Source: Mycetocola zhujimingii (lineage in GTDB: Bacteria; Actinomycetota; Actinomycetes; Actinomycetales; Microbacteriaceae). From it: a stretch of 64,000 nt of DNA. The DNA is taken from positions 2,976,001 through 3,040,000 of the forward strand of contig NZ_CP026949.1 of the NCBI RefSeq assembly GCF_003065425.1, written 5' to 3'. This document shows, in pieces, positions 1 to 64,000 of the stretch. The position numbers were made by a program, and so were the translations under genes. Within the stretch, counting starts at the first letter, position 1; each line of letters starts with the position of its first letter. Below the pieces are notes generated by a model. It did not search any database and had not been told where the DNA came from. It saw only the letters and a list, made by a program, of their open reading frames with translations.

Positions 1-1
1 G

Positions 2-88
2 GGCGAGCTGACGCCGGACACGGATGCTCGCGTTGTGGATCCGAGCGGCCGACGGCCGCCTTGGTGGCGACCGGCTCGCTCAACTTGA
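2..88 (+). CDS. C-terminal end of an unrecognised protein (partial)
   Basis: The frame is open from the left window edge and ends at TGA 86-88. The 28 residues visible are polar and end in a run rich in Arg, Pro and Trp. Codon choice is compatible with coding, but another frame is also open to about base 98, so the assignment is weak. No family is recognised. Confidence 0.2.
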   Translation, partial: GELTPDTDARVVDPSGRRPPWWRPARST

Positions 89-145
89 TGGCGGCGTGAC
101 CCGACTATCGCCGCCAATGGCATGGTTCCCCTTTGGAGACCGGGT

Positions 146-165
146 CGGCACGGGCGCCCGTGCCG
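146..165. repeat. Perfect 20-bp palindrome upstream of the small ORF
   Basis: The arms are CGGCACGGGC and GCCCGTGCCG with no spacer. It lies in the non-coding stretch 89-299, which otherwise shows only a short TCGC-TTC-GCGA stem near 224-237. It could be the terminator stem of the gene ending at 88, without a T-run, or a protein-binding site. Only the symmetry is certain. Confidence 0.5.
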
Positions 166-299
166 GCGTGCCTGCACACCGGCTCCACGGCAGCTGACCG
201 GGTTGAGCCAATATCACCCATCACGAAGTCTCGCTTCGCGACCTCCTCGACTTCCGACACGCAAAGGCATGGAATGCCTTCCGCACGTAGGAGAATCGT

Positions 300-623
300 G
301 TGGTGAGCGATGCATTGTTTGTGTTCGGTGATCCGCAAGAACCGAGCCCACGTGGAGATAATCCACCCTTTCCGATGACGGACTCCCAACGAAAACTCAT
401 CCGAGCTGCATTTTCTCGGCTCGGAATAGCTGATGCCAAGACCCAATTATCAATGGTCAACGACCTGATCGGAGTTCCGATCAGAAGAGTCACCGATTTG
501 ACGGCACAATCGGCCAGCACACTTCTACCCCTACTAGCTGCGCGTGCGGACCGAAACGGTCGCCCATCCACCGGCAATGCCTGGGCCGACCGACCAGAAG
601 ATACCTGGCTCGACAAACTGTAG
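300..623 (+). CDS. Small mobile-element-type helical protein (107 aa)
   Basis: GTG start at 300 is preceded by an AGGAG ribosome-binding site at about 289-293. Residues about 25-82 form predicted helices with a pattern (glycine-isoleucine turn, then VNDLIGVPIRRVTDLTAQSA) that resembles the small C-terminal helical module found on many phage and plasmid recombination or single-strand-annealing proteins, where a similar 'grade-of-relatedness ... DLT..EA..V...L' pattern occurs. Here the module stands alone. No enzymatic motif is visible. It lies next to the restriction-modification genes in a lower-GC segment, which fits a mobile origin. The function is unknown, and the resemblance is from memory of the family, not a search. 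Confidence 0.55.
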   Translation: MVSDALFVFGDPQEPSPRGDNPPFPMTDSQRKLIRAAFSRLGIADAKTQLSMVNDLIGVPIRRVTDLTAQSASTLLPLLAARADRNGRPSTGNAWADRPEDTWLDKL

Positions 624-865
624 ACCGCAAATCCCGGAGCGTCGGACCTTCCCGTCCGCGCCGGTCAGTGTCATCGTTTTCTCCTCTGCCAGCTTCGGAG
701 GTATTTGTTTCCTACGAGACCGGTCTTGTACCAACCATCCCCGTCCCCAATCGATGCGCGCCGCAGCGACAGCAAATGTCGGACCCAGAGGGTTGAATAA
801 GCTATCGCTAGTCCTCCGATTCGACGACCGGCGAAAGTTCGACTACCGTCAAAGGAACACACAGC

Positions 866-2038
866 ATGATCAACAAAGAGGGAGCCAGCCAACAAATGGA
901 CGTAGCACAACCAGGTGCGTCTGACTCCGGCCGCACGAGAGCGACCCCGCTCGGAACCGCGAGCATCGGGTCGCTGGAGTCATGGGAAGTGGGCCTTGCT
1001 GCACCGAAAATCGACGTGGTCAACGGCGACGCACGCGATACGAAGTTGCCGAACAACCACGCCGATTTGATAGTGACATCGCCCCCGTACTGGAACAAGC
1101 GCGACTACGGCCACATCGACCAGATCGGTTTAGAGGCAACGCCCCAGGCATACGTATCTTCGATCATGGATTGCTTGGATGAGTGGAAGCGAGTCCTCAG
1201 GCCGAGCGGATCAATCTTTCTGAACGTCGGCGACACATACTATCGCCGTTCCTTGGTAGGGATTCCCTCACGAATTGAAGCGAAGGCTATCGATGCGGGA
1301 TGGGCCGTGAGAAACAGAATCATCTGGGCGAAAGAGGGCGGCATGCCGGATCCCGCTCGCGATCGCCTCGCAAACCGTCACGAGTACATCATTCACCTCA
1401 CTTACAAGCCGAACTATTACTACGATCTCGTGGGCTATTCGGCGGAGATGGGAAACGGCGCGAACCCGGGAGACGTTTGGACTATCAATCCTGAACGGAA
1501 CATGGGGGCACACCTCGCCCCTTACCCTCAAGAACTCGTGCGGCGAGCCGTGCTTTTGGGTGCTCCACCGCAGGTGTGCGCAACTTGCGGAACCGCTCGA
1601 CGCCGAGTCATCGAGCGCACGCGCTACCTAGATCCGAGCCGTCCGCAAGCCAAACGAGCGATGGAGCTTGCAGACGCAGCGGGACTTTCTGATGCCCACA
1701 TTCGGGCAATCCAGGCGACCGGGGTATCCGACGTTGGCAAGGCCACAAAATTCCAAAGCGGTACTGGCCGCAATACTGCTGAGGTTCAGCGGTTGGCATT
1801 GGAGGCAAAGGAAGTTCTTGGCGGATACTTCCGCGAATTTACGTTCTCAAAAAAGCAGACGGTTGGATGGACTGACTGCGGACACGAGACCCCCGCGCGG
1901 GGTGTTGTATTGGACCCCTTCATGGGCACAGGAACCACTTTGAAAACAGCGGCATCGATGGGACGTGACGCCGTAGGAGTGGACCTGGTTCCACTCATGG
2001 ACGCGCCAGATTCGGCGAAATGGACTTCTAAGACTTGA
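866..2038 (+). CDS. Site-specific DNA methyltransferase, beta class (TSPPYW)
   Basis: A 390-residue S-adenosylmethionine-dependent DNA amino-methyltransferase. Catalytic motif IV, TSPPYW, is at residues 71-76 and the AdoMet-binding motif DPFMGTGTT is near residues 350-358, so the order IV before I is that of the beta class. SPPY is more usual in N4-cytosine than N6-adenine enzymes, but this cannot be settled from sequence. Between the motifs sits an insert with CATC (238-241) and a later CGH near residue 338, which could form a zinc ribbon. The start at 866 has AAAGGA about ten bases upstream. The gene ends 11 bases inside the 3' end of the convergent mcrC-like gene, so it is probably the protecting partner of that restriction operon. 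Confidence 0.85.
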   Translation: MINKEGASQQMDVAQPGASDSGRTRATPLGTASIGSLESWEVGLAAPKIDVVNGDARDTKLPNNHADLIVTSPPYWNKRDYGHIDQIGLEATPQAYVSSIMDCLDEWKRVLRPSGSIFLNVGDTYYRRSLVGIPSRIEAKAIDAGWAVRNRIIWAKEGGMPDPARDRLANRHEYIIHLTYKPNYYYDLVGYSAEMGNGANPGDVWTINPERNMGAHLAPYPQELVRRAVLLGAPPQVCATCGTARRRVIERTRYLDPSRPQAKRAMELADAAGLSDAHIRAIQATGVSDVGKATKFQSGTGRNTAEVQRLALEAKEVLGGYFREFTFSKKQTVGWTDCGHETPARGVVLDPFMGTGTTLKTAASMGRDAVGVDLVPLMDAPDSAKWTSKT

Positions 2039-3398
2039 GCCCAAGAAGCGCAGACACCTGAGTGGCGAAAAGCTCATCTTCGATGTCTAGGTCGTCGGCC
2101 GAAAGATCGTATCGATAGTCAAAAACAGACACGTCGCCGATGCGTCCGAGGAGCTGTAGTCCACCTAAATTATCGAGTCCTTTTGGATGCACTAGTAGTA
2201 CAGCGGACGTCCCGTAGCGAACTGCGTAGGTTACGGCCTGTTCTACTTCTGAACGAGACGGTAAATCCTTCATCAGAGTGTTCTTCAGTTCGGCAATGAG
2301 GGCGATCGAACCATCCGGGCGTTGAAAGACAATGTCAGGCGTGACGCGCGGGGGATTGGAAACGCCTTCGATCAACGGCGTATAGGAAACGCCGCCCACT
2401 TCTGTCCGAGGAATCGGACTCGAATAAAGGGGCAAATGCCCGTCGACATTGCCGTCAAGCACCGCGACGGGCCACCCGGCATCGGCCGCCTTGGATTGCA
2501 AGGTTGTACGCACATAGGTTTCGAACAGCTCTCCCATGTTAAGCAACATTGACGACAGAGCCAGGTCTCCGCTCTCATCGTCTAGGGAAACACCCCGGTC
2601 GGAGATGATCGCGACGGCAAGGCGGAGTGGTGTGCGATAGTAACTGCGAGTCATGGGCGGCGCTGTCAGACCGGCAACGATCGGGTCAGATAAAAAGGCC
2701 CGAGAGGGGTCAACAGAAACGTCCGCGAATAGTTGGAGGAGGCTAGAAAGTTGGCGCACGCGCGTCCGACTTCCCAAGAGCCCTTTCTGCGGGTCAACGT
2801 AGCGCCGATACAGTTTCACCAGTGCAGCTTTCAAGCATCGATTCAACGCATTATCGATGGTTCGTTCGTACCAGGAAAACGCTGCCGTATTGTTGATACC
2901 TCGGGCAGCGAATCTTCGAATGGTCGCTGGAATCTCCAAATGACCGCGCGGTCGACTCCCAAAGTCAGTCTCGCGACGGTAGACCCTGTAAAGACCGCTG
3001 TTGACGACCTCAAAACAATGTCGAATTAAAGCGTCCGCGTAAATATCGAGGAGCCAGTCGCCAATCGAAGCTGATGTGGCGTACGTGCGAAGCGCATCGA
3101 TTGGGAGAGCTTGATGTCCACTTCGTTCGACCATTCGAGTGAGGTTCGAAATTGGGGTTCGCGGCGTGACGCGCAGCACCAGCTGGTCGTTGATGGGAAG
3201 GACACCCACGAAACCGCCGGCCCGCAACCTCAGCTCAGTGCCCTTGAAATCGATCGAGAAGGCGTTGAGATTTTGCACCGCGGGACTCATTCGGAGCGTC
3301 CCATCCGAATTCATAATCTCGCCGCGGTCGACGCGTACATGACCATATTCGTGACATTCTCGAAACCGTACCGGGGGGCGGCCCGTCCAGCCAGTCAT
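2028..3398 (-). CDS. mcrC: McrC-like subunit of a 5-methylcytosine-type restriction system
   Basis: A 456-residue protein of the McrBC_C family. The N-terminal part has the beta-rich McrC pattern (hydrophobic strands around residues 45-80), the middle is helical, and the C-terminal part holds a PD-(D/E)XK nuclease core: D355 in the TPDIVF strand and E370-x-K372 in the IAELKN strand. In the family McrC stimulates the McrB GTPase and supplies the DNA-cutting active site. The ATG at 3398 overlaps the stop of the mcrB-like gene by one base (TGATG), so translation is probably coupled. The 3' end overlaps the convergent methyltransferase gene. All expected nuclease residues are present. Confidence 0.88.
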   Translation of the reverse strand: MTGWTGRPPVRFRECHEYGHVRVDRGEIMNSDGTLRMSPAVQNLNAFSIDFKGTELRLRAGGFVGVLPINDQLVLRVTPRTPISNLTRMVERSGHQALPIDALRTYATSASIGDWLLDIYADALIRHCFEVVNSGLYRVYRRETDFGSRPRGHLEIPATIRRFAARGINNTAAFSWYERTIDNALNRCLKAALVKLYRRYVDPQKGLLGSRTRVRQLSSLLQLFADVSVDPSRAFLSDPIVAGLTAPPMTRSYYRTPLRLAVAIISDRGVSLDDESGDLALSSMLLNMGELFETYVRTTLQSKAADAGWPVAVLDGNVDGHLPLYSSPIPRTEVGGVSYTPLIEGVSNPPRVTPDIVFQRPDGSIALIAELKNTLMKDLPSRSEVEQAVTYAVRYGTSAVLLVHPKGLDNLGGLQLLGRIGDVSVFDYRYDLSADDLDIEDELFATQVSALLGLKS

Positions 3399-4381
3399 CA
3401 GTCAGCGTCTTTTTCGGGCGGGTCCGCAGCGGAAGCAGACTGCTTCCCGTCCCAGCCCCCTGGGACGTCTATGAAAAGGTTTTTCCAGCCCGTTTCAACA
3501 GACTGCCGGTTTTGAGGGTCCAAGCGGAATGCTCGATCCACAGCGAATTGGAGTTGGTGTTCCCAGACGTCCCGCATCGCATCAATACCATCGACATTAA
3601 CAAAGTAAGCGTGGCCAATAGCCGCAGAAGGATTGTCTCGCGCGAACTTGTTGACCATCGAGAACCACCCCATGACTCGGTTCCGGACTTGCTCCTCCAA
3701 CCCGCTGTTCTCGAGCACCCTACCGAGAACGTTGCGGTCTGGATCCATCTTGATTTTTGCAAAGCGGCGCTCGAACGCAGCATCAACTTCATCGACACCA
3801 CGGTCGACCGGGTTCATTGTTGCCAATATCTCTAGATTGTTCGGCACAGTTAAGGGGTTGCCGGATGCAAGAGTGACTTCGAGACCGCGCTTGCTTCGCT
3901 CCACATATGTGAGGGCTTCCCCAAAAACGCGAGCAGCATCGGCGCGGCTCAATTCGTCCACTACGAGAACGTAGGTGTTATCAGGGTCGGCCTGCGCGCG
4001 TCGGCACATCTTCAAGAAAGCCCCATCGCGACGCACGAATCCACTCGCAGTGGGGACGAAGCCTTCCATAAACTCGTCGTATTGGTAGGACGCGTGGAAC
4101 TGCACGTATTGCACTCGGCCTTGGTCCCCGGCAATCGCTTCGGCGATTTGCGCGGCCACGTATGTCTTACCGGTCCCGGGGGGCCCGCTAAAGATCACAC
4201 CCCCGAAGCTTGAAAGTAGATGCTTAACTTTCGCCAACAAAGGGTCTGCCGAAGAGAGTCGTGGGGCATCGGGCGCGTTGGACGCGTGTGTCGCGTGCAC
4301 CGTGGCTTCGAATCCAATGTCGAGATCTTCAGCCGTCAGGAGACGGCGTCCGGGGATCAGGCGCAGAGCCGAATCTGTCAT
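3398..4381 (-). CDS. mcrB: McrB-like AAA+ motor without the N-terminal recognition domain
   Basis: About 327 residues, an AAA+ NTPase of the McrB type. Walker A is GPPGTGKT at residues 66-73, Walker B VLVVDE at about 138-143, and the McrB signature MNPVDRGVDEVD lies at about 189-200, followed by an FERRF arginine region. In the family this motor hydrolyses GTP and translocates DNA before McrC cleavage. Full-length McrB has a separate N-terminal DNA-binding domain; here only about 60 residues precede the motor, so that domain is missing. ATG at 4381 overlaps the upstream stop by one base, exactly like the next junction; GTG at 4384 is an alternative start. Confidence 0.87.
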   Translation of the reverse strand: MTDSALRLIPGRRLLTAEDLDIGFEATVHATHASNAPDAPRLSSADPLLAKVKHLLSSFGGVIFSGPPGTGKTYVAAQIAEAIAGDQGRVQYVQFHASYQYDEFMEGFVPTASGFVRRDGAFLKMCRRAQADPDNTYVLVVDELSRADAARVFGEALTYVERSKRGLEVTLASGNPLTVPNNLEILATMNPVDRGVDEVDAAFERRFAKIKMDPDRNVLGRVLENSGLEEQVRNRVMGWFSMVNKFARDNPSAAIGHAYFVNVDGIDAMRDVWEHQLQFAVDRAFRLDPQNRQSVETGWKNLFIDVPGGWDGKQSASAADPPEKDAD

Positions 4382-4998
4382 CACTTGTTAGCCTCAACGA
4401 CTTCTGGCCCAAACCACTGAAAGGCAACCGCCGGTTCGCCAAGCTCAAAGAGAAGTGCGAACTCGTCGTCGTCATCGAATCTGAACCACTGGCGGAAGCC
4501 AAGGATGATGTCCGCCGCGACAGGAACAGAATCTGTGCGGTTGAAGCCATAGTTACGAAGGAAATAGGCGCCCATAGCGATTGCTGGCACTGGACGCCCG
4601 TAAAGGAGCACTTCGAGCGCCTGACCTGCGTGATCCGCTGGCAACCGATATTCCTTCCCTTCCACTAAGAAGCCGGCAGTATTGCGGATTGAGCTCGGAG
4701 CGAAGCTTCCCGCGAGGTTCTCGTTGAACCAGTAAGTGGAGCGATCGCTGTTAACATTCCACCGCAGTGGCCGATAGTTGGGCTTCTTTGGGGGCCCACC
4801 TGGCAATTCGATAAGTGGCCGGAGCTCCGACCAGCGTGGATCGAGTTTTTCTCCTGGACCGATCGACGCTCGGCGGTGCAGTTGTAGGTATGCCAAGAAA
4901 TGCGGATGAATACGACGGCTGCTAAGTGCGTCTATCGACCACTTCACCGCATCGGTTGTGAGAAGGTAGGTCCCCGAGGTGTCAACTGCGTCATCCAT
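4381..4998 (-). CDS. Unrecognised 205-aa protein opening the McrBC-like operon
   Basis: No known family is recognised. The protein is soluble, has no signal peptide or membrane segment, and is rich in aromatic residues (YWFNEN near 120, FLRNYGF near 160, RQWFRF near 180) with an acidic stretch FDDDDEF near residue 185. It is the first gene of a one-base-overlap operon with the McrB- and McrC-like genes, so it almost certainly works with them. Since the McrB-like protein lacks its recognition domain, this protein may provide DNA recognition in trans; that is inference. An in-frame TAA lies just upstream of ATG 4998, fixing the start, and no Shine-Dalgarno site is visible. Confidence 0.75.
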   Translation of the reverse strand: MDDAVDTSGTYLLTTDAVKWSIDALSSRRIHPHFLAYLQLHRRASIGPGEKLDPRWSELRPLIELPGGPPKKPNYRPLRWNVNSDRSTYWFNENLAGSFAPSSIRNTAGFLVEGKEYRLPADHAGQALEVLLYGRPVPAIAMGAYFLRNYGFNRTDSVPVAADIILGFRQWFRFDDDDEFALLFELGEPAVAFQWFGPEVVEANK

Positions 4999-5003
4999 TA
5001 GGG

Positions 5004-5020
5004 CTTACTATGCCAGATCG
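5004..5020 (-). promoter_or_regulatory. Possible leaderless -10 box of the McrBC-like operon
   Basis: Reading the minus strand, CATAGT lies eight bases before the ATG at 4998 and there is no ribosome-binding site, which is the arrangement of leaderless actinobacterial genes. No convincing -35 box is seen. Confidence 0.3.
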
Positions 5021-5136
5021 GGCGCACCGTTGCTGCCTACCGAGACGTCAATCGTTTTTTCGACCGGCAGGGTGCCCAATAGGTTGAGAAGCCGACCACA
5101 CCGGCTGATAGTCAAGCTTCCGCAGAGGGTCAAGGG

Positions 5137-5155
5137 AACACTTCAGCGAAGTGTT
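5137..5155. repeat. Perfect inverted repeat near the island edge
   Basis: AACACTTC and GAAGTGTT pair around the loop AGC. It lies in the otherwise empty stretch 4999-5217 between the defence operon and the broken epoxide hydrolase gene. It could be a terminator stem, an operator or a remnant of the element end. The rest of that stretch shows no gene. Confidence 0.45.
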
Positions 5156-5217
5156 TCGGGTCACTCGGTTTAAGCGATCAGGATAACGATCTACTTGTAA
5201 CTCATTCAGTACAGGCA

Positions 5218-5820
5218 GTGCAGCTCGTCCATATGGCCACCGAACCGATGCTCGATCTGCGCGCGCCAGAGGGAAAGCTTCGTCGGCTACGACGTCATCC
5301 AGTCCCCCGCCCGCTCACCCTCGCCTACGGGCTAAGCGACTCCCCCATCGGCCCCGTCGCCTGGCTGATCGACCACTTCGAGCGCTACTCCACCACCCGC
5401 AACCCACCCCATGACCTGCTCACCAATGTGATGCTCTACTGGCTGCGCAACAGCATCCGTTCGTCGATCCGCTACTACAACGAGAGCATGGGCGGCTGGT
5501 CAGCGGCGAAGCAATTGTGGGGCGATGAGACCTCCGACGATCAGGCGACGGATGCAGCGCCCAGCGAAGCTGAATGGTCAGCGGAAGCCGGTGGCTGGTC
5601 GATGAAGATCGAGGTTCTGACCGCGATTGCGGTGTTCCCGGACGACATCACCGACCCGCCGAAGGGCCACGCGGAGCGGTTCTTCGATGCGCGCCGGTTC
5701 AGGAAGATGCCGGCCGGAGGACGCTTCGCGGCGCTCGAGGTGCCGGACCTGGTCGCGGCGGACATTCGGGAGTTTGTTTCGGAGCTCACTGTGACGGGGC
5801 ATCCGTCCAGCCCCCGTTAG
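5218..5820 (+). pseudogene. Remnant of an epoxide hydrolase (C-terminal half, frameshifted)
   Basis: The reading frame resembles the C-terminal half of EHN-type epoxide hydrolases: TLAYGLSDSPIG, TNVMLYWLRNSIRSS, IAVFPDD and the end GGRFAALEVPDL. The family is normally close to 380-400 residues; the N-terminal domain and the catalytic aspartate are absent. At about 5279-5305 the conserved 'GYDVIQS' lead-in is readable one frame away, so a frameshift near 5300-5310 separates it from the rest. The usual catalytic histidine in GGHFAA is arginine. All three features mean an inactive relic. It sits exactly where base composition changes from the defence segment to the GC-rich chromosome, so the insertion may have destroyed it. 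The start at 5218 is formal only. Confidence 0.75.
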
Positions 5821-5897
5821 CGTGATCGAGCGGTTAGAGACGACGTTTCGAGGAGACGCTGTAACCCACCGCGCCGTCCTCAGGCGACCGCCGGATC

Positions 5898-7736
5898 TCA
5901 GAGCGCCGCTCCTGCCCGGCGATCGCGGATCCAGTCCGACTTGCTGCGTGTGGGTGCATCGACGCCCGGTTCGAGCCCGTTGTCGGTCAGGTACTTCATC
6001 GCACGCTCGATGGCGTCGATCTTCCGTTTCAGCTCTTTGAGCGCTGGGGCCGATTCATCGGAAAATTCGTCTAGCCGTTCGTGTTCGCGCCGAACCTCGA
6101 TCTCCGTCACGGCCAGGACTCCCCACACATCCGGGTCCGGGTCGAGGTGCTGCCGTTGACGCAGAATCTCCGCGGCAAGCCTCCGGCCGACGACCGATTC
6201 GAGGGTCTCTGCGGAGGTTCCGGGGCTGGCGAGGCTGAATGCGATACCGCCACCGCCCGCAGTTACGAGCGTCCCGGCGGTGAGCAACCCGCCAATCATG
6301 CCGCCGGGCCCGAAACTCGCAAGCGCGCTGGTGATCACCGCGGCGCCTGCAAGCCCGGCGCCGGCGGCGAGCGCCAGCCCGCCCGTCGCCACCACTATTG
6401 CAGCCGCGCCCGCGCCTAGAGCTCCCCACTTCATCCAATTGGCTCCGAGGCCGCCGCCGAGTGCATCCTGCGCGCGTTTGGCTGCAGCGAACACATCGGT
6501 GCCGAACTTGCTGCCCAATCCCATCTCAGCGGTGAGACCTTCCATCGCTCGCTGTCGTTTTTCCCGCGGAACAACGATCTCGAACGGGCGAATAACGTTC
6601 TCTGCCGCGAGGACCGTCAAGAGAACCACTGCCTCGTCCTTCGAGACATGGCTGCTCGGAAGCGGTTCCGGTGCAACCGCGTGTGGGTCGGAGTGGTCGA
6701 AAGCGAGGCGCGCGATTGGAGACGGCAACCCGCGGCCCTCCCGCTCGTTCCGCACCCGGATGCCTTCGACTGCGGCCGCTTGCACCTTGCGGAGTGCACC
6801 GGCCCACCGATCCTGGAGGTCGCCAGCCAACTGCATCTTGGTGAGGTACGCGTACCTCAGGGCCAGCAAAGCGAGCTGTTCGGCCGCGTCGAGGGGAATG
6901 TCCATGCCGTGCTCGACGCCCACCAACGCCGTGGATTTGGATCCGAACAGCGCGAAGCCAATTGCCTCAACTACCGCCGCATCACCGAGATAGTCCTCAG
7001 CGTCATGCGCATGGAGCAGGGTGGTTCCCGTGGTGATTCGGAAATCGATCATCCAGGGGAATGCGGACGACACACCCCTGTGGGCGGCCACTGGGTCCAG
7101 AGCATTCCAGTAGTTCACCCACCACGCCAAATTGGCGGGCGGCTCTTTCAGCGTCTCTCGCAGTTTGTCGACATCGAAGCTCCCATGGGCCAGAGGGCTT
7201 CCAATGGTCACCATCCCGACGACGTCAAGGCCGACGGGAAGGCGTCGCACAAGGTCGGCGGCGATCACCGAGCCGAGGCTATGGCCGACGATGACGATCC
7301 GACCTGCCTCTGGGAGTTTTGAGAGGATGCGCTTCAGCACTTGCGCGCGGACGCGTTCGTTCTCGAGGTAGTTGCGCGCCTGCAGAAATTTGGAATGCCG
7401 CAGGGACAGACCGGTGATTACATCACCTCCGGGGGAGCCATTGCCGCGATTGTGCCGACCCAGCCGGGACTCGATCGCTCCCATGCGCCGCTCGAAGTCT
7501 CGGCGGTTCTGTTTCGCCGACTCACGCGGGGGCTGCTTGATTTTCAGGGGCGGCAGCGACTCGGCCTCATCCCAGTCCTTCAACGCGTGCGCGTACTTCG
7601 GCGCAATAACCCGGATGGACGTCAAATCGGGATAGCCGAGTCGGTCCAGAGTGTCTTGGAGGCGAACCATCCACCGATCGTCTTTGTCGCCTTCGCCCAC
7701 ACCGTGCAGAAAGAGCAGGATCGGATCGTTAGACAT
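5898..7736 (-). CDS. Alpha/beta hydrolase (lipase-like) with C-terminal membrane hairpin
   Basis: A 612-residue protein. The N-terminal part is an alpha/beta hydrolase: strand LLFLHGVG at residues 7-14, nucleophile elbow GHSLG with Ser153, NALDP for the acid and a later HAHDAEDYLGD for the histidine. About residues 430-500 are very rich in Gly, Ala and Val and should form one or two membrane hairpins; a charged helical tail follows. ATG 7736 has GGAG eight bases upstream, so the longer frame to 7796 is rejected. A DUF726/TMCO4-like arrangement is possible. No neighbour reveals its substrate; it lies between the defence segment and the catabolic cluster. Confidence 0.7.
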   Translation of the reverse strand: MSNDPILLFLHGVGEGDKDDRWMVRLQDTLDRLGYPDLTSIRVIAPKYAHALKDWDEAESLPPLKIKQPPRESAKQNRRDFERRMGAIESRLGRHNRGNGSPGGDVITGLSLRHSKFLQARNYLENERVRAQVLKRILSKLPEAGRIVIVGHSLGSVIAADLVRRLPVGLDVVGMVTIGSPLAHGSFDVDKLRETLKEPPANLAWWVNYWNALDPVAAHRGVSSAFPWMIDFRITTGTTLLHAHDAEDYLGDAAVVEAIGFALFGSKSTALVGVEHGMDIPLDAAEQLALLALRYAYLTKMQLAGDLQDRWAGALRKVQAAAVEGIRVRNEREGRGLPSPIARLAFDHSDPHAVAPEPLPSSHVSKDEAVVLLTVLAAENVIRPFEIVVPREKRQRAMEGLTAEMGLGSKFGTDVFAAAKRAQDALGGGLGANWMKWGALGAGAAAIVVATGGLALAAGAGLAGAAVITSALASFGPGGMIGGLLTAGTLVTAGGGGIAFSLASPGTSAETLESVVGRRLAAEILRQRQHLDPDPDVWGVLAVTEIEVRREHERLDEFSDESAPALKELKRKIDAIERAMKYLTDNGLEPGVDAPTRSKSDWIRDRRAGAAL

Positions 7737-7918
7737 GCAGACTCCGTTCGTGGCCGCCAGTGGCCCTGAGATCGAGCGCCCTAGAGTTCCGGGCAAGGGA
7801 CGCTATTGATCCCGGACCTATTGTGGCGGACGCGACTGGCCCCGCGTGAGCGCGCCACCCGCGATTAATGTTGGGCTGCGACGATCACCGTTGGGCACCC
7901 AAAGTCGCTGGCGGCGCC

Positions 7919-9124
7919 CTATGACTCGGTTACGGCCCGCGGCACCACCCGGTCAAGGACCAGTGCCGCGGCTATTGCCACGACACCAGTCGACGCGAGG
8001 AACAGGAGGGAGAAGGTCCAGCCACCGGTTGCAGTAAACCCGATTCCCACGACGGACGGGCCGAGCGCGCCCACCGCGTATCCGATAGCCTGCGCGAAGC
8101 CGCCGAGACGACTCGCCTCACCCTCATCGCGAGATAGCCGCATAACCAGGGTGATACACAACGGGAACAACACGGGTCCGAGACCAGCGATGATCACCCA
8201 GATCATCGTTCCCGTGGTGGGCGAGATTGCGAGCATCGTATTTCCGATGACCAACGACACCCCCGCTATTGCGGCGATCAGAGCTGGGCGACGCATCTTC
8301 ATCGTCAGGCCTGGGACCAAAAGAGCAAACGGAAGAGCAAGCGCCGCGTACAGCGCCAGTGCGGCACCCGCATCGGCTTCGGAGAAACCGGCTGTGTCGA
8401 TGAGGATCGCGGGCAGCCAGCCAAAGAGCGCGTAGGCATTGAGCGTTGAGACACCAAACGCCGCCGCGAGCGCCCACCCGGCCGCTCGTTGCGCACGGGT
8501 TGGTGCACTCACCGCGCCGGTTCGCAGCCGGAGAGGCCGGCGCCCACCGGACAGGGCAAGTGCAATCCACGGGATGACGGCAACCGCGTTCAGGATCGCC
8601 CAGGCCGCGAGCGACCATCGCCACGACCCAAGATCGGCCAAAGGCACCGCGGCAAGCGGCGGCACAAAGGTACTCACCGCAAGCACGGTGATGTAAACGG
8701 TGGATATCTGTGCGATTCGGAGCGGGAAATACCGCTTGACGATCGGCGGCAGAATGACGTTCCCCACCCCCATCCCGATGAAGATCGCGATGCTCGCCGT
8801 CAGAAACACAGCAAAATCAGGCGCAAGGGAACGCGTGGTGTGCCCGATGAGCATGATCGCCAGACAGCCCAACGCCGTCCCACGGAGCCCGAAGTAGCGA
8901 GTTATCCGCGACGTGATGAGACCACCAAACGCGAAGCACAGGGGTGGGATGGTGCTCAAGACGCTGTAGTCGGCCGCGGAAAGGTGCAGGTCCTCAGATA
9001 TTCGATCCAGAACCGGAGCGGTCGCGGCCACCGCGGTCCGCAGCGTCAGCGCAAAGAAGACAACCCCGACGAAAGCCAGGAGTGCCGTGCGGTTTGCATC
9101 TCCGCGCGAGCCGTCAGGATCCAC
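7919..9124 (-). CDS. MFS transporter, CynX/NimT type
   Basis: A 401-residue major facilitator with about twelve hydrophobic segments. The first segment carries RTAVAATAPVLDRISEDL, close to the RP/RT...P-L-I-DL pattern of the cyanate/nitroimidazole (CynX/NimT) subgroup. GTG start at 9124. It is the last gene of the catabolic cluster, 75 bases after the DUF993 gene, so it may import the substrate or export a product alongside the ABC importer of the same cluster. The substrate cannot be read from the sequence. Confidence 0.8.
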   Translation of the reverse strand: MDPDGSRGDANRTALLAFVGVVFFALTLRTAVAATAPVLDRISEDLHLSAADYSVLSTIPPLCFAFGGLITSRITRYFGLRGTALGCLAIMLIGHTTRSLAPDFAVFLTASIAIFIGMGVGNVILPPIVKRYFPLRIAQISTVYITVLAVSTFVPPLAAVPLADLGSWRWSLAAWAILNAVAVIPWIALALSGGRRPLRLRTGAVSAPTRAQRAAGWALAAAFGVSTLNAYALFGWLPAILIDTAGFSEADAGAALALYAALALPFALLVPGLTMKMRRPALIAAIAGVSLVIGNTMLAISPTTGTMIWVIIAGLGPVLFPLCITLVMRLSRDEGEASRLGGFAQAIGYAVGALGPSVVGIGFTATGGWTFSLLFLASTGVVAIAAALVLDRVVPRAVTES

Positions 9125-9199
9125 GCGTCACCATGGTCGGAACCACGCCACCGTTCGCGAGGGGGACGCGTCCGGTGGCGTGGAGCCTGGCCGCGGCGG

Positions 9200-10390
9200 T
9201 CACTCCACGCCGTTTACCGCGAGGAAGTTGCGCATGCGGTGCGCGGAAAGCTCAGGATCCGGGAAGAGCCCGAGCGCGTCGGTGCCGACGAAAAGGTCGG
9301 TGAGGTGTTGCAGGGAGCGCATGCCCTCGCGACCAGTCACCATCCGGTAGTGGTCCTGGTGCCCCGACAACCATGCGATGAACACAACACCCACCTTGTA
9401 ACTCGCGGCCGGCTTTTCGAACATCTTCACCGCGAGCGGGATGGTGGAGTCGAGTTCGGCTTTGAAGGTGGCGCGGTCGCCGGAGTCAAGAGCCGCGAAT
9501 CCCACCGAGGCGATAGGAGCGATCGGGTCCAGAACACCCAGCAGGCCGTGGCTATGGTGAAAGCCGGGGCCTTCCCCATCGCCCAACAGGAGGTCGGTGT
9601 ATCCGTAGTCATCGCCCGTGAACACACGGATGGACTGGGGTACCTGGCGGCGGAAGTGCTGTTCGAGTTCGTCATCGAGAAGGCTGAACTTGATGCCTCG
9701 CAGCTTTGACTCGTTGTCGCGAGCCATGCGAAGAACAACCTCCATCGCGGCCGGAATGTCGGTGTGGCCCCAGTATCCCTCGAGAGTTGGGTCAAAGACG
9801 GTTCCGAGCCAGTGCACGATGACCGGGTTCTTCGCCTGGCTCAGGACCTGTCCGTAAACCCAGAGGTAGTCGTCCTCGTTGGACGCAGCAGCCACGAGAG
9901 CGTGGCTCGCGCGGATCACCGCGGACCCGCCTTGCGACTCAACGTGATCGAGTTGCTCCAGGTACGCATCAACAACAGCCTGTAGCGATGGGTTCGGGTC
10001 GGTCAGCTGGTCTGTGCCCGCTCCACTGACAATTTGCGCCCCGGCATCCTTCGCCGCCTGGGAACCCAGGGTGATCAGCTGCTTCGCCTGCGACCAGTCA
10101 AGGCCACCGGGCCCCCGCTCAGAGGTGTCCATGGCCTCCGCGACGCCGATGCCGTAGCTGAACAGGTGCTGCCGGAACCGAATGGTCGCGTCCCAGTCAA
10201 CCGGGGGCTGAGCGCCGGGGGTGTATTCCTTGCGAATGTCAGCCGTCACGTGCGGGGCTGCGAACACCGAACGGGAGGTAAAGGGGGCAGGATGCTTCGG
10301 AAAATCACGGGCTTCGTGCATCGAGTGGGACACCAGCGTTCCGTCGGCGCGCGGGATGGTCAGTTGCGTGGCAGTCATTGCAGTAGTCAT
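9200..10390 (-). CDS. DUF993 family TIM-barrel protein
   Basis: A 396-residue member of DUF993, a group related to dihydrodipicolinate-synthase-type aldolases. Visible are the N-terminal FTSRSVFAAPHVTADI region, VDWDATIRFRQHLFSYGIGVAEAMDTSERG, and later PVIVHWLGTVFDP, all in the order expected of this family. Members are thought to be barrel lyases or aldolases, but the reaction is not established. ATG 10390 follows AGGA. It lies downstream of the CoA-transferases in the catabolic cluster; a retro-aldol role on the product of the DUF1537 kinase is an attractive but untested idea. Confidence 0.82.
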   Translation of the reverse strand: MTTAMTATQLTIPRADGTLVSHSMHEARDFPKHPAPFTSRSVFAAPHVTADIRKEYTPGAQPPVDWDATIRFRQHLFSYGIGVAEAMDTSERGPGGLDWSQAKQLITLGSQAAKDAGAQIVSGAGTDQLTDPNPSLQAVVDAYLEQLDHVESQGGSAVIRASHALVAAASNEDDYLWVYGQVLSQAKNPVIVHWLGTVFDPTLEGYWGHTDIPAAMEVVLRMARDNESKLRGIKFSLLDDELEQHFRRQVPQSIRVFTGDDYGYTDLLLGDGEGPGFHHSHGLLGVLDPIAPIASVGFAALDSGDRATFKAELDSTIPLAVKMFEKPAASYKVGVVFIAWLSGHQDHYRMVTGREGMRSLQHLTDLFVGTDALGLFPDPELSAHRMRNFLAVNGVE

Positions 10391-10445
10391 TTCTCGTCCT
10401 TGAAATTGATGTGTGTAGAGGTCTGGGGCGCTGGTTCGCGAGTGG

Positions 10446-11684
10446 TCACCAGACTCGCGGAGTTCGGGTGGCTTCCGATCCGATCACCCCACCTGACCGC
10501 AGCTGCGCAATCGCCTCCGGTGACAGCCCGAGCTCGGCCAGAACTTCGTCGGTGTGCTCACCTAAGGAAGGGGGCGCCATCCGGAGAGCACCTGGCGTAT
10601 CCGAAAGCTTGACCGGGATACCGACGAACTTCATGTCCCCGAGGCCCGGCACGGATTTGGTGAGAACCATTTCGTTGTGGAGCACCTGCGGGTCCGCGAA
10701 CACGTCGTCGTAGTCGTTCACCGGAGCAGTCAGAACGTCTTCAGCCTCAAACCGGGCCATCAGGTCGTCGCGGTCGAATGTGAGCGCGGCAGTGCGAATG
10801 ATCTCCGTGGTCTCCGCGGTGTGTTCGCGGAGGCCCTCCGTCGTCTGAAAACGTTCGTCGTTGACCACGTCGTCCGGCAGTCCGAGAGCACGAGCCGCTC
10901 GCTTCCACGGCTCCGAAATGTAGAACTCGCCGATCAAAACGAACCACGAGCCGTCTTTGGTCTCGTAATAGCCGTACAGGGCAGTGTTGTGTGCGTGGGC
11001 GATTCCTGCTTCGGGGCGCGGATACTCCTGGCCCGTGTTGAGGTAGGTCGTCCCCTCCTGCAAGTGGCTGGCGATCGCCGCGTTCAGCAGGCACGAATCG
11101 ACCACCTGACCACGACCGGTACGCTCACGCGCCGCCAGCGCGACCATCATTCCCTGCGCAAACTGCATCGACGCCAGGTAATCGATCATGAACGTACCGG
11201 ATGGGGTGGGCGGCCCATCCGCGCTGCCCGTGAGAGCCATAAGGCCGCTGATAGCCTGCGCGGCAAGATCTTGTCCGCGCCGGTGAGCGTATGGCCCGGT
11301 CTGGCCGTAGCCCGAAGCGTAAGCAACAATGATGCGCGGATTCACGGCGCTGAGGTCGTCGTAGCCCAGGCCAAGCCTGTCCATAACCCCTGGCCGAAAG
11401 TTGCTCGCAACAATGTCTGCATCTTTGACGAGGTCGAGAATTAATCGGATGCCCTCGGGGTTCTTGACGTCGACGGAGAGGGACCGCTTGTTTCGGTTCG
11501 TCGCGGACCAGTGGGGGCTATAGCCGTCAATCGTTGGGCACTGTCCCCGGCCGATCTCGCCGCTGTCGATGCGTTCAATCTTGATGACGTCGGCGCCGAA
11601 ATCTGCGAGCACCTGGGTGCCACTCGGACCTTGCTCGAGCTGAGTGAAGTCGAGAATCCGGATGCCGTCAAAAGCGGAGGTCAT
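10446..11684 (-). CDS. Family III (CaiB/BaiF) CoA-transferase
   Basis: A 412-residue class III CoA-transferase, which moves CoA between acyl-CoA and a free acid through an aspartyl-CoA intermediate. The N-terminus GIRILDFTQLEQGP...LADFGADVIKIE and the mid-chain RPGVMDRLGLGYDDL are typical, and Asp168 in MIDYLAS corresponds to the catalytic aspartate of formyl-CoA transferase. The gene starts four bases after the preceding CoA-transferase stops, so the two are co-translated. Together they suggest activation of an acid as its CoA ester before hydration steps by the neighbouring MaoC and crotonase proteins. Confidence 0.9.
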   Translation of the reverse strand: MTSAFDGIRILDFTQLEQGPSGTQVLADFGADVIKIERIDSGEIGRGQCPTIDGYSPHWSATNRNKRSLSVDVKNPEGIRLILDLVKDADIVASNFRPGVMDRLGLGYDDLSAVNPRIIVAYASGYGQTGPYAHRRGQDLAAQAISGLMALTGSADGPPTPSGTFMIDYLASMQFAQGMMVALAARERTGRGQVVDSCLLNAAIASHLQEGTTYLNTGQEYPRPEAGIAHAHNTALYGYYETKDGSWFVLIGEFYISEPWKRAARALGLPDDVVNDERFQTTEGLREHTAETTEIIRTAALTFDRDDLMARFEAEDVLTAPVNDYDDVFADPQVLHNEMVLTKSVPGLGDMKFVGIPVKLSDTPGALRMAPPSLGEHTDEVLAELGLSPEAIAQLRSGGVIGSEATRTPRVW

Positions 11685-11688
11685 ATGC

Positions 11689-13323
11689 TCACCGTGTTTC
11701 TGTGTTGGAGCGAGAAGGGGTGTGAGGGAGACGGGATGGGGCGGGCCTGAGGCGAATCCCCATCGGCTCAGGCTGGAATATCCTCGGGTCCATCGACTTC
11801 AGATTCGCCGCAACGGGCATCCGAAAATCAAGGAGATCGAGAATGTCCCGATAGAGGGAGATACCGGGCGCGACCTCCGTGAGAACGAGCCCACCGTCGC
11901 GGAGTTCGAAGACGGCCCGCTCGGTCACATAGACAGCCCGGCGACCCTCACGGCGCGCCTTCTCGGCTGAGAACGCGACCTCGTCGACGGCGTCGACGAA
12001 CTTCACGTATCGGCCTTCACGCTCGATGACGACCTTGCCATCGTCAATACGAACGAGAAGACCGCCGCCGGTGAAGGTGCCGCAAAAGACCACTGTGTCG
12101 GCCTTCTGGGAGATATCGATGAATCCGCCTGGCCCGATCGGGACCGGCCCTACTCGAGCGACATTGACGTCGCCGGAGCGCCCGACCTCTGCGAAACCGA
12201 GCCCGGCAATGTCGAGACCGCCTCCGTCGTAGAAGTCGAACTGTGCAGACATGTCGATCAGTGCGGAAGGGTTCGTCGCAGTGCCACTGTCGAAGCCGAT
12301 CCCCGGGAGCCCGCCGAAGAGCCCCTGCTCAACGGTCAGGGTGACCTCGTCAAGCACGCCTTCTTCCAGGGCGACATACGAGATCCCGTTTGCCGCGCCG
12401 ACCCCGAGATTCACGACCGCGCCCGGGTGAAGTTCAGCGACGGCTCGCCGCGCGATGGTCTTGAGGTGGGTCAGCGGAAGCGGCTCCACGACAACGTCTG
12501 TGGCCGGCCCGGCGCCGGTGCGCGCAGGATCGAAAACGGTGACGGGCGTTTGCATCGGGTACGTGGTCTCGACGACATGATCGACGAGGACGCCTGGAAC
12601 CCGTACGCGTGCGGCCGGGATTTCTCCGCGAGGCACGACGCGTTTGACTTCGGCGATGACGATGCCACCGGTGTTGCGGGCAGCCTGGGCGATGGCGAGG
12701 TTGTCACTCAGGGCTGCCTCTTCATCCATGCTGAGGTTGCCGTCCTCATCCGCAACCGAGGCCCGGATAATTGCAACGTCGATGGGGAAGGTCGGGTAGA
12801 AGAGCCATTCGCGGCCTCCGACGGTGACGAGTTCGCTCATCCCCTCCGTCGTGCACGCGTTCATTCGTCCCCACGAAAGGCGAGGGTCCACGAAAGTTTC
12901 CAGCCCGATGTCGGTGAAGAGTCCGGGGCGGCCCGCAGCAATTTCGCGGTACAACAGTGAAATCGTGCCGGCGGGAAGACCAATCGCTTCGACCTCGTTC
13001 GCCGCAATCATCCTTTGCTCAGCCGGGCTGAGAACGAAGTGCGAGCCAATGAACCGACGGGTGAGTCCCGGTTTCGCGAGATGGTCGATTCCGCGCCCCT
13101 GACGGTCGCCAAGTCCCATCACGTGGACAACGTCCAGCGCCAACGGAGATCCGGATTTCGCGAAACGCGCGCCGATTGCCTCGAGGATGCTTTCGGGCAC
13201 CTGGAGCAGCGACCCGCTTCCGCCCACCGCGATCGTGCCGGCGGACGGAACGAGTTCGGCCGCTTGCTCAGGGCTCAGCCGGAGGGATTCCCGCCTGGAA
13301 GGCTGCGATGACGCGGCAATCAT
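11689..13323 (-). CDS. Family I acyl-CoA:carboxylate CoA-transferase, fused subunits
   Basis: A 544-residue protein in which the two halves of a family I CoA-transferase are fused, as in propionate or acetate CoA-transferases. Visible are the GIDHLAKPGLTRRFIGSH region, GLPAGTISLLYREIAAGRPG, and in the second half NLGVGAANG and VEQGLFGG, where Glu332 is the expected thioester-forming residue. Start ATG 13323 overlaps the enoyl-CoA hydratase stop by four bases (ATGA). It probably loads CoA on the pathway acid or recovers it from the end product. Confidence 0.88.
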   Translation of the reverse strand: MIAASSQPSRRESLRLSPEQAAELVPSAGTIAVGGSGSLLQVPESILEAIGARFAKSGSPLALDVVHVMGLGDRQGRGIDHLAKPGLTRRFIGSHFVLSPAEQRMIAANEVEAIGLPAGTISLLYREIAAGRPGLFTDIGLETFVDPRLSWGRMNACTTEGMSELVTVGGREWLFYPTFPIDVAIIRASVADEDGNLSMDEEAALSDNLAIAQAARNTGGIVIAEVKRVVPRGEIPAARVRVPGVLVDHVVETTYPMQTPVTVFDPARTGAGPATDVVVEPLPLTHLKTIARRAVAELHPGAVVNLGVGAANGISYVALEEGVLDEVTLTVEQGLFGGLPGIGFDSGTATNPSALIDMSAQFDFYDGGGLDIAGLGFAEVGRSGDVNVARVGPVPIGPGGFIDISQKADTVVFCGTFTGGGLLVRIDDGKVVIEREGRYVKFVDAVDEVAFSAEKARREGRRAVYVTERAVFELRDGGLVLTEVAPGISLYRDILDLLDFRMPVAANLKSMDPRIFQPEPMGIRLRPAPSRLPHTPSRSNTETR

Positions 13324-14093
13324 GCGCCGCTGAATTCGGGTCGTCGCTTCTCAAAGAAAGAGGCTGTTCCCTCACGCAGATCGCTGCTGCGAAATACTAG
13401 CTCCTGTGCGCGCACTCCCTGCGACAGGGCGGCATCGAGAGGGAGATCCACTGCCGCGTTGACCAGCTGCTTCGCAAGACGGTTCGACAACGGACCGCGT
13501 GCGGCGATCTCAGCGGCCAGCACACGTGCGGTCTCAAGCGCTGTCGCGGTTTCGCTCACCTGGTTGACCACTCCCCACCGTTCAGCGTCACGCGCGGAAA
13601 GGACGCGCCCCGTGACCAGAAGCTCCAGGGCCCGGGAAGGACCGATGAGCGTGGTGAGTCGCACCGCGCCCGAAGCCGCGAGGCCACCAATTCTCGTTTC
13701 CGTCAGCCCAAGCGTCGCCGTCGAATGAGCGACCCGGATGTCACAGGCAAGCGCCAGTTCCAGACCTCCGCCGAGGGCGGGGCCATCGATCGCCGCGATG
13801 GTGGGCATCGGCAGTGACGCCAGCAGCCGGAGGGCATGGTCTTCAGGAAGAATCTTCCGCTCGGCCGCGCGCTCGGCCACCGATGCGAACTCGGTCATGT
13901 CGCTTCCGGCGCAGAACGCCCTGCCGTCACCCCCGTGCACGATCAAGGCCAGGATGTCGTGACGTTGCGTGATCGTTGAGACCACGTCGAGCAGCTCTCC
14001 CAGCATCTCAGTTGTGACGAGGTTCAGTGGTGGGTTCGCGAGTTCGAGCTCCGCTACCGGTCCGTCGCATGTGAAGCGGAGAAACTTTGTCAC
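13320..14093 (-). CDS. Enoyl-CoA hydratase/isomerase family protein
   Basis: About 257 residues of the crotonase fold. The oxyanion-hole segments DGRAFCAGSDM and DGPALGGGLELALACD are intact, and a glutamate lies in LTETRIGGL where the catalytic Glu of hydratases is found. The GTG start at 14093 overlaps the SDR stop (GTGA) and is preferred to the longer in-frame ATG at 14126, which would run far into the SDR gene. The C-terminus ends FEKRRPEFSG, as in many hydratases. It should hydrate or isomerise an unsaturated acyl-CoA made in this cluster. Confidence 0.88.
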   Translation of the reverse strand: MTKFLRFTCDGPVAELELANPPLNLVTTEMLGELLDVVSTITQRHDILALIVHGGDGRAFCAGSDMTEFASVAERAAERKILPEDHALRLLASLPMPTIAAIDGPALGGGLELALACDIRVAHSTATLGLTETRIGGLAASGAVRLTTLIGPSRALELLVTGRVLSARDAERWGVVNQVSETATALETARVLAAEIAARGPLSNRLAKQLVNAAVDLPLDAALSQGVRAQELVFRSSDLREGTASFFEKRRPEFSGA

Positions 14094-14884
14094 AGCATCA
14101 CATCCCCTCCACTGACGTGGATGCACTCCCCTGTGATGTACGAGGCGTCGGACGACGCGAGGAAGGACGTGGATGCGGCAACGTCCTCTGGCGTCCCCAT
14201 CCGGCCCAGGGGCACCGCAGCGATTCGTGATTCGCGCGCACTGCCGGGCGCCACTCCCTTTAATGCAGAGATCTTCTCATCGGCAACAGCCCACAACGGC
14301 GTATCGATGACGCCGGGCGCGACGGCGTTCACGCGGATTCCGCGCGGAGCCAGCGTCACCGCGAAGGATCGAACGAGGCTCAGCACCGCGGCCTTTGACG
14401 CTGAATAGTGGGGGTAGTACGGAGAGCCAAGTCGCGCCTGGATCGATGCCATAGCGACGATCGCCGGGAACGAGGTCGGATCTGTGTTGATAGCCCTGGC
14501 GGCCATTTGCATGGAAAACAGCGTTCCCCGAGCGTTGACATCCAGCACCCTGTCCCACTCTTCCGCGCTGACATCAACCGCGTGTTGGAACGTCTGCACT
14601 CCTGCGTTACACACAAGGAGGTCAAACGGTGCACCGAATGCGTCCTCAACCTGAGACGGTATTTCGTCGACGCTCGACTTGTCCGCGACGTCTACCCGGG
14701 CAGCTGCCGCGCTCGCCCCTGCCGCATTCAGCTCATCGGCCAACGCTGCCGCACGGTCGTACTGCAGGTCAGCGATCAGCACCCGCGCGCCGTCGGCAAC
14801 AAGTCGACGCACGATGCCTTCACCGATCCCCTGTGCGCCACCTGTCACTACGGCGATTCTGTCCTGGAGACGACGATCGGTCAC
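14090..14884 (-). CDS. SDR family oxidoreductase (first of two in the cluster)
   Basis: A 264-residue classical short-chain dehydrogenase. TGGAQGIGEG binds the cofactor near residue 15, CNAG is near residue 93, and Ser with YPHYSASK forms the catalytic triad near residues 150-168. RVNAVAPGVIDTP follows. It is probably a 3-hydroxyacyl-CoA or hydroxy-acid dehydrogenase. Start 14884 overlaps the ABC ATPase stop by four bases, and its own stop overlaps the hydratase start, so all three are translated as one unit. Confidence 0.88.
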   Translation of the reverse strand: MTDRRLQDRIAVVTGGAQGIGEGIVRRLVADGARVLIADLQYDRAAALADELNAAGASAAAARVDVADKSSVDEIPSQVEDAFGAPFDLLVCNAGVQTFQHAVDVSAEEWDRVLDVNARGTLFSMQMAARAINTDPTSFPAIVAMASIQARLGSPYYPHYSASKAAVLSLVRSFAVTLAPRGIRVNAVAPGVIDTPLWAVADEKISALKGVAPGSARESRIAAVPLGRMGTPEDVAASTSFLASSDASYITGECIHVSGGDVML

Positions 14885-15714
14885 GCCGCACCGTTTGTTG
14901 TCGGCAATGTGATGCCGTGCAGAACGCCCATGCGCTCGAAGTGCGCGTAAATGCGATCCACATACGCACCGAACTCTGGCGCGTCGCCAAGCACGATCGG
15001 CCGTGGTCGGGGGAGGTCAACCTTGATTTCCTCGACGACCTCGCCGGGGCTGGGGCTCATCACGAAGATCCTGTCCGACAACCCGACGGCTTCTTCGACG
15101 CTGTGGGTAATGAAAACAACGGTCGGTCGGCGGGCCAGCCACAACTGCTCAAGATCCGTTCGGACCTGAAGTCGGGTAAGAGCATCGAGCGCACCGAAAG
15201 GCTCGTCCATCAAAATGAGCGACGGGTCGTGCACGAGGGTGCGGATCAGTGAGACGCGCTGCCGCATTCCTCCGGAAAGCTGCCGCGGGTATTTACCCAT
15301 CGCGTGCTCCAAACGAAGCTGAGCGAAGAGTTCCTTTGCGCGACCCTCGACCTTCTTCTTCGGCAACCCCCGGATGTCGGCCTGGAGCATGACATTCTGA
15401 AGCGCGGTCCGGAAGTCGAGCAGGAGATGATCCTGAAAAGCGATGCCGACGTCCGTGATCGGCTTCTCGACAGCCTTACCGCCGATTCGGATTTCTCCTG
15501 CGGACTTGTCGAGGAGTCCGGCAATCAGCAACATGAGTGTGCTCTTGCCGCACCCCGAAGGACCAACGATAGAGACAAACTCTCCTGCCTCGATTGATAT
15601 GTCGATCTGCTTCAGAGCCTGAAACGGTTTCGCCGTCTCTGCACCAAAAATCTTCGTCACCCCGTCGATCTCTACCGGGGATCCAGCGTGCTGATTCATT
15701 GTTGCAGTTGTCAT
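14881..15714 (-). CDS. ABC importer ATP-binding protein, nitrate/sulfonate/taurine type
   Basis: A 277-residue ATPase of the SsuB/TauB/NrtD group. Walker A GPSGCGKST, the Q-loop AFQDHLLLDFRTALQNV, signature LSGGMRQR, Walker B LILMDEPFGALD and switch FITHSVEEA are all present. Its partners are the permease at 17373 and the binding protein at 16273, though the MaoC gene lies between. Start 15714 overlaps the MaoC stop (ATGA). This importer class takes up small acids, sulfonates or aromatic precursors. Confidence 0.92.
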   Translation of the reverse strand: MTTATMNQHAGSPVEIDGVTKIFGAETAKPFQALKQIDISIEAGEFVSIVGPSGCGKSTLMLLIAGLLDKSAGEIRIGGKAVEKPITDVGIAFQDHLLLDFRTALQNVMLQADIRGLPKKKVEGRAKELFAQLRLEHAMGKYPRQLSGGMRQRVSLIRTLVHDPSLILMDEPFGALDALTRLQVRTDLEQLWLARRPTVVFITHSVEEAVGLSDRIFVMSPSPGEVVEEIKVDLPRPRPIVLGDAPEFGAYVDRIYAHFERMGVLHGITLPTTNGAA

Positions 15715-16226
15715 GATGCGTCCTTTCCGGATGCCGCCAAGGACGGCGCAGCCGCGACAGCGGCGAGGGGAGTTTTAGAAACTAAGAGAGCCTTCGTGCC
15801 CTGCTGGACAACCTCGCCGGCCTGGTTGACGACCTTCACTTCAAACGTCGCGATGGCCTGATCGGGCTTCGACCTGCTATCCCGGATCTCCTTGATCACG
15901 TAGTCAACGAAGATGGTGTCGCCGACGAAGATCGGTGCGACGAAACGCCAATCCCCAATACCAAGGAAGGCGATGGCAGTCTGCCTGAGCTCACCTGTGC
16001 GCGCCCACATGAGGCCGTGCGCATAGGCGAGCCCAAGCATCCCGTGGGCTACGCGCCGACCGAACTGGCTCGCCTCCGCATAAACATCGCTGGTGTGCAG
16101 CTCGGAGAAATCACCCGTGAGGCCGGCGAATCCAACCAGGTCGGCGTCGGTTATTGTGCGACCCGGACTCCGGAACGCCAGTCCCTCGTGCAAGTCGTCG
16201 TAGGTGTAGCCCTGCAGGTGTGCCAT
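15711..16226 (-). CDS. MaoC-like hotdog-fold dehydratase
   Basis: A 171-residue single hotdog domain. The hydratase signature is clear: GLTGDFSELHTSD with the D-x4-H pair, then GRRVAHGMLGLAYAHGL. MaoC-type enzymes hydrate 2-enoyl-CoA or related CoA esters such as mesaconyl- or methylmalyl-type thioesters. ATG 16226 follows AAAGGAAGACG. It overlaps the ABC ATPase by four bases, an unusual mix of transport and enzyme genes that argues for one transcript. Confidence 0.9.
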   Translation of the reverse strand: MAHLQGYTYDDLHEGLAFRSPGRTITDADLVGFAGLTGDFSELHTSDVYAEASQFGRRVAHGMLGLAYAHGLMWARTGELRQTAIAFLGIGDWRFVAPIFVGDTIFVDYVIKEIRDSRSKPDQAIATFEVKVVNQAGEVVQQGTKALLVSKTPLAAVAAAPSLAASGKDAS

Positions 16227-16272
16227 CGTCTTCCTTTAGTTATGTGTCGTCGTCAGTCGGCTGGCCGAAGGG

Positions 16273-17316
16273 TCAGCACGACCTCATGTCGGACTCGTCA
16301 GGCAGGTACTCATTGGTGTAGTACGTGGTCGGGTCGGTGCCGGCCGGCAACAGTTCAACCTCGCTGAGCATCTCCTGCGTCAGTTCCCACTGCGCGGCCT
16401 CGGCGCGCCCAACGACAACCGCGTCGCCGCTGCAGAAGAGGGGCGTGATGTTCTCGAGTTCCTGCGTCGCGAGGTCAGTGTCGACGGTCGAGAAGATCTC
16501 CTTCAGAGCCGCGACAGCAGTCTCGGGCTCATCCAGCGCCACGTCCCAGCCCTCAAGGCTTGCAGCGATGAAGGCCTTGACGATGTCCGGGTTCTCCTCC
16601 ATGTAGTCGTTGCTCGCGAAGATCGAGGTGCTGACTGTGGGCACCCCGTTGTCGGCGAAGGTGAACGTGTCGAGTTCAGCCCCCTGCGCTTCCAGCTGGA
16701 TTCGGTACGAGTCAATCGAACCAAGAATCGCGTCGACCTCGCCCTGCAGCAGCGCAGGAACCATCGACGTGTTAGGCATGTTGACCAGGTTGACGTCCGA
16801 TTCGCTCAGACCGTTTGCCTTCAGGAACAAAGGGAGCATCGTGGTCTGTGAGGAGCCGGACGGCACTCCAACCTTGAGGCCCTTGAGGTCCTCAAGCGAG
16901 TCGACGCCTGTCTCCTTCAACGCTTCGACTTCGTTCGGGTTCGACTGATAGATCGTGGAGAGCACCTTCATCGGCGCACCTTGCGCAATGAGCTGGCTCA
17001 CGGCGACAGCGTCGGCATACGCAATGTCAGCCTGGCCGCTTGAGACGAGCTGCGCAGTGTTTCCTGAACCGTTGCCTTCGACAAGAGTGACGTCGAGGCC
17101 GTATTCCTCGTAGATGCCTTCCGAAACGGCAGCGGCGAAGCCGGCGTTGGCGCCGCCTGCCGTCCAGTTCATTTGGAAAGTCACCGGGGTGAGTTCGGCG
17201 GGAGCTTTGCCGCCCCCTTCACCTTCGCTGGAGCCAGAAGCTGAACAACCGGTGAGCGCGAGGGTTATGACGGCGAGGGAGCCGACCCACGCGACGTTGC
17301 GTGATGAACGGAACAT
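16273..17316 (-). CDS. ABC importer substrate-binding lipoprotein (NMT1/SsuA type)
   Basis: About 347 residues. The mature protein begins after a lipobox ITLALTGC, so it is anchored outside the membrane. VTFQMNWTAGGANAGF and the later SGQADIAYADAVAVSQLIAQGAPMK are typical of NMT1/THI5-like binding proteins of nitrate, sulfonate, taurine and pyrimidine-precursor importers. ATG 17316 has AAAGGAA upstream and begins a normal lipoprotein signal, so the longer frame to 17412 is rejected. Cognate permease and ATPase flank it. Confidence 0.9.
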   Translation of the reverse strand: MFRSSRNVAWVGSLAVITLALTGCSASGSSEGEGGGKAPAELTPVTFQMNWTAGGANAGFAAAVSEGIYEEYGLDVTLVEGNGSGNTAQLVSSGQADIAYADAVAVSQLIAQGAPMKVLSTIYQSNPNEVEALKETGVDSLEDLKGLKVGVPSGSSQTTMLPLFLKANGLSESDVNLVNMPNTSMVPALLQGEVDAILGSIDSYRIQLEAQGAELDTFTFADNGVPTVSTSIFASNDYMEENPDIVKAFIAASLEGWDVALDEPETAVAALKEIFSTVDTDLATQELENITPLFCSGDAVVVGRAEAAQWELTQEMLSEVELLPAGTDPTTYYTNEYLPDESDMRSC

Positions 17317-17372
17317 GATTTCCTTTCTTGTGCCCGGAGGGCGAGGTTGGGTGCTGCGGGTGTAGTTGGTGA

Positions 17373-18269
17373 TCAGCCGAGCTTGGTGCGCTGCCATGGA
17401 GTCATGAGCCACTCAGCGAACTCGACGATGTAGTTGATGGCCACGCCGATGACAGTGAGTACGACGAGGACGGCGAAAATGAGTTCGGTGTCGAGGGTGC
17501 TGGTCCCGCGGAGCAGGACATACCCGAGCCCGTTGTTCGATCCGACGAATTCCGCGACGATGGCCGCGGTCGCTGCGATTGTCGCGGATGTCTTGATTCC
17601 CGAGAAGATGATCGGCAGTGCGGCCGGGAACCTGAGGTATCGGAACGTCTGGAAGGTGCTCGCTCCCATGGACTTCGTGAGGTACAGCAGCCGCTCATCG
17701 AGAATTTGGAAACCGCTGATGCTGGCGAGCAGCAGTGGGAAGAACGTCATCAGGACGGTGAGCAGAATCTTCGACTCGATGCCAAATCCCAGCCACACCA
17801 GGAACAGCGGAGCGACAGCGATCTTCGGCACCAGCTGAAGGAGCATGATCGGTGGGTAAAGCGCCTGCTTCGCCCACTTGGACAGAGCAATAAGCAGGCC
17901 GAGCGGGATAGCGAGAACGACGGTCAACGCGAAGCCCACGATGATCTCTGTCAGGGTGACCTGCGCGTTTTCCCAGAGCAACGCGGCATCATCGACGATC
18001 CTGACGAAGACGTCAAGCGGGGCAGGCAACAGGTACGGCGGGATCTTGAAGATGGGGATGATGAGGGCCCAGATAAGGACGATTGCCACGAAGGTCAGGG
18101 GCGGAACGGCCACCCACGCGGCCCTGCGAATCTTCTTCGACAACGGCGCCTGGAACCCTGGTGGTGGAATCTCCTCTGAGGCACCGCTCTTCACGAGATC
18201 CGCCGGGGCAATCGCGCCGGCCTCGGCCGCTTGCTGAACCGCGTTCTTTTTCGATGCCATCAAAGCCAT
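17373..18269 (-). CDS. ABC importer permease (SsuC/TauC type)
   Basis: About 298 residues with six membrane segments after a cytoplasmic N-terminus of roughly 50 residues. The EAA loop region (KSMGASTFQTFRYLRFPAALP) that contacts the ATPase is intact. ATG 18269 has GAGGG about eight bases upstream; another ATG three codons later is possible, and the longer frame to 18347 lacks support. It is the membrane channel of the importer whose other parts are at 16273 and 14881. Confidence 0.9.
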   Translation of the reverse strand: MALMASKKNAVQQAAEAGAIAPADLVKSGASEEIPPPGFQAPLSKKIRRAAWVAVPPLTFVAIVLIWALIIPIFKIPPYLLPAPLDVFVRIVDDAALLWENAQVTLTEIIVGFALTVVLAIPLGLLIALSKWAKQALYPPIMLLQLVPKIAVAPLFLVWLGFGIESKILLTVLMTFFPLLLASISGFQILDERLLYLTKSMGASTFQTFRYLRFPAALPIIFSGIKTSATIAATAAIVAEFVGSNNGLGYVLLRGTSTLDTELIFAVLVVLTVIGVAINYIVEFAEWLMTPWQRTKLG

Positions 18270-18299
18270 TCGTCTGCCCTCTTCATTGCGGGACGCACA

Positions 18300-18365
18300 A
18301 CGGTCATCGTGCGTAATCTGATCAAAACATTTGCATATAGTGCGCAATTTGCCAACTTGGCCGTG
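18300..18365 (-). promoter_or_regulatory. AT-rich putative internal promoter before the ABC permease
   Basis: The 127-base gap between the kinase stop and the permease start is clearly richer in A/T than the genes. On the minus strand it contains TTGGCA followed by TATATG and AAATGT candidates, and a TTGC/GCAA dyad. It could be an internal promoter or a second regulator site; no match to the GACATC palindrome is seen here. Confidence 0.35.
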
Positions 18366-18396
18366 ATGCGACTACTCGATCTGGATGAAACGCGCA

Positions 18397-19860
18397 TCAT
18401 GCCCTCGCTCCTTCGTCGGCGCTGAGCACCTTTATAACCGAAGCCAGGGCGTCGTCGTCCCCGACGTTTCCAGCGAAGACGACGAAGGGGATGCCGTCCG
18501 CCGGCCCTCCCACTGGCCGCCAGGCCGAGATGATTCCGGGCAGTAATGGACCCAGAACAATCGCTCGGGCAATCTCAAGGCCGTGCGCCGCCACATCCGA
18601 AGACGTAATGCCGCCCTTAGCGATGACATATCGGGGACGCCCCGCCTTCATGATTCCTTGCACGATTGCCACGATGGCCGCGGACACAGACCGCGCAATA
18701 GCGAGGCTGTCCTGGCCGGATTCAGTTCGCACAAGAACCCTGCTGGTGTGGACGACCACTTCGTGTTCCCGGAGTGCCGATGTCGCCGAGGAAATCGCCG
18801 CTGCTATTTCATCGGATCGGCGTTCCGGGTCGAGCAGCGCGCCGACATCGATTTGTACAACGCTGGCGTGACCGTCCTGAAGGAGCCGCTCGAGCTGGGA
18901 AGTTGTCTGGGCGACGTGTGAGCCTACGACCACCAATCCGTGGCTGGCCGGGGCCTCATTCCCGCCATACAACTCTGACGAAGAGAGCGGCGCTCGCTCA
19001 GCCTGCCCGATCCGAGCTCGTACGAATGGCGGTCCAACCCGATAGAGGAAGCGCTTCCCGCGCTCCTCAGCCAGTGCGAGACCCAGCGAAAGCGCGCGCA
19101 GGTCGCTTTCCACAACCGCGTCGGCAACGATGAGTGCCCGTTCAGAGGCGTTTTCGAGTTGGCTGGCGATGGCCTCCGCACCTGACCGCATAAGGCCGAG
19201 ATCGAGCACGATGACCGAGTCGGCTGGTATCTGGCCGAGGGACTTCTCTTCGATATAGCCGGGCAGGTCTGACCGACTGAACCCGAACGTTGCATCCGAC
19301 GCGAACTCCGTCTGAGCTACGGGGGTGAGTTCGTCGCTTCCGCTGCTTACATAGTGGACACCGTTGATCGTGACGCGGCCGGCATCAGGAAATGCCGGCA
19401 CGACAACAATGCCGTCGGTGTGGGAACCGGCCTTCTCAAGTTCGTCCGCAATGACCGACGGCTCAAGAGGAAAGTGACCGCGCAAAGTCGAATCGCTCCG
19501 ACTTACGAACGCGATTTCGCGTTCCCCGCGCGCTGCCAGCGCGTTGGCAACCACTTCGCGGTTGCGCGCTGCCGCTTCCAAAGGTCCGAGGCTCCGTGTG
19601 TTCGTCAGCACATAGACCGCGCGCGACTCAAGCGCGAATGCCCACCTGAAGTCGGCTTCTTCCCAACGAGTCAGAACCGGGAGCTGGGATACCGACTGCG
19701 TACCGGTCGGGTCGTCGTCGAGGACGACCAATACGCGCTCAGGCCTCCACGACGCGGCCACGGCCGCGGCAGACACGTCCGTCTCCGCCGGGAACGCGGA
19801 AAGCGCCACCGATCGGGACACGACCTGGTCGCTGGGACGGGATGCTGACTCGATAGTCAT
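18397..19860 (-). CDS. Four-carbon acid sugar kinase family protein (DUF1537)
   Basis: A 487-residue protein of the DUF1537 (OtnK/DtnK-type) kinase group. The N-terminal domain opens with VLVVLDDDPTGTQSV, the family substrate-side motif, and the C-terminal nucleotide-binding domain has VIAKGGITSSDVAAHGL followed by VLGPLLPG. Known members phosphorylate threonate, erythronate or related acid sugars. Its start overlaps the preceding SDR stop by four bases, matching the usual pairing of oxidation and then phosphorylation. The usual class II aldolase partner is missing from this cluster. Confidence 0.88.
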   Translation of the reverse strand: MTIESASRPSDQVVSRSVALSAFPAETDVSAAAVAASWRPERVLVVLDDDPTGTQSVSQLPVLTRWEEADFRWAFALESRAVYVLTNTRSLGPLEAAARNREVVANALAARGEREIAFVSRSDSTLRGHFPLEPSVIADELEKAGSHTDGIVVVPAFPDAGRVTINGVHYVSSGSDELTPVAQTEFASDATFGFSRSDLPGYIEEKSLGQIPADSVIVLDLGLMRSGAEAIASQLENASERALIVADAVVESDLRALSLGLALAEERGKRFLYRVGPPFVRARIGQAERAPLSSSELYGGNEAPASHGLVVVGSHVAQTTSQLERLLQDGHASVVQIDVGALLDPERRSDEIAAAISSATSALREHEVVVHTSRVLVRTESGQDSLAIARSVSAAIVAIVQGIMKAGRPRYVIAKGGITSSDVAAHGLEIARAIVLGPLLPGIISAWRPVGGPADGIPFVVFAGNVGDDDALASVIKVLSADEGARA

Positions 19861-20630
19861 GAGATCTGGAGGCCGCCGTTGATGTCATACGTTGCAGCGG
19901 TGATGTATGAGGCGTCATCGCTGACGAGGAAATCGATAAGGGCTGCGACGTCGTCACGTGTTCCTACGCGACCGATGAGCGTGTCCGCTGACATTGCCGC
20001 TTTCCGCTCTTCCGTCAGCGTGCCCCCCATGATGTCTGTGTCAATCGGCCCGGGCGCGACGGCGTTGACGGTGATGTTGTGCTCGCCCATCTCACGAGCC
20101 AATGCGCGGGTGAAGCCAATGACCGCAGCCTTGGAGGCACTGTAGGCGACCTTTGAATAGGTGCCGCCGCCTCGCTGTGCTGAGATGGACGACGCGCTTA
20201 CGATGCGGCCGTATTTGCGCTCAATCATTCCGCGAAGCACTCGCTGGCTCACGATGAATGTGCCGCGCGTGTTCACGGCGAACACCTGGTCCCAGGCCTC
20301 CACTGTCTCCTCCATGAATGGAGTAGGAGAACTGATTCCGGCGAGATTCACGAGCGCGCCGATCGCGGGCAACTGCTGCTCAACCTCGTCGATGGCAGCT
20401 GCAACCGAAGCCTCATCCGAAATGTCGACACCCACACCGAGCGCTTCCGCGCCGGTTGTCTCCGCTACCCAGGCGGCACTGGCAATGGCGGCAGCTTTAT
20501 CGATGTCGAGGAGAGCGACGGACCAACCGCTCTTGGCCAGACGGGCAGCTGTTGCACGTCCGATACCGCGCTCTGATCCCGCTCCCGTGATAACGGCGGT
20601 GCGAGCTGTGGGGAACTGAGATTCAGTCAT
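19857..20630 (-). CDS. SDR family oxidoreductase (first structural gene of the cluster)
   Basis: About 257 residues of a classical short-chain dehydrogenase. TGAGSERGIGRATA binds the cofactor, the SASSISAQ serine and AYSASKAAV are catalytic, and VNAVAPGPIDTD follows. ATG 20630 is preceded by AAGGAA, so the upstream in-frame extension to 20693 is rejected. The gene is coupled to the DUF1537 kinase and sits just behind the palindrome at 20718, so it leads the regulated transcript. It probably oxidises the imported hydroxy acid. Confidence 0.88.
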   Translation of the reverse strand: MTESQFPTARTAVITGAGSERGIGRATAARLAKSGWSVALLDIDKAAAIASAAWVAETTGAEALGVGVDISDEASVAAAIDEVEQQLPAIGALVNLAGISSPTPFMEETVEAWDQVFAVNTRGTFIVSQRVLRGMIERKYGRIVSASSISAQRGGGTYSKVAYSASKAAVIGFTRALAREMGEHNITVNAVAPGPIDTDIMGGTLTEERKAAMSADTLIGRVGTRDDVAALIDFLVSDDASYITAATYDINGGLQIS

Positions 20631-20717
20631 TGAATTCCTTCGATCGTCTCCAAACGAGAGTCGATCGAGGGATCCACGGCGATCTCGTTCCAAGGGCCTG
20701 TGGCCCCGATTTAGTCT

Positions 20718-20730
20718 GACATCAGATGTC
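20718..20730. promoter_or_regulatory. Probable operator of the cluster's GntR regulator
   Basis: GACATCAGATGTC is a perfect palindrome around one central base, 88 bases before the first structural gene. The same core recurs at the regulator's own start (21574-21586). Short odd-length palindromes of this size are typical FadR-subfamily operators. The flanking 20731-20760 is AT-rich and may hold the promoter. Confidence 0.7.
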
Positions 20731-20798
20731 TGATTTGACTATCAAAACACACCGGTCTTTCGCTGTCAACCATGGCGGGCGCCCGAGGGCGTGTGAAG

Positions 20799-21578
20799 CT
20801 ATGAGCCTTCTGCGACGTGTTCTCGAGAACCAATGAATCGCTCATAGTCCTCGAAGGTCTGGTTGATGTGCGCCTCCATCACCTGCCGGGCTGAGGACGG
20901 TTCGCCGGTTTGAATCGCTTCCAATACGTACTCGTGATACTCGATCGCGTGGCGTTGCACTTCGCCGAACGCCGACGTTGCGCGGCGCATTGAATACAGC
21001 AGATCTCCAAGTTGCCCCATGATTGCCGGAACGAACGGGTTCCTGGAGGCAGAGAAGATCGCGTCGTGGAAGTCCAGATCCCACCGGGTAAACGATTCGA
21101 CATCGTCGGCATCGTAGGCTCGCTTCATCCCATCGATCGCAGAGCGCATCCGACTGAGGTCGCTATCGGTTCGATTGGAAGCTGCCAACTCGGCGGACCC
21201 CGTCTCGACCATTCGACGAACCTCGAGAAGGCGGAGAGCGATTTCGTCCTCCCCCACCCCCCTGGCGGCGGCCCGCAGGATCGCACTCAGGCCGGTCCAT
21301 TGGTCGAGCGGGTTCACGAAGGTCCCAAGTCCGCGTTTCACGGTCACGATGTTCTGGGCCCTGAGAACGTTGATTGCTTCGCGAGCCGTAAGGCGACTCA
21401 CGCTCGACCGCTCGGCGATGCCTGCCTCAGGGGGCAGAGTGCTGCCGGGTGCAACTTCCCCACTAAGAATTCGGTCAAGAATGTCGTCCACCACGACGTC
21501 AACAAGTGATTTGCGCTGCAATTTGATCTCCGTTCCACCGCAACGCCCGCGGCGCCGATCCGACACTACTAGAAACAT
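20799..21578 (-). CDS. GntR family regulator, FadR subfamily
   Basis: A 259-residue regulator: winged helix (residues about 25-90; DDILDRILSGEVAPGSTLPPE, SRLTAREAINVLRAQ) followed by an FCD ligand domain with ALRLLEVRRMVETG and the metal-site strand WDLDFHDAIF. FadR-subfamily proteins sense carboxylates. ATG 21578 has GGGAG seven bases upstream but lies inside the operator at 21574-21586; a TTG at 21521 with GGAG is an alternative start. It is 168 bases upstream of the cluster it probably controls, in the same direction, and appears to control itself. Confidence 0.88.
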   Translation of the reverse strand: MFLVVSDRRRGRCGGTEIKLQRKSLVDVVVDDILDRILSGEVAPGSTLPPEAGIAERSSVSRLTAREAINVLRAQNIVTVKRGLGTFVNPLDQWTGLSAILRAAARGVGEDEIALRLLEVRRMVETGSAELAASNRTDSDLSRMRSAIDGMKRAYDADDVESFTRWDLDFHDAIFSASRNPFVPAIMGQLGDLLYSMRRATSAFGEVQRHAIEYHEYVLEAIQTGEPSSARQVMEAHINQTFEDYERFIGSREHVAEGS

Positions 21579-21586
21579 CTGATGTC
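21574..21586. promoter_or_regulatory. Second copy of the GntR operator, at the regulator start
   Basis: AACATCTGATGTC matches the inverse of the 20718 palindrome in 12 of 13 positions. It covers the regulator's start codon region, which would give tight autorepression. Confidence 0.65.
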
Positions 21587-21823
21587 TCCCAGTGCCAGAC
21601 CGCTCGCGGTAAGCATCGGGACCGGAGCCAACAAAACCATCTCAAATGCGCGGCCGCATCGAGGACACACCACTGACTTGAGTTCTTCACCTAAGAGATT
21701 TCCGGGCACGACACCGCTATCGCGTACCAACTCCAAGAGAGAGTTGCCCTGAAGAGACGCGGGCCTTCTGCCGCCCCAAACTGGTGCTGCCGCTCCGGGC
21801 GCAGCGCTGACAGGCTGAGGCGG

Positions 21824-22195
21824 GTGAGCATCCCGAACCCTGATCCCTCTGCCCAGCAGCAGGTCATCGACCAGCCCGTGATGACGGAACAAGCGAACAA
21901 ACCAGCGGTAATCGCCCTCGTGCTTGGCATCGTGACGGTGATTCTTGGGATGTGGATCCCCCTCTCGCCCTACGGGTTGATCATGATTCCCGTCGCGTTC
22001 CTGCCCGCTGTACTCGCCATCGTTTTCGGCCACGTCGGAAGTCGGAAGGCAATGCGCGTCGGCGTCGGCCGAGGCGCTGCGCGGATCGGGCTCACCACCG
22101 GCTATCTCATCATCGCCGTGTCGATCGGAACCGTGATCTGGTGGATGAGCGCGCTCCAGAACATGTCTGGGACCGCAGGGGCCATCGGCGTCTGA
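21824..22195 (+). CDS. Small DUF4190-type membrane protein (123 aa)
   Basis: GTG start at 21824. A short polar N-terminus with Pro and Gln is followed by hydrophobic helices (PAVIALVLGIVTVILGMWIPL and two more) in the DUF4190 pattern shared with four later genes in this window, but it lacks their proline-rich leader and extracellular domain. It ends 21 bases before the NYN-domain gene. The function of the family is unknown. The stretch 21587-21823 before it has no clear gene. Confidence 0.65.
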   Translation: MSIPNPDPSAQQQVIDQPVMTEQANKPAVIALVLGIVTVILGMWIPLSPYGLIMIPVAFLPAVLAIVFGHVGSRKAMRVGVGRGAARIGLTTGYLIIAVSIGTVIWWMSALQNMSGTAGAIGV

Positions 22196-22216
22196 GGCGC
22201 GGACGACAACACGACC

Positions 22217-23191
22217 ATGCCCAAGCCCTCCCGCGACCGCGTCGCCGTCTACATCGATTTCGACAACATCGTCATCTCCCGCTACAACCAGCTGCACGGC
22301 GACGGCCAGTTCAACAAGGACAAGGTGCGGTCGTTTCCTCCCACCTACGGCAAGCCCGACCCGGCGATCGCAGCCCGCATTCGTGAAGCCACCGTCGACG
22401 TCGCCGCGATCCTCGACTACGCCTCGTCGTTCGGAGCGATCGTGGTCAGCCGCGCCTACTCGGACTGGTCCGCCCCCGCCAATGCCGGCTACCAGAAGCA
22501 GCTCATCGGCCGTGCGGTCGACCTGACCCAGCTGTTTCCGACAACCCAGGCACTCAAGAACGGCGCCGATATTCGCCTCGCCGTTGATGTGATGGAGGAT
22601 GTGTTCCGTCTCAAGGGACTCACCCACGTGGTGATCGTCGCCGGTGACTCCGACTACATTCCCCTTGCGCAGCGCTGCAAACGCCTCGACCGCTACGTCA
22701 TCGGGATCGGAGTGTCCGGATCGACGAGCCAGTCACTCGCGGCCGCGTGCGACGAGTTCGCCGACTACGACACACTCCCGGGAGTTCAACCGCCCGCGCC
22801 GGCGGAGCTCGCGCCAACCACCACGGTGCCGCCCGCCGCAGCGCGCAAGACCACCACACCTCCGGCCAGCGCCTCGGCCTCGGGCACCACCTCAGTTCCG
22901 GCCGATTCACCCGTCGGCGCACGAAATGTTCAGAAGGCGGCTAGCGCTGCGCTCCGGCGGGCGATGGAACTGCTCGAGAAGAACGACCTCGAGTGGCAGC
23001 ACGCGTCCGCGGTGAAAACCCAGATGAAGCGAATCGACCCCTCATTCCAGGAGAAGCAGCTCGGTCACAACCAGTTCTCCGACTTTCTCCGCTCGCGGTT
23101 GAACATCATCGAGATCGACAAGAGCAGCGCAACACCGGTGCGATTGAGGCTCCGGCCGGAATTCGCCACCTCCATAACGGATGCCGACTAG
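22217..23191 (+). CDS. NYN-domain ribonuclease with C-terminal OST-HTH/LOTUS domain
   Basis: A 324-residue protein. Residues about 8-165 form a NYN (PIN-like) nuclease: VAVYIDFDNIV with two aspartates, the middle NGADIRLAVDVMEDV, and HVVIVAGDSDYIPL, which together make the acidic metal site. A Pro/Ala/Thr-rich linker (about 185-235) leads to an OST-HTH/LOTUS RNA-binding module (AMELLEKNDLEWQHASAVKTQ...NQFSDFLRSR). Bacterial proteins of this layout are thought to act on RNA, but targets are unknown. It is not clearly in an operon. Confidence 0.88.
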   Translation: MPKPSRDRVAVYIDFDNIVISRYNQLHGDGQFNKDKVRSFPPTYGKPDPAIAARIREATVDVAAILDYASSFGAIVVSRAYSDWSAPANAGYQKQLIGRAVDLTQLFPTTQALKNGADIRLAVDVMEDVFRLKGLTHVVIVAGDSDYIPLAQRCKRLDRYVIGIGVSGSTSQSLAAACDEFADYDTLPGVQPPAPAELAPTTTVPPAAARKTTTPPASASASGTTSVPADSPVGARNVQKAASAALRRAMELLEKNDLEWQHASAVKTQMKRIDPSFQEKQLGHNQFSDFLRSRLNIIEIDKSSATPVRLRLRPEFATSITDAD

Positions 23192-23329
23192 CGGCACCAC
23201 GCGAGGCACTCACGAACGCGCTACGCGGCATCCATTCGTGATCTTGGCTGCTTGCATGACGACATCCGGCGTAAGACGGCGACACATCGATTGCACGCTG
23301 CAGGTCATCTCCGTACCGTGGCTGACTAC

Positions 23330-23404
23330 CGCGGCGTACCCAAGTGGTCAAAGGGAACGGTCTCATAGCCCGTCAATTCGCAAGTTCGAATCTTGCCGTC
23401 GCGT
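23330..23404 (+). tRNA. Unusual tRNA with CAU anticodon (tRNA-Met-like)
   Basis: A full cloverleaf can be drawn. The acceptor arms 23330-23336 (CGCGGCG) and 23397-23403 (CGTCGCG) pair with one G-U; T8-A9 follows; the D-arm is CCC/GGG at 23339-23341 and 23353-23355; the anticodon stem is 23357-23361 with 23369-23373 and the loop CTCATAG gives CAT at 23364-23366; the T-arm is GCAAG-TTCGAAT-CTTGC. The closing pair of the anticodon stem is T-C, the variable region has six bases, the discriminator is T and CCA is not encoded. It could be an elongator Met, an Ile2 precursor or a degenerating copy. Confidence 0.7.
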
Positions 23405-23526
23405 CTGAGAAGAAGCTCGCGCCCGGCGCGCCAAAGCATGTGCGATCCGCGCATCGATAGGCCTGTCGCAGCCCCACTACGATGACTTGGGCACCCACGT
23501 TCGATGATCCACCCGAGAGAATTTTG

Positions 23527-24441
23527 ATGCCCCACACGATTCGCCTCGCCGCCGCCGCATTCACCACCCTCGCCATGAGTGTCCTCGTCGGGTGCGCAGC
23601 CGAACCTGCCGCCACAGAAACACCATCGGCAACGGCAACCCCGGCTCCAACCGCACCCTCGGCAGACGCAGAGTTCGACGAGCTCGAGCAGAAGTTCGAC
23701 GCCCGCCTCGGCGTCTACGCGCTCGACACCGGAACCGGCCTGGCGCTGGAGTACCGAAGCGACGAGCGGTTCGCCTACGCCTCGACCATCAAGGTGGTCG
23801 CGTCGGCCGTGCTGCTCGACCAGACCAGCGACGACGAACTCGACACCCTCGTCACCTACGACGAGTCCGACCTGCTCGACTACGCGCCCATCACCGAGCA
23901 GCACGTCGACACCGGAATGACGCTCCGCGAACTGGGTGACGCCGCCGTAAGATACAGCGACAACACGGCAGCGAACCTCATCTTCGAGCAGATCGGCGGG
24001 CCGGCCGGACTCGCGGCCGCGCTCACAGCGATGGGCGACGACGTCACCCAGGTGGATCGCATCGAACCGGACCTCAACGAAGCCACGCCCGGCGACCCGC
24101 GTGACACGACCACCCCTGAAGCGTTCGCGACCACGCTCGAGGCGCTCGTCCTCGGCGACGCCCTCGAAGCATCCGATCGAGAGCTCCTGACCGAATGGCT
24201 CGTGGGCAACACCACCGGCGACAAGCTGATTCGAGCGGGCGTGCCGACGGAGTGGACAGTCGGCGACAAGACCGGCTCTGCGGGCTACGGAACCCGCAAC
24301 GATGTCGCGGTGATCTGGCCCAGGGAGGGCGATCCGATCGTGCTCACCGTTCTGTCGAGCCGCTCAGAAGCCGACGCCGACTACGACGACGCGCTGATCG
24401 CCGAGGCGACCGCGGTTGCGATCGAGGCGCTGCAGCGCTGA
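23527..24441 (+). CDS. Class A beta-lactamase-like lipoprotein
   Basis: A 304-residue serine hydrolase exported as a lipoprotein (MSVLVGC lipobox, Cys23), with a Pro/Thr/Ala linker. All class A motifs are present: Ser86-T-I-Lys89, S144-D-N146, the omega loop EPDLNEATPGDPRDTT with Glu180, and DKTGS near residue 246. The omega loop is very close to that of true penicillinases. Secreted class A enzymes are common in actinobacteria, so resistance in this strain is possible but not shown. ATG 23527 starts a proper signal peptide; the longer frame from 23482 is rejected. Confidence 0.88.
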   Translation: MPHTIRLAAAAFTTLAMSVLVGCAAEPAATETPSATATPAPTAPSADAEFDELEQKFDARLGVYALDTGTGLALEYRSDERFAYASTIKVVASAVLLDQTSDDELDTLVTYDESDLLDYAPITEQHVDTGMTLRELGDAAVRYSDNTAANLIFEQIGGPAGLAAALTAMGDDVTQVDRIEPDLNEATPGDPRDTTTPEAFATTLEALVLGDALEASDRELLTEWLVGNTTGDKLIRAGVPTEWTVGDKTGSAGYGTRNDVAVIWPREGDPIVLTVLSSRSEADADYDDALIAEATAVAIEALQR

Positions 24442-24483
24442 GGTTTTCGTTCAGCAATGCTCGTCTCAACGGCCGAGATACGA

Positions 24484-24489
24484 CAGACT
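24484..24489 (+). promoter_or_regulatory. -10 box (CAGACT) of the DUF4190-type gene at 24497
   Basis: CAGACT lies seven bases before the ATG with no ribosome-binding site. The same hexamer at nearly the same distance precedes paralogues at 26451 and 32475 and a one-base variant precedes 33138, so it is very likely a leaderless promoter. Confidence 0.55.
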
Positions 24490-24496
24490 GCGCAGC

Positions 24497-25333
24497 ATGA
24501 CAACCCCGAGCCCCTACCGGGCCGCCGACCAGGCACCGCAAGGTCCCCCGCCGCGCGCCGCGCAAGTTCGGCGCACCAACCGGCTCGGCATCGCCGCCCT
24601 CGCGCTCGGCATCGCGTCGATCCCGTTCGCGTTCCTCCCGGTCCGGGACGCACACGCCCTCGGTGCCATCGGCCTCATCGTGGGCCTGATCGGCCTTGCC
24701 CAGGTCAGCAACCCACGCCGCCACTCGCTGCTGGGAACGGTGCTGTCCAGCCTGTCACTTCTCATCGCCTTCTTGATGGGGTCCGCCTACTCGTCAGGGT
24801 TCACCTATGGCGCGCGCGGCACGCCCTGGATCGGCGGCCTCCCGGGCCAGCCGACTACTGAGTACGTACCGCCACCCGACGTGCCCGTCGGAGGTCCGCG
24901 GCCGCTCGGCAGCGAGGTGGAGTTGACGGATGCCGACGGATCGTCGCTCTTTACGGCATCCATTACCGAGTCGGTTCTGAACGCGGACGACCTGGTTCTC
25001 GCGGTCGATGGCAACTCGCCGGCGCCCGCCGGCATGCAGTGGGCACTCGTCACAATCGACCTCACGTTGCTCGCCGTCTCCACGCTCCCGCCGGACAGCA
25101 TCAATATCTTCTATGTCTCGGGAGGGAACGAGGTCTATCCCGCGTCCGACCCAGCCGCGATCGCACCGGGAATCGACCTGACGACCACCCAGTACGGTCT
25201 CGGTCTGGGCGAGAGCGGCACCGCGCAGGTCGCAATCGCAATTCCCGCGGATAGCTCCGGCGATGGTTACTGGTCGCTTCAATACGGCCAGGGCACCACC
25301 GGAGGTAACCTGTTCTACTTCGAAACCGAGTGA
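24497..25333 (+). CDS. DUF4190-type membrane protein with extracellular domain
   Basis: A 278-residue protein: a short Pro-rich cytoplasmic leader (TTPSPYRAADQAPQ), two or three membrane helices of the DUF4190 type (residues about 30-105), then an extracellular all-beta domain resembling DUF4352 (LGSEVELTDADGSS, VLNADDLVLAVDGN, AGMQWALVTIDL, ending NLFYFETE). Closely similar domains occur in the proteins at 26451 and 33138. The leaderless start at ATG 24497 is chosen over the longer frame because of the -10 box and the shared N-terminus. Convergent with the CDF gene four bases away. Function unknown. Confidence 0.8.
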   Translation: MTTPSPYRAADQAPQGPPPRAAQVRRTNRLGIAALALGIASIPFAFLPVRDAHALGAIGLIVGLIGLAQVSNPRRHSLLGTVLSSLSLLIAFLMGSAYSSGFTYGARGTPWIGGLPGQPTTEYVPPPDVPVGGPRPLGSEVELTDADGSSLFTASITESVLNADDLVLAVDGNSPAPAGMQWALVTIDLTLLAVSTLPPDSINIFYVSGGNEVYPASDPAAIAPGIDLTTTQYGLGLGESGTAQVAIAIPADSSGDGYWSLQYGQGTTGGNLFYFETE

Positions 25334-25337
25334 TGGT

Positions 25338-26258
25338 CTATGGCGCTGCCGCAAACTCCAGCGACGGCTCATCGTCGACCGAGAGCGACAGGAAGGCCGT
25401 CTCGATCACGTCGTGCTCCTCGATCGACCGCTCGATCCGACGCAACCGTCCGGCGACTGACGACTCCGCCGCATCACCGGTCAGGTCCACCGCCGCGACG
25501 AGGTAGAGCCGCTCCGGCCCGACAAACTCGAGGTGCAGGTAAGTCACCCGCTCGATATCCGGCGAGTCGAGGAGCGCACGACCAGCCGTATTGCGGAGCG
25601 CCAGCGACGAATTCGCACCGACCAGGAACCGTCGGTTCCGATCTATCAGGATGATCGCGACCACTCCGAGAAGCACACCGATCAGGATCGACCCGATCGC
25701 GTCGAAGATCGCGTCACCCGTCACCTGGTGAACAATGATGCTCACCGCGGCGATCACCAGTCCGGTCAGGGCGGCAAAGTCCTCGAGAAAAACCCCGCGC
25801 AACGTCGCATTCGAACTCGTCAGCACGAACCGCACCGTCGGCATCCCGTTCTTTCGGGCGTCTCGCCTCGACTGCATCACCGACTGCGTGAACGACACTC
25901 CCTCGAGCACAAACGAGACAGCCAGCACAATGTAGGCGATCTCCGGGCTGTCGACCGGTTCAGGGTTCGTCAGCTCCGAGATACCGTGTGTTACCGAGAC
26001 GACAGCGCCGGCAGTGAAAATCCCGACGGCCGCGAACAGCGACCAGACCCACGCTTCGCGTCCATACCCAAGCGGATGCGTGGCGTCTTTCTTCCGAGCC
26101 GACCTCCGGTCCGCGATCAGCAGGAAGATCTCGTTGCCGGCGTCTGCCCAGGAGTGTGCGGCTTCCGCGACCATGGACGCAGACCCGGTCAGAACAGCAG
26201 CAACCGTCTTCGCGACAGCGACGAGGATGTTCATGAGGAACGCGATGATGACGGTCAC
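25338..26258 (-). CDS. Cation diffusion facilitator (CDF) metal exporter
   Basis: A 306-residue CDF protein with about six membrane segments. Segment 2 carries AAHSWADAGNE, with the His and Asp of the metal site, and segment 5 carries DAIFDAIGSILIG with the second pair of aspartates. The cytoplasmic C-terminal domain (VTYLHLEFVGPERLYLVAAVDL) is complete. It exchanges Zn(II), Mn(II) or similar ions for protons. GTG 26258 has GGGAG seven bases upstream. It converges on the DUF4190-type gene and shares no operon. Confidence 0.88.
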   Translation of the reverse strand: MTVIIAFLMNILVAVAKTVAAVLTGSASMVAEAAHSWADAGNEIFLLIADRRSARKKDATHPLGYGREAWVWSLFAAVGIFTAGAVVSVTHGISELTNPEPVDSPEIAYIVLAVSFVLEGVSFTQSVMQSRRDARKNGMPTVRFVLTSSNATLRGVFLEDFAALTGLVIAAVSIIVHQVTGDAIFDAIGSILIGVLLGVVAIILIDRNRRFLVGANSSLALRNTAGRALLDSPDIERVTYLHLEFVGPERLYLVAAVDLTGDAAESSVAGRLRRIERSIEEHDVIETAFLSLSVDDEPSLEFAAAP

Positions 26259-26438
26259 GGAGGAACTCCCCTCGGATGGTTGACGGAAGACTACGCCCGG
26301 CGTTCATCAGCGGTAGAGCCTGACGACGGGGTTGCGACATGCTCGCGCCAGGGACCGGACTCGCCCAGTGAGGGGTCCGAGCCGAGGAACAACGCCCGGT
26401 GGGCACCTCTCCCCTCGCCGATCGCGCCCGCGGTGGGG

Positions 26439-26444
26439 CAGACT
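26439..26444 (+). promoter_or_regulatory. -10 box (CAGACT) of the gene at 26451
   Basis: CAGACT, six bases, then ATG. Same hexamer and spacing as at the paralogues 24497 and 32475. Confidence 0.6.
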
Positions 26445-26450
26445 CTCGGT

Positions 26451-27362
26451 ATGACGAACCTCCCGCCGAGTCCGTACCATCCCGCGGATTCCGCGCCGCA
26501 GAACGCACCGCAGAACCCGCCGGCGTACGGCGCTGCACCGGATGCCGGGCAGGGGCAAAGCCCGTACGGATACCCCGAACCAGCAACGGGAGCGCCAGCA
26601 CCCAATCGGGGCAAACCGGGACTCGCCGCCCTGGTGCTCGGAATCGCCTCGGTGGTGACCGCGTTCATCCCGATCGTCAACTTCCTGTCGTTCCTGCTCG
26701 GCATCGCCGGCATCATCTGCGGAATCGTCGGGCTCCGGCGCGCCCAACCCGAACGGCGCCAGGCCGTGTGGGGGACGGTGCTCTCGGCCGTGTCGATCGC
26801 CCTCGCGGTTCTCATGATCGTTGTGTACACGTTCGGGTTCATCGCCTATGTCGGCAGCGAACTGGACAAGTCGTACAACAACGATTCGAGCTCGAGCAGC
26901 GAGCCAACACCGCCGCCGGCCGAGTCACTCGCGCTCGGCACCCCGATCGAACTCATCGACCTCGCGGGTCAGCCGGCCTACGAGGCGACGCTGTCGGCAT
27001 CCGTTCTCAACGCGAACGACCAGGTGCTCGCGGTCGCGAGCAACACCGAACCGCCCGCGGGGATGAAGTGGGCGATGGTGACCGTCGATGTGACAGCGCT
27101 GTCGAGCGTGCACGTCTCCCCCGCGATGGATATCGCTGTCGGGTACGTCACGTCGAACGGTTACGAATTCAGCCCGCTTGACCTGTATGCGCTCGCCCCC
27201 GAGCCGAGGATCGAGCTGCTCACTGACCTCGCCGAGGGCGAGAGCGGAACCGGGAACGTCGTGATCGCCATCCCGGACGACAATTCTCTGGGCGGATACT
27301 GGACGCTGTCGTACACCTACGACGACGCCGAAACCGATCCGTTCTACTTCGCGGTCGAGTAG
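26451..27362 (+). CDS. DUF4190-type membrane protein with extracellular domain (paralogue)
   Basis: A 303-residue paralogue of the genes at 24497 and 33138. The leader MTNLPPSPYHPADSAPQ is Pro/Gln-rich and cytoplasmic; two membrane helices follow (GLAALVLGIASVVTAFIP, FLLGIAGIICGIVGL, then a third), a Ser-rich linker SSSSSEPTPPP, and the DUF4352-like domain (LGTPIELIDLAGQ, VLNANDQVLAVASN, AGMKWAMVTVDV, end DPFYFAVE). The start is set by the leaderless promoter; the frame is open far upstream, but that part is antisense to the CDF gene. Function unknown; perhaps an envelope sensor or stress protein. Confidence 0.8.
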   Translation: MTNLPPSPYHPADSAPQNAPQNPPAYGAAPDAGQGQSPYGYPEPATGAPAPNRGKPGLAALVLGIASVVTAFIPIVNFLSFLLGIAGIICGIVGLRRAQPERRQAVWGTVLSAVSIALAVLMIVVYTFGFIAYVGSELDKSYNNDSSSSSEPTPPPAESLALGTPIELIDLAGQPAYEATLSASVLNANDQVLAVASNTEPPAGMKWAMVTVDVTALSSVHVSPAMDIAVGYVTSNGYEFSPLDLYALAPEPRIELLTDLAEGESGTGNVVIAIPDDNSLGGYWTLSYTYDDAETDPFYFAVE

Positions 27363-27436
27363 CCCGCCCGGGCTTCACGGTGCGCCGTTTACAGGCCGCC
27401 GAAATAAAACGATGGCGGATGCCGCCACCCGCTGCC

Positions 27437-27442
27437 TATGAT
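27437..27442 (+). promoter_or_regulatory. -10 box (TATGAT) of the acetyltransferase gene
   Basis: TATGAT is a near-consensus -10 element seven bases before ATG 27450, with no ribosome-binding site. The alternative ATG at 27438 lies inside the -10 box and is therefore unlikely to be the start. Confidence 0.65.
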
Positions 27443-27449
27443 CGACCGG

Positions 27450-28238
27450 ATGAATAATCCTCAATCGCCATCGGCCGCTCCGGTGACCGAACAGGACATC
27501 GGCAACCTCGCACCACAGCTCGCCAACTACCGCTCGTACTGGCTCGGCTGGGGTGCCGAAAGCACGCGCGACGACTCCGTCACCTGGACCCGCAGCGGCA
27601 TTGCGCACCCGCGGCTCAACGCCGTGCTTCGCGTTCAGGACAGCGACCCCGAGTCCACCCTCGCCGCGGCCACGGAACACTTCGCCGGCGTGCCCTGGCT
27701 CTGGGAGCTCGGCGACGACACCGACCCGGCGATCGAGAAGCACCTGCAGGAGCGTGGCATCCGACAGGTCGGTACAACCCCGGTGATGGCCTTGGGGCTC
27801 GGCCGCTTCGCCCTCGGCGACATCCCCGCCGACCTCACGATCGAACCGGTCAGCCCGAACGGCGACCTGGGCGCATGGGTCGACGGGTACGCCGCCTCCA
27901 TGGGTGTCTCTGCCACCGCACGCGAGAGCGCGATTGAAGCGGAAGGACTGAGGCCGTCCGACGGTTCGCTCGAACGTTTCATCGGCATCATCGACGGACG
28001 CATCGTCGGCACCGCCGAACTCCTGGTCAGCGACGGCGTCGCCGGCATCTACCTCGTGGCAACGGATGCCGCCTTCCGCGGCCGCGGAATCGCCACGGCC
28101 CTCACCGGATGGGCGCTAAACGTCGCACAGGAGAAGGGACTCCGGGTCGCGACCCTGCAGGCGAGCACCCTCGGGCAGCCGGTCTACGAACGCATGGGCT
28201 TCACGGTTATCAGCCACCTGCGTTCGTTCAAGGTGTGA
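27450..28238 (+). CDS. GNAT family N-acetyltransferase
   Basis: About 262 residues. The C-terminal GNAT fold is clear: strand GIYLVATDAAFRGRGIATALTGWAL contains the acetyl-CoA loop R-G-R-G-I-A, followed by LRVATLQASTLGQPVYERMGF. The first 130 residues are a degenerate second GNAT-like half, as in many 260-residue members. The start at 27450 is chosen because of the TATGAT box. The substrate is not predictable. The 189-base stretch after it (28239-28427) shows no gene. Confidence 0.82.
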   Translation: MNNPQSPSAAPVTEQDIGNLAPQLANYRSYWLGWGAESTRDDSVTWTRSGIAHPRLNAVLRVQDSDPESTLAAATEHFAGVPWLWELGDDTDPAIEKHLQERGIRQVGTTPVMALGLGRFALGDIPADLTIEPVSPNGDLGAWVDGYAASMGVSATARESAIEAEGLRPSDGSLERFIGIIDGRIVGTAELLVSDGVAGIYLVATDAAFRGRGIATALTGWALNVAQEKGLRVATLQASTLGQPVYERMGFTVISHLRSFKV

Positions 28239-28427
28239 TCAGGAATGGTTCTCTTCGCCCTGGCGATTCCGTAAGCGCCGGACGGTCCTGAAGCGACTGA
28301 TCCGAGAATTCGCGAGAGCCTGTTCGACCCGCTGCCCGCGTGCGGGGCGCACACCGCGGCATCCGTTCGCTGAATTCTGTAAACGGATGCCACGGCGGCG
28401 ACCTGCTCGCGCCTGAGACGGCGCTGG

Positions 28428-29270
28428 TTAAACCGCGAAGTTCAGCTTGGGAACCGCCCGACCGGCGATCATCTCGGCCCGCGGAACGATTCCACCGTCG
28501 ATGGCTTCAGGCTGCGGAGTGACCCAGTACTGGCCGTCAGCGACCTGCTCGAAAACGCGACGCGCGTGCTCCACAGCGGTGATGCCCTGGGTTTCGGCAC
28601 GCTGCTGCAGGCCGTCGTTGAATGCCTGTGCCTCGGGGAGGGTGCCGCCATCCTTGGCCGAGACGAAGATGTCGCTCTTCACCGAATCGGGCATCACGAC
28701 CGAGACCTGGATCGGCGCTTTCATCATCTGGAGTTCGTAGTGCAGCGACTCGGTCAGCGCCAGCGTGCCGAACTTGGTCACTGAGTATGGCGACATCAGC
28801 GGGCTCGGGAACAGCCCACCGATCGAAGAGACCTGGAGGATCCACCCGGGGGTACCCTGCGCGAGCATCCGCGGCACGAACGCGCGGAGAGCGTTGACGT
28901 AACCTCCGATATTGATCCGCAGCATGGCGTCCCAGCGCTCGGCCGGGATCTCCCAGGTCCACCCCATCGCCATGATGCCGGCGTTGTTGATCAGCATGTC
29001 GACGTTGCCGAATCGCTCAACCGCGCGCACGGCGAGAGCCTCGACTGATTCGTCGCTCGACACATCGGTGACAACCGCTTCGACCTCAACCCCGGTGGCG
29101 GTCAGCTCGTCGGCCAGCGCCAGAAGGCCCTTCTCCGAGATATCCGCGAGAACGAGACGCATCCCCAGGCTGGCGGCATGGCGAGCGAAACCCTCGCCGA
29201 TTCCCGCAGACGCGCCAGTGATGACGGCGACCTTGCCGTTGAACGATTCTGCTTCTGGTGTCGAACTCAT
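28428..29270 (-). CDS. SDR family oxidoreductase divergent from a MarR regulator
   Basis: About 280 residues. TGASAGIGEGFA binds NADP(H), INNAG is present, and Ser with SPYSVTKFG gives the catalytic triad; the C-terminal segment (AEMIAGRAVPKLNF) is longer than minimal SDRs. ATG 29270 has GAGG six bases upstream; the longer frame to 29369 crosses the regulator's operator and is rejected. It is transcribed away from the MarR gene at 29385, the classic layout for a regulator controlling its neighbour. Confidence 0.87.
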   Translation of the reverse strand: MSSTPEAESFNGKVAVITGASAGIGEGFARHAASLGMRLVLADISEKGLLALADELTATGVEVEAVVTDVSSDESVEALAVRAVERFGNVDMLINNAGIMAMGWTWEIPAERWDAMLRINIGGYVNALRAFVPRMLAQGTPGWILQVSSIGGLFPSPLMSPYSVTKFGTLALTESLHYELQMMKAPIQVSVVMPDSVKSDIFVSAKDGGTLPEAQAFNDGLQQRAETQGITAVEHARRVFEQVADGQYWVTPQPEAIDGGIVPRAEMIAGRAVPKLNFAV

Positions 29271-29350
29271 GAGAAACCTCTTTCCGGCCACAGAACCCTG
29301 CGGCGACATTTGTGACGATTGGGCGCCTCCCGAAGGAACGTGGCCCAGAT

Positions 29351-29367
29351 GGTTGCCTGAGGCAACC
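29351..29367. promoter_or_regulatory. Palindromic operator between the SDR and MarR genes
   Basis: GGTTGCCTGAGGCAACC: seven-base arms around TGA. It lies in the shared intergenic region 18 bases before the MarR start, so the MarR protein is the probable ligand. Confidence 0.65.
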
Positions 29368-29372
29368 ATTAT

Positions 29373-29384
29373 TAGACTGAGTCT
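29373..29384 (+). promoter_or_regulatory. -10 box TAGACT within a second small palindrome
   Basis: TAGACT is followed by six bases and ATG 29385. The bases 29374-29384, AGACTGAGTCT, are themselves a palindrome overlapping the -10 box, so the leaderless MarR promoter may be directly repressed. Confidence 0.6.
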
Positions 29385-29852
29385 ATGAGCACAGACGACG
29401 AAACCGAATTACTGTCGTCGTTGATCGCGTTCATCACCGCCTGGACGTCGGTGCGGACCCAGGGCCGGATCGCGGCAGAGGTGGGCGTGGCCATTCCTGA
29501 GAGCGATGTTCGGGCGCTCTTCACGCTCGGAATGTTCGGAAAGCCGGTTCGTCCGGCCCAGCTCGCTGACGAACTTCAGATCACCCGGCCGACGATGAGC
29601 AAGATGATCGGCCGGCTGGAAGAATCAGGTCTCGTCACACGGTCGGCCTCAACGGATGACGCGCGCGGCACGCTCGTTTCACTCACGCGGGCAGGCTCGG
29701 ACGCATACGCCCGCATCGCCGAAGCCGCGGAGTCATACGTGCATGCTGCGCTCGACGGTGTTCCGCCGGGAACGGCACAGACGATCAGCGGCGTGATGCG
29801 GCACCTGATCGACGAGCTCCCCGGCCAGACGGACACCGCGCGCGGTCGCTAA
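29385..29852 (+). CDS. MarR family transcriptional regulator
   Basis: A 155-residue winged-helix regulator. The recognition region PAQLADELQITRPTMSKMIGRLEESGLVTRSASTDDARG is typical, with the DxR wing motif. It appears leaderless (TAGACT six bases before ATG). It is divergent from the SDR gene at 28428 and two palindromes lie between. MarR proteins usually lose DNA binding on contact with phenolics or oxidants; the ligand here is unknown. Confidence 0.88.
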   Translation: MSTDDETELLSSLIAFITAWTSVRTQGRIAAEVGVAIPESDVRALFTLGMFGKPVRPAQLADELQITRPTMSKMIGRLEESGLVTRSASTDDARGTLVSLTRAGSDAYARIAEAAESYVHAALDGVPPGTAQTISGVMRHLIDELPGQTDTARGR

Positions 29853-29898
29853 TCGCCCGCGGACGCCGCTCCTCGGCGGAGTAGCCGACGGCCCCGGG

Positions 29899-31158
29899 TC
29901 ACCCCGTCGCGCGACGCTTCTCCAGCGCACCCGCGAACAGGATCGCGACGATGCCGGCGGCCGGGGCAATAAGCAGCCCTGCCCTGAGGCTCTCGTTCTC
30001 GGCGATGAATCCGACGAACGGCGGCGAGAGCAGGAAGCCGATCCGTAACAGCCACGACACGATCGTGAGGGCCATGCCCGCACGGATGCCGGGGAGTTCG
30101 TCAGCGGCGTGCATCGCCGCGGGGATCAACGTGGCGGTCCCGAACCCAGCGGCGGCGAAACCGAGGATGGTGCCGGGCACACTCGGGAACGCGAGAGCCA
30201 GGCCCATGCCGACCGCGGTGATCAGCCCGCCGGTGCGGGCGACGGCGCGCTGACCGAACCTGTCCACCATCCCGTCGCCGATGATCCGTCCGATGAACTG
30301 CGCACCGACGAGTGCGATGAAGCCGAGCGGGGCAACCGCCGCGGCCGCACCGAGGGAGTCGGCGAGGTACAGAGTCGCCCAGGTGTTGCCCGCATCTTCG
30401 GCGACGGCCCCGGCCATTGCGACAAGAGTCAGCATGGCGAGCATGGCGACGGTGCGGCCAGAGACACCTCGGCGCCCGGCGGCCGGCGCAGCCGGCCTTT
30501 CGGCGGACCCTGCCTCGTCCAGCTCGTCGAGTTCGTCGTCGCGACCGGGGAGGCAGAACCGGCGTGCGGTGAGTGCGACGGCCGCGAACAACGCCGTGGA
30601 GATGCTGAGGTGAACGCCCACGGGGATGCCGAACGCAATAGCCGCTGCGGCCATGCACCCACCGAGTACCGCGCCGATCGACCAGATCGCGTGGAACGCA
30701 TTGATGATCGAGCGGCCGTACCGACGCTGGACACGCAGTCCGTGAGCGTTCTGCGCGACGTCGGTGATGGCATCCGATGCCCCACCGACGAACAGCGCCA
30801 GGCCGAACAGAATGACCGTCGGCGACAGCCCGGCCAGCAGCAGGGCGATGCCGGTGAGAACCGTGCCCGCCACGGCGATTTGGGCGGAGCCGAGCCGGCG
30901 GATGAGCACGCCCGCTGCGAGACCGGCAGCGATCGCCCCGGCGGGGTACGCCGCGACGGCGATCCCGTAGGCGGCATTGTCGAGCCCGAGGGCCGCCTTG
31001 ATTTCGGGATACCGCGGCAGGATGTTGGCGAAGAGCGCGCCGTTGGTGAGAAAGAGCGCTGACACAGCCCGCCGTGCACGGCGCGCAGCGACGCCGGGGT
31101 CGCGGCGAGCGTCAGGGTTGGGGTCGGGGTCGCGGCTCGCGTCGGTCGTGGATGTCAT
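29899..31158 (-). CDS. MFS transporter
   Basis: About 419 residues with twelve predicted membrane segments and a charged central loop (RDDELDELDEAGSAE). A conserved A-motif-like segment GVLIRRLGSAQIA follows helix 2, and ASDAITDVAQNAHGLRVQRRYGR resembles sugar/fucose-type and drug-type MFS members. ATG 31158 is chosen over GTG 31164. It is 34 bases beyond the Ohr gene in the same direction. Substrate unknown. Confidence 0.8.
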   Translation of the reverse strand: MTSTTDASRDPDPNPDARRDPGVAARRARRAVSALFLTNGALFANILPRYPEIKAALGLDNAAYGIAVAAYPAGAIAAGLAAGVLIRRLGSAQIAVAGTVLTGIALLLAGLSPTVILFGLALFVGGASDAITDVAQNAHGLRVQRRYGRSIINAFHAIWSIGAVLGGCMAAAAIAFGIPVGVHLSISTALFAAVALTARRFCLPGRDDELDELDEAGSAERPAAPAAGRRGVSGRTVAMLAMLTLVAMAGAVAEDAGNTWATLYLADSLGAAAAVAPLGFIALVGAQFIGRIIGDGMVDRFGQRAVARTGGLITAVGMGLALAFPSVPGTILGFAAAGFGTATLIPAAMHAADELPGIRAGMALTIVSWLLRIGFLLSPPFVGFIAENESLRAGLLIAPAAGIVAILFAGALEKRRATG

Positions 31159-31197
31159 CGGCACGGTCGCAGCCCGCGCAGCGCCGGGCAGGCCCGG

Positions 31198-31626
31198 TCA
31201 GTCAACGGTGGCGTCGAGGGTGACGGGGATGTTGCCGCGGGTCGCGTTGGAGTAGGGGCAGATGGCGTGCGCCGCCTCGACGAGGGAGTCTGCCGTGGCC
31301 TGATCGACACCGCCGAGCTCGATGTGAAGCGCGGCCGAGAGGCTGAACCCGCCGCCGTCCGTGGGCTGCAGTCCCACTTCGGCGATAACTGCCGAGTCGG
31401 TGAACGTGATCTTCCGGGCCGCCGCTGCGGACTTCAGCGCGGAGTGGAAGCACGACGCCCAACCGGCGGCGAAGAGCTGCTCGGGGTTCGTTGCCCCGCC
31501 AGGTCCACCCATTTCGGCGGGGATGGCCAGGGTCACGTCGAGGAGTCCGTCGCTCGAGACCGTGTGCCCTCCGGCGCGGCCGTCTCCGGTCGAGGTAGCG
31601 ACTGCGGTGTAGATGGGGTCTGCCAT
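31198..31626 (-). CDS. ohr: Organic hydroperoxide reductase, Ohr/OsmC family
   Basis: A 142-residue protein of normal Ohr length. The two redox cysteines are present in FAAGWASCFHSAL and AICPYSNATRGNI, and the Ohr start MADPIYTAVATSTGDGRAG is typical. It reduces fatty-acid and other organic hydroperoxides with thiol cofactors. ATG 31626 has AGGAG eight bases upstream. No OhrR regulator is adjacent; the MFS gene downstream may be co-transcribed. Confidence 0.92.
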   Translation of the reverse strand: MADPIYTAVATSTGDGRAGGHTVSSDGLLDVTLAIPAEMGGPGGATNPEQLFAAGWASCFHSALKSAAAARKITFTDSAVIAEVGLQPTDGGGFSLSAALHIELGGVDQATADSLVEAAHAICPYSNATRGNIPVTLDATVD

Positions 31627-31830
31627 AGGGATGCTCTCCTTCGGTGGTTCAAGAGTGTGACCAGTATTCCGTATCCACCCGAGCGACTGATGCGCTGAGG
31701 CCGCCGGCCGCGATGATCCGCGCCGCTGCGGTCGCAGAGCTGCGGCCATCGATAGGATCTTCAGCGTCTGCACCTGCTCGGTGAGCTTATTCCCGAGCAG
31801 CCCCCTGCCTTACTGCCCCGAAGGACAACG

Positions 31831-32406
31831 ATGACCACCTCCACGTTCCAGTACGCGCCCCGTTTTTTCGTCAAGCAGCGCCTCACCATGATGGTGAACC
31901 GCTACGAGATAGTGGAGGCCAACCCCGACGGGTCCGAGGGCCGGATCTTCGCGATCGCACAGCAGAAGCGGATGGCGATGAAGGAGCAGGTCACGTTCTA
32001 CGCCGATGAGGCCAAGACGATGCCGCTGTTCGGCTTCAAGGCACGCCAGGCGATCGACGTTGCCGCGTCGTACGACGTCACCGCCGCTGACGGCACGATC
32101 ATCGGATCGTTCCAGAAGGACTTCGCCCAGAGCCTCCTGCGGACGTCGTTCCACCTGCGCGGAGCGGGCATTGAGGCATACGGCCAGGAACGCAACCAGA
32201 CCCTCGCGATCCTTCGCCGGTTCATCAACCTCCCGCTCGCGCTGCACTTCGACTTCATCGACCGCGCCACCGGCGCACCGGTCATGACGAGTGAGCGCCA
32301 GTTCAGCATGCGCGACAAGTACACGGTCACCGTTCCCGACCAGCGGGTCGACTTCCGTCTGGCCGCGGCGATGGCCGTTGGTCTTGACGCCCTGATGCAG
32401 CGCTAG
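31831..32406 (+). CDS. LURP-one-related (tubby-like fold) protein
   Basis: A 191-residue single-domain protein. The pattern RFFVKQRLTMMVNRYEI, KEQVTFYADEAKTMPLFGFKARQ and TSERQFSMRDKYTV fits LURP-one-related proteins, which share the tubby barrel fold and in some cases bind membrane lipids. AAGGACAACG precedes ATG 31831. It has no signal peptide. Bacterial function is unknown. It is followed by two DUF4190-type genes. Confidence 0.8.
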   Translation: MTTSTFQYAPRFFVKQRLTMMVNRYEIVEANPDGSEGRIFAIAQQKRMAMKEQVTFYADEAKTMPLFGFKARQAIDVAASYDVTAADGTIIGSFQKDFAQSLLRTSFHLRGAGIEAYGQERNQTLAILRRFINLPLALHFDFIDRATGAPVMTSERQFSMRDKYTVTVPDQRVDFRLAAAMAVGLDALMQR

Positions 32407-32462
32407 CTTTCGTGCCGCTCTGCCGCAGCATCCGTTTTCTCCACAGAATCCGGATGATGCGG

Positions 32463-32468
32463 CAGACT
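32463..32468 (+). promoter_or_regulatory. -10 box (CAGACT) of the gene at 32475
   Basis: CAGACT, six bases, ATG. The bases around it, from GGCAGACTC onward, match the promoter of the paralogue at 26451. Confidence 0.6.
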
Positions 32469-32474
32469 CGACGC

Positions 32475-33086
32475 ATGACGAACCTCCCGCCGAGTTCTGA
32501 CGGTCCTGCGGACTCCGGTCCGCCCAGCCCCTATCGCGCCGCCGATTCTGTGCCGACCGACCCGACCGCGCCGGTGCGGTCAGCCGTGCCCGAGGACCCA
32601 GCCGGGTACCGGCCGTACGCGGGCGGGAGCTCAAACCAGCCGGCTCAGCAACCCGTATATCCCTCGTCCCCGCAACTGCCGCCGTACCCTCAGACATTCC
32701 AGCCCCAGCAGCCGCAGTTCAACCAGGCGCCGCAGCAACAGCAGCCGCACAACCAGGCGCACTACAGCTACCCCCAGCAGCAACCGAACCCGTACGGCCC
32801 GGCCCAGCCCGCGGCGTACACCAGCAACGGACCCGGCCTCACCTCGTTCATCATCGGCATCGCCGCCATGCTCATCGCGATCCTGCCCGGGATGACCTTC
32901 GGCGCGACCCTGCCCGGCGTGATCGGCATCGTCTTCGGAATCATCGGGTTGGTGTTGCCCGGGCGTCCGAGGCGGCAGGCGCTGTGGGGCCTTGTGCTCT
33001 CGGGGACGTCGATCATCCTCGGCATCATTCTGGCCTTCGTCTACGCGTTCGGTTCCGTTCTCACGTTCAACGGCTCCCCCTTCTAG
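32475..33086 (+). CDS. DUF4190-type membrane protein with long Pro/Gln leader
   Basis: A 203-residue paralogue that lacks the extracellular domain. About 120 residues of Pro/Gln/Tyr-rich cytoplasmic leader precede three hydrophobic segments (GLTSFIIGIAAMLIAILPG, VIGIVFGIIGLVLPG, then IILGIILAFVYAFG). It ends right after the last helix. The first residues, MTNLPPSS, match those at 26451. Function unknown; Pro/Gln-rich leaders of this kind can mediate protein contacts at the membrane. Confidence 0.75.
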   Translation: MTNLPPSSDGPADSGPPSPYRAADSVPTDPTAPVRSAVPEDPAGYRPYAGGSSNQPAQQPVYPSSPQLPPYPQTFQPQQPQFNQAPQQQQPHNQAHYSYPQQQPNPYGPAQPAAYTSNGPGLTSFIIGIAAMLIAILPGMTFGATLPGVIGIVFGIIGLVLPGRPRRQALWGLVLSGTSIILGIILAFVYAFGSVLTFNGSPF

Positions 33087-33125
33087 GTAGGTCTTAGTAC
33101 CCTCACTGCGGCGCTCTGCGAGGGT

Positions 33126-33131
33126 CACACT
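33126..33131 (+). promoter_or_regulatory. -10 box (CACACT) of the gene at 33138
   Basis: CACACT, six bases, ATG 33138: one base different from the CAGACT boxes of the three paralogues. Confidence 0.5.
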
Positions 33132-33137
33132 CGCGGT

Positions 33138-34061
33138 ATGACAAATCCACCGCCGAGTCCGTACGGTTCCGCGGGCGAAGGAAACAACCAGCAACCGCCG
33201 TACCCGCCGCAGCCGCCGTACAACGCGTCGCAGTTTTACCCCCAGGATCAGCCGCACTATGGGTACGTCCCGGTAGGGGGCCAGGGATCACCGAAACCCG
33301 GAAACGGCCCGGGGCTTGCCTCGCTGATCATCGGCATCGTGTCGATCGGAGTGGCGTTCATCCCGTTCGCGAACTTCCTGTCGTTCCTGCTCGGCGTGAC
33401 GGGCATCGTGCTCGGCATCATTGGCCTCGTGCTTGCCGACCGGCCACGCGGACAGGCGATCTGGGGAACAGTGCTCTCCTTTGTGTCACTGGTCTTGGCG
33501 GCGGTGATGATCGTCGCGTACACCTTCGGCTTCATCTTCGCCATCGGTGAGGCCGTCGACGAAACACCGCGCGCCCGCCCCGGGATCACGGCAACGCCCG
33601 AACCGCGTGCCACCGTAGAGTCGCTCACCCTCGGCTCCCCCGTCGAGTTCGTGGACACCGACGGTGAGACCGTTTATCTGGCGACAGTCACGGCATACGA
33701 CCTCGACGCCACCGACCTCGTGCTCGCCGTCGAAGGCAACCCGGTACCGCCAGAGGGTATGAACTGGGCCATGGTTTCCGTCGCAGCGGCACCGCGCGCG
33801 CAGGCTGGTACCGACCCCGGCGAGGAGATAACCGTCGAGTACCTTGCTGCCGACGGCAACGAGGTCTACAGCGCCACCGACGACCTCAATGCCGCACCCG
33901 ACCCGGACTTCACGGATTTCACCGACGTCGCCCTCAACGAGACGGTCGTTGGCAACATCGTGATCCCGATTCCGAGCGACGATCCCGGCGGGGGTCTGAT
34001 CGCGCTGAGTTACTCCGGCGCTGAGGGCACCGACGGGCCGTACTACTTCGTGGTCGACTGA
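33138..34061 (+). CDS. DUF4190-type membrane protein with extracellular domain (paralogue)
   Basis: A 307-residue paralogue of 24497 and 26451. A Pro/Gln/Tyr-rich leader of about 55 residues, membrane helices GLASLIIGIVSIGVAFIPF and FLLGVTGIVLGIIGLVL plus a third, and the C-terminal beta domain (LGSPVEFVDTDGETV, DATDLVLAVEGN, EGMNWAMVSV, ending GPYYFVVD). It immediately follows the truncated paralogue at 32475, so the pair probably arose by tandem duplication. Convergent with the DMT transporter two bases away. Confidence 0.8.
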   Translation: MTNPPPSPYGSAGEGNNQQPPYPPQPPYNASQFYPQDQPHYGYVPVGGQGSPKPGNGPGLASLIIGIVSIGVAFIPFANFLSFLLGVTGIVLGIIGLVLADRPRGQAIWGTVLSFVSLVLAAVMIVAYTFGFIFAIGEAVDETPRARPGITATPEPRATVESLTLGSPVEFVDTDGETVYLATVTAYDLDATDLVLAVEGNPVPPEGMNWAMVSVAAAPRAQAGTDPGEEITVEYLAADGNEVYSATDDLNAAPDPDFTDFTDVALNETVVGNIVIPIPSDDPGGGLIALSYSGAEGTDGPYYFVVD

Positions 34062-34063
34062 CG

Positions 34064-34987
34064 TCAACCGGCGGCTGGGCGAACCTTCACCGGCGAGCGG
34101 CGGCGGGTCAGCGCCACTCCGACGAGACACAGGATGCCGCCGACGATTGCAAGCGGCACCGGGAGTTCGCCGAGGAAGATGACCCCCATCAGAATGGCGA
34201 GCGGCGGCACGATGTACGTCGAGATCGTGAGCTGGCCAGCGGGCACCCGCGACAACGCGTACGCCCAGGTGCTGAACGCGATGGCGGTGGGCACGGCACC
34301 GAGGTAGACAACGCCGAGGATTGAGCTGGTCGGCGCCTGCTGCAGGTCGGCGAGAAGCTGGCCGCTGAACGGCAGACATGCGATCGTACCGATGGCGCAG
34401 CCGAGCCAGGTCACCTGGCCGGCGGGCAGTCGCTTGAGCGCGGGCTTTTGAAACAGCACACCCGCCGCGTAGGTGACGGCGGCGAGGAGCGCCCAGAGCA
34501 CCGCGATGCCGTCGATCCCGCCGTTGGCATTGCCCGCACCGACCCCGATCAGGATCACGCCGATGAAGGCAACGCCCGCGCCGATGGCGAGCCACTTCTG
34601 CAACCCTTCGCGGAGAAAAAGGCCGGCGCCCAGAGCGACAAGGATTGGCGCAAGATTGACGATCATCGCTGTCGTGCCGGCGTCAAGAGTCTCCTCGGCC
34701 GTGTTGAGCGCAATGTTGTACGCGCCGAACCAGGCGACGCCGAAACCGAGGATGAGCAGCCACTCCCGACGGGTGGGCGCCACCCATCGGCGTCCGATCA
34801 GCAGGAAGCCGAGAAGCACTGTGCCGACCACCAGTCGCAGCAGCGACATCCCGCCCGGGGTGAAGTCCGGTCCAACGCCGCGGATGACGATGAACGCGCT
34901 CGCCCATGCGACAAGCGTCACCGAAATGGCGATGAGCACGAGCGGACTCAAGCGTGTCGGGCGAATGGCTGTGGGAGGCGTGGTCAC
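34064..34987 (-). CDS. EamA/DMT family transporter
   Basis: About 307 residues with ten predicted membrane segments in two EamA repeats (around SAFIVIRGVGPDFTPGGMSLLRLVVG and AVPTAIAFSTWAYALSRVPAGQLT). The group exports amino acids and other metabolites. GTG 34987 is preferred: TACGCT lies six bases before it on the minus strand, and the longer frame to 35029 has no signal. Substrate unknown. Confidence 0.85.
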   Translation of the reverse strand: MTTPPTAIRPTRLSPLVLIAISVTLVAWASAFIVIRGVGPDFTPGGMSLLRLVVGTVLLGFLLIGRRWVAPTRREWLLILGFGVAWFGAYNIALNTAEETLDAGTTAMIVNLAPILVALGAGLFLREGLQKWLAIGAGVAFIGVILIGVGAGNANGGIDGIAVLWALLAAVTYAAGVLFQKPALKRLPAGQVTWLGCAIGTIACLPFSGQLLADLQQAPTSSILGVVYLGAVPTAIAFSTWAYALSRVPAGQLTISTYIVPPLAILMGVIFLGELPVPLAIVGGILCLVGVALTRRRSPVKVRPAAG

Positions 34988-35179
34988 GCCCCCAGCGTAG
35001 GTGCGGGGGTCGGGGCGCGCAGCCGCCACAGGAAGATCTGGCAGAGACCCGTCGGAGGTTGGCCGAGTCCGGGACCGAGCGATGCGTCACCCAAGGTCGA
35101 CGCTGGCACGCCACCCCTGTCCGAGGCCGACCCTGTTGCGGGTCTACCCGAGCCGATGCCGTTCTGCCACGCTGACGCG

Positions 35180-36094
35180 ATGACCTCGCTGTTCCCCGAT
35201 GAATCCATCGCCCTTGGACCCGCAGCGCATCCTCGCATCACCGAGACGAAGCCAGAGGCGGCCGTAGGGCCGGCGGCGAGTACCCCGGACCTCCGGCACC
35301 GCGCACCTGCGCAGTCACTCATTCTCGAACTCGCGGAGCGACGTGCGACCGCAGCGACCACCGGTCCGCCCAAGCGAGGCCGGAAACGCCCGCCGATCAC
35401 CGAGGACGAACGATCCTGGTTTCTTGGCGCCCTCGGCGAGCGCAAGGTAGCCGCTCTTCTCAGCGCGCTCGGCCCGGAGTTCACCGTGCTTCATTCCGTC
35501 CCCGTTGGCAAAGGCGACAGTGACATCGATCACGTCGTGATCGGGCCGAGTGGGGTCTTCACCATCAACACGAAGAACCACACAGGTAAGAAGGTCTGGG
35601 TCGGCGGGCGCGCCATGCTCATCAATGGCCATAAGGTCCCGCACATCCGAAACGCAGCGTTCGAAGCGCGCCGCGCTGGAAAGCTCCTCTCCGCCGCATC
35701 CGGTCTCACTGTTCCTGTCACCGCGGTTATCGTCGTGGTGAATGTTGCGTCGCTCACCATCCGCCACGAGCCCGAAGCGGACGGAGTCCGTCTGCTCGTG
35801 ATTCGCGATTCTCAGCTGCTCGGTGCCGTTGCGACCCGTCCGGAGTTCAGTGCCGCGCAAGTCCAGCAAATCGTGGATGCGGCCATCCAGCCGAAGACGT
35901 GGCACAAGTCACCGGTCGATGATGGCGACATGTCTGAACACCTTGCTGCATTCGACGGCCTGGTGGAGGACTTCACGCGCCGTGAGAAATCCTTGAGTCG
36001 ACGAAAACTGCTGTGGAGACTGGCCGCAGCTTTCATGCCCTTCGTGGCGATCTATGCGGGTCTCAACCTCCTGCTCAACGTCCTCGCGGGCTAG
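35180..36094 (+). CDS. NERD-domain protein with C-terminal membrane anchor
   Basis: A 304-residue protein. Residues about 85-200 form a nuclease-related (NERD) domain: GERKVAALLSALGPEFTVLHSV, SDIDHVVIGPSGVFTINTKNHTGKKVWV, where D and the NTK(N) strand correspond to the restriction-like D...(E/N)xK core; Glu is replaced by Asn, so nuclease activity is doubtful. A single membrane helix ends the protein (FMPFVAIYAGLNLLLNVL). ATG 35180 follows CACGCT at six bases. Function is unknown. Confidence 0.8.
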   Translation: MTSLFPDESIALGPAAHPRITETKPEAAVGPAASTPDLRHRAPAQSLILELAERRATAATTGPPKRGRKRPPITEDERSWFLGALGERKVAALLSALGPEFTVLHSVPVGKGDSDIDHVVIGPSGVFTINTKNHTGKKVWVGGRAMLINGHKVPHIRNAAFEARRAGKLLSAASGLTVPVTAVIVVVNVASLTIRHEPEADGVRLLVIRDSQLLGAVATRPEFSAAQVQQIVDAAIQPKTWHKSPVDDGDMSEHLAAFDGLVEDFTRREKSLSRRKLLWRLAAAFMPFVAIYAGLNLLLNVLAG

Positions 36095-36152
36095 CCAGCC
36101 GCTGATCGGTCCGACAGTACGTCGACCTCACTCCGAGACGCCGGTCCCGGGC

Positions 36153-36686
36153 CTACCGCCGGCCCCACCCGGTGAGATCGAGCAGCCGAGTGGCAACCTC
36201 CGGAGCCGTAAGACCGTCCGTGTCGATTCGGTAGACATCAGCGGACGCTTCGGCATCGAGTCGCAGCGCGGCTGCGGCGCTCCGCTCGAGGTGTCGACTC
36301 AGCGAGTCGCCCTGCTCCCGCATCCCCAACCGGACCTCGACCGACCCGGTGCCCGCCCGCAACAGCACACCGGTGGCGTCAACGTCTCCCCCGAGCGCTG
36401 CGCTCAGCTGCGGCAGCTGGAGCACGGAGACCGTGTTCGTGTAGATCAGCCGCCGGTAACCGAGGGCACGGTAGTTGGCCCACATTGCGCCGAGGTTGGC
36501 CTCGGCGAGCTGGGCATCGGGATGGGTTCGCCACGCTTCGGGGTGCGCGAGGTCGAGGTTATCGCCCTCGATCAGCGCGTGCTGGATGTCACGCTCAACC
36601 AGCAGGTCGTGGAGCGCCAGGGCCACCGTCGACTTGCCGACACCCGAGCGACCGCCGAGAAAGAGAGCAAAGGTGGGTGACGTCAT
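36153..36686 (-). CDS. P-loop kinase-like ATP-binding protein
   Basis: A 177-residue P-loop protein of the adenylyl-sulfate/gluconate-kinase-like size. Walker A GGRSGVGKST is at residues 11-20; EGDNLDLAHPEAW and the later RLGMREQGDSLSRHLERSA fit the substrate and lid segments of small-molecule kinases that handle uridine- or shikimate-like substrates. ATG 36686 is chosen because it begins the P-loop domain properly; the longer frame is antisense to the dehalogenase-like gene. Substrate unknown. Confidence 0.7.
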   Translation of the reverse strand: MTSPTFALFLGGRSGVGKSTVALALHDLLVERDIQHALIEGDNLDLAHPEAWRTHPDAQLAEANLGAMWANYRALGYRRLIYTNTVSVLQLPQLSAALGGDVDATGVLLRAGTGSVEVRLGMREQGDSLSRHLERSAAAALRLDAEASADVYRIDTDGLTAPEVATRLLDLTGWGRR

Positions 36687-36711
36687 CCGTGAATGATGGC
36701 AGCAGTCGCGG

Positions 36712-37590
36712 TCAGCGCGCGAGCAACTCGCGCAATGCGGCGATGATCTCGGCCGGCGCCTCTTCGGGCATGAAGTGGCCCGCCGACAGGGTGCGGTGCT
36801 CGAGGTCCGGCGCCCATGCTTGCCACAGTCCGGCGGCGTCATAGCCCAGGGCAGTGCCCCAGTCCTGCTGGATGGCGGTCACCGGCATGGCGAGGGTGTG
36901 CCCGGATGCCCGGTCCGCTTGGTCGTGCAGCACGTCGATTCCAGCGGATGCCCGGTAGTCGGCGACGATCGACGGCACGGCCTCACGGGAGGCACGAAGG
37001 TACTCGGCGCGGTACTCGGCCGGGATTGCGTCGGGTGTGGAGACCCAGTCGTCGATGAACGACGCGAAGAAGGTGTCGGCAACCGCCGAGATCATCGGTT
37101 CGGCCACGCCTACCGGCTGCGCCATGAGGTAGAGGTGCCAGGCCACCTTTGCGTCGACTCCGTGCAGGATGTCCCACATATCGAGGGTCGGCAGCACATC
37201 GAGTGTCAGAAGGTGGGTCACGACCCCGGGGTGGTCGAGACCCGCTCGGATCGCGACGAGTGCTCCACGGTCATGCCCGGCGAGAGTGAACGTCGCGTGG
37301 CCGAGAACGCGCGCGACCTCGACGACATCCGCCGCCATCGTTCGCTTGGAGTAGGTGTCTTCGTCGACTTCGGCCGGCTTGTCGCTCGCGCCGTAGCCAC
37401 GAAGGTCAGGGCAGATCACCGTGTGATCCATCGCGAGGTCAGCGGCGACGTGTCGCCACATCACGTGCGTCTGCGGAAAACCGTGGAGGAGCACAACGGC
37501 GGGGCCCGAACCGGCCACCGCGACGTTGAGTTCGACGCCGTCCGCGGTCGGGATCCGGTGGTAGTCAAAGCCGGGGAGTGAGAGTGTCAT
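36712..37590 (-). CDS. Alpha/beta hydrolase, haloacetate dehalogenase-like
   Basis: A 292-residue hydrolase. VVLLHGFPQTHVMWRHVA, CPDLRGYGASDKP and the nucleophile elbow GHDRG (Asp nucleophile) are those of fluoroacetate/haloacetate dehalogenases and related epoxide hydrolases; SAGHFMPEE supplies the histidine. Asp rather than Ser as nucleophile distinguishes it from esterases. AAGGA lies before ATG 37590. It is divergent from the AfsR-like regulator at 37682. Confidence 0.82.
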   Translation of the reverse strand: MTLSLPGFDYHRIPTADGVELNVAVAGSGPAVVLLHGFPQTHVMWRHVAADLAMDHTVICPDLRGYGASDKPAEVDEDTYSKRTMAADVVEVARVLGHATFTLAGHDRGALVAIRAGLDHPGVVTHLLTLDVLPTLDMWDILHGVDAKVAWHLYLMAQPVGVAEPMISAVADTFFASFIDDWVSTPDAIPAEYRAEYLRASREAVPSIVADYRASAGIDVLHDQADRASGHTLAMPVTAIQQDWGTALGYDAAGLWQAWAPDLEHRTLSAGHFMPEEAPAEIIAALRELLAR

Positions 37591-37669
37591 GGCACGTCCT
37601 TCTGATTGGTGACGGTTCTACGATGAGCCGTCCCGATCAGCGCTCGATCAGCCGCCGTCAGGGATGGCA

Positions 37670-37675
37670 TAGAGT
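37670..37675 (+). promoter_or_regulatory. -10 box (TAGAGT) of the AfsR-like regulator
   Basis: TAGAGT, six bases, GTG 37682, with no ribosome-binding site: a leaderless promoter layout. Confidence 0.55.
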
Positions 37676-37681
37676 GACCGG

Positions 37682-39574
37682 GTGAGTGAGCCGCGCATCA
37701 GTGTCTTCGGACCGGTGGCGGCCGAGATCGACGGCACCCCGCTCCGACTGTCCAAGTCGCGGCACCGCGAGATTCTCGGCATCTTCATCACCGCACGCGG
37801 TCACAGCGTGTCGACGGCCGCGATCATCGACGACCTATGGGATGAGCCGGGCACGAACGCGGTGGGCGCCGTCCGCACCTTTATCGGTGAGCTGCGCCAG
37901 TTGCTCGAACCGCAGCGCCAGCCACGAACCGCGCCGCGTGTGCTCGTAACCGTCGGCGATGGTTACGCGCTCCGGTTGAGCCCCGAATCCGTCGACGTCT
38001 GGCGGGCAGAGCGTGCCATGGCCGAGGCGGCAACTGCCGAACCCCAGCGGGCCGACGCGCTGCTGACGCACGCGCTGCAGGAATGGCACGACGAACCGTT
38101 CGCGGAGTTCGCGTCCCGACCGTGGGCACAGGCCGAACGGGCACGGCTCTCCGCTCTCCGCGCCGACGCGGTCGAGCGGCTGGGCGACGCCCGCCTTGCT
38201 CTCGGTCGCGCTGAGGAGGTGGTCCGCCTCCTCGATTCGCATGTCGTCGCCTACCCCTGGCGTGAGGCCGGCTGGCGGATGCTTGCCCTCGCCCTCTATC
38301 GGACCGAGCGTCAGGCTGAAGCGCTGGCCACCATCCGGCGAGCGCGCGAGCATCTGGCCGATGGCCTGGGTCTCGACCCTGGAGCGTCGCTCGCCACCCT
38401 CGAGCGGCAGATCCTGCGCAACGATCCGGCCCTGGAACTGCCCGACCGCAACCGGTCCCTGCTGTTGCGCACGGCATCCGCCCACTCACGAACCGGCAGC
38501 CGCGCCCAGCTCGAGAGCGCGAGCACCCTGCTGCCAGGACTGGCGGTTTCGGGCGGGCTCGATGTCGCCGCGCAGGAGCGCATGGCGGCCATTGCGGCGG
38601 CGGAACAGTTCGGCGACTCCGACCTGACCGCCCGAATCGTGGGAGGGTACGACGTTCCGGGCAGCTGGACCCGGTCCGATGACCCTGCGCAATCGGCGCT
38701 GATCGTCGAGGCGGCATTGCGGATGCTTTCACAGCTGCCGGAAAGCGCGTCAGGTCGATCACGCGCGCGGCTGCTCGCAACCGTGGCGATGGAGTCGCGC
38801 GGAACCGCCGACCGGGGTGCCGAGGCGCGCGAAGCCGAACGACTCGCCCGGCGAATCGGTGACCCCTCCCTGCTGTGTTTTGCCCTCGCCGCCCGCTACA
38901 TGCAGAGCTTCGAGACGGCCGGTCTCGCGGGTGTGCGCGAGCGCATCGGCGCGGAGATCATCGAGATCGCGCGCGACGCCGAGCTGCCGACGTTCGAGAT
39001 CCACGGGCGCATCATCCGCATGCAGGCGCTGTGCGCCCTCAACGACCTGAGCGCCGCATCGGCGGAAGCTCGGGCGATCGACACCCTTGCCGCCCGTCAT
39101 GAGCGCCCGCTGGCGAGGGTCTTTCCGGCGTGGTTCCGGTGGACCTTCGCCGCGGCATCCGAGTTGCCGCCCTCCGGCGAGGAGATGCCCGGTTTCTCCC
39201 GCGGGCTCCCGGCACTGGCCGCTGTGACCGCGGTGCTGCGGCGCGATCGGTCTGCCAGCGAGCTTCCCGACGGTGATTTCGGTCCGTACGAACCCTGGAT
39301 TCGGCCCCTCCTGCTCGCGAGAGCTGGGCAGCAAGCCGAGGCCGCAACCGCTCTCGATGCCGTGCCGGACCCGCCACTCGATTTGATGCTCGAGGTGTCG
39401 TGGTCGCTGGTGGGGCTGGCCGCAATCGAGGTCGGGCATGCCCCCGCGGCCGAGCGCGCCCACAGCGCGCTGCTTCCGGCGGCGAACGAGCACGCCGCTG
39501 GCAGCGGAGTGGTCAGTCTCGGACCGGTCGCGGACATCCTCGGTGAGCTCTCGGCGATGCTCCGCTCCGCCTGA
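37682..39574 (+). CDS. BTAD/SARP-type (AfsR-like) transcriptional regulator
   Basis: A 630-residue regulator. Residues about 1-95 form an OmpR-like winged helix (ISVFGPVAAEIDGTPLRL, STAAIIDDLWDE, YALRL), residues about 100-245 a bacterial transcriptional activation domain (DVWRAERAMAEA, REAGWRMLALALYRTERQAEALATIRRAREHLADGLGLDPG), and the rest is a TPR-like helical region. The NB-ARC ATPase of AfsR is absent. Such proteins activate specialised-metabolism or catabolic genes. It is divergent from the dehalogenase-like gene, a likely target. Confidence 0.88.
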   Translation: MSEPRISVFGPVAAEIDGTPLRLSKSRHREILGIFITARGHSVSTAAIIDDLWDEPGTNAVGAVRTFIGELRQLLEPQRQPRTAPRVLVTVGDGYALRLSPESVDVWRAERAMAEAATAEPQRADALLTHALQEWHDEPFAEFASRPWAQAERARLSALRADAVERLGDARLALGRAEEVVRLLDSHVVAYPWREAGWRMLALALYRTERQAEALATIRRAREHLADGLGLDPGASLATLERQILRNDPALELPDRNRSLLLRTASAHSRTGSRAQLESASTLLPGLAVSGGLDVAAQERMAAIAAAEQFGDSDLTARIVGGYDVPGSWTRSDDPAQSALIVEAALRMLSQLPESASGRSRARLLATVAMESRGTADRGAEAREAERLARRIGDPSLLCFALAARYMQSFETAGLAGVRERIGAEIIEIARDAELPTFEIHGRIIRMQALCALNDLSAASAEARAIDTLAARHERPLARVFPAWFRWTFAAASELPPSGEEMPGFSRGLPALAAVTAVLRRDRSASELPDGDFGPYEPWIRPLLLARAGQQAEAATALDAVPDPPLDLMLEVSWSLVGLAAIEVGHAPAAERAHSALLPAANEHAAGSGVVSLGPVADILGELSAMLRSA

Positions 39575-39614
39575 GGCGACAGGAATGAGCCTTGGACCTG
39601 ACCTGCCTATTGCG

Positions 39615-39632
39615 CTTAGCTTAAAAGCTAAG
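39615..39632. promoter_or_regulatory. Palindromic operator of the hydrolase/TetR operon
   Basis: CTTAGCTTAAAAGCTAAG has eight-base arms around AA and lies 12 bases before the hydrolase start. A second imperfect dyad, GTAG/CTAC, follows at 39632-39644. The TetR gene in the same operon is the probable ligand. Confidence 0.7.
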
Positions 39633-39644
39633 TAGTTTAGCTAC

Positions 39645-40463
39645 ATGACACATCAACTCATAACGCGCTTCCTCCAGCGCGGCACTCAGGGGAGGATTGC
39701 CTACGACGTTCGGGGCAACGGGCCGCGGGTCATACTCGTACCCGGCATGGGCGAGCTTCGATCCACCTACCGGTTCCTAGCCCCCGCACTCACCGACGCG
39801 GGCTACACGGTTGTCACCACAGACCTGCGTGGGCACGGCGAGAGCGACGCGTCATTCTCGAGTTACGGTGACGTCGACACGGCCGGTGACATCGCCGCCC
39901 TGCTTCGCGAACTCGGTCCGGCAATCGTTGTCGGCAGCTCGATGGCGGCGGGTGCCGCGGTCATCGTGGCGGCGGAGCATCCTGAGCTCGTCAACGGCCT
40001 CGTGCTGATTGGCCCGTTCGTGCGGCAACCGGTCGCCAACCCGCTGCAGACTCTCCTCTTCCGGCTCCTGATGGCCCGCCCGTGGGCAGCGGCGGCATGG
40101 AAGGCATACATGCCCACCCTCTACGCCGGTGCCAAGCCGTCGGACTTCGCCGAATACCAGCGCACGGCAATCGCGAGCATCAAGCGCCCAGGCTACGCAC
40201 GCGCGTTCAGCCTCACCACCCGCACCGACCACGTGCGCGCTGGCAAGAGTCTCGCGGCGGTGTCGACGCCAACCCTGGTTGTCATGGGCGAGAAGGACCC
40301 GGACTTTAAGAACCCACGGGTCGAAGCGGAGTGGATCGCGCACACGTTGAAGGGAACGTCCGTTATGGTTCCCGAAGCCGGTCACTACCCGCACTCGCAG
40401 CAGCCCGACCTGGTTTCGGCCAGCATCCTGGACTTCCTCCGGACGGTGACCACCCGTGCCTAG
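39645..40463 (+). CDS. Alpha/beta hydrolase co-transcribed with a TetR regulator
   Basis: A 272-residue serine hydrolase. VILVPGMGELRSTYRFLAPAL, TTDLRGHGESD, the elbow VGSSMAAGAA (Ser nucleophile), MGEKDPDFK and AGHYPH give the complete alpha/beta hydrolase set. It precedes and overlaps the TetR gene by eight bases, and the operator palindrome lies just upstream, so it is inducible and probably hydrolyses an ester or lactone related to the TetR ligand. Confidence 0.85.
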   Translation: MTHQLITRFLQRGTQGRIAYDVRGNGPRVILVPGMGELRSTYRFLAPALTDAGYTVVTTDLRGHGESDASFSSYGDVDTAGDIAALLRELGPAIVVGSSMAAGAAVIVAAEHPELVNGLVLIGPFVRQPVANPLQTLLFRLLMARPWAAAAWKAYMPTLYAGAKPSDFAEYQRTAIASIKRPGYARAFSLTTRTDHVRAGKSLAAVSTPTLVVMGEKDPDFKNPRVEAEWIAHTLKGTSVMVPEAGHYPHSQQPDLVSASILDFLRTVTTRA

Positions 40464-41028
40464 GGCTGGACTGGATGAGGCCACGGTCATCGACCGTGCC
40501 GCCCAGATCATCGATGACCCTGCAGCCGACGGCCTGAATCTCGCCGTCCTGGCCGAGAGTCTCGGCGTGCGGGCACCTTCCCTCTACAAACACGTCGACG
40601 GGATGCCCGGTCTCTACCGGGGCATCACGTTGCGCGCGAAGACGGATCTCGCGCGCGCGCTCGGGCAGGCTGCGATCGGACGCTCACGGGACGACGCCAT
40701 CCGGGCGCTCTCCCTCGCCTACCGGAAATGGGCGGTTGAGCATCCCGGGCAGTACCCGCTGACGGTGCGATCGGCGCCAGCGTCCGAGGATCCGGAAGAT
40801 TCGCGCGTGTCGTCGGTTCTCGTTGAGGTGATCTACGACGTCCTTGCCGGTTACGACCTCCAAGGAGACGATGCGGTGGATGCCACCCGGTTCCTTCGGT
40901 CGGCACTCCACGGTTTCGTCGACCTCGAAACGCGGGGCGGTTTCCAGCTGCCGGTAGACAAGGAGCGGAGTTTTGCTCGGCTCGTTGAGAGCGTCGTTAC
41001 GGCGCTGGCCTCCTGGTCGGACGCGTAA
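40456..41028 (+). CDS. TetR/AcrR family transcriptional regulator
   Basis: A 190-residue repressor: N-terminal helix-turn-helix (ATVIDRAAQIIDDPAADGLNLAVLAESLGVRAPSLYKHVDG) and a C-terminal domain of the WHG type (FLRSALHGFVDLETRGGF). GTG 40456 overlaps the hydrolase by eight bases, so they form one operon controlled by the palindrome at 39615. The ligand is unknown. Confidence 0.88.
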   Translation: MPRAGLDEATVIDRAAQIIDDPAADGLNLAVLAESLGVRAPSLYKHVDGMPGLYRGITLRAKTDLARALGQAAIGRSRDDAIRALSLAYRKWAVEHPGQYPLTVRSAPASEDPEDSRVSSVLVEVIYDVLAGYDLQGDDAVDATRFLRSALHGFVDLETRGGFQLPVDKERSFARLVESVVTALASWSDA

Positions 41029-41058
41029 GCGCCCGCCGAGTCGCGCCTTGCCGACGCG

Positions 41059-41113
41059 ACCGGCGGCATCCGCTCGTCACATCGTAACCGGCGGCATCCG
41101 CTCGTCACATCGT
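41059..41113. repeat. Tandem duplication of 27 bases at the 3' end of the oxidoreductase gene
   Basis: The 27-base unit at 41059-41085 is repeated exactly at 41087-41113, one base apart. The second copy contains the stop codon and last codons of the oxidoreductase gene ending at 41105, so the first copy is a duplicate of that gene end placed downstream. Confidence 0.75.
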
Positions 41114-42094
41114 GAGCAGGATCTTGCCCGTGTGCCGGCCCGAATCGAAGTGCTCGTGGGCCTCCGCGACCCGGTCGAGCGGGTAGCGCGCCTCGACGGC
41201 GGTGCGCACGGTGCCCGTCTCAACGAGCGGCCAGACGTGCGCGGCGACCTCGGCGACGACCCGCGCCTTCTCCTCGATCGGCCGGGAACGGAGGGTCGTG
41301 CCAGCGACGCTCGCGCGGCGTGACATCAGCAGGCCAAGGTCGAGTTCGGCCTTCGCTCCACCCTGCAACCCGATTACGACCAGGCGCCCGCCGAACGCGA
41401 GCGCGCGCACGTTGCGGTCGAGGTATTTCGCGCCAACGACGTCAAGAATAACGTCGGCTCCGTGCCCGCCGGAGATGTCCAGCATCCGCCGGGCGAAGTC
41501 CTCATCGCGGTAGTTGATGCCCGCTTCGGCACCGAAGGTACGGCAATAGGCGAGCTTTTCGGCGCTGCCGGCGGTGACCACCGGCCGGGCGCCGAACGCT
41601 GCGACCAACTGGGTCGCCATCGTCCCGATGCCACCGGCACCGCCGTGAATCAGCACCCAGTCACCCGCCGTGACGTGCGCAGTCATGAAGAGGTTCGACC
41701 AGACGGTGCACGCCACCTCGGGCAGTGCTGCAGCGTCGACGAGCGGGATCGCAGCGGGCACCGGCAGCACCTGGCCGGCGGGCACCGCCACATACTCGGC
41801 GTAGCCACCCCCGGCGAGTAGGGCACAGACCTCGGCGCCGACCCCGAACGCGTCAACGCCGTCACCGAGTTCGGCGATCGTTCCGCTGACCTCAAGGCCC
41901 GGGATAACGGATGCCCCTGGCGGCGGCGGATAGACGCCACGTCGCTGCTGCACGTCGGCACGATTGAGCCCGGCGGCTGCAACGCGAATGAGCACCTCAC
42001 CCGGCCCGGCGACCGGGCGTGGACGGTCGACGACGCGGATCACCTCGGGTCCGCCTGCGCCCTGGTACTCGACGGCTTTCATCAGTTCCGGCAT
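41105..42094 (-). CDS. NAD(P)H quinone oxidoreductase, zinc-independent MDR family
   Basis: A 329-residue medium-chain reductase of the quinone oxidoreductase/TP53I3-like group. LIRVAAAGLNRADVQQRRGVYPPPPGA, GLEVSGTIAELG and the nucleotide fold VLIHGGAGGIGTMA are typical; no zinc cysteines are present. It reduces quinones or enals with NADPH. ATG 42094 has GGGAG upstream; the longer frame is rejected. Its end is duplicated just downstream. Confidence 0.9.
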   Translation of the reverse strand: MPELMKAVEYQGAGGPEVIRVVDRPRPVAGPGEVLIRVAAAGLNRADVQQRRGVYPPPPGASVIPGLEVSGTIAELGDGVDAFGVGAEVCALLAGGGYAEYVAVPAGQVLPVPAAIPLVDAAALPEVACTVWSNLFMTAHVTAGDWVLIHGGAGGIGTMATQLVAAFGARPVVTAGSAEKLAYCRTFGAEAGINYRDEDFARRMLDISGGHGADVILDVVGAKYLDRNVRALAFGGRLVVIGLQGGAKAELDLGLLMSRRASVAGTTLRSRPIEEKARVVAEVAAHVWPLVETGTVRTAVEARYPLDRVAEAHEHFDSGRHTGKILLTM

Positions 42095-42346
42095 GGCTGC
42101 TCCCGTTCGTGTGTGCGCACGTTGGGCCCTCGCCACCCGGCGAGCGCTCTCTCCATCGTGTCACGCGGGCCGCCGGCATCGGACAGGCCAACCGCCTCTG
42201 TCGCGCGGCGATCGGAGCCGAGCACAGTTGGGTCGGGGCCGAAGCTGAGCCCCCGAGACCCGCCGTCAGTGCCGAGACGTTTGTCCCGGCATCCGCGACC
42301 GTCAACGCACCACCCCCACACGACCTGACCAACGCGAAAGCCGAGC

Positions 42347-45058
42347 ATGACCCTCGACACACCGACAAGTGCTCCGGCACCAGCGGCGCATGCCCAGGAG
42401 TCGGACGCCGTCCTGGCGCAGCTCGGATCAACGCCGAACGGACTCTCGACCGCCGAAGCCGCCGCGCGGCTGAACCAGTACGGACCCAACCGTCTGGCCG
42501 AGGGCAAACCTCGACCCGCACTGCTTCGACTGCTCCGGCACTTCCGCAACATCCTCATCTACATCCTGCTCGGCGCCGCCGTCATCAAGGCGGTGTACCG
42601 GGACTGGCTCGACTTCTGGGTCATCGCCACCGTCGCCGTTGTCACAGCCCTGATCGGATTCATCCAGGAGGGGCAGGCGGAACGCGCGCTCGCCGGCATC
42701 CGGAACCTGCTCTCGCTCTCGGCACACGTCCGTCGCGACGGGAGCTGGATCGAGGTCGCCGCAGACACCCTCGTTCCCGGTGACATCGTGCGGATCCGGG
42801 CGGGCGACAAGATTCCCGCCGACCTCCGCCTGATCTCTGCGAACCAGCTCGAGGTCGACGAATCAGCGCTCACCGGTGAATCCGTCGCCGCCGCGAAGTC
42901 GACGGATTCATCTCCCCACGACGCCGGAGTCGGCGATCGAGAAGGCATGGCGTTCTCCGGCACGGCGGTCACGGGCGGTGCGGGGGTTGGAGTGGTCACG
43001 GCGACCGGTCCGAACACCGAGATCGGGCACATCCAGAGCCTCATCTCCGAGGCGCAGCCGCTCGCGACGCCGCTGACGCTGCAACTGGATGCCCTGAGCA
43101 AACGAATGGCGTTGGTCATCTTCGTGGCCGCGGCCGCGATGACGGTGGCGGGACGGCTCCTGCACGACGACTCGCCCCGTGACCTGCTGACAGCTGCCAT
43201 TACCTTCGCCGTCGCCGCCGTGCCCGAGGGCCTTCCCGCGATTGTGACGATCACTCTCGCGCTCGGGGTGCAACAGATGGCCAAAGAGCAGGCGATCACC
43301 CGCAAGCTCACCGCGGTGGAGACGCTCGGCTCCGTCACCACGATCTGCTCGGACAAGACCGGCACGCTGACGCTCAACGAGATGACGGTGCGCGAGATCG
43401 TCACACCGGCTGAGCGTTTCGGCGTGACCGGTGAGGGCTATCGGCCGGTGGGTGAGGTTCATCGCGCATCGGACGGGTCGGCCGCGTCGCTGTCGGACTT
43501 CAGCCTCGCCGCACTGGTCGCGACGGTGGCGCGGTGCAACGATGCCGCGCTGGCACAGGATGGCGACGAGTGGTCGATCGTGGGCGCGCCGACCGAGGGC
43601 AGCCTGGTCGTGCTCGCCCGGAAGCTCGGCTTCGACCCCGCCGGGCACACCCGTCTCGCTGAGCTGCCGTTCGATTCGGCGACGAAGTTCATGGCGGTGC
43701 TCGACCGTGATCCGGCGGGTGTCATCCGCTTGATGGTGAAGGGCGCGCCCGACCGTCTCCTCGAGCGGTGCACCACCGAGCTCGCTCCTGACGGGTCGAC
43801 GCAACCCCTCGATAGTACCCGGTGGCACGCCGCCGTCGACGAGCTCGGCGCGACCGGGCTCCGCGTCCTCGCTGCCGCCTGGACCCGGAGGGACACCCTC
43901 TCGGATGTCGCCGTCGAGTCGGTGCGCGACCTCACCTTTCTGGGACTCGTCGGTATCGCTGACCCGCCCCGCCCCGAGGCCATCGAGGCGGTCCGCCTGT
44001 GCCATAGCGCCGGCATCCGAGTCGCAATGATCACCGGCGATCATGCCGCCACCGCGGCCGCGATCAGCTCAGAGCTGGGCCTCGCCGACGACGACGCCAC
44101 CCGGGTGGTGACCGGCGCTGAGCTGCAGCGGATGTCGGACAGCGAACTGTCGGCCATCGCTCCGGAGGTCACCGTGTTCGCGCGCACGAGTCCCGAGCAC
44201 AAGATCCGGATCGTGCGGGCGCTTCAGTCGCGTGGGCAGGTCGTCGCGATGACCGGCGACGGAGTCAACGATGCACCGGCGTTGCGGCGGGCCGACATCG
44301 GCATCGCGATGGGCATCAACGGCACCGAGGTGACCAAGGAGGCTGCCGACATTGTGCTCGCCGATGACGACTTCGCCACTATCGAACGAGCTGTCGCTGA
44401 GGGTCGGCGAATCTTCGACAACATCCAGAAATCACTGATGTTCCTCCTGCCGACCACTTTTGCGCAGGCGCTCGTCGTGTTGACGGCCGTGCTCGGCGGG
44501 TTCGTGCCCCCGCTTCAGCCGACGCAGGTGCTGTGGGTCAACCTCGTGACCGGCGTCACGCTGTCGATTGCCCTCGCTTACGAGCGAGAGGAGCCGGGCG
44601 TGATGAATCGCCCGCCGCGAGACAGGAGCACACCGGTCATCGACCGAATCCTGCTGCCCCGCATCATCCTGGTGTCGATTCTGATTACCGCCGCGACGAT
44701 CGGCATTTTCTTCTTTGTGCTGGGCACCGGCAGCGACTTCGCCGTGGCCCAGACGAGCGCGGTCACCATGCTCGTTCTTGGGCAGGCCACCTACCTGTTC
44801 AACTGTCGCTTCCTGCGGAGCACCAGCGTGACGCCGCGGGTGCTGGTCGGAAACCGTGTGGTCTGGTACTCCATCGGAATTCTCTTCGCGATACAACTGA
44901 CCTTCATCTACGCGCCGTTCATGCAGGCCTGGTTCGACACCGTCCCGCTCGGCCCGAGGGAGTGGGGCATCGCACTCGGGTTCGGGGTGGCCATCTTCCT
45001 CATCGTCGAGGTCGAGAAGGCGATCGTCGGGGCGGTGGAACGGCGGCGGAGCGCGTGA
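42347..45058 (+). CDS. P2-type cation-transporting ATPase
   Basis: A 903-residue P-type ATPase. An N-terminal cation-ATPase domain is followed by the actuator loop TGES (176-179), helix 4 PEGLP (293-297), phosphorylation site DKTGT (Asp336) and hinge GDGVNDAP. In helix 6 the usual NLVTD of Ca(2+) pumps is NLVTG (732-736), losing one ion-ligand aspartate, so the ion may not be Ca(2+). The C-terminal helices are complete. It is monocistronic or leads the 60-residue membrane gene at 45195. Confidence 0.88.
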   Translation: MTLDTPTSAPAPAAHAQESDAVLAQLGSTPNGLSTAEAAARLNQYGPNRLAEGKPRPALLRLLRHFRNILIYILLGAAVIKAVYRDWLDFWVIATVAVVTALIGFIQEGQAERALAGIRNLLSLSAHVRRDGSWIEVAADTLVPGDIVRIRAGDKIPADLRLISANQLEVDESALTGESVAAAKSTDSSPHDAGVGDREGMAFSGTAVTGGAGVGVVTATGPNTEIGHIQSLISEAQPLATPLTLQLDALSKRMALVIFVAAAAMTVAGRLLHDDSPRDLLTAAITFAVAAVPEGLPAIVTITLALGVQQMAKEQAITRKLTAVETLGSVTTICSDKTGTLTLNEMTVREIVTPAERFGVTGEGYRPVGEVHRASDGSAASLSDFSLAALVATVARCNDAALAQDGDEWSIVGAPTEGSLVVLARKLGFDPAGHTRLAELPFDSATKFMAVLDRDPAGVIRLMVKGAPDRLLERCTTELAPDGSTQPLDSTRWHAAVDELGATGLRVLAAAWTRRDTLSDVAVESVRDLTFLGLVGIADPPRPEAIEAVRLCHSAGIRVAMITGDHAATAAAISSELGLADDDATRVVTGAELQRMSDSELSAIAPEVTVFARTSPEHKIRIVRALQSRGQVVAMTGDGVNDAPALRRADIGIAMGINGTEVTKEAADIVLADDDFATIERAVAEGRRIFDNIQKSLMFLLPTTFAQALVVLTAVLGGFVPPLQPTQVLWVNLVTGVTLSIALAYEREEPGVMNRPPRDRSTPVIDRILLPRIILVSILITAATIGIFFFVLGTGSDFAVAQTSAVTMLVLGQATYLFNCRFLRSTSVTPRVLVGNRVVWYSIGILFAIQLTFIYAPFMQAWFDTVPLGPREWGIALGFGVAIFLIVEVEKAIVGAVERRRSA

Positions 45059-45123
45059 ATGCGTGACGGATGCCGCCGGTTGAGAGATTCCGGTTTCGCG
45101 GGCAGGGTTGCAGGGTCAGGACC

Positions 45124-45160
45124 GTGACGGTCAGTGTTGTGACGGCGAGTGTTGTGATGG
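45124..45160. repeat. Short 15-bp tandem repeat
   Basis: GTGACGGTCAGTGTT and GTGACGGCGAGTGTT are adjacent, with a third partial GTGATGG copy. It lies in the gap before the small membrane gene and is not coding in a convincing frame, although it reads as a Cys/Gly-rich string in one frame. Confidence 0.5.
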
Positions 45161-45194
45161 CGGCCAGTGTGGCGGCGGCAGACCGGAGGAATCG

Positions 45195-45377
45195 ATGTAT
45201 CGCACGATGGAGATTGTCGGTTTCATCGCTGGCTTCGGCGGACTAATCGCGTGGCTGATCACCGAGCATTCGGTTCTTCTTCTCGTGACCATGCTCGGGT
45301 TCCTGACCCTCATCCTCGGAATTCAGCTGCGGTTACGAGCGCGCCGGGCGCTCAGACGGGATACAACCGCGCGCTGA
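45195..45377 (+). CDS. Small two-helix membrane protein (60 aa)
   Basis: ATG 45195 has an excellent GGAGG ribosome-binding site. The protein has two hydrophobic segments (VGFIAGFGGLIAWLI and HSVLLLVTMLGFLTLILGI) and a basic C-terminus RLRARRALRR. The frame is open further upstream, but that part covers the tandem repeat and has no start signal. Function unknown. Confidence 0.6.
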   Translation: MYRTMEIVGFIAGFGGLIAWLITEHSVLLLVTMLGFLTLILGIQLRLRARRALRRDTTAR

Positions 45378-45380
45378 GCG

Positions 45381-46388
45381 TCACACGCCGAGCTTCTGCC
45401 GCAGTGCCGCTGGGGAGTTCGCTGCTTTCTTCAGTCGCGAGCTTCCGTATTTCGCGCCGCCGAGCATCCGCGCACCGACAGCGAGCCAGGCGCAGACCGC
45501 CCGTTCGACCAGCCAGGCCGGTGCCCACAGCGCGCTCGTCGCCGGAAAGACGCGCGTGCCGCCGTGTCGGCGCCGGCCGAATTCCGCGAGTCCCATGGCG
45601 GCTGCGGTTATGCAGGCGAGGCGCACGGGGCGACGGGTGCTCCACACGAGCAGCGGGAGAAGGCCCAGCTCGAGCACGAGCCTGACGGGCTGCGCGGAAC
45701 TGTCGTACGCCTGGCGCAGTCGCTGCCTGATGAAGTGAGCGGCACTCGGCGGGTTCCGGCCGACGAAGAGATCACCGACGCGGCGCTCCCGCCCGCCGCC
45801 CGCCGTGATCGTGCGGATGAGTTCGAGGTTCTCGAACAGGACATCGCCGTCGTACCCGCCGAGTTCGAGGAGCAGGTCGCGGTTCACGCCGAGGGTGCCC
45901 GGGTAATCGGATGCCGCGGCGCGGTTAATCAGGGTGCGAGCCGTGTCCCAGCGCGCGTGCCATGGCAGTGCCGTGAAGTGGTTCTGCGGGCGAATGACGT
46001 CTGCGCTCTCCAGCTCGGCGACCATCCGCTCGAGTCCACGCCGGTCGTAGCGCACGTCGTCGTCGGCGACGATCACCCTGCGGTGGCGCGCCAGGCGGAT
46101 GCCGGTAAGCACGCCGGCCACCTTCCCGTTGCCCGTGGTCGGACCGGCGGGTGCCACATGGCGAACGACATCTCCCCAGAGCGCGTGGTGCGTGGCGAAC
46201 ACGGCGGCGGGCGATCCGTCGACGACCGTGACGTCGAGGTGTGCACTCAGGGTGCGCAGGTATTCGGTGAGTTCGCTGACATCGGCGGCGGCACGGCGGT
46301 CGGCCCAGCGGAGCGGCAGTACATATTCGGCGGCGAGGCGGGTCGACTGCGGGCCGGCAGGCGAAGTTGTGGCGGCGCTCGAACTCAT
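45381..46388 (-). CDS. Glycosyltransferase family 2 protein
   Basis: A 335-residue GT-A fold transferase. AEYVLPLRWADRRAAADVSELTEYLRTL opens the nucleotide-sugar domain, the metal-binding D-x-D is in VIVADDDVRYD, and SDYPGTLGVNRDLLLELGGYDG marks the acceptor region. A weakly hydrophobic stretch follows about residue 235. It converges on the small membrane gene four bases away. Acceptor unknown. Confidence 0.8.
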   Translation of the reverse strand: MSSSAATTSPAGPQSTRLAAEYVLPLRWADRRAAADVSELTEYLRTLSAHLDVTVVDGSPAAVFATHHALWGDVVRHVAPAGPTTGNGKVAGVLTGIRLARHRRVIVADDDVRYDRRGLERMVAELESADVIRPQNHFTALPWHARWDTARTLINRAAASDYPGTLGVNRDLLLELGGYDGDVLFENLELIRTITAGGGRERRVGDLFVGRNPPSAAHFIRQRLRQAYDSSAQPVRLVLELGLLPLLVWSTRRPVRLACITAAAMGLAEFGRRRHGGTRVFPATSALWAPAWLVERAVCAWLAVGARMLGGAKYGSSRLKKAANSPAALRQKLGV

Positions 46389-46469
46389 CCGCCCACTCTC
46401 GGCGGGGGCTCAGCCGGGGTCAACCCCTTGTCAGTACAGGATGTCGGTGGCGCGCGCGACACTGTGCGC

Positions 46470-47027
46470 ATGGAGAAGCCTCTTCCCACCATGGATGACG
46501 TTCTGCTGGCGCACTTCGGCACGGAGTACGACAACAGCACAGGAGTGCAGCGCAAACGGATCGTTCGCGTCGACAAGCTCCTTCGCCGGTATCTCGAGTC
46601 TGAACCGGAGACCTTCCTCGGCCCGTACGGCCGGGCCATTCTCGATGCCGAGCGCGAGTTCGCGCCCAAAGGTGCGGTGTGCCGAATCATGCGGGCCGAC
46701 ACTCTGCTGTTTGCGTTGCAGCGGTTCATTGAGCCGCCTCATCTCGACCCGGATCCGCTCGTTCAGCGGGTGCAGTTGCGCTGCGTCGAACGGCTCATCG
46801 CGCGACTGGTGAGAATCGAGCTCGCTGAGTACGACACAACCTGTGTGCAGTGGGATCTCAATGGCGCGCTCCGCCGCGCGAAGTGGGAGCTCAATCGCGA
46901 TCGCCGTGAGGCAGCTCGCGCGCGCAGGCAGGCGCAGCGCGACGCCGAGCTGCGCGCGAGTGACGAACAGTATCCGGGAGTGTTTGGAGTGGGCCGTTCC
47001 CCCTGGGGACAGCCCCCATCTCCATGA
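46470..47027 (+). CDS. Unrecognised basic 185-aa protein
   Basis: No family is recognised. It is soluble, helical and rich in Arg and Glu, with a very basic stretch near residues 145-165 (RREAARARRQAQRD) and a Gly/Pro tail. The start ATG 46470 is chosen because GACACT lies six bases before it, as in other leaderless genes here; the frame is open much further upstream, but that part is antisense to the glycosyltransferase. The 150 bases that follow it have no gene. Confidence 0.55.
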   Translation: MEKPLPTMDDVLLAHFGTEYDNSTGVQRKRIVRVDKLLRRYLESEPETFLGPYGRAILDAEREFAPKGAVCRIMRADTLLFALQRFIEPPHLDPDPLVQRVQLRCVERLIARLVRIELAEYDTTCVQWDLNGALRRAKWELNRDRREAARARRQAQRDAELRASDEQYPGVFGVGRSPWGQPPSP

Positions 47028-47177
47028 CTCCGACACCGCGTCCACTTCGGATGCCAGCACCCACTTTGCTCGGACGAATTCGGTTGTCTATCTCGCGAAA
47101 GTGGAGCCGAATCTGGCCGAGCAGCAACGCCAACAGCCTTTCCTGGCCGAGCAGTGGCGGGATACAGCAATTCCTGG

Positions 47178-47891
47178 CTAAGCAGCGCCCCGCAGCAGCA
47201 ATGCATCCACCGCGACGAAGAACAGCGCGGCGGCGACGAGGATCCAGTTCGGCAGGACCGACACAAAGCGGCTCCACCCGGTCGCCACAACCGGTGCTTC
47301 CATCGGCGCGCGCACCGGATCGGACTCACCACGCTCGCGGATTGTCTCCCAGAGCGCTACCCCGAGGAGAACGCCACCGCCAACCAGCGCGACCGGCAGA
47401 CCGGGCAGTTCGAACAGCACAATGTGCCGCAGGGTCAGGTCGAGCGCGACCTGCAGACCGAACAGCAGCATCCCGGCGACCACGAGCTTCCACGTTCCAA
47501 CCCGTGCGATCAGCTGAAACAGACGCGGCGCGAGCGACAGCAGCACCAGCGCGAGCGCCACCAGGGTCAGCTGAGACAGCCGAACTTCAACCGCGTCTCC
47601 GGCGAGCGCGGCCGGTGCGGCGAAGACGACAGCGAAGAACCCGACCAGGCTCACGATGCCGGTCATGATCGCTCGGGTGATATCGGCCCGTGCCCCCGCG
47701 ACGGGAGGCAGGTCCAGCGACCGCGCGTATTCGCGTGCCGGGCCGAAGGCATCCGTTGCGGTCTGATTCGAATCGGCGAGGAACTCCTGCGCGGTTGCAA
47801 CCGCGTCGCCGATGTCGGCGCCACTGACATCGAGCAGCCGCAGTTCCAGCACGAACTGGTCGAGCCAGGCGTCGTTGTCGGTCTTCATCAT
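47178..47891 (-). CDS. HAAS-type membrane protein paired with PadR
   Basis: About 237 residues. An N-terminal cytoplasmic helical domain (WLDQFVLELRLLDVSGADIGDAVATAQEFL) matches the HAAS/DUF1700-like module that commonly accompanies PadR regulators; the rest has about five to six membrane helices. ATG 47891 overlaps the PadR stop by four bases (ATGA). Such pairs are thought to sense envelope stress and relieve PadR repression. Confidence 0.72.
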   Translation of the reverse strand: MMKTDNDAWLDQFVLELRLLDVSGADIGDAVATAQEFLADSNQTATDAFGPAREYARSLDLPPVAGARADITRAIMTGIVSLVGFFAVVFAAPAALAGDAVEVRLSQLTLVALALVLLSLAPRLFQLIARVGTWKLVVAGMLLFGLQVALDLTLRHIVLFELPGLPVALVGGGVLLGVALWETIRERGESDPVRAPMEAPVVATGWSRFVSVLPNWILVAAALFFVAVDALLLRGAA

Positions 47892-48229
47892 GTGGCGCTG
47901 CCGCCCTGCAGGTGCTTGCGTGTGATCTCCGTGAAGCTCGCCCATTGTGCGGTCTGCCTTTCCAGTTCGTCGAGTCCCTCTGCGGTGAGTGAAAAGTACT
48001 TGCGTCCTGGGCCGCCGTCGCCGGCCGTCCATTCGACGGTGACCCAGCCTGCCGATTCGAATCGGGTGAGCAGCGGGTACAGCGTTCCGCCTTTGATGAC
48101 GCCAAACCCTGCCTCATCAAGCATGCGGACGATCGCGTAGCCATAGGTCGGCCCGCCACCGAGCGCCTTTAAGACGCTGAGGCCGAGCACGGCGCGCATC
48201 CAGTCGCTGGGCCACTGAGTCGCTTCCAT
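47888..48229 (-). CDS. PadR family transcriptional regulator
   Basis: A 113-residue PadR winged helix. VLGLSVLKALGGGPTYGYAIVRMLDEAGFGVIKGGTLYPLLTRFESAGWV and GPGRKYFSLTAEG are classic. It is coupled by ATGA to the HAAS-type membrane gene, and a palindrome lies just upstream of its start, so it probably represses its own operon. Confidence 0.9.
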   Translation of the reverse strand: MEATQWPSDWMRAVLGLSVLKALGGGPTYGYAIVRMLDEAGFGVIKGGTLYPLLTRFESAGWVTVEWTAGDGGPGRKYFSLTAEGLDELERQTAQWASFTEITRKHLQGGSAT

Positions 48230-48249
48230 AGGTAGATGCTCTCACTAGT

Positions 48250-48264
48250 TAGACAAACTGTCTA
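48250..48264. promoter_or_regulatory. Palindrome upstream of PadR (probable operator)
   Basis: TAGACA-AAC-TGTCTA, six-base arms, 21 bases before the PadR start on the minus strand. PadR regulators commonly bind such dyads in their own promoter. Confidence 0.6.
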
Positions 48265-48512
48265 GTACCGCGATCGAATTTAGGGGGTAACCGGGCGCGT
48301 CACTCCGGACGGACCGAGGGTCAGGCATCCGGTGGCCAGACAGCCGGCGGCCTGGCCAACGGCTCAGGGCAAAAGATACGACAGACCTAGAGCGGCCGAC
48401 CGTAGGGGTAGTCGACCCAGAGTCCGGCACCCTCCGCCAGGAGCAGCCAGCGCGAACGCTGGCCGCCACCGCCCCGCAGGAATACGATTCACCCGGGCAC
48501 AGTTGGCTCTCA

Positions 48513-48530
48513 TCGATGCGTACGCATCGA
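48513..48530. promoter_or_regulatory. Perfect 18-bp palindrome before the LLM oxidoreductase
   Basis: TCGATGCGTACGCATCGA, with no spacer, ends 29 bases before ATG 48560. It is likely an operator; no regulator gene for it is adjacent, unless PadR acts here as well. The rest of the 330-base gap 48230-48559 has no gene. Confidence 0.6.
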
Positions 48531-48559
48531 CTCTCACCGAACCTCGGACGGATATCTCC

Positions 48560-49591
48560 ATGGCACAGCACCTCGAACTCGGCCTCGACACCTTTGGGGA
48601 CGTGACCATCGACAGCAACGGCGAGCGCGAGACCGACGCGCAGGTGATCCGCAACGTGATCGCCCAGGCCGTTCTCGCTGACTCCGTCGGCATCGACTTC
48701 ATCGGTATCGGCGAGCACCACCGCGACGACTTCTCGATCTCAGCGCCCGACATGGTCCTCGCCGCAATCGCCGGCCAGACCGAACGCATCCGCCTCGGCA
48801 CCGCTGTCACCGTACTCTCGAGCGACGACCCGATTCGCGTGTTCGAGCGCTTCTCCACACTGGATGCCGCCAGCAACGGACGCGCGGAGGTCATCCTCGG
48901 TCGCGGCTCATTTACCGAATCCTTCCCGCTGTTCGGTTTCGACCTGGCCGACTACGAGACCCTCTTCACCGAGAAACTCGACCTCTTCGTGCAGCTGCTC
49001 AAGGAAAAGCCGGTCACCTGGTCGGGCAGCTACCGCGCGCCGCTCGTCGACGCCGACGTGCACCCCAAGACCGAGTCCGGTCGCCTCACCGCGTGGATCG
49101 GGGTTGGCGGATCACCGGAATCCGTCGTGCGCTCCGTGCGCAGCGGCATCCCGATGATGCTCGCCATCATCGGCGGCGACCCGGGCCGATTCCTGCCGTA
49201 TGTCGAGCTGTACGGGCGCGCGTCCGACCAGCTCGGCCTGCCGCGGATGCCGCTCGGCGCGCACTCCCCCGGCCACATTGCCGAGACCGACGAGCTCGCG
49301 CGCGAGCAGCTCTGGCCGCACTTCCGCGTCAACCGCAACCGCATCGGTGCCGAGCGCGGCTGGCCGTCCGTGACCGAAGCCGAGTACGTGCAGGAAATCG
49401 AGCACGGTTCTCTCTACGCCGGATCACCCGAGACAGTTGCGCAGCGGATCGCGGCGACGGCACGCACCCTCGGGCTCAACCGCTTCGACCTCAAGTACGC
49501 GAACGGCACGATGCCGCACGACCAGCTCATGCGGAGCATCGAGCTCTACGGCACGCAGGTGATCCCGCGCGTGCGCGAGTTGCTCGCGTAG
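48560..49591 (+). CDS. LLM class flavin-dependent oxidoreductase
   Basis: A 343-residue luciferase-like TIM-barrel oxidoreductase. MAQHLELGLDTFGDVTIDSNG, GIDFIGIGEHHRDDFSISAPD, RIRLGTAVTVLSSDDPIRVFERFSTLDAASNGRAEVILGRGSFTESFPLFGFDLADYE match the Atu2307-like subgroup of F420/FMN-dependent LLM enzymes. The family oxidises or reduces small carbonyl compounds; no substrate is known. The gene is alone and preceded by the 48513 palindrome. Confidence 0.88.
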   Translation: MAQHLELGLDTFGDVTIDSNGERETDAQVIRNVIAQAVLADSVGIDFIGIGEHHRDDFSISAPDMVLAAIAGQTERIRLGTAVTVLSSDDPIRVFERFSTLDAASNGRAEVILGRGSFTESFPLFGFDLADYETLFTEKLDLFVQLLKEKPVTWSGSYRAPLVDADVHPKTESGRLTAWIGVGGSPESVVRSVRSGIPMMLAIIGGDPGRFLPYVELYGRASDQLGLPRMPLGAHSPGHIAETDELAREQLWPHFRVNRNRIGAERGWPSVTEAEYVQEIEHGSLYAGSPETVAQRIAATARTLGLNRFDLKYANGTMPHDQLMRSIELYGTQVIPRVRELLA

Positions 49592-49639
49592 GGCGCGCTT
49601 CGGGTGCCGGTCGCGGATGCCTGCGCCCGGACGCCCACC

Positions 49640-49705
49640 GCTACACATCCATGCTCGCGCTACAGATACTTCTGCAGCGCGAGCGTGGGAACTGCAGCGC
49701 TCGAC
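49640..49705. repeat. Dispersed hairpin repeat, copy 1
   Basis: The core hairpin is at 49650-49687: 16-base arms (CATGCTCGCGCTACAG and CTGCAGCGCGAGCGTG, two mismatches) around the loop ATACTT, then GGGAACTGCAGCGCTCGA. It lies in the 744-base non-coding gap 49592-50335, together with copies 2 and 3. Similar elements occur at 49783, 50172, 53813 and 56195. Confidence 0.75.
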
Positions 49706-49782
49706 CTCACCCAGGCAGCGGGAGGCTGCCCCTCCTGCCGGGCCGGAGCCCTGCCGCGGATGCCCGCGCGTGCCCGCGTCAT

Positions 49783-49853
49783 CCACCGCGGCACATCCAC
49801 GCTCGCGCGGCAGATACTTCTGCAGCGCAGGGCATGGAACTGCAGCGCTCGAC
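49783..49853. repeat. Dispersed hairpin repeat, copy 2
   Basis: The core is GCGCGGCAG-ATACTT-CTGCAGCGC, with the same loop as copy 1, and the element ends in GGAACTGCAGCGCTCGAC. The flanks CCGCGGCACATCCACGCTC also match copy 1. It is 95 bases after copy 1. Confidence 0.75.
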
Positions 49854-50171
49854 GGTCCGGCGGCGACGGCTACGTGTACCGGGTCAGGACGCGCGACGGT
49901 TGCGGCGGCGCGAGAACAGCCTTCGATCCGCAACCCCGCTGAGAACAGTCACACCGACTTCAATCAGCAACGCCCACATACCGTAATTCTGCAGAAGCCC
50001 AGAGCCACCCGCAAGGGTCAGATCCAGGCACACCCGGGTGCCTGCGGGCGGCGCCCCACGTTCAGATGAACCAGCGGATGCCGGTATCCGCCCGCCCTCA
50101 TCACCCACCGTGTCACATCCGCTACTTCGCCGCCCATCCCGGATGCCGTCATCCGCCCGCCACATCACCGA

Positions 50172-50240
50172 CCGCTACACATCCATTCCCGCGCTACAGA
50201 TACTTCTGCAGCGCAAAGCATGGAACTGTAGCGCTCGATG
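50172..50240. repeat. Dispersed hairpin repeat, copy 3
   Basis: CCGCTACACATCCATTCCC leads into GCGCTACAG-ATACTT-CTGCAGCGC and then TGGAACTGTAGCGCTCGA. It matches copies 1 and 2 over about 65 bases. Between copy 2 and copy 3 no repeat and no convincing gene is seen. Confidence 0.75.
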
Positions 50241-50335
50241 GCGAGTGGGCTGGCCCAAGCCCCGCAGACCGCACCAACTCCGCACGAGTCCCCGCGGGCC
50301 GGACTAACGGCGCACGAGTCCTCGCGGCCCACAGG

Positions 50336-50638
50336 TCAGCTGCCGGCGCCCGGCTTGGGCCCGTCGCCCGGCGGCATCCCGCCCCCGCCCGGTATCCCAC
50401 CGTCGGGCGACGTGTCGCCTGGGTCCTGCGGCTTTGGTTTCTTGTCCTTGCTCGCCGCGTCGAGCGCGACTCCGAGGGCGACGCCGATTGCGAGGCCCGT
50501 CCCCACGAACGCCCAGTTATCCAGCGCGACGCTGATGGCCACTCCAAACAGGAGGCCGAAAGAGATTCCCATCGACAGGTAGTAACCCTGACCGTGCTCC
50601 CCGTCGCCGGCTGGGTTCGACTTCTTCTCCGTGGCCAT
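50336..50638 (-). CDS. Small membrane protein with Gly/Pro-rich tail (100 aa)
   Basis: A 100-residue protein of unknown family: a short charged N-terminus, two hydrophobic segments (YYLSMGISFGLLFGVAISVAL and VGTGLAIGVALGVALDAA), then a Lys/Pro/Gly/Asp-rich tail. ATG 50638 is preceded by TACGGT at six bases on the minus strand, so the gene looks leaderless and the longer frame to 50653 is unlikely. Confidence 0.6.
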   Translation of the reverse strand: MATEKKSNPAGDGEHGQGYYLSMGISFGLLFGVAISVALDNWAFVGTGLAIGVALGVALDAASKDKKPKPQDPGDTSPDGGIPGGGGMPPGDGPKPGAGS

Positions 50639-50730
50639 GTCGCAACCGTACAAGTCGTCGTGAGTGACGGCATCCGCCCCTCGGGGGATGTTCAGTGGAA
50701 TTTCCAGCCAGTTTTCACACTCCGGAGATA

Positions 50731-50749
50731 TACTGTCTCAAAGACAGTA
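50731..50749. promoter_or_regulatory. Operator of the MarR/SDR operon
   Basis: TACTGTCTCAAAGACAGTA has eight-base arms around CAA and lies about 14 bases before the MarR gene. It probably mediates autorepression. Confidence 0.7.
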
Positions 50750-50763
50750 AATAGGGAGTGGCG

Positions 50764-51285
50764 ATGGCAGAGCAGAACGACCCACATCCGTACTCATCGG
50801 ATTTTCTCGCCGCACTCACCGGGATCATTGCCCAGTGGACAGCGCCGAGCTTCCTCGTCGGGGTCACCGCTCGCGAGGGGATCGACCTCGATTCGACGTC
50901 GATCACGGCCATCAGCATCCTCGGTCGACGCGGCCCGCTGCGCCCCTCCGCTCTCGCTGAGCACCTCGCAACCGGTGCATCAAACGTGAGCAAGGTGCTT
51001 GGCCGGCTGGAGACATCCGGACTCGTCGAACGCCGCAAGGATGACGCCGACGCCCGCGCCTCGCTGGTCCAGCTCACGCCCGCTGGCGAAGACATGGCAA
51101 CGGCCTTCGTGCGCGCCGGCGACGGCATGCTCGAAGAACTCCTCGACGGCTGGACCGAAAAGGAGCGCCACCTGCTCACCCAAATCACCCAGCGGCTCGA
51201 TTCGTCCACCCGGGCGTTTGCGGCTCGCATCAGCACCAACCCATCAGGCCCACAAGGCTCAGAAGAAAGAACGGTCTCAGAATGA
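50764..51285 (+). CDS. MarR family transcriptional regulator
   Basis: About 173 residues. The winged helix reads GRRGPLRPSALAEHLATGASNVSKVLGRLETSGLVERRKDDADAR, with the DxR wing. AGGGAG lies five bases before ATG 50764; an in-frame GTG at 50758 is the alternative. The gene overlaps the SDR gene by four bases (ATGA), so the MarR protein probably regulates the operon in which it lies through the palindrome at 50731. Confidence 0.88.
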   Translation: MAEQNDPHPYSSDFLAALTGIIAQWTAPSFLVGVTAREGIDLDSTSITAISILGRRGPLRPSALAEHLATGASNVSKVLGRLETSGLVERRKDDADARASLVQLTPAGEDMATAFVRAGDGMLEELLDGWTEKERHLLTQITQRLDSSTRAFAARISTNPSGPQGSEERTVSE

Positions 51286-52067
51286 CCCGCACCTACGTCG
51301 TCACCGGCTCCGCCTCAGGCATCGGCGAAGCCACAGCCAACCTCCTCCGCGAGCAGGGCCACCGCGTCATCGGTGTCGACCTCCGCAACGCCGACGTCGA
51401 GGCCGACCTCTCGACCGCGCTGGGACGCGACTCTGCGATCGCAGGCGTGCTTGAGGCATCCGACGGAAAGATCGACGGAATCATCGCTGCCGCCGGCATC
51501 TCGGCCCCGAAGGCACTCACCGTCGCCGTCAACTTCTTCGGCGTCACCGCCCTCCTCGACGGCCTCGCCGAGACACTCGCCAAGAGCGCCGCACCGCGCA
51601 TCGCCGTCGTGAGCTCGATGGCCTCGCTGCAGCAGAACTCGCCCGAACTCGTCGACGCACTCCTGGCCGGCGACGAGCGCCGCGCGCTCGAAATCGGTGC
51701 CGCGCTCGAGGCTGAGGGACCGCGCGTCGGCTACCTCAACTACCCGTCGAGCAAGCGCGCGCTGTCGCGCTGGGTTCGCCGCGAGAGCATCGCGCCGCGC
51801 TACGCCGGTGCGGGCATCCCGGTCAACGCCGTCGCCCCCGGAACCGTCGTGACCAACATGACCCGCGACCTCCTCGCCACCGAAGAGGGCCGGGCACTGG
51901 CCGACGGCTCCGTCCCGATGCCGCTCAACGGTCACTCCGACGCGATTGTCATCGCCGAGCTGCTCGCCTGGCTGACCAGCGAACAGAACACGCACGTCAC
52001 CGGCCAGACCATCTACATCGATGGTGGAGCGGATGCCACGCTCCGCGGCGACAACATCTGGGCCTAG
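51282..52067 (+). CDS. SDR family oxidoreductase, 3-alpha-hydroxysteroid-dehydrogenase type
   Basis: A 261-residue SDR with a compact Rossmann start (TYVVTGSASGIGEATANLL), an active-site Ser in VVSSMASLQQN and NYPSSKRALSRWVRR as the Tyr-Lys pair, and GIPVNAVAPGTVVTNM. The large insert between Ser and Tyr and the RYAGAGIPVNAVAP pattern fit the 3-alpha-hydroxysteroid dehydrogenase/coniferyl alcohol dehydrogenase subgroup. It is co-translated with the MarR gene. A strong terminator follows at 52169. Confidence 0.88.
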   Translation: MTRTYVVTGSASGIGEATANLLREQGHRVIGVDLRNADVEADLSTALGRDSAIAGVLEASDGKIDGIIAAAGISAPKALTVAVNFFGVTALLDGLAETLAKSAAPRIAVVSSMASLQQNSPELVDALLAGDERRALEIGAALEAEGPRVGYLNYPSSKRALSRWVRRESIAPRYAGAGIPVNAVAPGTVVTNMTRDLLATEEGRALADGSVPMPLNGHSDAIVIAELLAWLTSEQNTHVTGQTIYIDGGADATLRGDNIWA

Positions 52068-52168
52068 TCCCACACACAGACCCGGTCGGTGTTGGCTGGC
52101 CCTAGCCCCGGCACCGACCGTGCCCACTCGTGGAGCGCGTCCGCCCCGACCGCGCTCCGTTCGCCACA

Positions 52169-52215
52169 AATGGCTCCCTCGACCGGCCCAAACCGGTCGC
52201 AGGGAGCCATTTTTG
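52169..52215 (+). terminator. Strong rho-independent terminator of the MarR/SDR operon
   Basis: Long stem: AATGGCTCCCT plus CGACCGG on the left and CCGGTCG plus AGGGAGCCATT on the right, with one unpaired C, around a CCCAAA loop and followed by a T-run. The same stem read from the other strand ends in A-rich sequence and could also stop the convergent oxidoreductase transcript. Confidence 0.88.
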
Positions 52216-52250
52216 GTAAGTGGGCGGGGTGGGCGCGGGCGAGCGGGGCC

Positions 52251-52290
52251 GCGAGGTGCCGCGAGGTGCCGCGAGGTGCCGCGGGGCGCC
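52251..52290. repeat. 10-bp tandem repeat (GCGAGGTGCC) x3 plus a degenerate copy
   Basis: Three exact head-to-tail GCGAGGTGCC units at 52251-52280 are followed by GCGGGGCGCC. They lie just downstream of the terminator and 12 bases before the oxidoreductase stop codon. Such simple repeats can slip during replication. Confidence 0.75.
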
Positions 52291-52301
52291 GCGAGCACGC
52301 G

Positions 52302-53279
52302 CTACTTCACCGGGGCGGCCGCCTGCGCGGCCCGGTGCGCGAGCACCGCGTCACGCGTATCTTCGGCGACGAGGTCCACGTTGAGTGACACGACCGCACG
52401 CAAGCCCTCGTCCGCGCTGGTCACCACCTGCCCGGCCAGGTCGGCGACGTTTCCCGCCGCCCACACGCCGGGGACCGATGTGGCGCCCATGGCATCCGTT
52501 TCGATCTGCATTCCCATGCCCATGGGGTGCGGCGCGAGTCGCACGCCCAGCTGCGCCGGGAGATCGGTGCGCGCCGTGAACACCGGCGCGACTACGAGGG
52601 CGTCGACCTGGTGAGTCGAACCATCCTCGAGCCGCACCGAGGTGAGCTGGTCGCCCGGGCCTTCGAGCGATTCGACCCGGCCCTCGACGAGAGTGATACC
52701 GCGGGCCAGTAGCTGCTCAGTCTCCTCGTCGCTCGGCCGCGGCGCGCCGTGCAGGAAGAGTGTGATGTTCTCACTCCACTGCCGGAACATCAGCGCCTGG
52801 TGGACAGACTTGGGACTCGTCGCGAGCACGCCGATCGCACGGTCGCGCACTTCCCAGCCGTGGCAATACGGGCAATGCAGCACGCTCTTTCCCCAGCGCT
52901 CCCGCACGCCGGGCACGTCGGGCAGCTCGTCGACCAGCCCGGTGGCGATGAGGAGGCGCCGCCCGGTGAAGGTGTCGCCGGCCGCGGTCGTCACCGTGAA
53001 CCCGTCCTTGACCTTCGAGGCCGACACCGCCGCACTGTCCCGGAGCCGGGCACCATACCTCTCAGCTTCCGCCCGGCCGAGCCTGAGCATTTCACTCGGT
53101 CGGATGCCATCCTGGCTGAGGTAGTTATGCACACCGGATGCCGGTGCGTTGCGTGGCTCACCGCCATCGAGCACGACGACGGAACGGCGAGCGCGCCCGA
53201 GGGCGACAGCGGCACTGAGCCCGGCGGCACCGCCGCCGATGATGACAACGTCGAAACTCAAAGGTGAGGAAATAGTCAT
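52302..53279 (-). CDS. Thioredoxin-reductase-like FAD oxidoreductase
   Basis: A 325-residue FAD/NAD(P) oxidoreductase. FAD fold VVIIGGGAAGLSAAVAL at the N-terminus, a redox pair in HCPYCHGWE (CxxC, Pro-Tyr rather than the Ala-Thr of true TrxB), the NAD(P) segment GVLATSPKSV lacking the usual GGGxSA, and the C-terminal GVWAAGNVADLAGQV. It may act on a non-thioredoxin disulfide; ferredoxin/flavin-type relatives exist. ATG 53279 follows CAGCAT at six bases on the minus strand. Confidence 0.82.
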   Translation of the reverse strand: MTISSPLSFDVVIIGGGAAGLSAAVALGRARRSVVVLDGGEPRNAPASGVHNYLSQDGIRPSEMLRLGRAEAERYGARLRDSAAVSASKVKDGFTVTTAAGDTFTGRRLLIATGLVDELPDVPGVRERWGKSVLHCPYCHGWEVRDRAIGVLATSPKSVHQALMFRQWSENITLFLHGAPRPSDEETEQLLARGITLVEGRVESLEGPGDQLTSVRLEDGSTHQVDALVVAPVFTARTDLPAQLGVRLAPHPMGMGMQIETDAMGATSVPGVWAAGNVADLAGQVVTSADEGLRAVVSLNVDLVAEDTRDAVLAHRAAQAAAPVK

Positions 53280-53441
53280 GAAGCCATGCTGAGTGAGGAA
53301 CCCGCTCGGATCAAGGAGCGGTGCGAAATTAGCGCCGGAAGTTCCACCGGACGACACTCAAGCTCCTACTGCCGTGCGCGGGGCGAACGGATGCACGCGC
53401 GCGCTCCTCACCGCCCCTCGCCTGCACCTCTGACCGGGCGA

Positions 53442-53735
53442 CTACAACTCGAGCAGCTCCAGGTGCACAGTGACGGGGTCGCCCTCGTCGATCCCCTCGG
53501 CAACGCGCACTGACTTCTTCATCGGCAAGACGTACACGCCCTCTGCGGCGCCGGGAAACACCGAGGTGTCCCAGGTCGAGTTGCCCACCGTGGCCCGGAC
53601 TTTGACCGCACCGAAGCCGGACGGCATCCGCGGGATTTCGCGAATGTCAACGCTCTCCTCCTCAGGCACCGAGACGAAGTACCACGAGGCCCTCGCGCTC
53701 CATTCCCAGAGCGGGGCGGTGAAGGTGAAGTGCAT
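53442..53735 (-). CDS. DUF1905 domain protein (97 aa)
   Basis: A single DUF1905 beta domain: FTAPLWEWSARASWYFVSVPEEESVDI, FGAVKVRATVGNSTWDTSVFPGAAEGVYVLPMKKSVRV, EGDPVTVHLELL. The length is normal for stand-alone members. The fold resembles small ligand-binding barrels; the function is not established. The start at 53735 is favoured because TAGCAT lies five bases upstream and the frame above reads Arg/Ala-rich noise. Confidence 0.85.
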   Translation of the reverse strand: MHFTFTAPLWEWSARASWYFVSVPEEESVDIREIPRMPSGFGAVKVRATVGNSTWDTSVFPGAAEGVYVLPMKKSVRVAEGIDEGDPVTVHLELLEL

Positions 53736-53812
53736 GCTCGATGCTAACCCGGGTCGGGGTCTCGCGCGCCGCTGCGCCCGCGCTGCCGCCCGGCTGGCGC
53801 CACCGCCCACTC

Positions 53813-53935
53813 ACCGCTGCAGTTCCAGCGCTGCGCTGCAGAAGCTTCTGCAGCGCACAAACGGAATGTGCAGCGCTCGACGCTCGGCATGCGCGACGCT
53901 CGCCGCGCGGCACCCAAATGTGCAGCGCTCGAGCG
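53813..53935. repeat. Dispersed hairpin repeat, copy 4, with a perfect 26-bp palindrome
   Basis: Bases 53832-53857 are a perfect palindrome (half-site TGCGCTGCAGAAG). GTGCAGCGCTCGA follows at 53869 and again at 53920. The leading CCGCTGCAGTTCCAGCGC is the inverse of the tail of copies 1-3. It lies between the divergent DUF1905 and glycosyltransferase genes. Confidence 0.75.
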
Positions 53936-53996
53936 CCCACCCCAGGCCCGCGCCAGCCGCAGCCCCGCTCCACCGGAACACCCAGCCCCCGCGATC

Positions 53997-54002
53997 TAGA
54001 CT
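53997..54002 (+). promoter_or_regulatory. -10 box (TAGACT) of the MshA-like gene
   Basis: TAGACT, six bases, GTG 54009, no ribosome-binding site: the same layout as at 29373. Confidence 0.65.
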
Positions 54003-54008
54003 CGGTAA

Positions 54009-55202
54009 GTGCCACTCCGTATCCTCCTGGTCAGCCTCCACACGTCCCCCGACGACGATCCGGGCACCGGCGACGTCGGCGGCATGAACGTCGCCGTCCG
54101 GGCAACGGCACTCGAGCTCGGCGCTCTCGGCCACACCGTCGACGTTGCGACGCGGCGCACCTCACCGGATATGGCATCCGCTCACCCCATCGCCCCTCAC
54201 GTGGTGCTGCACCACCTCGCCGCGGGCCCGCCCGAGCGCCGGGTGAAGGGCGACCACGAAGGCTACATCGACGAGTTTGCGCGGGCACTCGACGGATTCG
54301 GTGACATCGACGTCATCCACTCGCACCACTGGTTCTCGGGCATGGCCGCGCTCGACGTCGCGCGCCGCCGCGGCATCCCGCACGTGCAGAGCTTCCACAG
54401 CATCGCCGCCGACCCGGCGACCCCGCTCTCAGAGGGTGAACGCCCCGAATCCCCCGGTCGTATGCGCGGCGAGGAACGCCTCGCCCGTGAATCGGATGCC
54501 GTCATCGCGATCAGCGCCGCCGAACGCGACACCGTCGTGAACCGGCTGGGCGCGCCCGAGTCGCGCGTCGCGGTCGTGGCACCCGGCGTCGACGGTGAAC
54601 TGTTCTCGCCGCTCGCGAACCCGTCGAACGAGCGGCCCGGCTACGTCGTGGTCGCCGCACGGATCGAACCACTCAAGGGACTCGACCTTGCGATGGAAGC
54701 CCTCGCCGCTCTGCCGGCGACCGGGCGCCCGGACCTTGTCGTCGCGGGCGGACCGACCACCGGACACGAGGCATACGCCGCCGAACTCCGCACCCTCGGT
54801 GACCGAATGGGCATTTCGGTGCGCTTCGTCGGCCCGCAGGCACGGCCGAAGCTGGCAGCACTGCTCCGCGGGGCGCGGATGCTGCTCGTGCCCTCGCACT
54901 CCGAGACCTTCGGCCTGGTGGCGCTCGAGGCCGCGGCGAGCGGCATCCCCGTCGTCGCCATGCGCTCGGGCGGTCTCGTCGAGGCGGTCGAACACGGTGT
55001 CACCGGCTTGCTCGTGGATTCCCGCGATCCTGCAGCGTGGACGGATGCCGTCGGCCACCTCCTCGCTGATGACGTGTTCGCGCACCAGCTCGGCAAGGCC
55101 GGACGCGAACGGGCCCTCACCTTCACCTGGCGCAAAGCCGCGACCGAAACCGCCGACGTCTATGCCCGGTTGATCGCGGCAAAGGGCGGGGCGAGGTCGT
55201 GA
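54009..55202 (+). CDS. Family 4 glycosyltransferase, MshA-like
   Basis: A 397-residue GT-B transferase. The opening GTGDVGGMNVAVRATALELGALGHTVDV is close to the GGMNVYV signature of MshA (GlcNAc transferase to 1D-inositol 3-phosphate, first step of mycothiol synthesis); DVIHSHHWFSG and the C-terminal LLVPSHSETFGLVALEAAASGIPVVAMRSGGLVE are the donor-binding parts. The next gene, overlapping by four bases, is MshB-like, which supports a mycothiol-type pathway. It is somewhat shorter than typical MshA. GTG start with a leaderless TAGACT box. Confidence 0.82.
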   Translation: MPLRILLVSLHTSPDDDPGTGDVGGMNVAVRATALELGALGHTVDVATRRTSPDMASAHPIAPHVVLHHLAAGPPERRVKGDHEGYIDEFARALDGFGDIDVIHSHHWFSGMAALDVARRRGIPHVQSFHSIAADPATPLSEGERPESPGRMRGEERLARESDAVIAISAAERDTVVNRLGAPESRVAVVAPGVDGELFSPLANPSNERPGYVVVAARIEPLKGLDLAMEALAALPATGRPDLVVAGGPTTGHEAYAAELRTLGDRMGISVRFVGPQARPKLAALLRGARMLLVPSHSETFGLVALEAAASGIPVVAMRSGGLVEAVEHGVTGLLVDSRDPAAWTDAVGHLLADDVFAHQLGKAGRERALTFTWRKAATETADVYARLIAAKGGARS

Positions 55203-56170
55203 CTCGGGAACCTGGCGCTAAGGATTCCACGCCCGGAATCGACCCGAGCGGAGACATATCGGCACCGGCATATAGGGCTGACGGCAGCGACCAGCGTGCA
55301 GCAAGCGTGCCCGAGCCGGGGCCCGTCGGAGCCGCCAATGGTACCGACAGCAGCCGAGTAGTCGAAGGACGCGCCGACGCAACCGCCATGCCTGCGAACG
55401 CACCCGACGGCATCCTGCACGGGATCACCTCGGTGCTGTTCGCGCACGCCCACCCCGACGACGAGACCATCTCCACCGGCGCCCTCATCGCCGAACTGTT
55501 TGCGCGCGGCATCCGGGTCACCCTGCTCACGGCCACCCGCGGGGAGCAGGGCGAGGTCGTCGCCGGCCCGCTGTCACCGCTGGCCGGGACCGATGCGCTC
55601 ACCGCCGAACGTGAACGCGAACTCGCCGGTGCCCTCGCCGCGCTCGGCATCACCGACCACTACTGGCTCGGCACGCCGCCCGCGCGCGACGCCGGGCTGC
55701 CGCAGCACACCTATCGCGACTCGGGCATGACGTGGGTGGCCGAGGGAGTCGCGGGTCCTGCCGACGACGCGCCCGCCGACGCGCTCGCCCGCGCTGACCT
55801 CGCCGACGTGACCGCCGACGTCGCCGCCCTGATCGCGACGGTGCAACCCGACCTCGTGATCAGCTACGACGACCACGGCGGCTACGGGCACCCCGACCAC
55901 GTGCGCATCCGGGAGGCCTCGCTGCAGGCATCCGTCGCCCTCAACGTCCCGTTCGCAGAGATTCGCGAGCAGCAGGCGCCGGGTGTGGAGTGGTTCGAAC
56001 TCGAACACCGTCGCGCAACGATGACGGATGCCCTGAGGCACCACGCGAGCCAGCTCACCGTGTTCGGCGATGAGGTCGTGCACTCGGGCGGGCAGAGGGA
56101 GCCGATCCACCCGAGTGTGGGCCTCCGCGTCGTCGCCCCGACACGAGCGACCCTCGCCGCAGCGGACTAG
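55199..56170 (+). CDS. PIG-L family deacetylase, MshB-like
   Basis: A 323-residue zinc deacetylase. About 75 residues of unconserved Ala/Gly/Pro-rich leader precede VLFAHAHPDDETISTGALI, where His, Asp and the later HPDH (GYGHPDHVRIREA) bind zinc. HYWLGTPPARDAGLPQHTYRDSGM corresponds to the MshB landmark RYRDSGM. MshB removes the N-acetyl group from GlcNAc-inositol in mycothiol synthesis. GTG 55199 overlaps the MshA-like stop (GTGA). The unusual leader is a point of doubt; an inner start is possible. Confidence 0.82.
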   Translation: MTREPGAKDSTPGIDPSGDISAPAYRADGSDQRAASVPEPGPVGAANGTDSSRVVEGRADATAMPANAPDGILHGITSVLFAHAHPDDETISTGALIAELFARGIRVTLLTATRGEQGEVVAGPLSPLAGTDALTAERERELAGALAALGITDHYWLGTPPARDAGLPQHTYRDSGMTWVAEGVAGPADDAPADALARADLADVTADVAALIATVQPDLVISYDDHGGYGHPDHVRIREASLQASVALNVPFAEIREQQAPGVEWFELEHRRATMTDALRHHASQLTVFGDEVVHSGGQREPIHPSVGLRVVAPTRATLAAAD

Positions 56171-56194
56171 CGCTCACCCCGACCACGGGTGGCG

Positions 56195-56265
56195 GCGAGC
56201 GCTGCAGATCCCGTTCGAGAGCTGCAGATGCTTCTGTAGCGCTCGAAAGTAGCTGCAGCGCTCGT
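56195..56265. repeat. Dispersed hairpin repeat, copy 5
   Basis: GAGCGCTGCAGATCCCGTTCG is followed by GAGAGCTGCAGATGCTTCTGTAGCGCTCG and GTAGCTGCAGCGCTCG. It has the AGATGCTTCT loop region, the mirror of ATACTT in copies 1-3, and the terminal GCAGCGCTCG. It occupies most of the gap between the MshB-like and PaiB-like genes. Confidence 0.7.
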
Positions 56266-56337
56266 TCTCGTTCGCAGGGGTGGGCAGCGCAGCGACACAT
56301 GCGGGGAGTTCGGGGCCGCGTCTGCCATGATTTCCCC

Positions 56338-57054
56338 ATGCGCCATACGCCCTCGTACATCGTCACCGATCCCGATGAAGTGAAGCGGCTCATCCGCGGA
56401 AACGCGTGGGCGACCATCGTCTCGAACACGGCGAAGGGCCTCGTCGCCTCGCACTACCCGGTGATCCTCGAGGAGGATCGCGAGGGCATCAGCATCGTCA
56501 GCCACGTCGGACGCCCCGACGACCGCGCACTCGAACTTGGCCAGCACGAGGTGATGGTCATCATCCAGGGTCCGCACGGCTACGTCTCGCCCAGCTGGTA
56601 CGGCGATAAGCCCGCCGTGCCCACCTGGAACCACGTCACCGCGCACCTCTACGGCGTACCGGAGATCCTCAGCGACGAAGAGAACTGGCGCGTCCTCAGC
56701 GAGCTGGTAAGCCACTTCGAGCACAAGCTGCCCGAGCCCAAGCTGCTCGAAGACAACGAGGAATACGGGCGGCGCATCGTCTCGGGTACCGTCGGGTTCC
56801 GGATGCTGGTGACACGGTTCGAGGCGCGCTCGAAGCTCAGTCAGGACAAGCCAGCGGATGTCGTCGACAACGTCATGACCGAACTCGAGCACGGCGCAAA
56901 CTACGCCCATCCCGACCTCGCGGCGGAGATGCACCGGGTCCACGGCGGCGCGGCCAATGGCGCCAACACCGGCAGCGGCAACAGCGGCAGCAACCCGGCC
57001 GAGGCCACCGACGCCACCGCCACCACCGACACCCCGCGAATCCCCGAGTCGTGA
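56338..57054 (+). CDS. PaiB-like FMN-binding negative regulator family protein
   Basis: A 238-residue FMN-binding protein of the PaiB/FMN_bind_2 family. LIRGNAWATIVSN, LVASHYPVIL, VMVIIQGPHGYVSPSWY, VPTWNHVTAHLYG and the PAC-like R-I-V-S-G-T-V-GFRM segment are conserved in order. The last 40 residues are a low-complexity Gly/Asn/Ser/Ala/Thr tail. CATGAT lies six bases before ATG 56338. It overlaps the amidohydrolase gene by four bases (GTGA). PaiB family members bind flavin or haem; a regulatory role is not proven. Confidence 0.85.
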   Translation: MRHTPSYIVTDPDEVKRLIRGNAWATIVSNTAKGLVASHYPVILEEDREGISIVSHVGRPDDRALELGQHEVMVIIQGPHGYVSPSWYGDKPAVPTWNHVTAHLYGVPEILSDEENWRVLSELVSHFEHKLPEPKLLEDNEEYGRRIVSGTVGFRMLVTRFEARSKLSQDKPADVVDNVMTELEHGANYAHPDLAAEMHRVHGGAANGANTGSGNSGSNPAEATDATATTDTPRIPES

Positions 57055-58532
57055 ACGCGGAACCCGACAGCCTCGTCCTCCGCGAGGCCCGCATCGGCGA
57101 GCGCGTCACCGATGTTCTGATCACCGACGGCCACATCGCGAAGATCGCCGACAGCATCCGTTCGAGCGCTGAAGAAGTGGCGCTCGACGGCCGCTGGCTG
57201 ATCCCCGGGCTGTGGGACGAGCACGTGCACTTCAACCAGTGGGCGCTCAAGACCCGGCGGCTCGACGTGTCGACGGCGACAAGCGCCCGCGAGGCCGCCC
57301 AGATGACGCAGGCCGCGATCTCGTCAAAGGGCCCGCAACCCGTCGACGCCACGGGTCGCCCACTGACCTTCGTCGCGAACGGCTTCCGCGACGGTGTCTG
57401 GCCCGACGCCCCCAACCTTGCCGACCTCGATGCAGCGGGCAACGGTGTTCCGATCGTGCTCATCAGCTTCGACCTGCACTCGGTCTGGCTCAACACCCTC
57501 GCTCTCGAGATCTTCGGCCACGCCGGCCACCCGACCGGCCTGCTCCGCGAGACGCCCGCGTTCGAGATCGAGAACCTCGTCAACGCGGTTCCCGATTCGA
57601 TCCTCGATCCGATGGTGAACGATGCAGCAACGGATGCCGCCTCCCGCGGCGTCGTCGGAATCGTCGATCTCGAGATGGCCTGGAACCTTGAGAGCTGGGA
57701 GCGGCGCATGGCCGCCGGCGCCAATTCACTCCGCGTCGAGTTCGGCATCTACACGCAGCACATCGACCGCGCTATCGCGGAGGGGCTGTACACCGGGCAG
57801 CGGGTCAACGAACTGCTGACAGTCGGCAGGCACAAGATCATCACCGACGGGTCGCTCGGCACCCGCACGGCGTTCTGCTTCGACGAGTATCCCGGCATGG
57901 CCGGGCAGCCCGACGCGCACGGCATCCTCGTGGTCCCTCCCACCGAGCTCGCCGAGCTGCTTGCCCGCTCGGCAGAGGCGCGACTGCAGGCAACCGTGCA
58001 CGCGATCGGCGACCGCGCCAACTCCCACGTGCTCGACGCCTTCGAGGCGCTCGGCGTCACCCACGGCAGGATCGAGCACGCCCAGCTCGTCACCGACGCG
58101 GATGTCGCGCGGTTCGCCGCCCTCGGCGTCGAAGCCAGCGTGCAGCCCGAACACGCGATGGACGACCGCGACATCGCCGACCGGTTCTGGCCGGATCGCA
58201 CGGCGAACGCCTTCATGCTGCGCTCCTTCGGCGACGCCGGCGTGCGGCTCGTGATGGGCTCAGATGCGCCCGTTGCGCCCCTCGATCCGTGGATCACGAT
58301 CGCCGCAGCGGTCGGCCGCGCCCGGGATGGTCGCGACCCGTGGCACGTCGAACAGGCACTGAGCGCGGAGCAGGCACTGGCGGCGAGCGCGCGAACGGAT
58401 GTCGACACCGGGCAGGTCGCGGACCTCGCCATCGTCGAGGCCGACCCCCTCTCGTCGTCGCCCGAGCAGCTGCGCGGCCAGAGCGTCGCCGGCACCCTCC
58501 TCGGCGGACGCTGGACACACGACGCCCTGTAG
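57051..58532 (+). CDS. YtcJ-like amidohydrolase
   Basis: A 493-residue amidohydrolase-fold metalloenzyme of the exoenzyme-regulatory/YtcJ type. GLWDEHVHFNQW provides the HxH metal pair, HKIITDGSLGT the next strand, TVHAIGDRANSHVL and HGRIEHAQL further histidines, and MGSDAPVAPLDPW the final aspartate. It hydrolyses a formamide, amide or cyclic amide that is unknown. GTG 57051 overlaps the PaiB-like stop, so the two are co-translated. Confidence 0.85.
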   Translation: MNAEPDSLVLREARIGERVTDVLITDGHIAKIADSIRSSAEEVALDGRWLIPGLWDEHVHFNQWALKTRRLDVSTATSAREAAQMTQAAISSKGPQPVDATGRPLTFVANGFRDGVWPDAPNLADLDAAGNGVPIVLISFDLHSVWLNTLALEIFGHAGHPTGLLRETPAFEIENLVNAVPDSILDPMVNDAATDAASRGVVGIVDLEMAWNLESWERRMAAGANSLRVEFGIYTQHIDRAIAEGLYTGQRVNELLTVGRHKIITDGSLGTRTAFCFDEYPGMAGQPDAHGILVVPPTELAELLARSAEARLQATVHAIGDRANSHVLDAFEALGVTHGRIEHAQLVTDADVARFAALGVEASVQPEHAMDDRDIADRFWPDRTANAFMLRSFGDAGVRLVMGSDAPVAPLDPWITIAAAVGRARDGRDPWHVEQALSAEQALAASARTDVDTGQVADLAIVEADPLSSSPEQLRGQSVAGTLLGGRWTHDAL

Positions 58533-58571
58533 CTGCGCCCCGGGGCCCACCCGCCGGTCGATTACGCGAAT

Positions 58572-58608
58572 GTTTCAGGCTGATAAAACTTTCAATAGAT
58601 TCTGAAAC
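58572..58608. promoter_or_regulatory. AT-rich control region of the peptide-uptake operon
   Basis: Half-sites GTTTCAG (58572-58578), TTTCAA (58590-58595) and TGAAAC (58603-58608) surround a TAGATT -10-like hexamer at 58596-58601; TTTCA-N8-TGAAA is the best dyad. It lies in the 223-base gap 58533-58755, which has no gene. The GbsR/MarR-type protein at the end of the operon is the candidate ligand. Confidence 0.6.
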
Positions 58609-58755
58609 TTCATTGTGCCGCTGCGATGAAGCACCATACACTCGGGTCACCGCACTCTGCACAGCTCGCCCACCGTGACGCACCCAGCCATACCGGGCAC
58701 TTCCACGCACGTTCCCCGACCACTGCCGGCCGGCCCCTCGGCCTGAGGAGTAGAC

Positions 58756-60351
58756 ATGAGTTTTTCGAAGAAAGCCGGGGTCGGTGCCGCGGCGCTCGTC
58801 CTCGCTGTGACCGGTTGTTCGACCGCCGCGACGGATGCCGGAACCGACGGGGACGACACGATTGTCGTCGCCATCGCCGAACCCGACCACCTGACCCCCG
58901 GAAACCACTACTCGTCTTACGAGGTTCTGGTGACGGTCTTCAGCCCCCTCATGTCGATCGAGGACGACGGCACGCTTGAGCCGCTCCAGGCCGAATCTGT
59001 CGAATCGGATGACGCCGTCACCTGGACGGTCACCCTTCGCGACGGTTGGACCTTCCATAACGGCGAGCCTGTCACGGCCCAGTCGTACGTCGACGCCTGG
59101 AACTACGCGGCGTACGAGCCGAACGCCTGGGTCAACGCCGGCCAGCTCCGTAACATCGTCGGCTACCCCGAACTGAGCCCTGGCGACGGCAGCGAGCCGA
59201 CAGCCACCGAACTGAGCGGGCTGAACGTCGTCGACGAGACGACCTTCACCATCGAACTCAAGACCGCCGACCGCCAGTTCCCCTCCCAGCTCACCGCTGG
59301 CCAGACCGGTCTCTATCCGATGCCGGAGGAGGCCTTCGAGGACCTCGAGGCGTACGACCGCCACCCGATTGGCAACGGCCCGTTCCAGCTCACCGGAGCG
59401 TGGGAATCCAACAAGGACATCGTCGTCGAGGCGTTCGAGGAGTACGAAGGCCCCGAACCGACCATCGACGGCGTCACCTTCCGGCCGTACCTCGACACGG
59501 CAGTCGCATACACCGATGCCCTCGCGGGTGAGGTCGACATTGCCGCCGTCCCGGCAAACAAGGTCGCGGTCGCCGAGAGCGACTTCGGTGACAGGTTCCA
59601 CGCCCTCGATGCACCTGGCGTCGATTTCCTCGCCTTCCCCGGCACCGACGCTCGCTTCGATGACGTCCGAGTGCGCCAGGCCATCTCGATGGCCATCGAC
59701 CGCGACGCCGTCAACGAGGCCATCTACGGTGGAACCCAGATCCCGTCAACGTCACTGACCTCACCGACCATGCCGGGAGACCCCGAGGGGATCTGTGGCG
59801 AGTTCTGCGAGTTCGACCCGGATGCCGCGAAGGCACTCCTCGCTGAGGCTGGCGGTTTCGAGGGAACCATGGAGATCGCCTTCGTCGGCGGCTGGGGCCA
59901 GGAAGACCTTTTCGAGGCCTACGCCAACCAGATCCGCCAGAACCTTGGCATTGAAGACGTCGTCGCAGCACCGTCGACCGACTTCGCCGAGTTCACCGCT
60001 CGCGTCGAGTCCGGCGACATCAAGGGAATGGCCCGCGGACGCTGGGGGGCTCTCTACCCCAGCCAGCAGGACACCCTGCACGCGGTCTACACAGCGGCCG
60101 GCGACGGCAACTTCGCCACCGGCGGTTACTCCAACCCCGAGGTCGACGCGCTGCTCGCCGAAGCGGACTCCGCCGAGACGCTCGAGGAATCGTATGCAGG
60201 TTACGAGGAAGCACAGGCCCGTATCCTTGAGGACTTCCCGGTCATTCCGACCTTCGGAAACCGCTACATGTACGCGACGAGCGAGAAGATCGCCGACCTG
60301 CACTCCGTCGCAGGCAGCGTTCTGATGAGCCGCGTCGAACTCGCGGAATAG
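58756..60351 (+). CDS. Peptide/nickel-type ABC substrate-binding lipoprotein
   Basis: A 531-residue family 5 binding protein. Lipobox ALVLAVTGC, then the family body: VFSPLMSIEDDGTLEPLQAESVES, TVTLRDGWTFHNGEPVTAQSYVDAWNYAA, TFTIELKTADRQFPS, VRVRQAISMAIDRDAVNEAIYGG. It binds peptides or similar ligands for the permeases at 61800 and 62725. AGGAG lies eight bases before ATG 58756. The transcript probably starts near 58609, giving a 150-base leader. Confidence 0.9.
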   Translation: MSFSKKAGVGAAALVLAVTGCSTAATDAGTDGDDTIVVAIAEPDHLTPGNHYSSYEVLVTVFSPLMSIEDDGTLEPLQAESVESDDAVTWTVTLRDGWTFHNGEPVTAQSYVDAWNYAAYEPNAWVNAGQLRNIVGYPELSPGDGSEPTATELSGLNVVDETTFTIELKTADRQFPSQLTAGQTGLYPMPEEAFEDLEAYDRHPIGNGPFQLTGAWESNKDIVVEAFEEYEGPEPTIDGVTFRPYLDTAVAYTDALAGEVDIAAVPANKVAVAESDFGDRFHALDAPGVDFLAFPGTDARFDDVRVRQAISMAIDRDAVNEAIYGGTQIPSTSLTSPTMPGDPEGICGEFCEFDPDAAKALLAEAGGFEGTMEIAFVGGWGQEDLFEAYANQIRQNLGIEDVVAAPSTDFAEFTARVESGDIKGMARGRWGALYPSQQDTLHAVYTAAGDGNFATGGYSNPEVDALLAEADSAETLEESYAGYEEAQARILEDFPVIPTFGNRYMYATSEKIADLHSVAGSVLMSRVELAE

Positions 60352-60396
60352 ATTCACGACCCACCACCTGCACCGAAATCAAGGGAACACCAACCA

Positions 60397-61803
60397 GTGG
60401 AAACATCTGCGACCCTCGGTCGCGAGAACCAGGTCGGCTCGCCGGAGAACATCCTCCGGCGGGCCGGCTCGGTCCCCGAGTACACCACCTTTCCGCCCAT
60501 GGACGAGCTCACCGCTCGGTTCGAGAAGCTCCGCGGCGAACACCCGCAGCTGATCTCTGTGCAACGGATCGGTGCCAGCCGGCTGGGCGACGCCCTCGAG
60601 ATGTACTCGATCGGCGATGGGCCGCTGTCGCACCTCGTCGTTGGCGGTGTGCATCCGAACGAACCGATCGGGGCGTGGACCGCTCTTCACCTGCTCGAGC
60701 AACTCGCTACCGACGACGACCTCCGCACCGGACTCGGCGCCCGCTGGAACATCGTCCCGTGCATCGACCCCGACGGCACCCGTCTCAACGAGGGCTGGTT
60801 CGCCAACCCCGGCGACCGCGGCAGTTACGCCAGGGCGTTTTACCGCCCGGCCCCGAACGAGCAGGTTGAGTGGACCTTCCCGTTCAGCTACAAGAAGGCG
60901 TACTTCGACGCCATGATGCCCGAGACCCAGGCGCTGGCCAGGGCGATCGACCTCACCAAGCCCGACCTCTATGTCGCGCTGCACAACGCTGAGATGGGCG
61001 GCGTCTACTACTACCTCACCCGCGACGTTCCGGAGCTGTACGACCTGCTCGCCGCGGTGCCCGAGAGCCTCGGCCTTCCGCTCGACAAGGGTGAACCAGA
61101 GGGCGGCCACCTCAAGGAACTGGCCCAGGCGATCTTCATCACGGGCAGCCTCGAGGAGGTCTACGACTGGGTCGAATCCCTCGGCGGCGATCCCTTCCCG
61201 CCCGGCTCCGGCGGCAACGCGTCGAGCGACTACGCCCTCAGGTACGGCACCCTGTCGCTGATCGCCGAGCTTCCGTATTGGAAACACCCGGATGCCGACA
61301 ACACGGCGCCCACCGACGAGAGCTACTCGGCGCTGCTCGCCCGCACCGGAGCAGTGTTCCTCGACTTCGGCACCGAGCTCATCGAGCTGCTCGCCGAGGC
61401 CGAGCCCCTGCTCACCATCGACACTCCTTTCCTCCGCGGCTCCCGGGCGTTCGTGCCGATGATGAAGGCCACCGGCGAGTCCAACATCGCGAGGTCGCGC
61501 CAGCCGGAGGCCCAGCGACCGGCGACGGTGGCCGAGCGGTTCGGCTGTGAAGACCTCGTCCACATGTTCCGGCTGCGTTTCGGTGGGATGCTGCTGCGCG
61601 CGTTTGAGGCGGAGGTGAACGCCGGCACCGCACCGGCGGAACTCCGTCGAATCACCGAACGGATGCTGTCGCTCTACACCGGATGGCAGCGTGAGGCCGC
61701 AGACGACGACAACGCGGAGGTCATCCCGATCTCGTCGCTCGTCGGCGTTCAGTACGGGGCTATTCTCGCCGGGGCCGCCTACTTCGCCGGCACCCTGACA
61801 TGA
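60397..61803 (+). CDS. M14 family zinc carboxypeptidase
   Basis: A 468-residue M14-fold peptidase. GGVHPNEPIGAW carries the zinc His and Glu pair, YVALHNAEMGG the second zinc His, and IAELPYWKHPDAD and later helices complete the fold. No signal peptide is present, so it should act on imported peptides in the cytoplasm, in keeping with its place between the binding protein and the permeases. GTG 60397 starts after AAGGGAA; its end overlaps the next gene by four bases. Confidence 0.82.
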   Translation: METSATLGRENQVGSPENILRRAGSVPEYTTFPPMDELTARFEKLRGEHPQLISVQRIGASRLGDALEMYSIGDGPLSHLVVGGVHPNEPIGAWTALHLLEQLATDDDLRTGLGARWNIVPCIDPDGTRLNEGWFANPGDRGSYARAFYRPAPNEQVEWTFPFSYKKAYFDAMMPETQALARAIDLTKPDLYVALHNAEMGGVYYYLTRDVPELYDLLAAVPESLGLPLDKGEPEGGHLKELAQAIFITGSLEEVYDWVESLGGDPFPPGSGGNASSDYALRYGTLSLIAELPYWKHPDADNTAPTDESYSALLARTGAVFLDFGTELIELLAEAEPLLTIDTPFLRGSRAFVPMMKATGESNIARSRQPEAQRPATVAERFGCEDLVHMFRLRFGGMLLRAFEAEVNAGTAPAELRRITERMLSLYTGWQREAADDDNAEVIPISSLVGVQYGAILAGAAYFAGTLT

Positions 61804-62735
61804 GATTCGGGCTCTCGGCGCTGCAAAGGGTCGGTGGCCTCGCCATCGTCTTCTTTGGGGTGACGTTCATCATCTACTACTCGGTGTTCGCCCTGCCGGG
61901 AGATCCCATCCGCGCGCTGGCCGGCGACAAGGCGCTCTCCGACGGCATCATCCAGACGCTGCGCGCCAAGTACAACCTGGACGCATCGCTGTGGGAGCAG
62001 TACACGAGCTACATCGGCGGCCTGCTTCGCGGCGACTTCGGCATCGACTTCCGTGGTCGCCCCGTCGGCGAGCAGATGGCCGCACGCTGGCCGGTCACCA
62101 TCACCCTCGCCCTCACCGCATGGGCACTCGAGGTTTTCATCGGACTCGGGATCGGCGTCGTCGCCGCCCTCAAGAAGGGCACCTGGATCGACAAGGGGCT
62201 CCTCGCCGGCACCGTGATCGCGAGCTGCATCCCGGTCTTCGTTCTCGGCGCTGTCGCCCAGCTGATCTTCGGTGTGCGGCTCGACCTCCTGCCCGTCGCC
62301 GGTGTCTCCGCGGGCTGGCCGGTGTCGTACATCCTGCCCGCCGCCGTCATCGCGATCTTCGGCCTCTCCGCCGTCTCGCGGCTCATGCGTGGTTCGATGC
62401 TCGAGAACCTGGGTGCAGACTACGTGCGCACCGCCCGCGCGAAGGGCCTCAGCGAGGGCCGGATCGTCGGCGTGCACGTCATGCGCAACTCGCTCATCCC
62501 GGCGTCGACCTACCTGGCCACCGACCTGGGCTTCCTCCTCGGAGGAACGGTCATCATCGAGGGCATCTTCAACCTCCCCGGTGTCGGAAACCTCTTGTTC
62601 TCAGCGATCCGCATCCACGAGGGCCCGACGATCGTCGGCATCTCGACGGCGCTCATCCTGATTTTCCTCGTCACATCGCTTCTCGTCGACGCGCTCCACG
62701 CCGTCCTGGATCCGAGGGTTCGCTATGGCCGATAA
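61800..62735 (+). CDS. ABC transporter permease, DppB type
   Basis: A 311-residue permease with six membrane helices. GVTFIIYYSVFALPGDPIRALAGD is the classic DppB/OppB opening, and the EAA region YVRTARAKGLSEGRIVGVHVMRNSLIP is intact. It pairs with the DppC-type gene at 62725, which overlaps it by 11 bases. ATG 61800 overlaps the M14 stop (ATGA). Confidence 0.92.
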   Translation: MRFGLSALQRVGGLAIVFFGVTFIIYYSVFALPGDPIRALAGDKALSDGIIQTLRAKYNLDASLWEQYTSYIGGLLRGDFGIDFRGRPVGEQMAARWPVTITLALTAWALEVFIGLGIGVVAALKKGTWIDKGLLAGTVIASCIPVFVLGAVAQLIFGVRLDLLPVAGVSAGWPVSYILPAAVIAIFGLSAVSRLMRGSMLENLGADYVRTARAKGLSEGRIVGVHVMRNSLIPASTYLATDLGFLLGGTVIIEGIFNLPGVGNLLFSAIRIHEGPTIVGISTALILIFLVTSLLVDALHAVLDPRVRYGR

Positions 62736-63612
62736 TCTCCTCCAGCGCCCGGCTGCGGCCCCGTCCTCCCGATCGGCGGGCAAGCGGGTGCTCAGGCAAC
62801 CCGGATTCTTCATCCCGGCCGGGGTGCTTCTCGTGCTCCTCGCCATGTCGCTGTTTCCTGCCCTCTTCGCCGGGCTCTTCGGAAACGGGGATCCCCGCGC
62901 GTGCAATCTCAGTAACAGCGCGCAGGCGCCCAGCGCCGGGCATCCGTTCGGTCTTGACCTCCAGGGCTGCGACATCTGGGCCAACGTCATCTACGGAACC
63001 CAGACCTCCATCTCGGTCGGTGTGCTCTCCACAGTGGCGTCTGTGCTCGTCGCCATCACCCTCGGAACGATCGCTGGGCTCTACGGCGGCTGGGCCGACT
63101 GGCTGATCTCGCGGCTCACCGAGGTCTTCCTTGGCTTCCCGTTCCTGCTCGCCGCGATCATCGTTCTCGCGGGGGTTGGCGAGCGCACCGTCCTCACGGT
63201 GAGCATGGTGCTCGCGGTCTTCGGCTGGCCGACCATGGCGAGGCTCGTACGCTCGAGCGTGAAGTCGATTCGATCGAGTGAGTACGTGCTCGCCGCACGC
63301 ACGATGGGACTCAGCCAGGCCCGCATCATCCTGCGGTACATCCTGCCCAACGCGCTCTCCCCGGTCCTCATCCTGGCGACCATCGCGATCGGCGCCGTCA
63401 TCGTCGCCGAAAGCTCGCTGACCTATCTTGGTATCGGCCTCGAACCGCCGGTGATCTCGTGGGGTCTGCAGATCGCGGCCGGCTCCCGCGCGTACCAGAC
63501 GGCGACGCATATTCTCATCTTCCCGTCCGTCTTCCTCGCGGTCACCGTGCTCAGCGTTATCGTTCTCGGTGACACCCTGCGTTCCGCGTTCGATCCCAAG
63601 CGGCAGCAGTGA
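62725..63612 (+). CDS. ABC transporter permease, DppC type
   Basis: A 295-residue permease. After a basic N-terminus come a first helix, a loop with HPFGLDLQGCDIWANVIYGTQTSISVG and the EAA region EYVLAARTMGLSQARIILRYILPNALSP. It forms the second half of the peptide permease. No ATPase gene is seen in the window, so it must lie beyond 64000 or elsewhere. Confidence 0.92.
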   Translation: MADNLLQRPAAAPSSRSAGKRVLRQPGFFIPAGVLLVLLAMSLFPALFAGLFGNGDPRACNLSNSAQAPSAGHPFGLDLQGCDIWANVIYGTQTSISVGVLSTVASVLVAITLGTIAGLYGGWADWLISRLTEVFLGFPFLLAAIIVLAGVGERTVLTVSMVLAVFGWPTMARLVRSSVKSIRSSEYVLAARTMGLSQARIILRYILPNALSPVLILATIAIGAVIVAESSLTYLGIGLEPPVISWGLQIAAGSRAYQTATHILIFPSVFLAVTVLSVIVLGDTLRSAFDPKRQQ

Positions 63613-63638
63613 CACCGGCGTCGACGAAAGGACACACT

Positions 63639-64000
63639 GTGACCGACACCCCGGATGCGGACAAGGCGGATGCCGCGACGGCGTCAGGCGCTGACGCTGA
63701 CGAACGTGAGATGGCGCGTCGCCAGTTCGCCGAAGACCTCAGCATCATCTGGGAGGGCGCAGGCACCAACCGCATGGACGGGCGCGTTCTCGGGTACCTG
63801 ATGATCATGGACCGGCCGTACATCTCATCAGCGGATCTCGCCGCCGCACTGCACGCCAGCGCAGGTGCCGTATCGATGGCGACCCGGCGGCTGCTCGATA
63901 CCAACTTCATCCGGCGACACTCGGTGCCCGGCGATCGCAGCCACTACTTCCGTGCCGAAGAAGACCCGTGGGGCAGCTTCCTCGCGACGGAGAAGAATCA
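63639..64000 (+). CDS. GbsR/MarR-type regulator (cut by the window end)
   Basis: GTG 63639 is preceded by AAAGGA. The first 25 residues are Ala/Asp-rich; then REMARRQFAEDLSIIWEGAGTNRMDGRVLGYLMIMDRPYISSADLAAALHASAGAVSMATRRLLDTNFIRRHSVPGDRSHYFRAEE shows a GbsR-type winged helix with the G-x-x-R-x-x-G-R-V-L-G signature. It is 26 bases after the permease, so it belongs to the same operon, and is the likely ligand of the 58572 site. The frame is open to the window edge. Confidence 0.82.
   Translation, partial: MTDTPDADKADAATASGADADEREMARRQFAEDLSIIWEGAGTNRMDGRVLGYLMIMDRPYISSADLAAALHASAGAVSMATRRLLDTNFIRRHSVPGDRSHYFRAEEDPWGSFLATEKN

What the first reader, a model, noticed from the sequence alone, without database searches (positions are those of the whole stretch)
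866..4998. Modification-linked McrBC-like system with a split recognition subunit
Sequence shows a TSPPYW DNA methyltransferase convergent with, and overlapping, an operon of an unknown 205-residue protein, an McrB-type AAA+ motor with no N-terminal recognition domain, and an McrC-type nuclease. Both operon junctions are one-base TGATG overlaps. Classical McrB carries its own DNA-binding domain and cuts methylated DNA; LlaJI is a known case where McrBC-like proteins act as a restriction partner of methyltransferases. Here the methyltransferase looks N4-cytosine- or adenine-type rather than 5-methylcytosine-type. The inference is that this is a restriction system blocked by its own methyl mark, with the 205-residue protein reading DNA in trans.
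Basis: partly seen in the sequence, partly recalled or inferred. Interest (0 to 1): 0.72.

Follow-up and report, generated by a model that had tools for sequence, protein, structure and literature searches.

The report
Methylation-guarded McrBC with separate DNA-reader candidate
Four bacterial genes look like a self-versus-foreign DNA defence in which a DNA-marking enzyme and a small, unnamed partner protein travel together and, in other microbes, appear beside different DNA-attacking machines.

Summary
In detail: an N6/N4-type methyltransferase (MTase, 866-2038 +) converges on, and overlaps by 11 bp, a tight operon of a 205-aa protein, a short McrB and an McrC (4998-2028 -). It is not accidental: another genus of the same family has the same four genes in the same layout (MTase 70%, 205-aa protein 37%, McrB 53%, McrC 40%). 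Among 391 haloarchaeal genomes, 14 hold relatives of the 205-aa protein, at 15 loci, all within 3 kb of an N6/N4-type MTase. Directly linked effector genes differ: McrBC at 2 loci, Pbe-type at 11, an uncharacterised gene pair at 2. So the constant unit is MTase plus 205-aa protein. No Pfam, NCBIfam, PADLOC or PHROGs family matched it. Best reading: a methylation-blocked restriction system in which the 205-aa protein reads the site in trans for a truncated McrB. Two mycobacteriophages carry an MTase 76% identical, without the other genes nearby, as expected if the mark protects. The short-McrB plan has precedent (LlaI, BsuMI); the single N6/N4 MTase, unnamed family and effector exchange are new to me. 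DNA binding, site, mark and restriction are untested; both structure predictions failed.

The parts
866..2038 (+). N6/N4-type DNA methyltransferase, 390 aa
   Evidence: PF01555 2.2e-36; PDLC03316 2.6e-187; motif positions
2028..3398 (-). McrC-like protein, 456 aa, with a PD-(D/E)xK-like motif (D355...ELK)
   Evidence: PF10117 6.1e-19; motif by pattern; no PDB sequence match
3398..4381 (-). short McrB-like AAA+ motor, 327 aa, Walker A GPPGTGKT at 66, NxxD motif NPVD, no room for an N-terminal recognition domain
   Evidence: (E. coli McrB structures, best 3.7e-35)
4381..4998 (-). 205-aa protein of an unnamed family, the candidate trans-acting DNA reader
   Evidence: no family
4379..4383 (-). TGATG stop-start overlap, 205-aa gene to McrB
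3396..3400 (-). TGATG stop-start overlap, McrB to McrC
2028..2038 (.). 11-bp tail-to-tail overlap of the MTase and McrC genes

Best explanation
This is a horizontally acquired four-gene restriction-modification system. The MTase marks a short site on the cell's own DNA (N4-cytosine somewhat more likely than N6-adenine). The 205-aa protein recognises the same site when it is unmarked and loads a short McrB AAA+ ring, which has no recognition domain of its own, together with the McrC nuclease, which cuts. Methylation of the site blocks recognition, so only foreign DNA is attacked. Shown: gene content, motifs, tight packing, the same four-gene layout in another genus, MTase-reader linkage in every relative mapped, and different effector genes beside that pair. 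Inferred: DNA binding by the 205-aa protein, a site shared with the MTase, the direction of the methyl effect, and cutting by McrC.
For: Same four genes and layout in another genus of the family (G821: MTase 70%, reader 37%, McrB 53%, McrC 40%). 15 of 15 haloarchaeal reader loci have an N6/N4-type MTase within 3 kb (for G617 the same plasmid). Walker A, NxxD and nuclease motifs present in the window's genes. McrB lacks about 135 N-terminal residues of the E. coli type. In five loci (three alphaproteobacterial plasmids, two IMG/VR contigs of unknown host) a related MTase is followed by an McrB with about 225 extra N-terminal residues and by McrC, so a fused region fills the place of the separate protein. 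Two phages carry a 76.5 and 75.9% identical MTase with no reader or McrBC in the 13-19 kb examined. McrBC-like systems that cut unmethylated DNA are known: LlaI, BsuMI, LlaJI (PMC2614495, passage). GC of the four genes is 55.7-57.7% against 65.8 +/- 3.0% in 54 one-kb windows of 9-63 kb.
Against: 13 of 15 haloarchaeal relatives are not directly linked to McrBC, so the protein may serve the MTase and not the motor. No site, mark or activity is known.
Confidence: 0.6

Rival explanations
1. The 205-aa protein is a partner, targeting or control subunit of the MTase and not the reader of the nuclease; the short McrB finds DNA through McrC or without sequence specificity.
For: The protein follows the MTase, not McrBC, across effector types. 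In Pbe-type systems PbeD, a DndE cognate, is already proposed to scan DNA with PbeC (PMC10853773, passages).
Against: Related MTases exist without it in two phages, an S. halstedii plasmid and G216, so the MTase does not obviously need it. In the window and G821 it lies in the restriction operon, on the strand opposite the MTase.
Confidence: 0.2
2. The mark activates: the protein recognises the methylated site and licenses the effector, as phosphorothioate is needed for PbeABCD protection.
For: 11 of 15 haloarchaeal loci hold Pbe-type genes (PADLOC PbeA 8.9e-228 and PbeC 9.3e-220 for the Haloprofundus proteins). In PbeABCD, loss of dndCDEA removed protection without a growth defect (PMC6459918, passages).
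Against: Phages carrying the MTase without the rest fit a protective mark better. McrBC relatives with resident MTases that have been characterised cut unmethylated DNA (PMC2614495, passage).
Confidence: 0.12
3. An ordinary Type IV, methyl-dependent McrBC that lies next to an unrelated MTase by chance.
For: The well-known McrBC is Type IV; the MTase is on the opposite strand; the low-GC stretch also holds other defence-like genes.
Against: Layout found again in another genus and linkage in two haloarchaea; no DUF3578 or other recognition domain matched.
Confidence: 0.05
4. The 205-aa protein is itself a site-specific nuclease and McrBC is an accessory.
For: MTase plus a small adjacent protein is the plan of simple Type II systems (recalled).
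Against: No nuclease family match; no acidic residue among the invariant or nearly invariant columns of the ten-sequence alignment.
Confidence: 0.03

Closest known systems
LlaI and BsuMI (McrBC-related Type II systems with three-ORF restriction cassettes)
   Same: Short McrB-like subunit (337 and 343 aa reported; 327 here) in a three-ORF restriction cassette with resident methylation (PMC1459862, passages; PMC2614495, passage)
   Different: One N6/N4-type MTase instead of the reported pair of MTases; MTase gene convergent. Homology of the 205-aa protein to an ORF of the LlaI or BsuMI cassettes was not tested: those sequences were not reached.
LlaJI
   Same: McrBC-like motor and nuclease paired with MTases and acting on unmodified DNA (PMC1459862, passages; PMC12707154, passage)
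   Different: LlaJI has two 5mC MTases and a B3 reader domain in the McrB-like subunit; here one N6/N4 MTase and a separate protein
E. coli McrBC (Type IV)
   Same: McrB AAA+ core (3.7e-35 to E. coli McrB structures) and an McrC-family protein
   Different: No fused N-terminal methylcytosine-binding domain, and a conserved resident MTase
PbeABCD / CxC ABC-ATPase systems with methylases
   Same: In haloarchaea the same kind of MTase-reader pair accompanies PbeA- and PbeC-like proteins; pairing of Pbe with MTases was already proposed (PMC6459918, passages; PMC10853773, passages)
   Different: The window has McrBC and no Pbe genes. The methylase-linked partner named in print is MTaX1 (PF20296), which did not match

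Membership tests
McrBC-related Type II R-M (LlaI, BsuMI, LlaJI group) | McrB-like AAA+ motor with NxxD motif | tested here: met
McrBC-related Type II R-M (LlaI, BsuMI, LlaJI group) | McrC-like protein with PD-(D/E)xK motif | tested here: met
   PF10117; motif by pattern
McrBC-related Type II R-M (LlaI, BsuMI, LlaJI group) | conserved linkage to a resident MTase | tested here: met
McrBC-related Type II R-M (LlaI, BsuMI, LlaJI group) | pair of MTases | tested here: not met
   one MTase at the cassette; another MTase about 5 kb left of the window start lies with other genes
McrBC-related Type II R-M (LlaI, BsuMI, LlaJI group) | cuts unmethylated DNA | not testable with these tools
   needs experiment
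LlaI/BsuMI three-ORF cassette | an ORF of the cassette homologous to the 205-aa protein | not tested
   LlaI and BsuMI sequences not reached; two lactobacillus plasmid loci looked at had long McrB-like genes (1650 and 1473 bp)
Type IV McrBC | methyl-binding domain fused to McrB | tested here: not met
MTaX1 (PF20296) | match to the profile | tested here: not met
   0 of 5 genomes or records at E up to 10; not among the matches of 9 family members in Pfam at E up to 10
Pbe systems | PbeA and PbeC in the locus | tested here: not met
   none among the window's genes. By BLAST to the Haloprofundus proteins both are present at 10 of 15 haloarchaeal loci and part at an eleventh on a short contig; PADLOC itself was run on the Haloprofundus proteins only
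Type II N6/N4 MTase | PF01555 with TSPPY and DPFxGxGT motifs | tested here: met

The most novel reading that the evidence does not exclude
The MTase and the 205-aa protein form a portable address module: one writes the self mark, the other reads its absence at the same site, and the pair plugs into unrelated attack machines (McrBC; Pbe-type helicase plus CxC ABC ATPase; a third, uncharacterised gene pair) in bacteria and archaea. Self-recognition and attack would then be separable, exchangeable parts.
Probability: 0.4. Interest if true: 0.78.

Novelty: new variant of a known kind. Interest (0 to 1): 0.56.

Why it matters
If right, it turns one odd operon into a test of modularity in immune systems: the same writer-reader pair should direct different effectors to the same site. 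It also gives an unnamed protein family a testable role, supplies a methylation rule for a split McrBC, and suggests why phages carry stand-alone copies of this MTase.

Tried and rejected
Controls were made for the three-row comparison only: 1 of 15 column shuffles scored higher than the real pair, and so did the reversed alignment (E 0.05). A direct profile search of those McrB proteins also gave nothing. Kept as a lead only. Structure: reader model mean pLDDT 47, fused-region model 34; no fold search was made on either. PDB matches of the 205-aa protein to HIV protease constructs (best E 0.0023) were judged chance; the ten-row profile had no match. Weak family matches of reader relatives (RteC 0.034; a V-type ATPase subunit 0.016) are far below cut-offs and differ between members. 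MTaX1: accession recalled, its label confirmed by the tool, no match. Searches of 396 genomes of the phylum with the single protein and the ten-row profile found only the window's own copy; 398 genomes of its family gave one more; the MTase at E 1e-60 was found in 2 of 396, the own genome and G216. Trees (11 readers and 14 MTases, near-identical copies left out, the Natronomonas McrBC reader represented by its 134-aa piece): no reader branch reached the starred level and G624 is a long branch. An empty-site comparison was begun with the gene right of the cassette (short weak matches in 2 of 5 other same-genus genomes) and not pursued. A Natronosalvus plasmid with a 37% MTase gave only a doubtful reader match (E 0.029).
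Full report
Observation. The MTase (866-2038 +) matches PF01555 at 2.2e-36 and a PADLOC Type II methyltransferase profile at 2.6e-187 over residues 19-381. TSPPYW at residue 71 and DPFMGTGT at 350 put the catalytic motif first and the SAM-binding motif last; that TSPPY leans to N4-cytosine is recalled. Tool evidence on the base is mixed: PDB matches include a cytosine-N4 enzyme (8s9n, 1.7e-6) and RsrI and CcrM (1.1e-7 and 4.7e-7), which I recall as adenine enzymes; a 34% relative in Natrialba phage PhiCh1 is annotated as putative N4-cytosine. McrB (3398-4381 -) has Walker A, Walker B and NxxD motifs, and its residue 61 aligns with residue 196 of the PRK11331 McrB model, so the recognition domain is missing. 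McrC (2028-3398 -) matches PF10117 and has a D...ELK motif. The 205-aa protein matches no family in Pfam, PADLOC, NCBIfam or PHROGs. Both operon junctions are TGATG.

A second genus. Of 398 genomes searched from the window's family, one besides the window's own has a relative of the 205-aa protein: G821, another genus. Its locus holds the same four genes in 4.6 kb in the same layout: MTase on one strand, then McrC, McrB and the 205-aa homologue on the other, MTase and McrC overlapping tail to tail by 4 bp. Identities are 70% (MTase), 53% (McrB), 40% (McrC) and 37% (205-aa protein). In 396 genomes of the phylum neither the single protein nor the ten-row profile found another copy, so the system is rare.

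Haloarchaeal relatives. A weak plasmid hit in Haloprofundus (25.7%, E 1e-7) led to a profile search of 391 genomes of the class of Natronomonas aquatica: 14 have a match, giving 16 places and 15 loci, because one Natronomonas gene is cut by contig ends into two places. Maps of the flanks (for G617 the plasmid of the same length and coordinates) show an N6/N4-type MTase within 3 kb of all 15. Two Natronomonas loci share one MTase, and in G624 the MTase is only distantly related (21%; PF01555 1.8e-46). Five of the 15 are near copies of one locus, so they are not independent events. Effector genes differ. Eleven loci have Pbe-type genes: for the Haloprofundus proteins PADLOC gives PbeA 8.9e-228 and PbeC 9.3e-220, and the other loci were assigned by BLAST to these, one of them on a short contig showing only part. 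A 152-aa protein there matches the phosphorothioation-associated family TIGR04062 at 5.3e-11, below its cut-off. Two loci have instead a 685-aa protein with a below-cut-off GHKL-ATPase match (0.0074) and a 247-aa protein. Two have McrB and McrC. In Natronomonas the McrBC cassette is reader, McrB (317 aa), McrC (402 aa) on one contig, with the MTase (57% to the window's) and the front of a reader at the end of another contig. That these contig ends are neighbours is inferred. In G624 MTase, reader, McrB (308 aa) and McrC (441 aa) lie in one row.

Effector exchange. In trees the Natronomonas McrBC-linked reader falls with the haloarchaeal readers, next to the Salarchaeum one (85/93), and its MTase with haloarchaeal MTases (89/91), not with the window's; the McrBC-linked rows form one side of a branch in 4% (readers) and 0% (MTases) of 200 bootstrap trees. 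Support is moderate. It suggests that similar writer-reader pairs have been coupled to different machines.

L053 in those calls is an IMG/VR contig of Dulcie's length, so these are four sources in five loci. Whole phage genomes were not mapped. A phage gains from such a gene most simply if the mark protects DNA from a host system; the host in those records is a Mycobacterium, not the window's organism, so the link is indirect.

Fused counterparts. The window McrB's three best plasmid places are alphaproteobacterial. In these Mesorhizobium, Roseibium and Sphingobium plasmids and in two IMG/VR contigs a related MTase (31-33% to the window's for the plasmids) precedes an McrB with about 225 extra N-terminal residues and an McrC. 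The extra region takes the place of the separate protein. I could not show homology: E 0.093 and 0.047 in profile comparisons, 0.05 for a reversed control.

Setting. The four genes have 55.7-57.7% GC against a mean of 65.8% (54 one-kb windows). The low-GC stretch continues left of the window over another MTase, a protein with a weak DndB match and a Schlafen-type helicase. To the right a 200-aa ORF (5218-5820) matches the C-terminal part of a 478-aa epoxide-hydrolase ORF of a same-genus genome at 73%, so the gene here looks truncated at the island's edge.

Mechanism. Shown: parts, motifs, order, overlaps, linkage and different effector genes. Inferred: the 205-aa protein binds the unmethylated site and recruits the short McrB ring and McrC. 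Support comes from the missing McrB domain, the protein's first place in the restriction operon, the fused counterparts by position, and the published LlaI, BsuMI and LlaJI cases (PMC1459862, passages; PMC2614495, passage; PMC12707154, passage). The chief doubt is that the protein follows the MTase more faithfully than McrBC, which fits a reader but also an MTase partner.

Known and new. The short-McrB, three-ORF plan is in print for LlaI and BsuMI. Pbe systems with MTases are in print: candidate base-modifying proteins within 10 kb of 155 of 320 solitary PbeAC (PMC6459918, passages), and MTaX1 as a frequent partner of methylase-bearing CxC systems (PMC10853773, passages). None of the listings or passages I saw (searches; passages 17-19, 63-65, 69, 124, 125) describes this 205-aa family or one MTase-reader pair with both McrBC and Pbe genes. 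That is weak evidence of absence: the family has no name to search for, only open-licence papers are held, no supplement was read, and the 2020 ABC-ATPase classification paper was not available. Verdict: a new variant of a known kind.

Noticed in passing
5218-5820 +: 200-aa ORF matching the C-terminal part of a 478-aa epoxide-hydrolase ORF in a same-genus genome at 73%: apparently a truncated gene at the right edge of the low-GC island.
   Followed up: partly
L068:12097-17761 (left of the window, G000:C1 about 2970096-2975760): A second defence-like cluster in the same low-GC stretch: N6/N4-type MTase (461 aa), a 579-aa protein with a weak DndB match, and a 633-aa Schlafen-group helicase with a weak GIY-YIG match.
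   Followed up: no
L047:2072-4051, L043:6984-9083, L046:10078-12141: Haloarchaeal Pbe-type loci with the 205-aa family also carry a cytidine-deaminase-like protein, in some a longer protein with a DNA gyrase A C-terminal beta-propeller (PF03989 3.9e-62 for the L047 protein). Role unknown.
   Followed up: partly
L072:1382-6860: G216: an MTase 54% identical to the window's directly followed by a 1475-aa SF1 helicase, another possible effector for this MTase subfamily.
   Followed up: partly
L047:4008-4616: The second Natronomonas family member lacks the otherwise well conserved segment around residues 90-105 of the window protein, while one MTase lies between it and the McrBC-linked member.
   Followed up: no
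300-623 +: Small ORF of 107 aa upstream of the MTase; residues from 303 had no family match in Pfam, PADLOC or NCBIfam.
   Followed up: no
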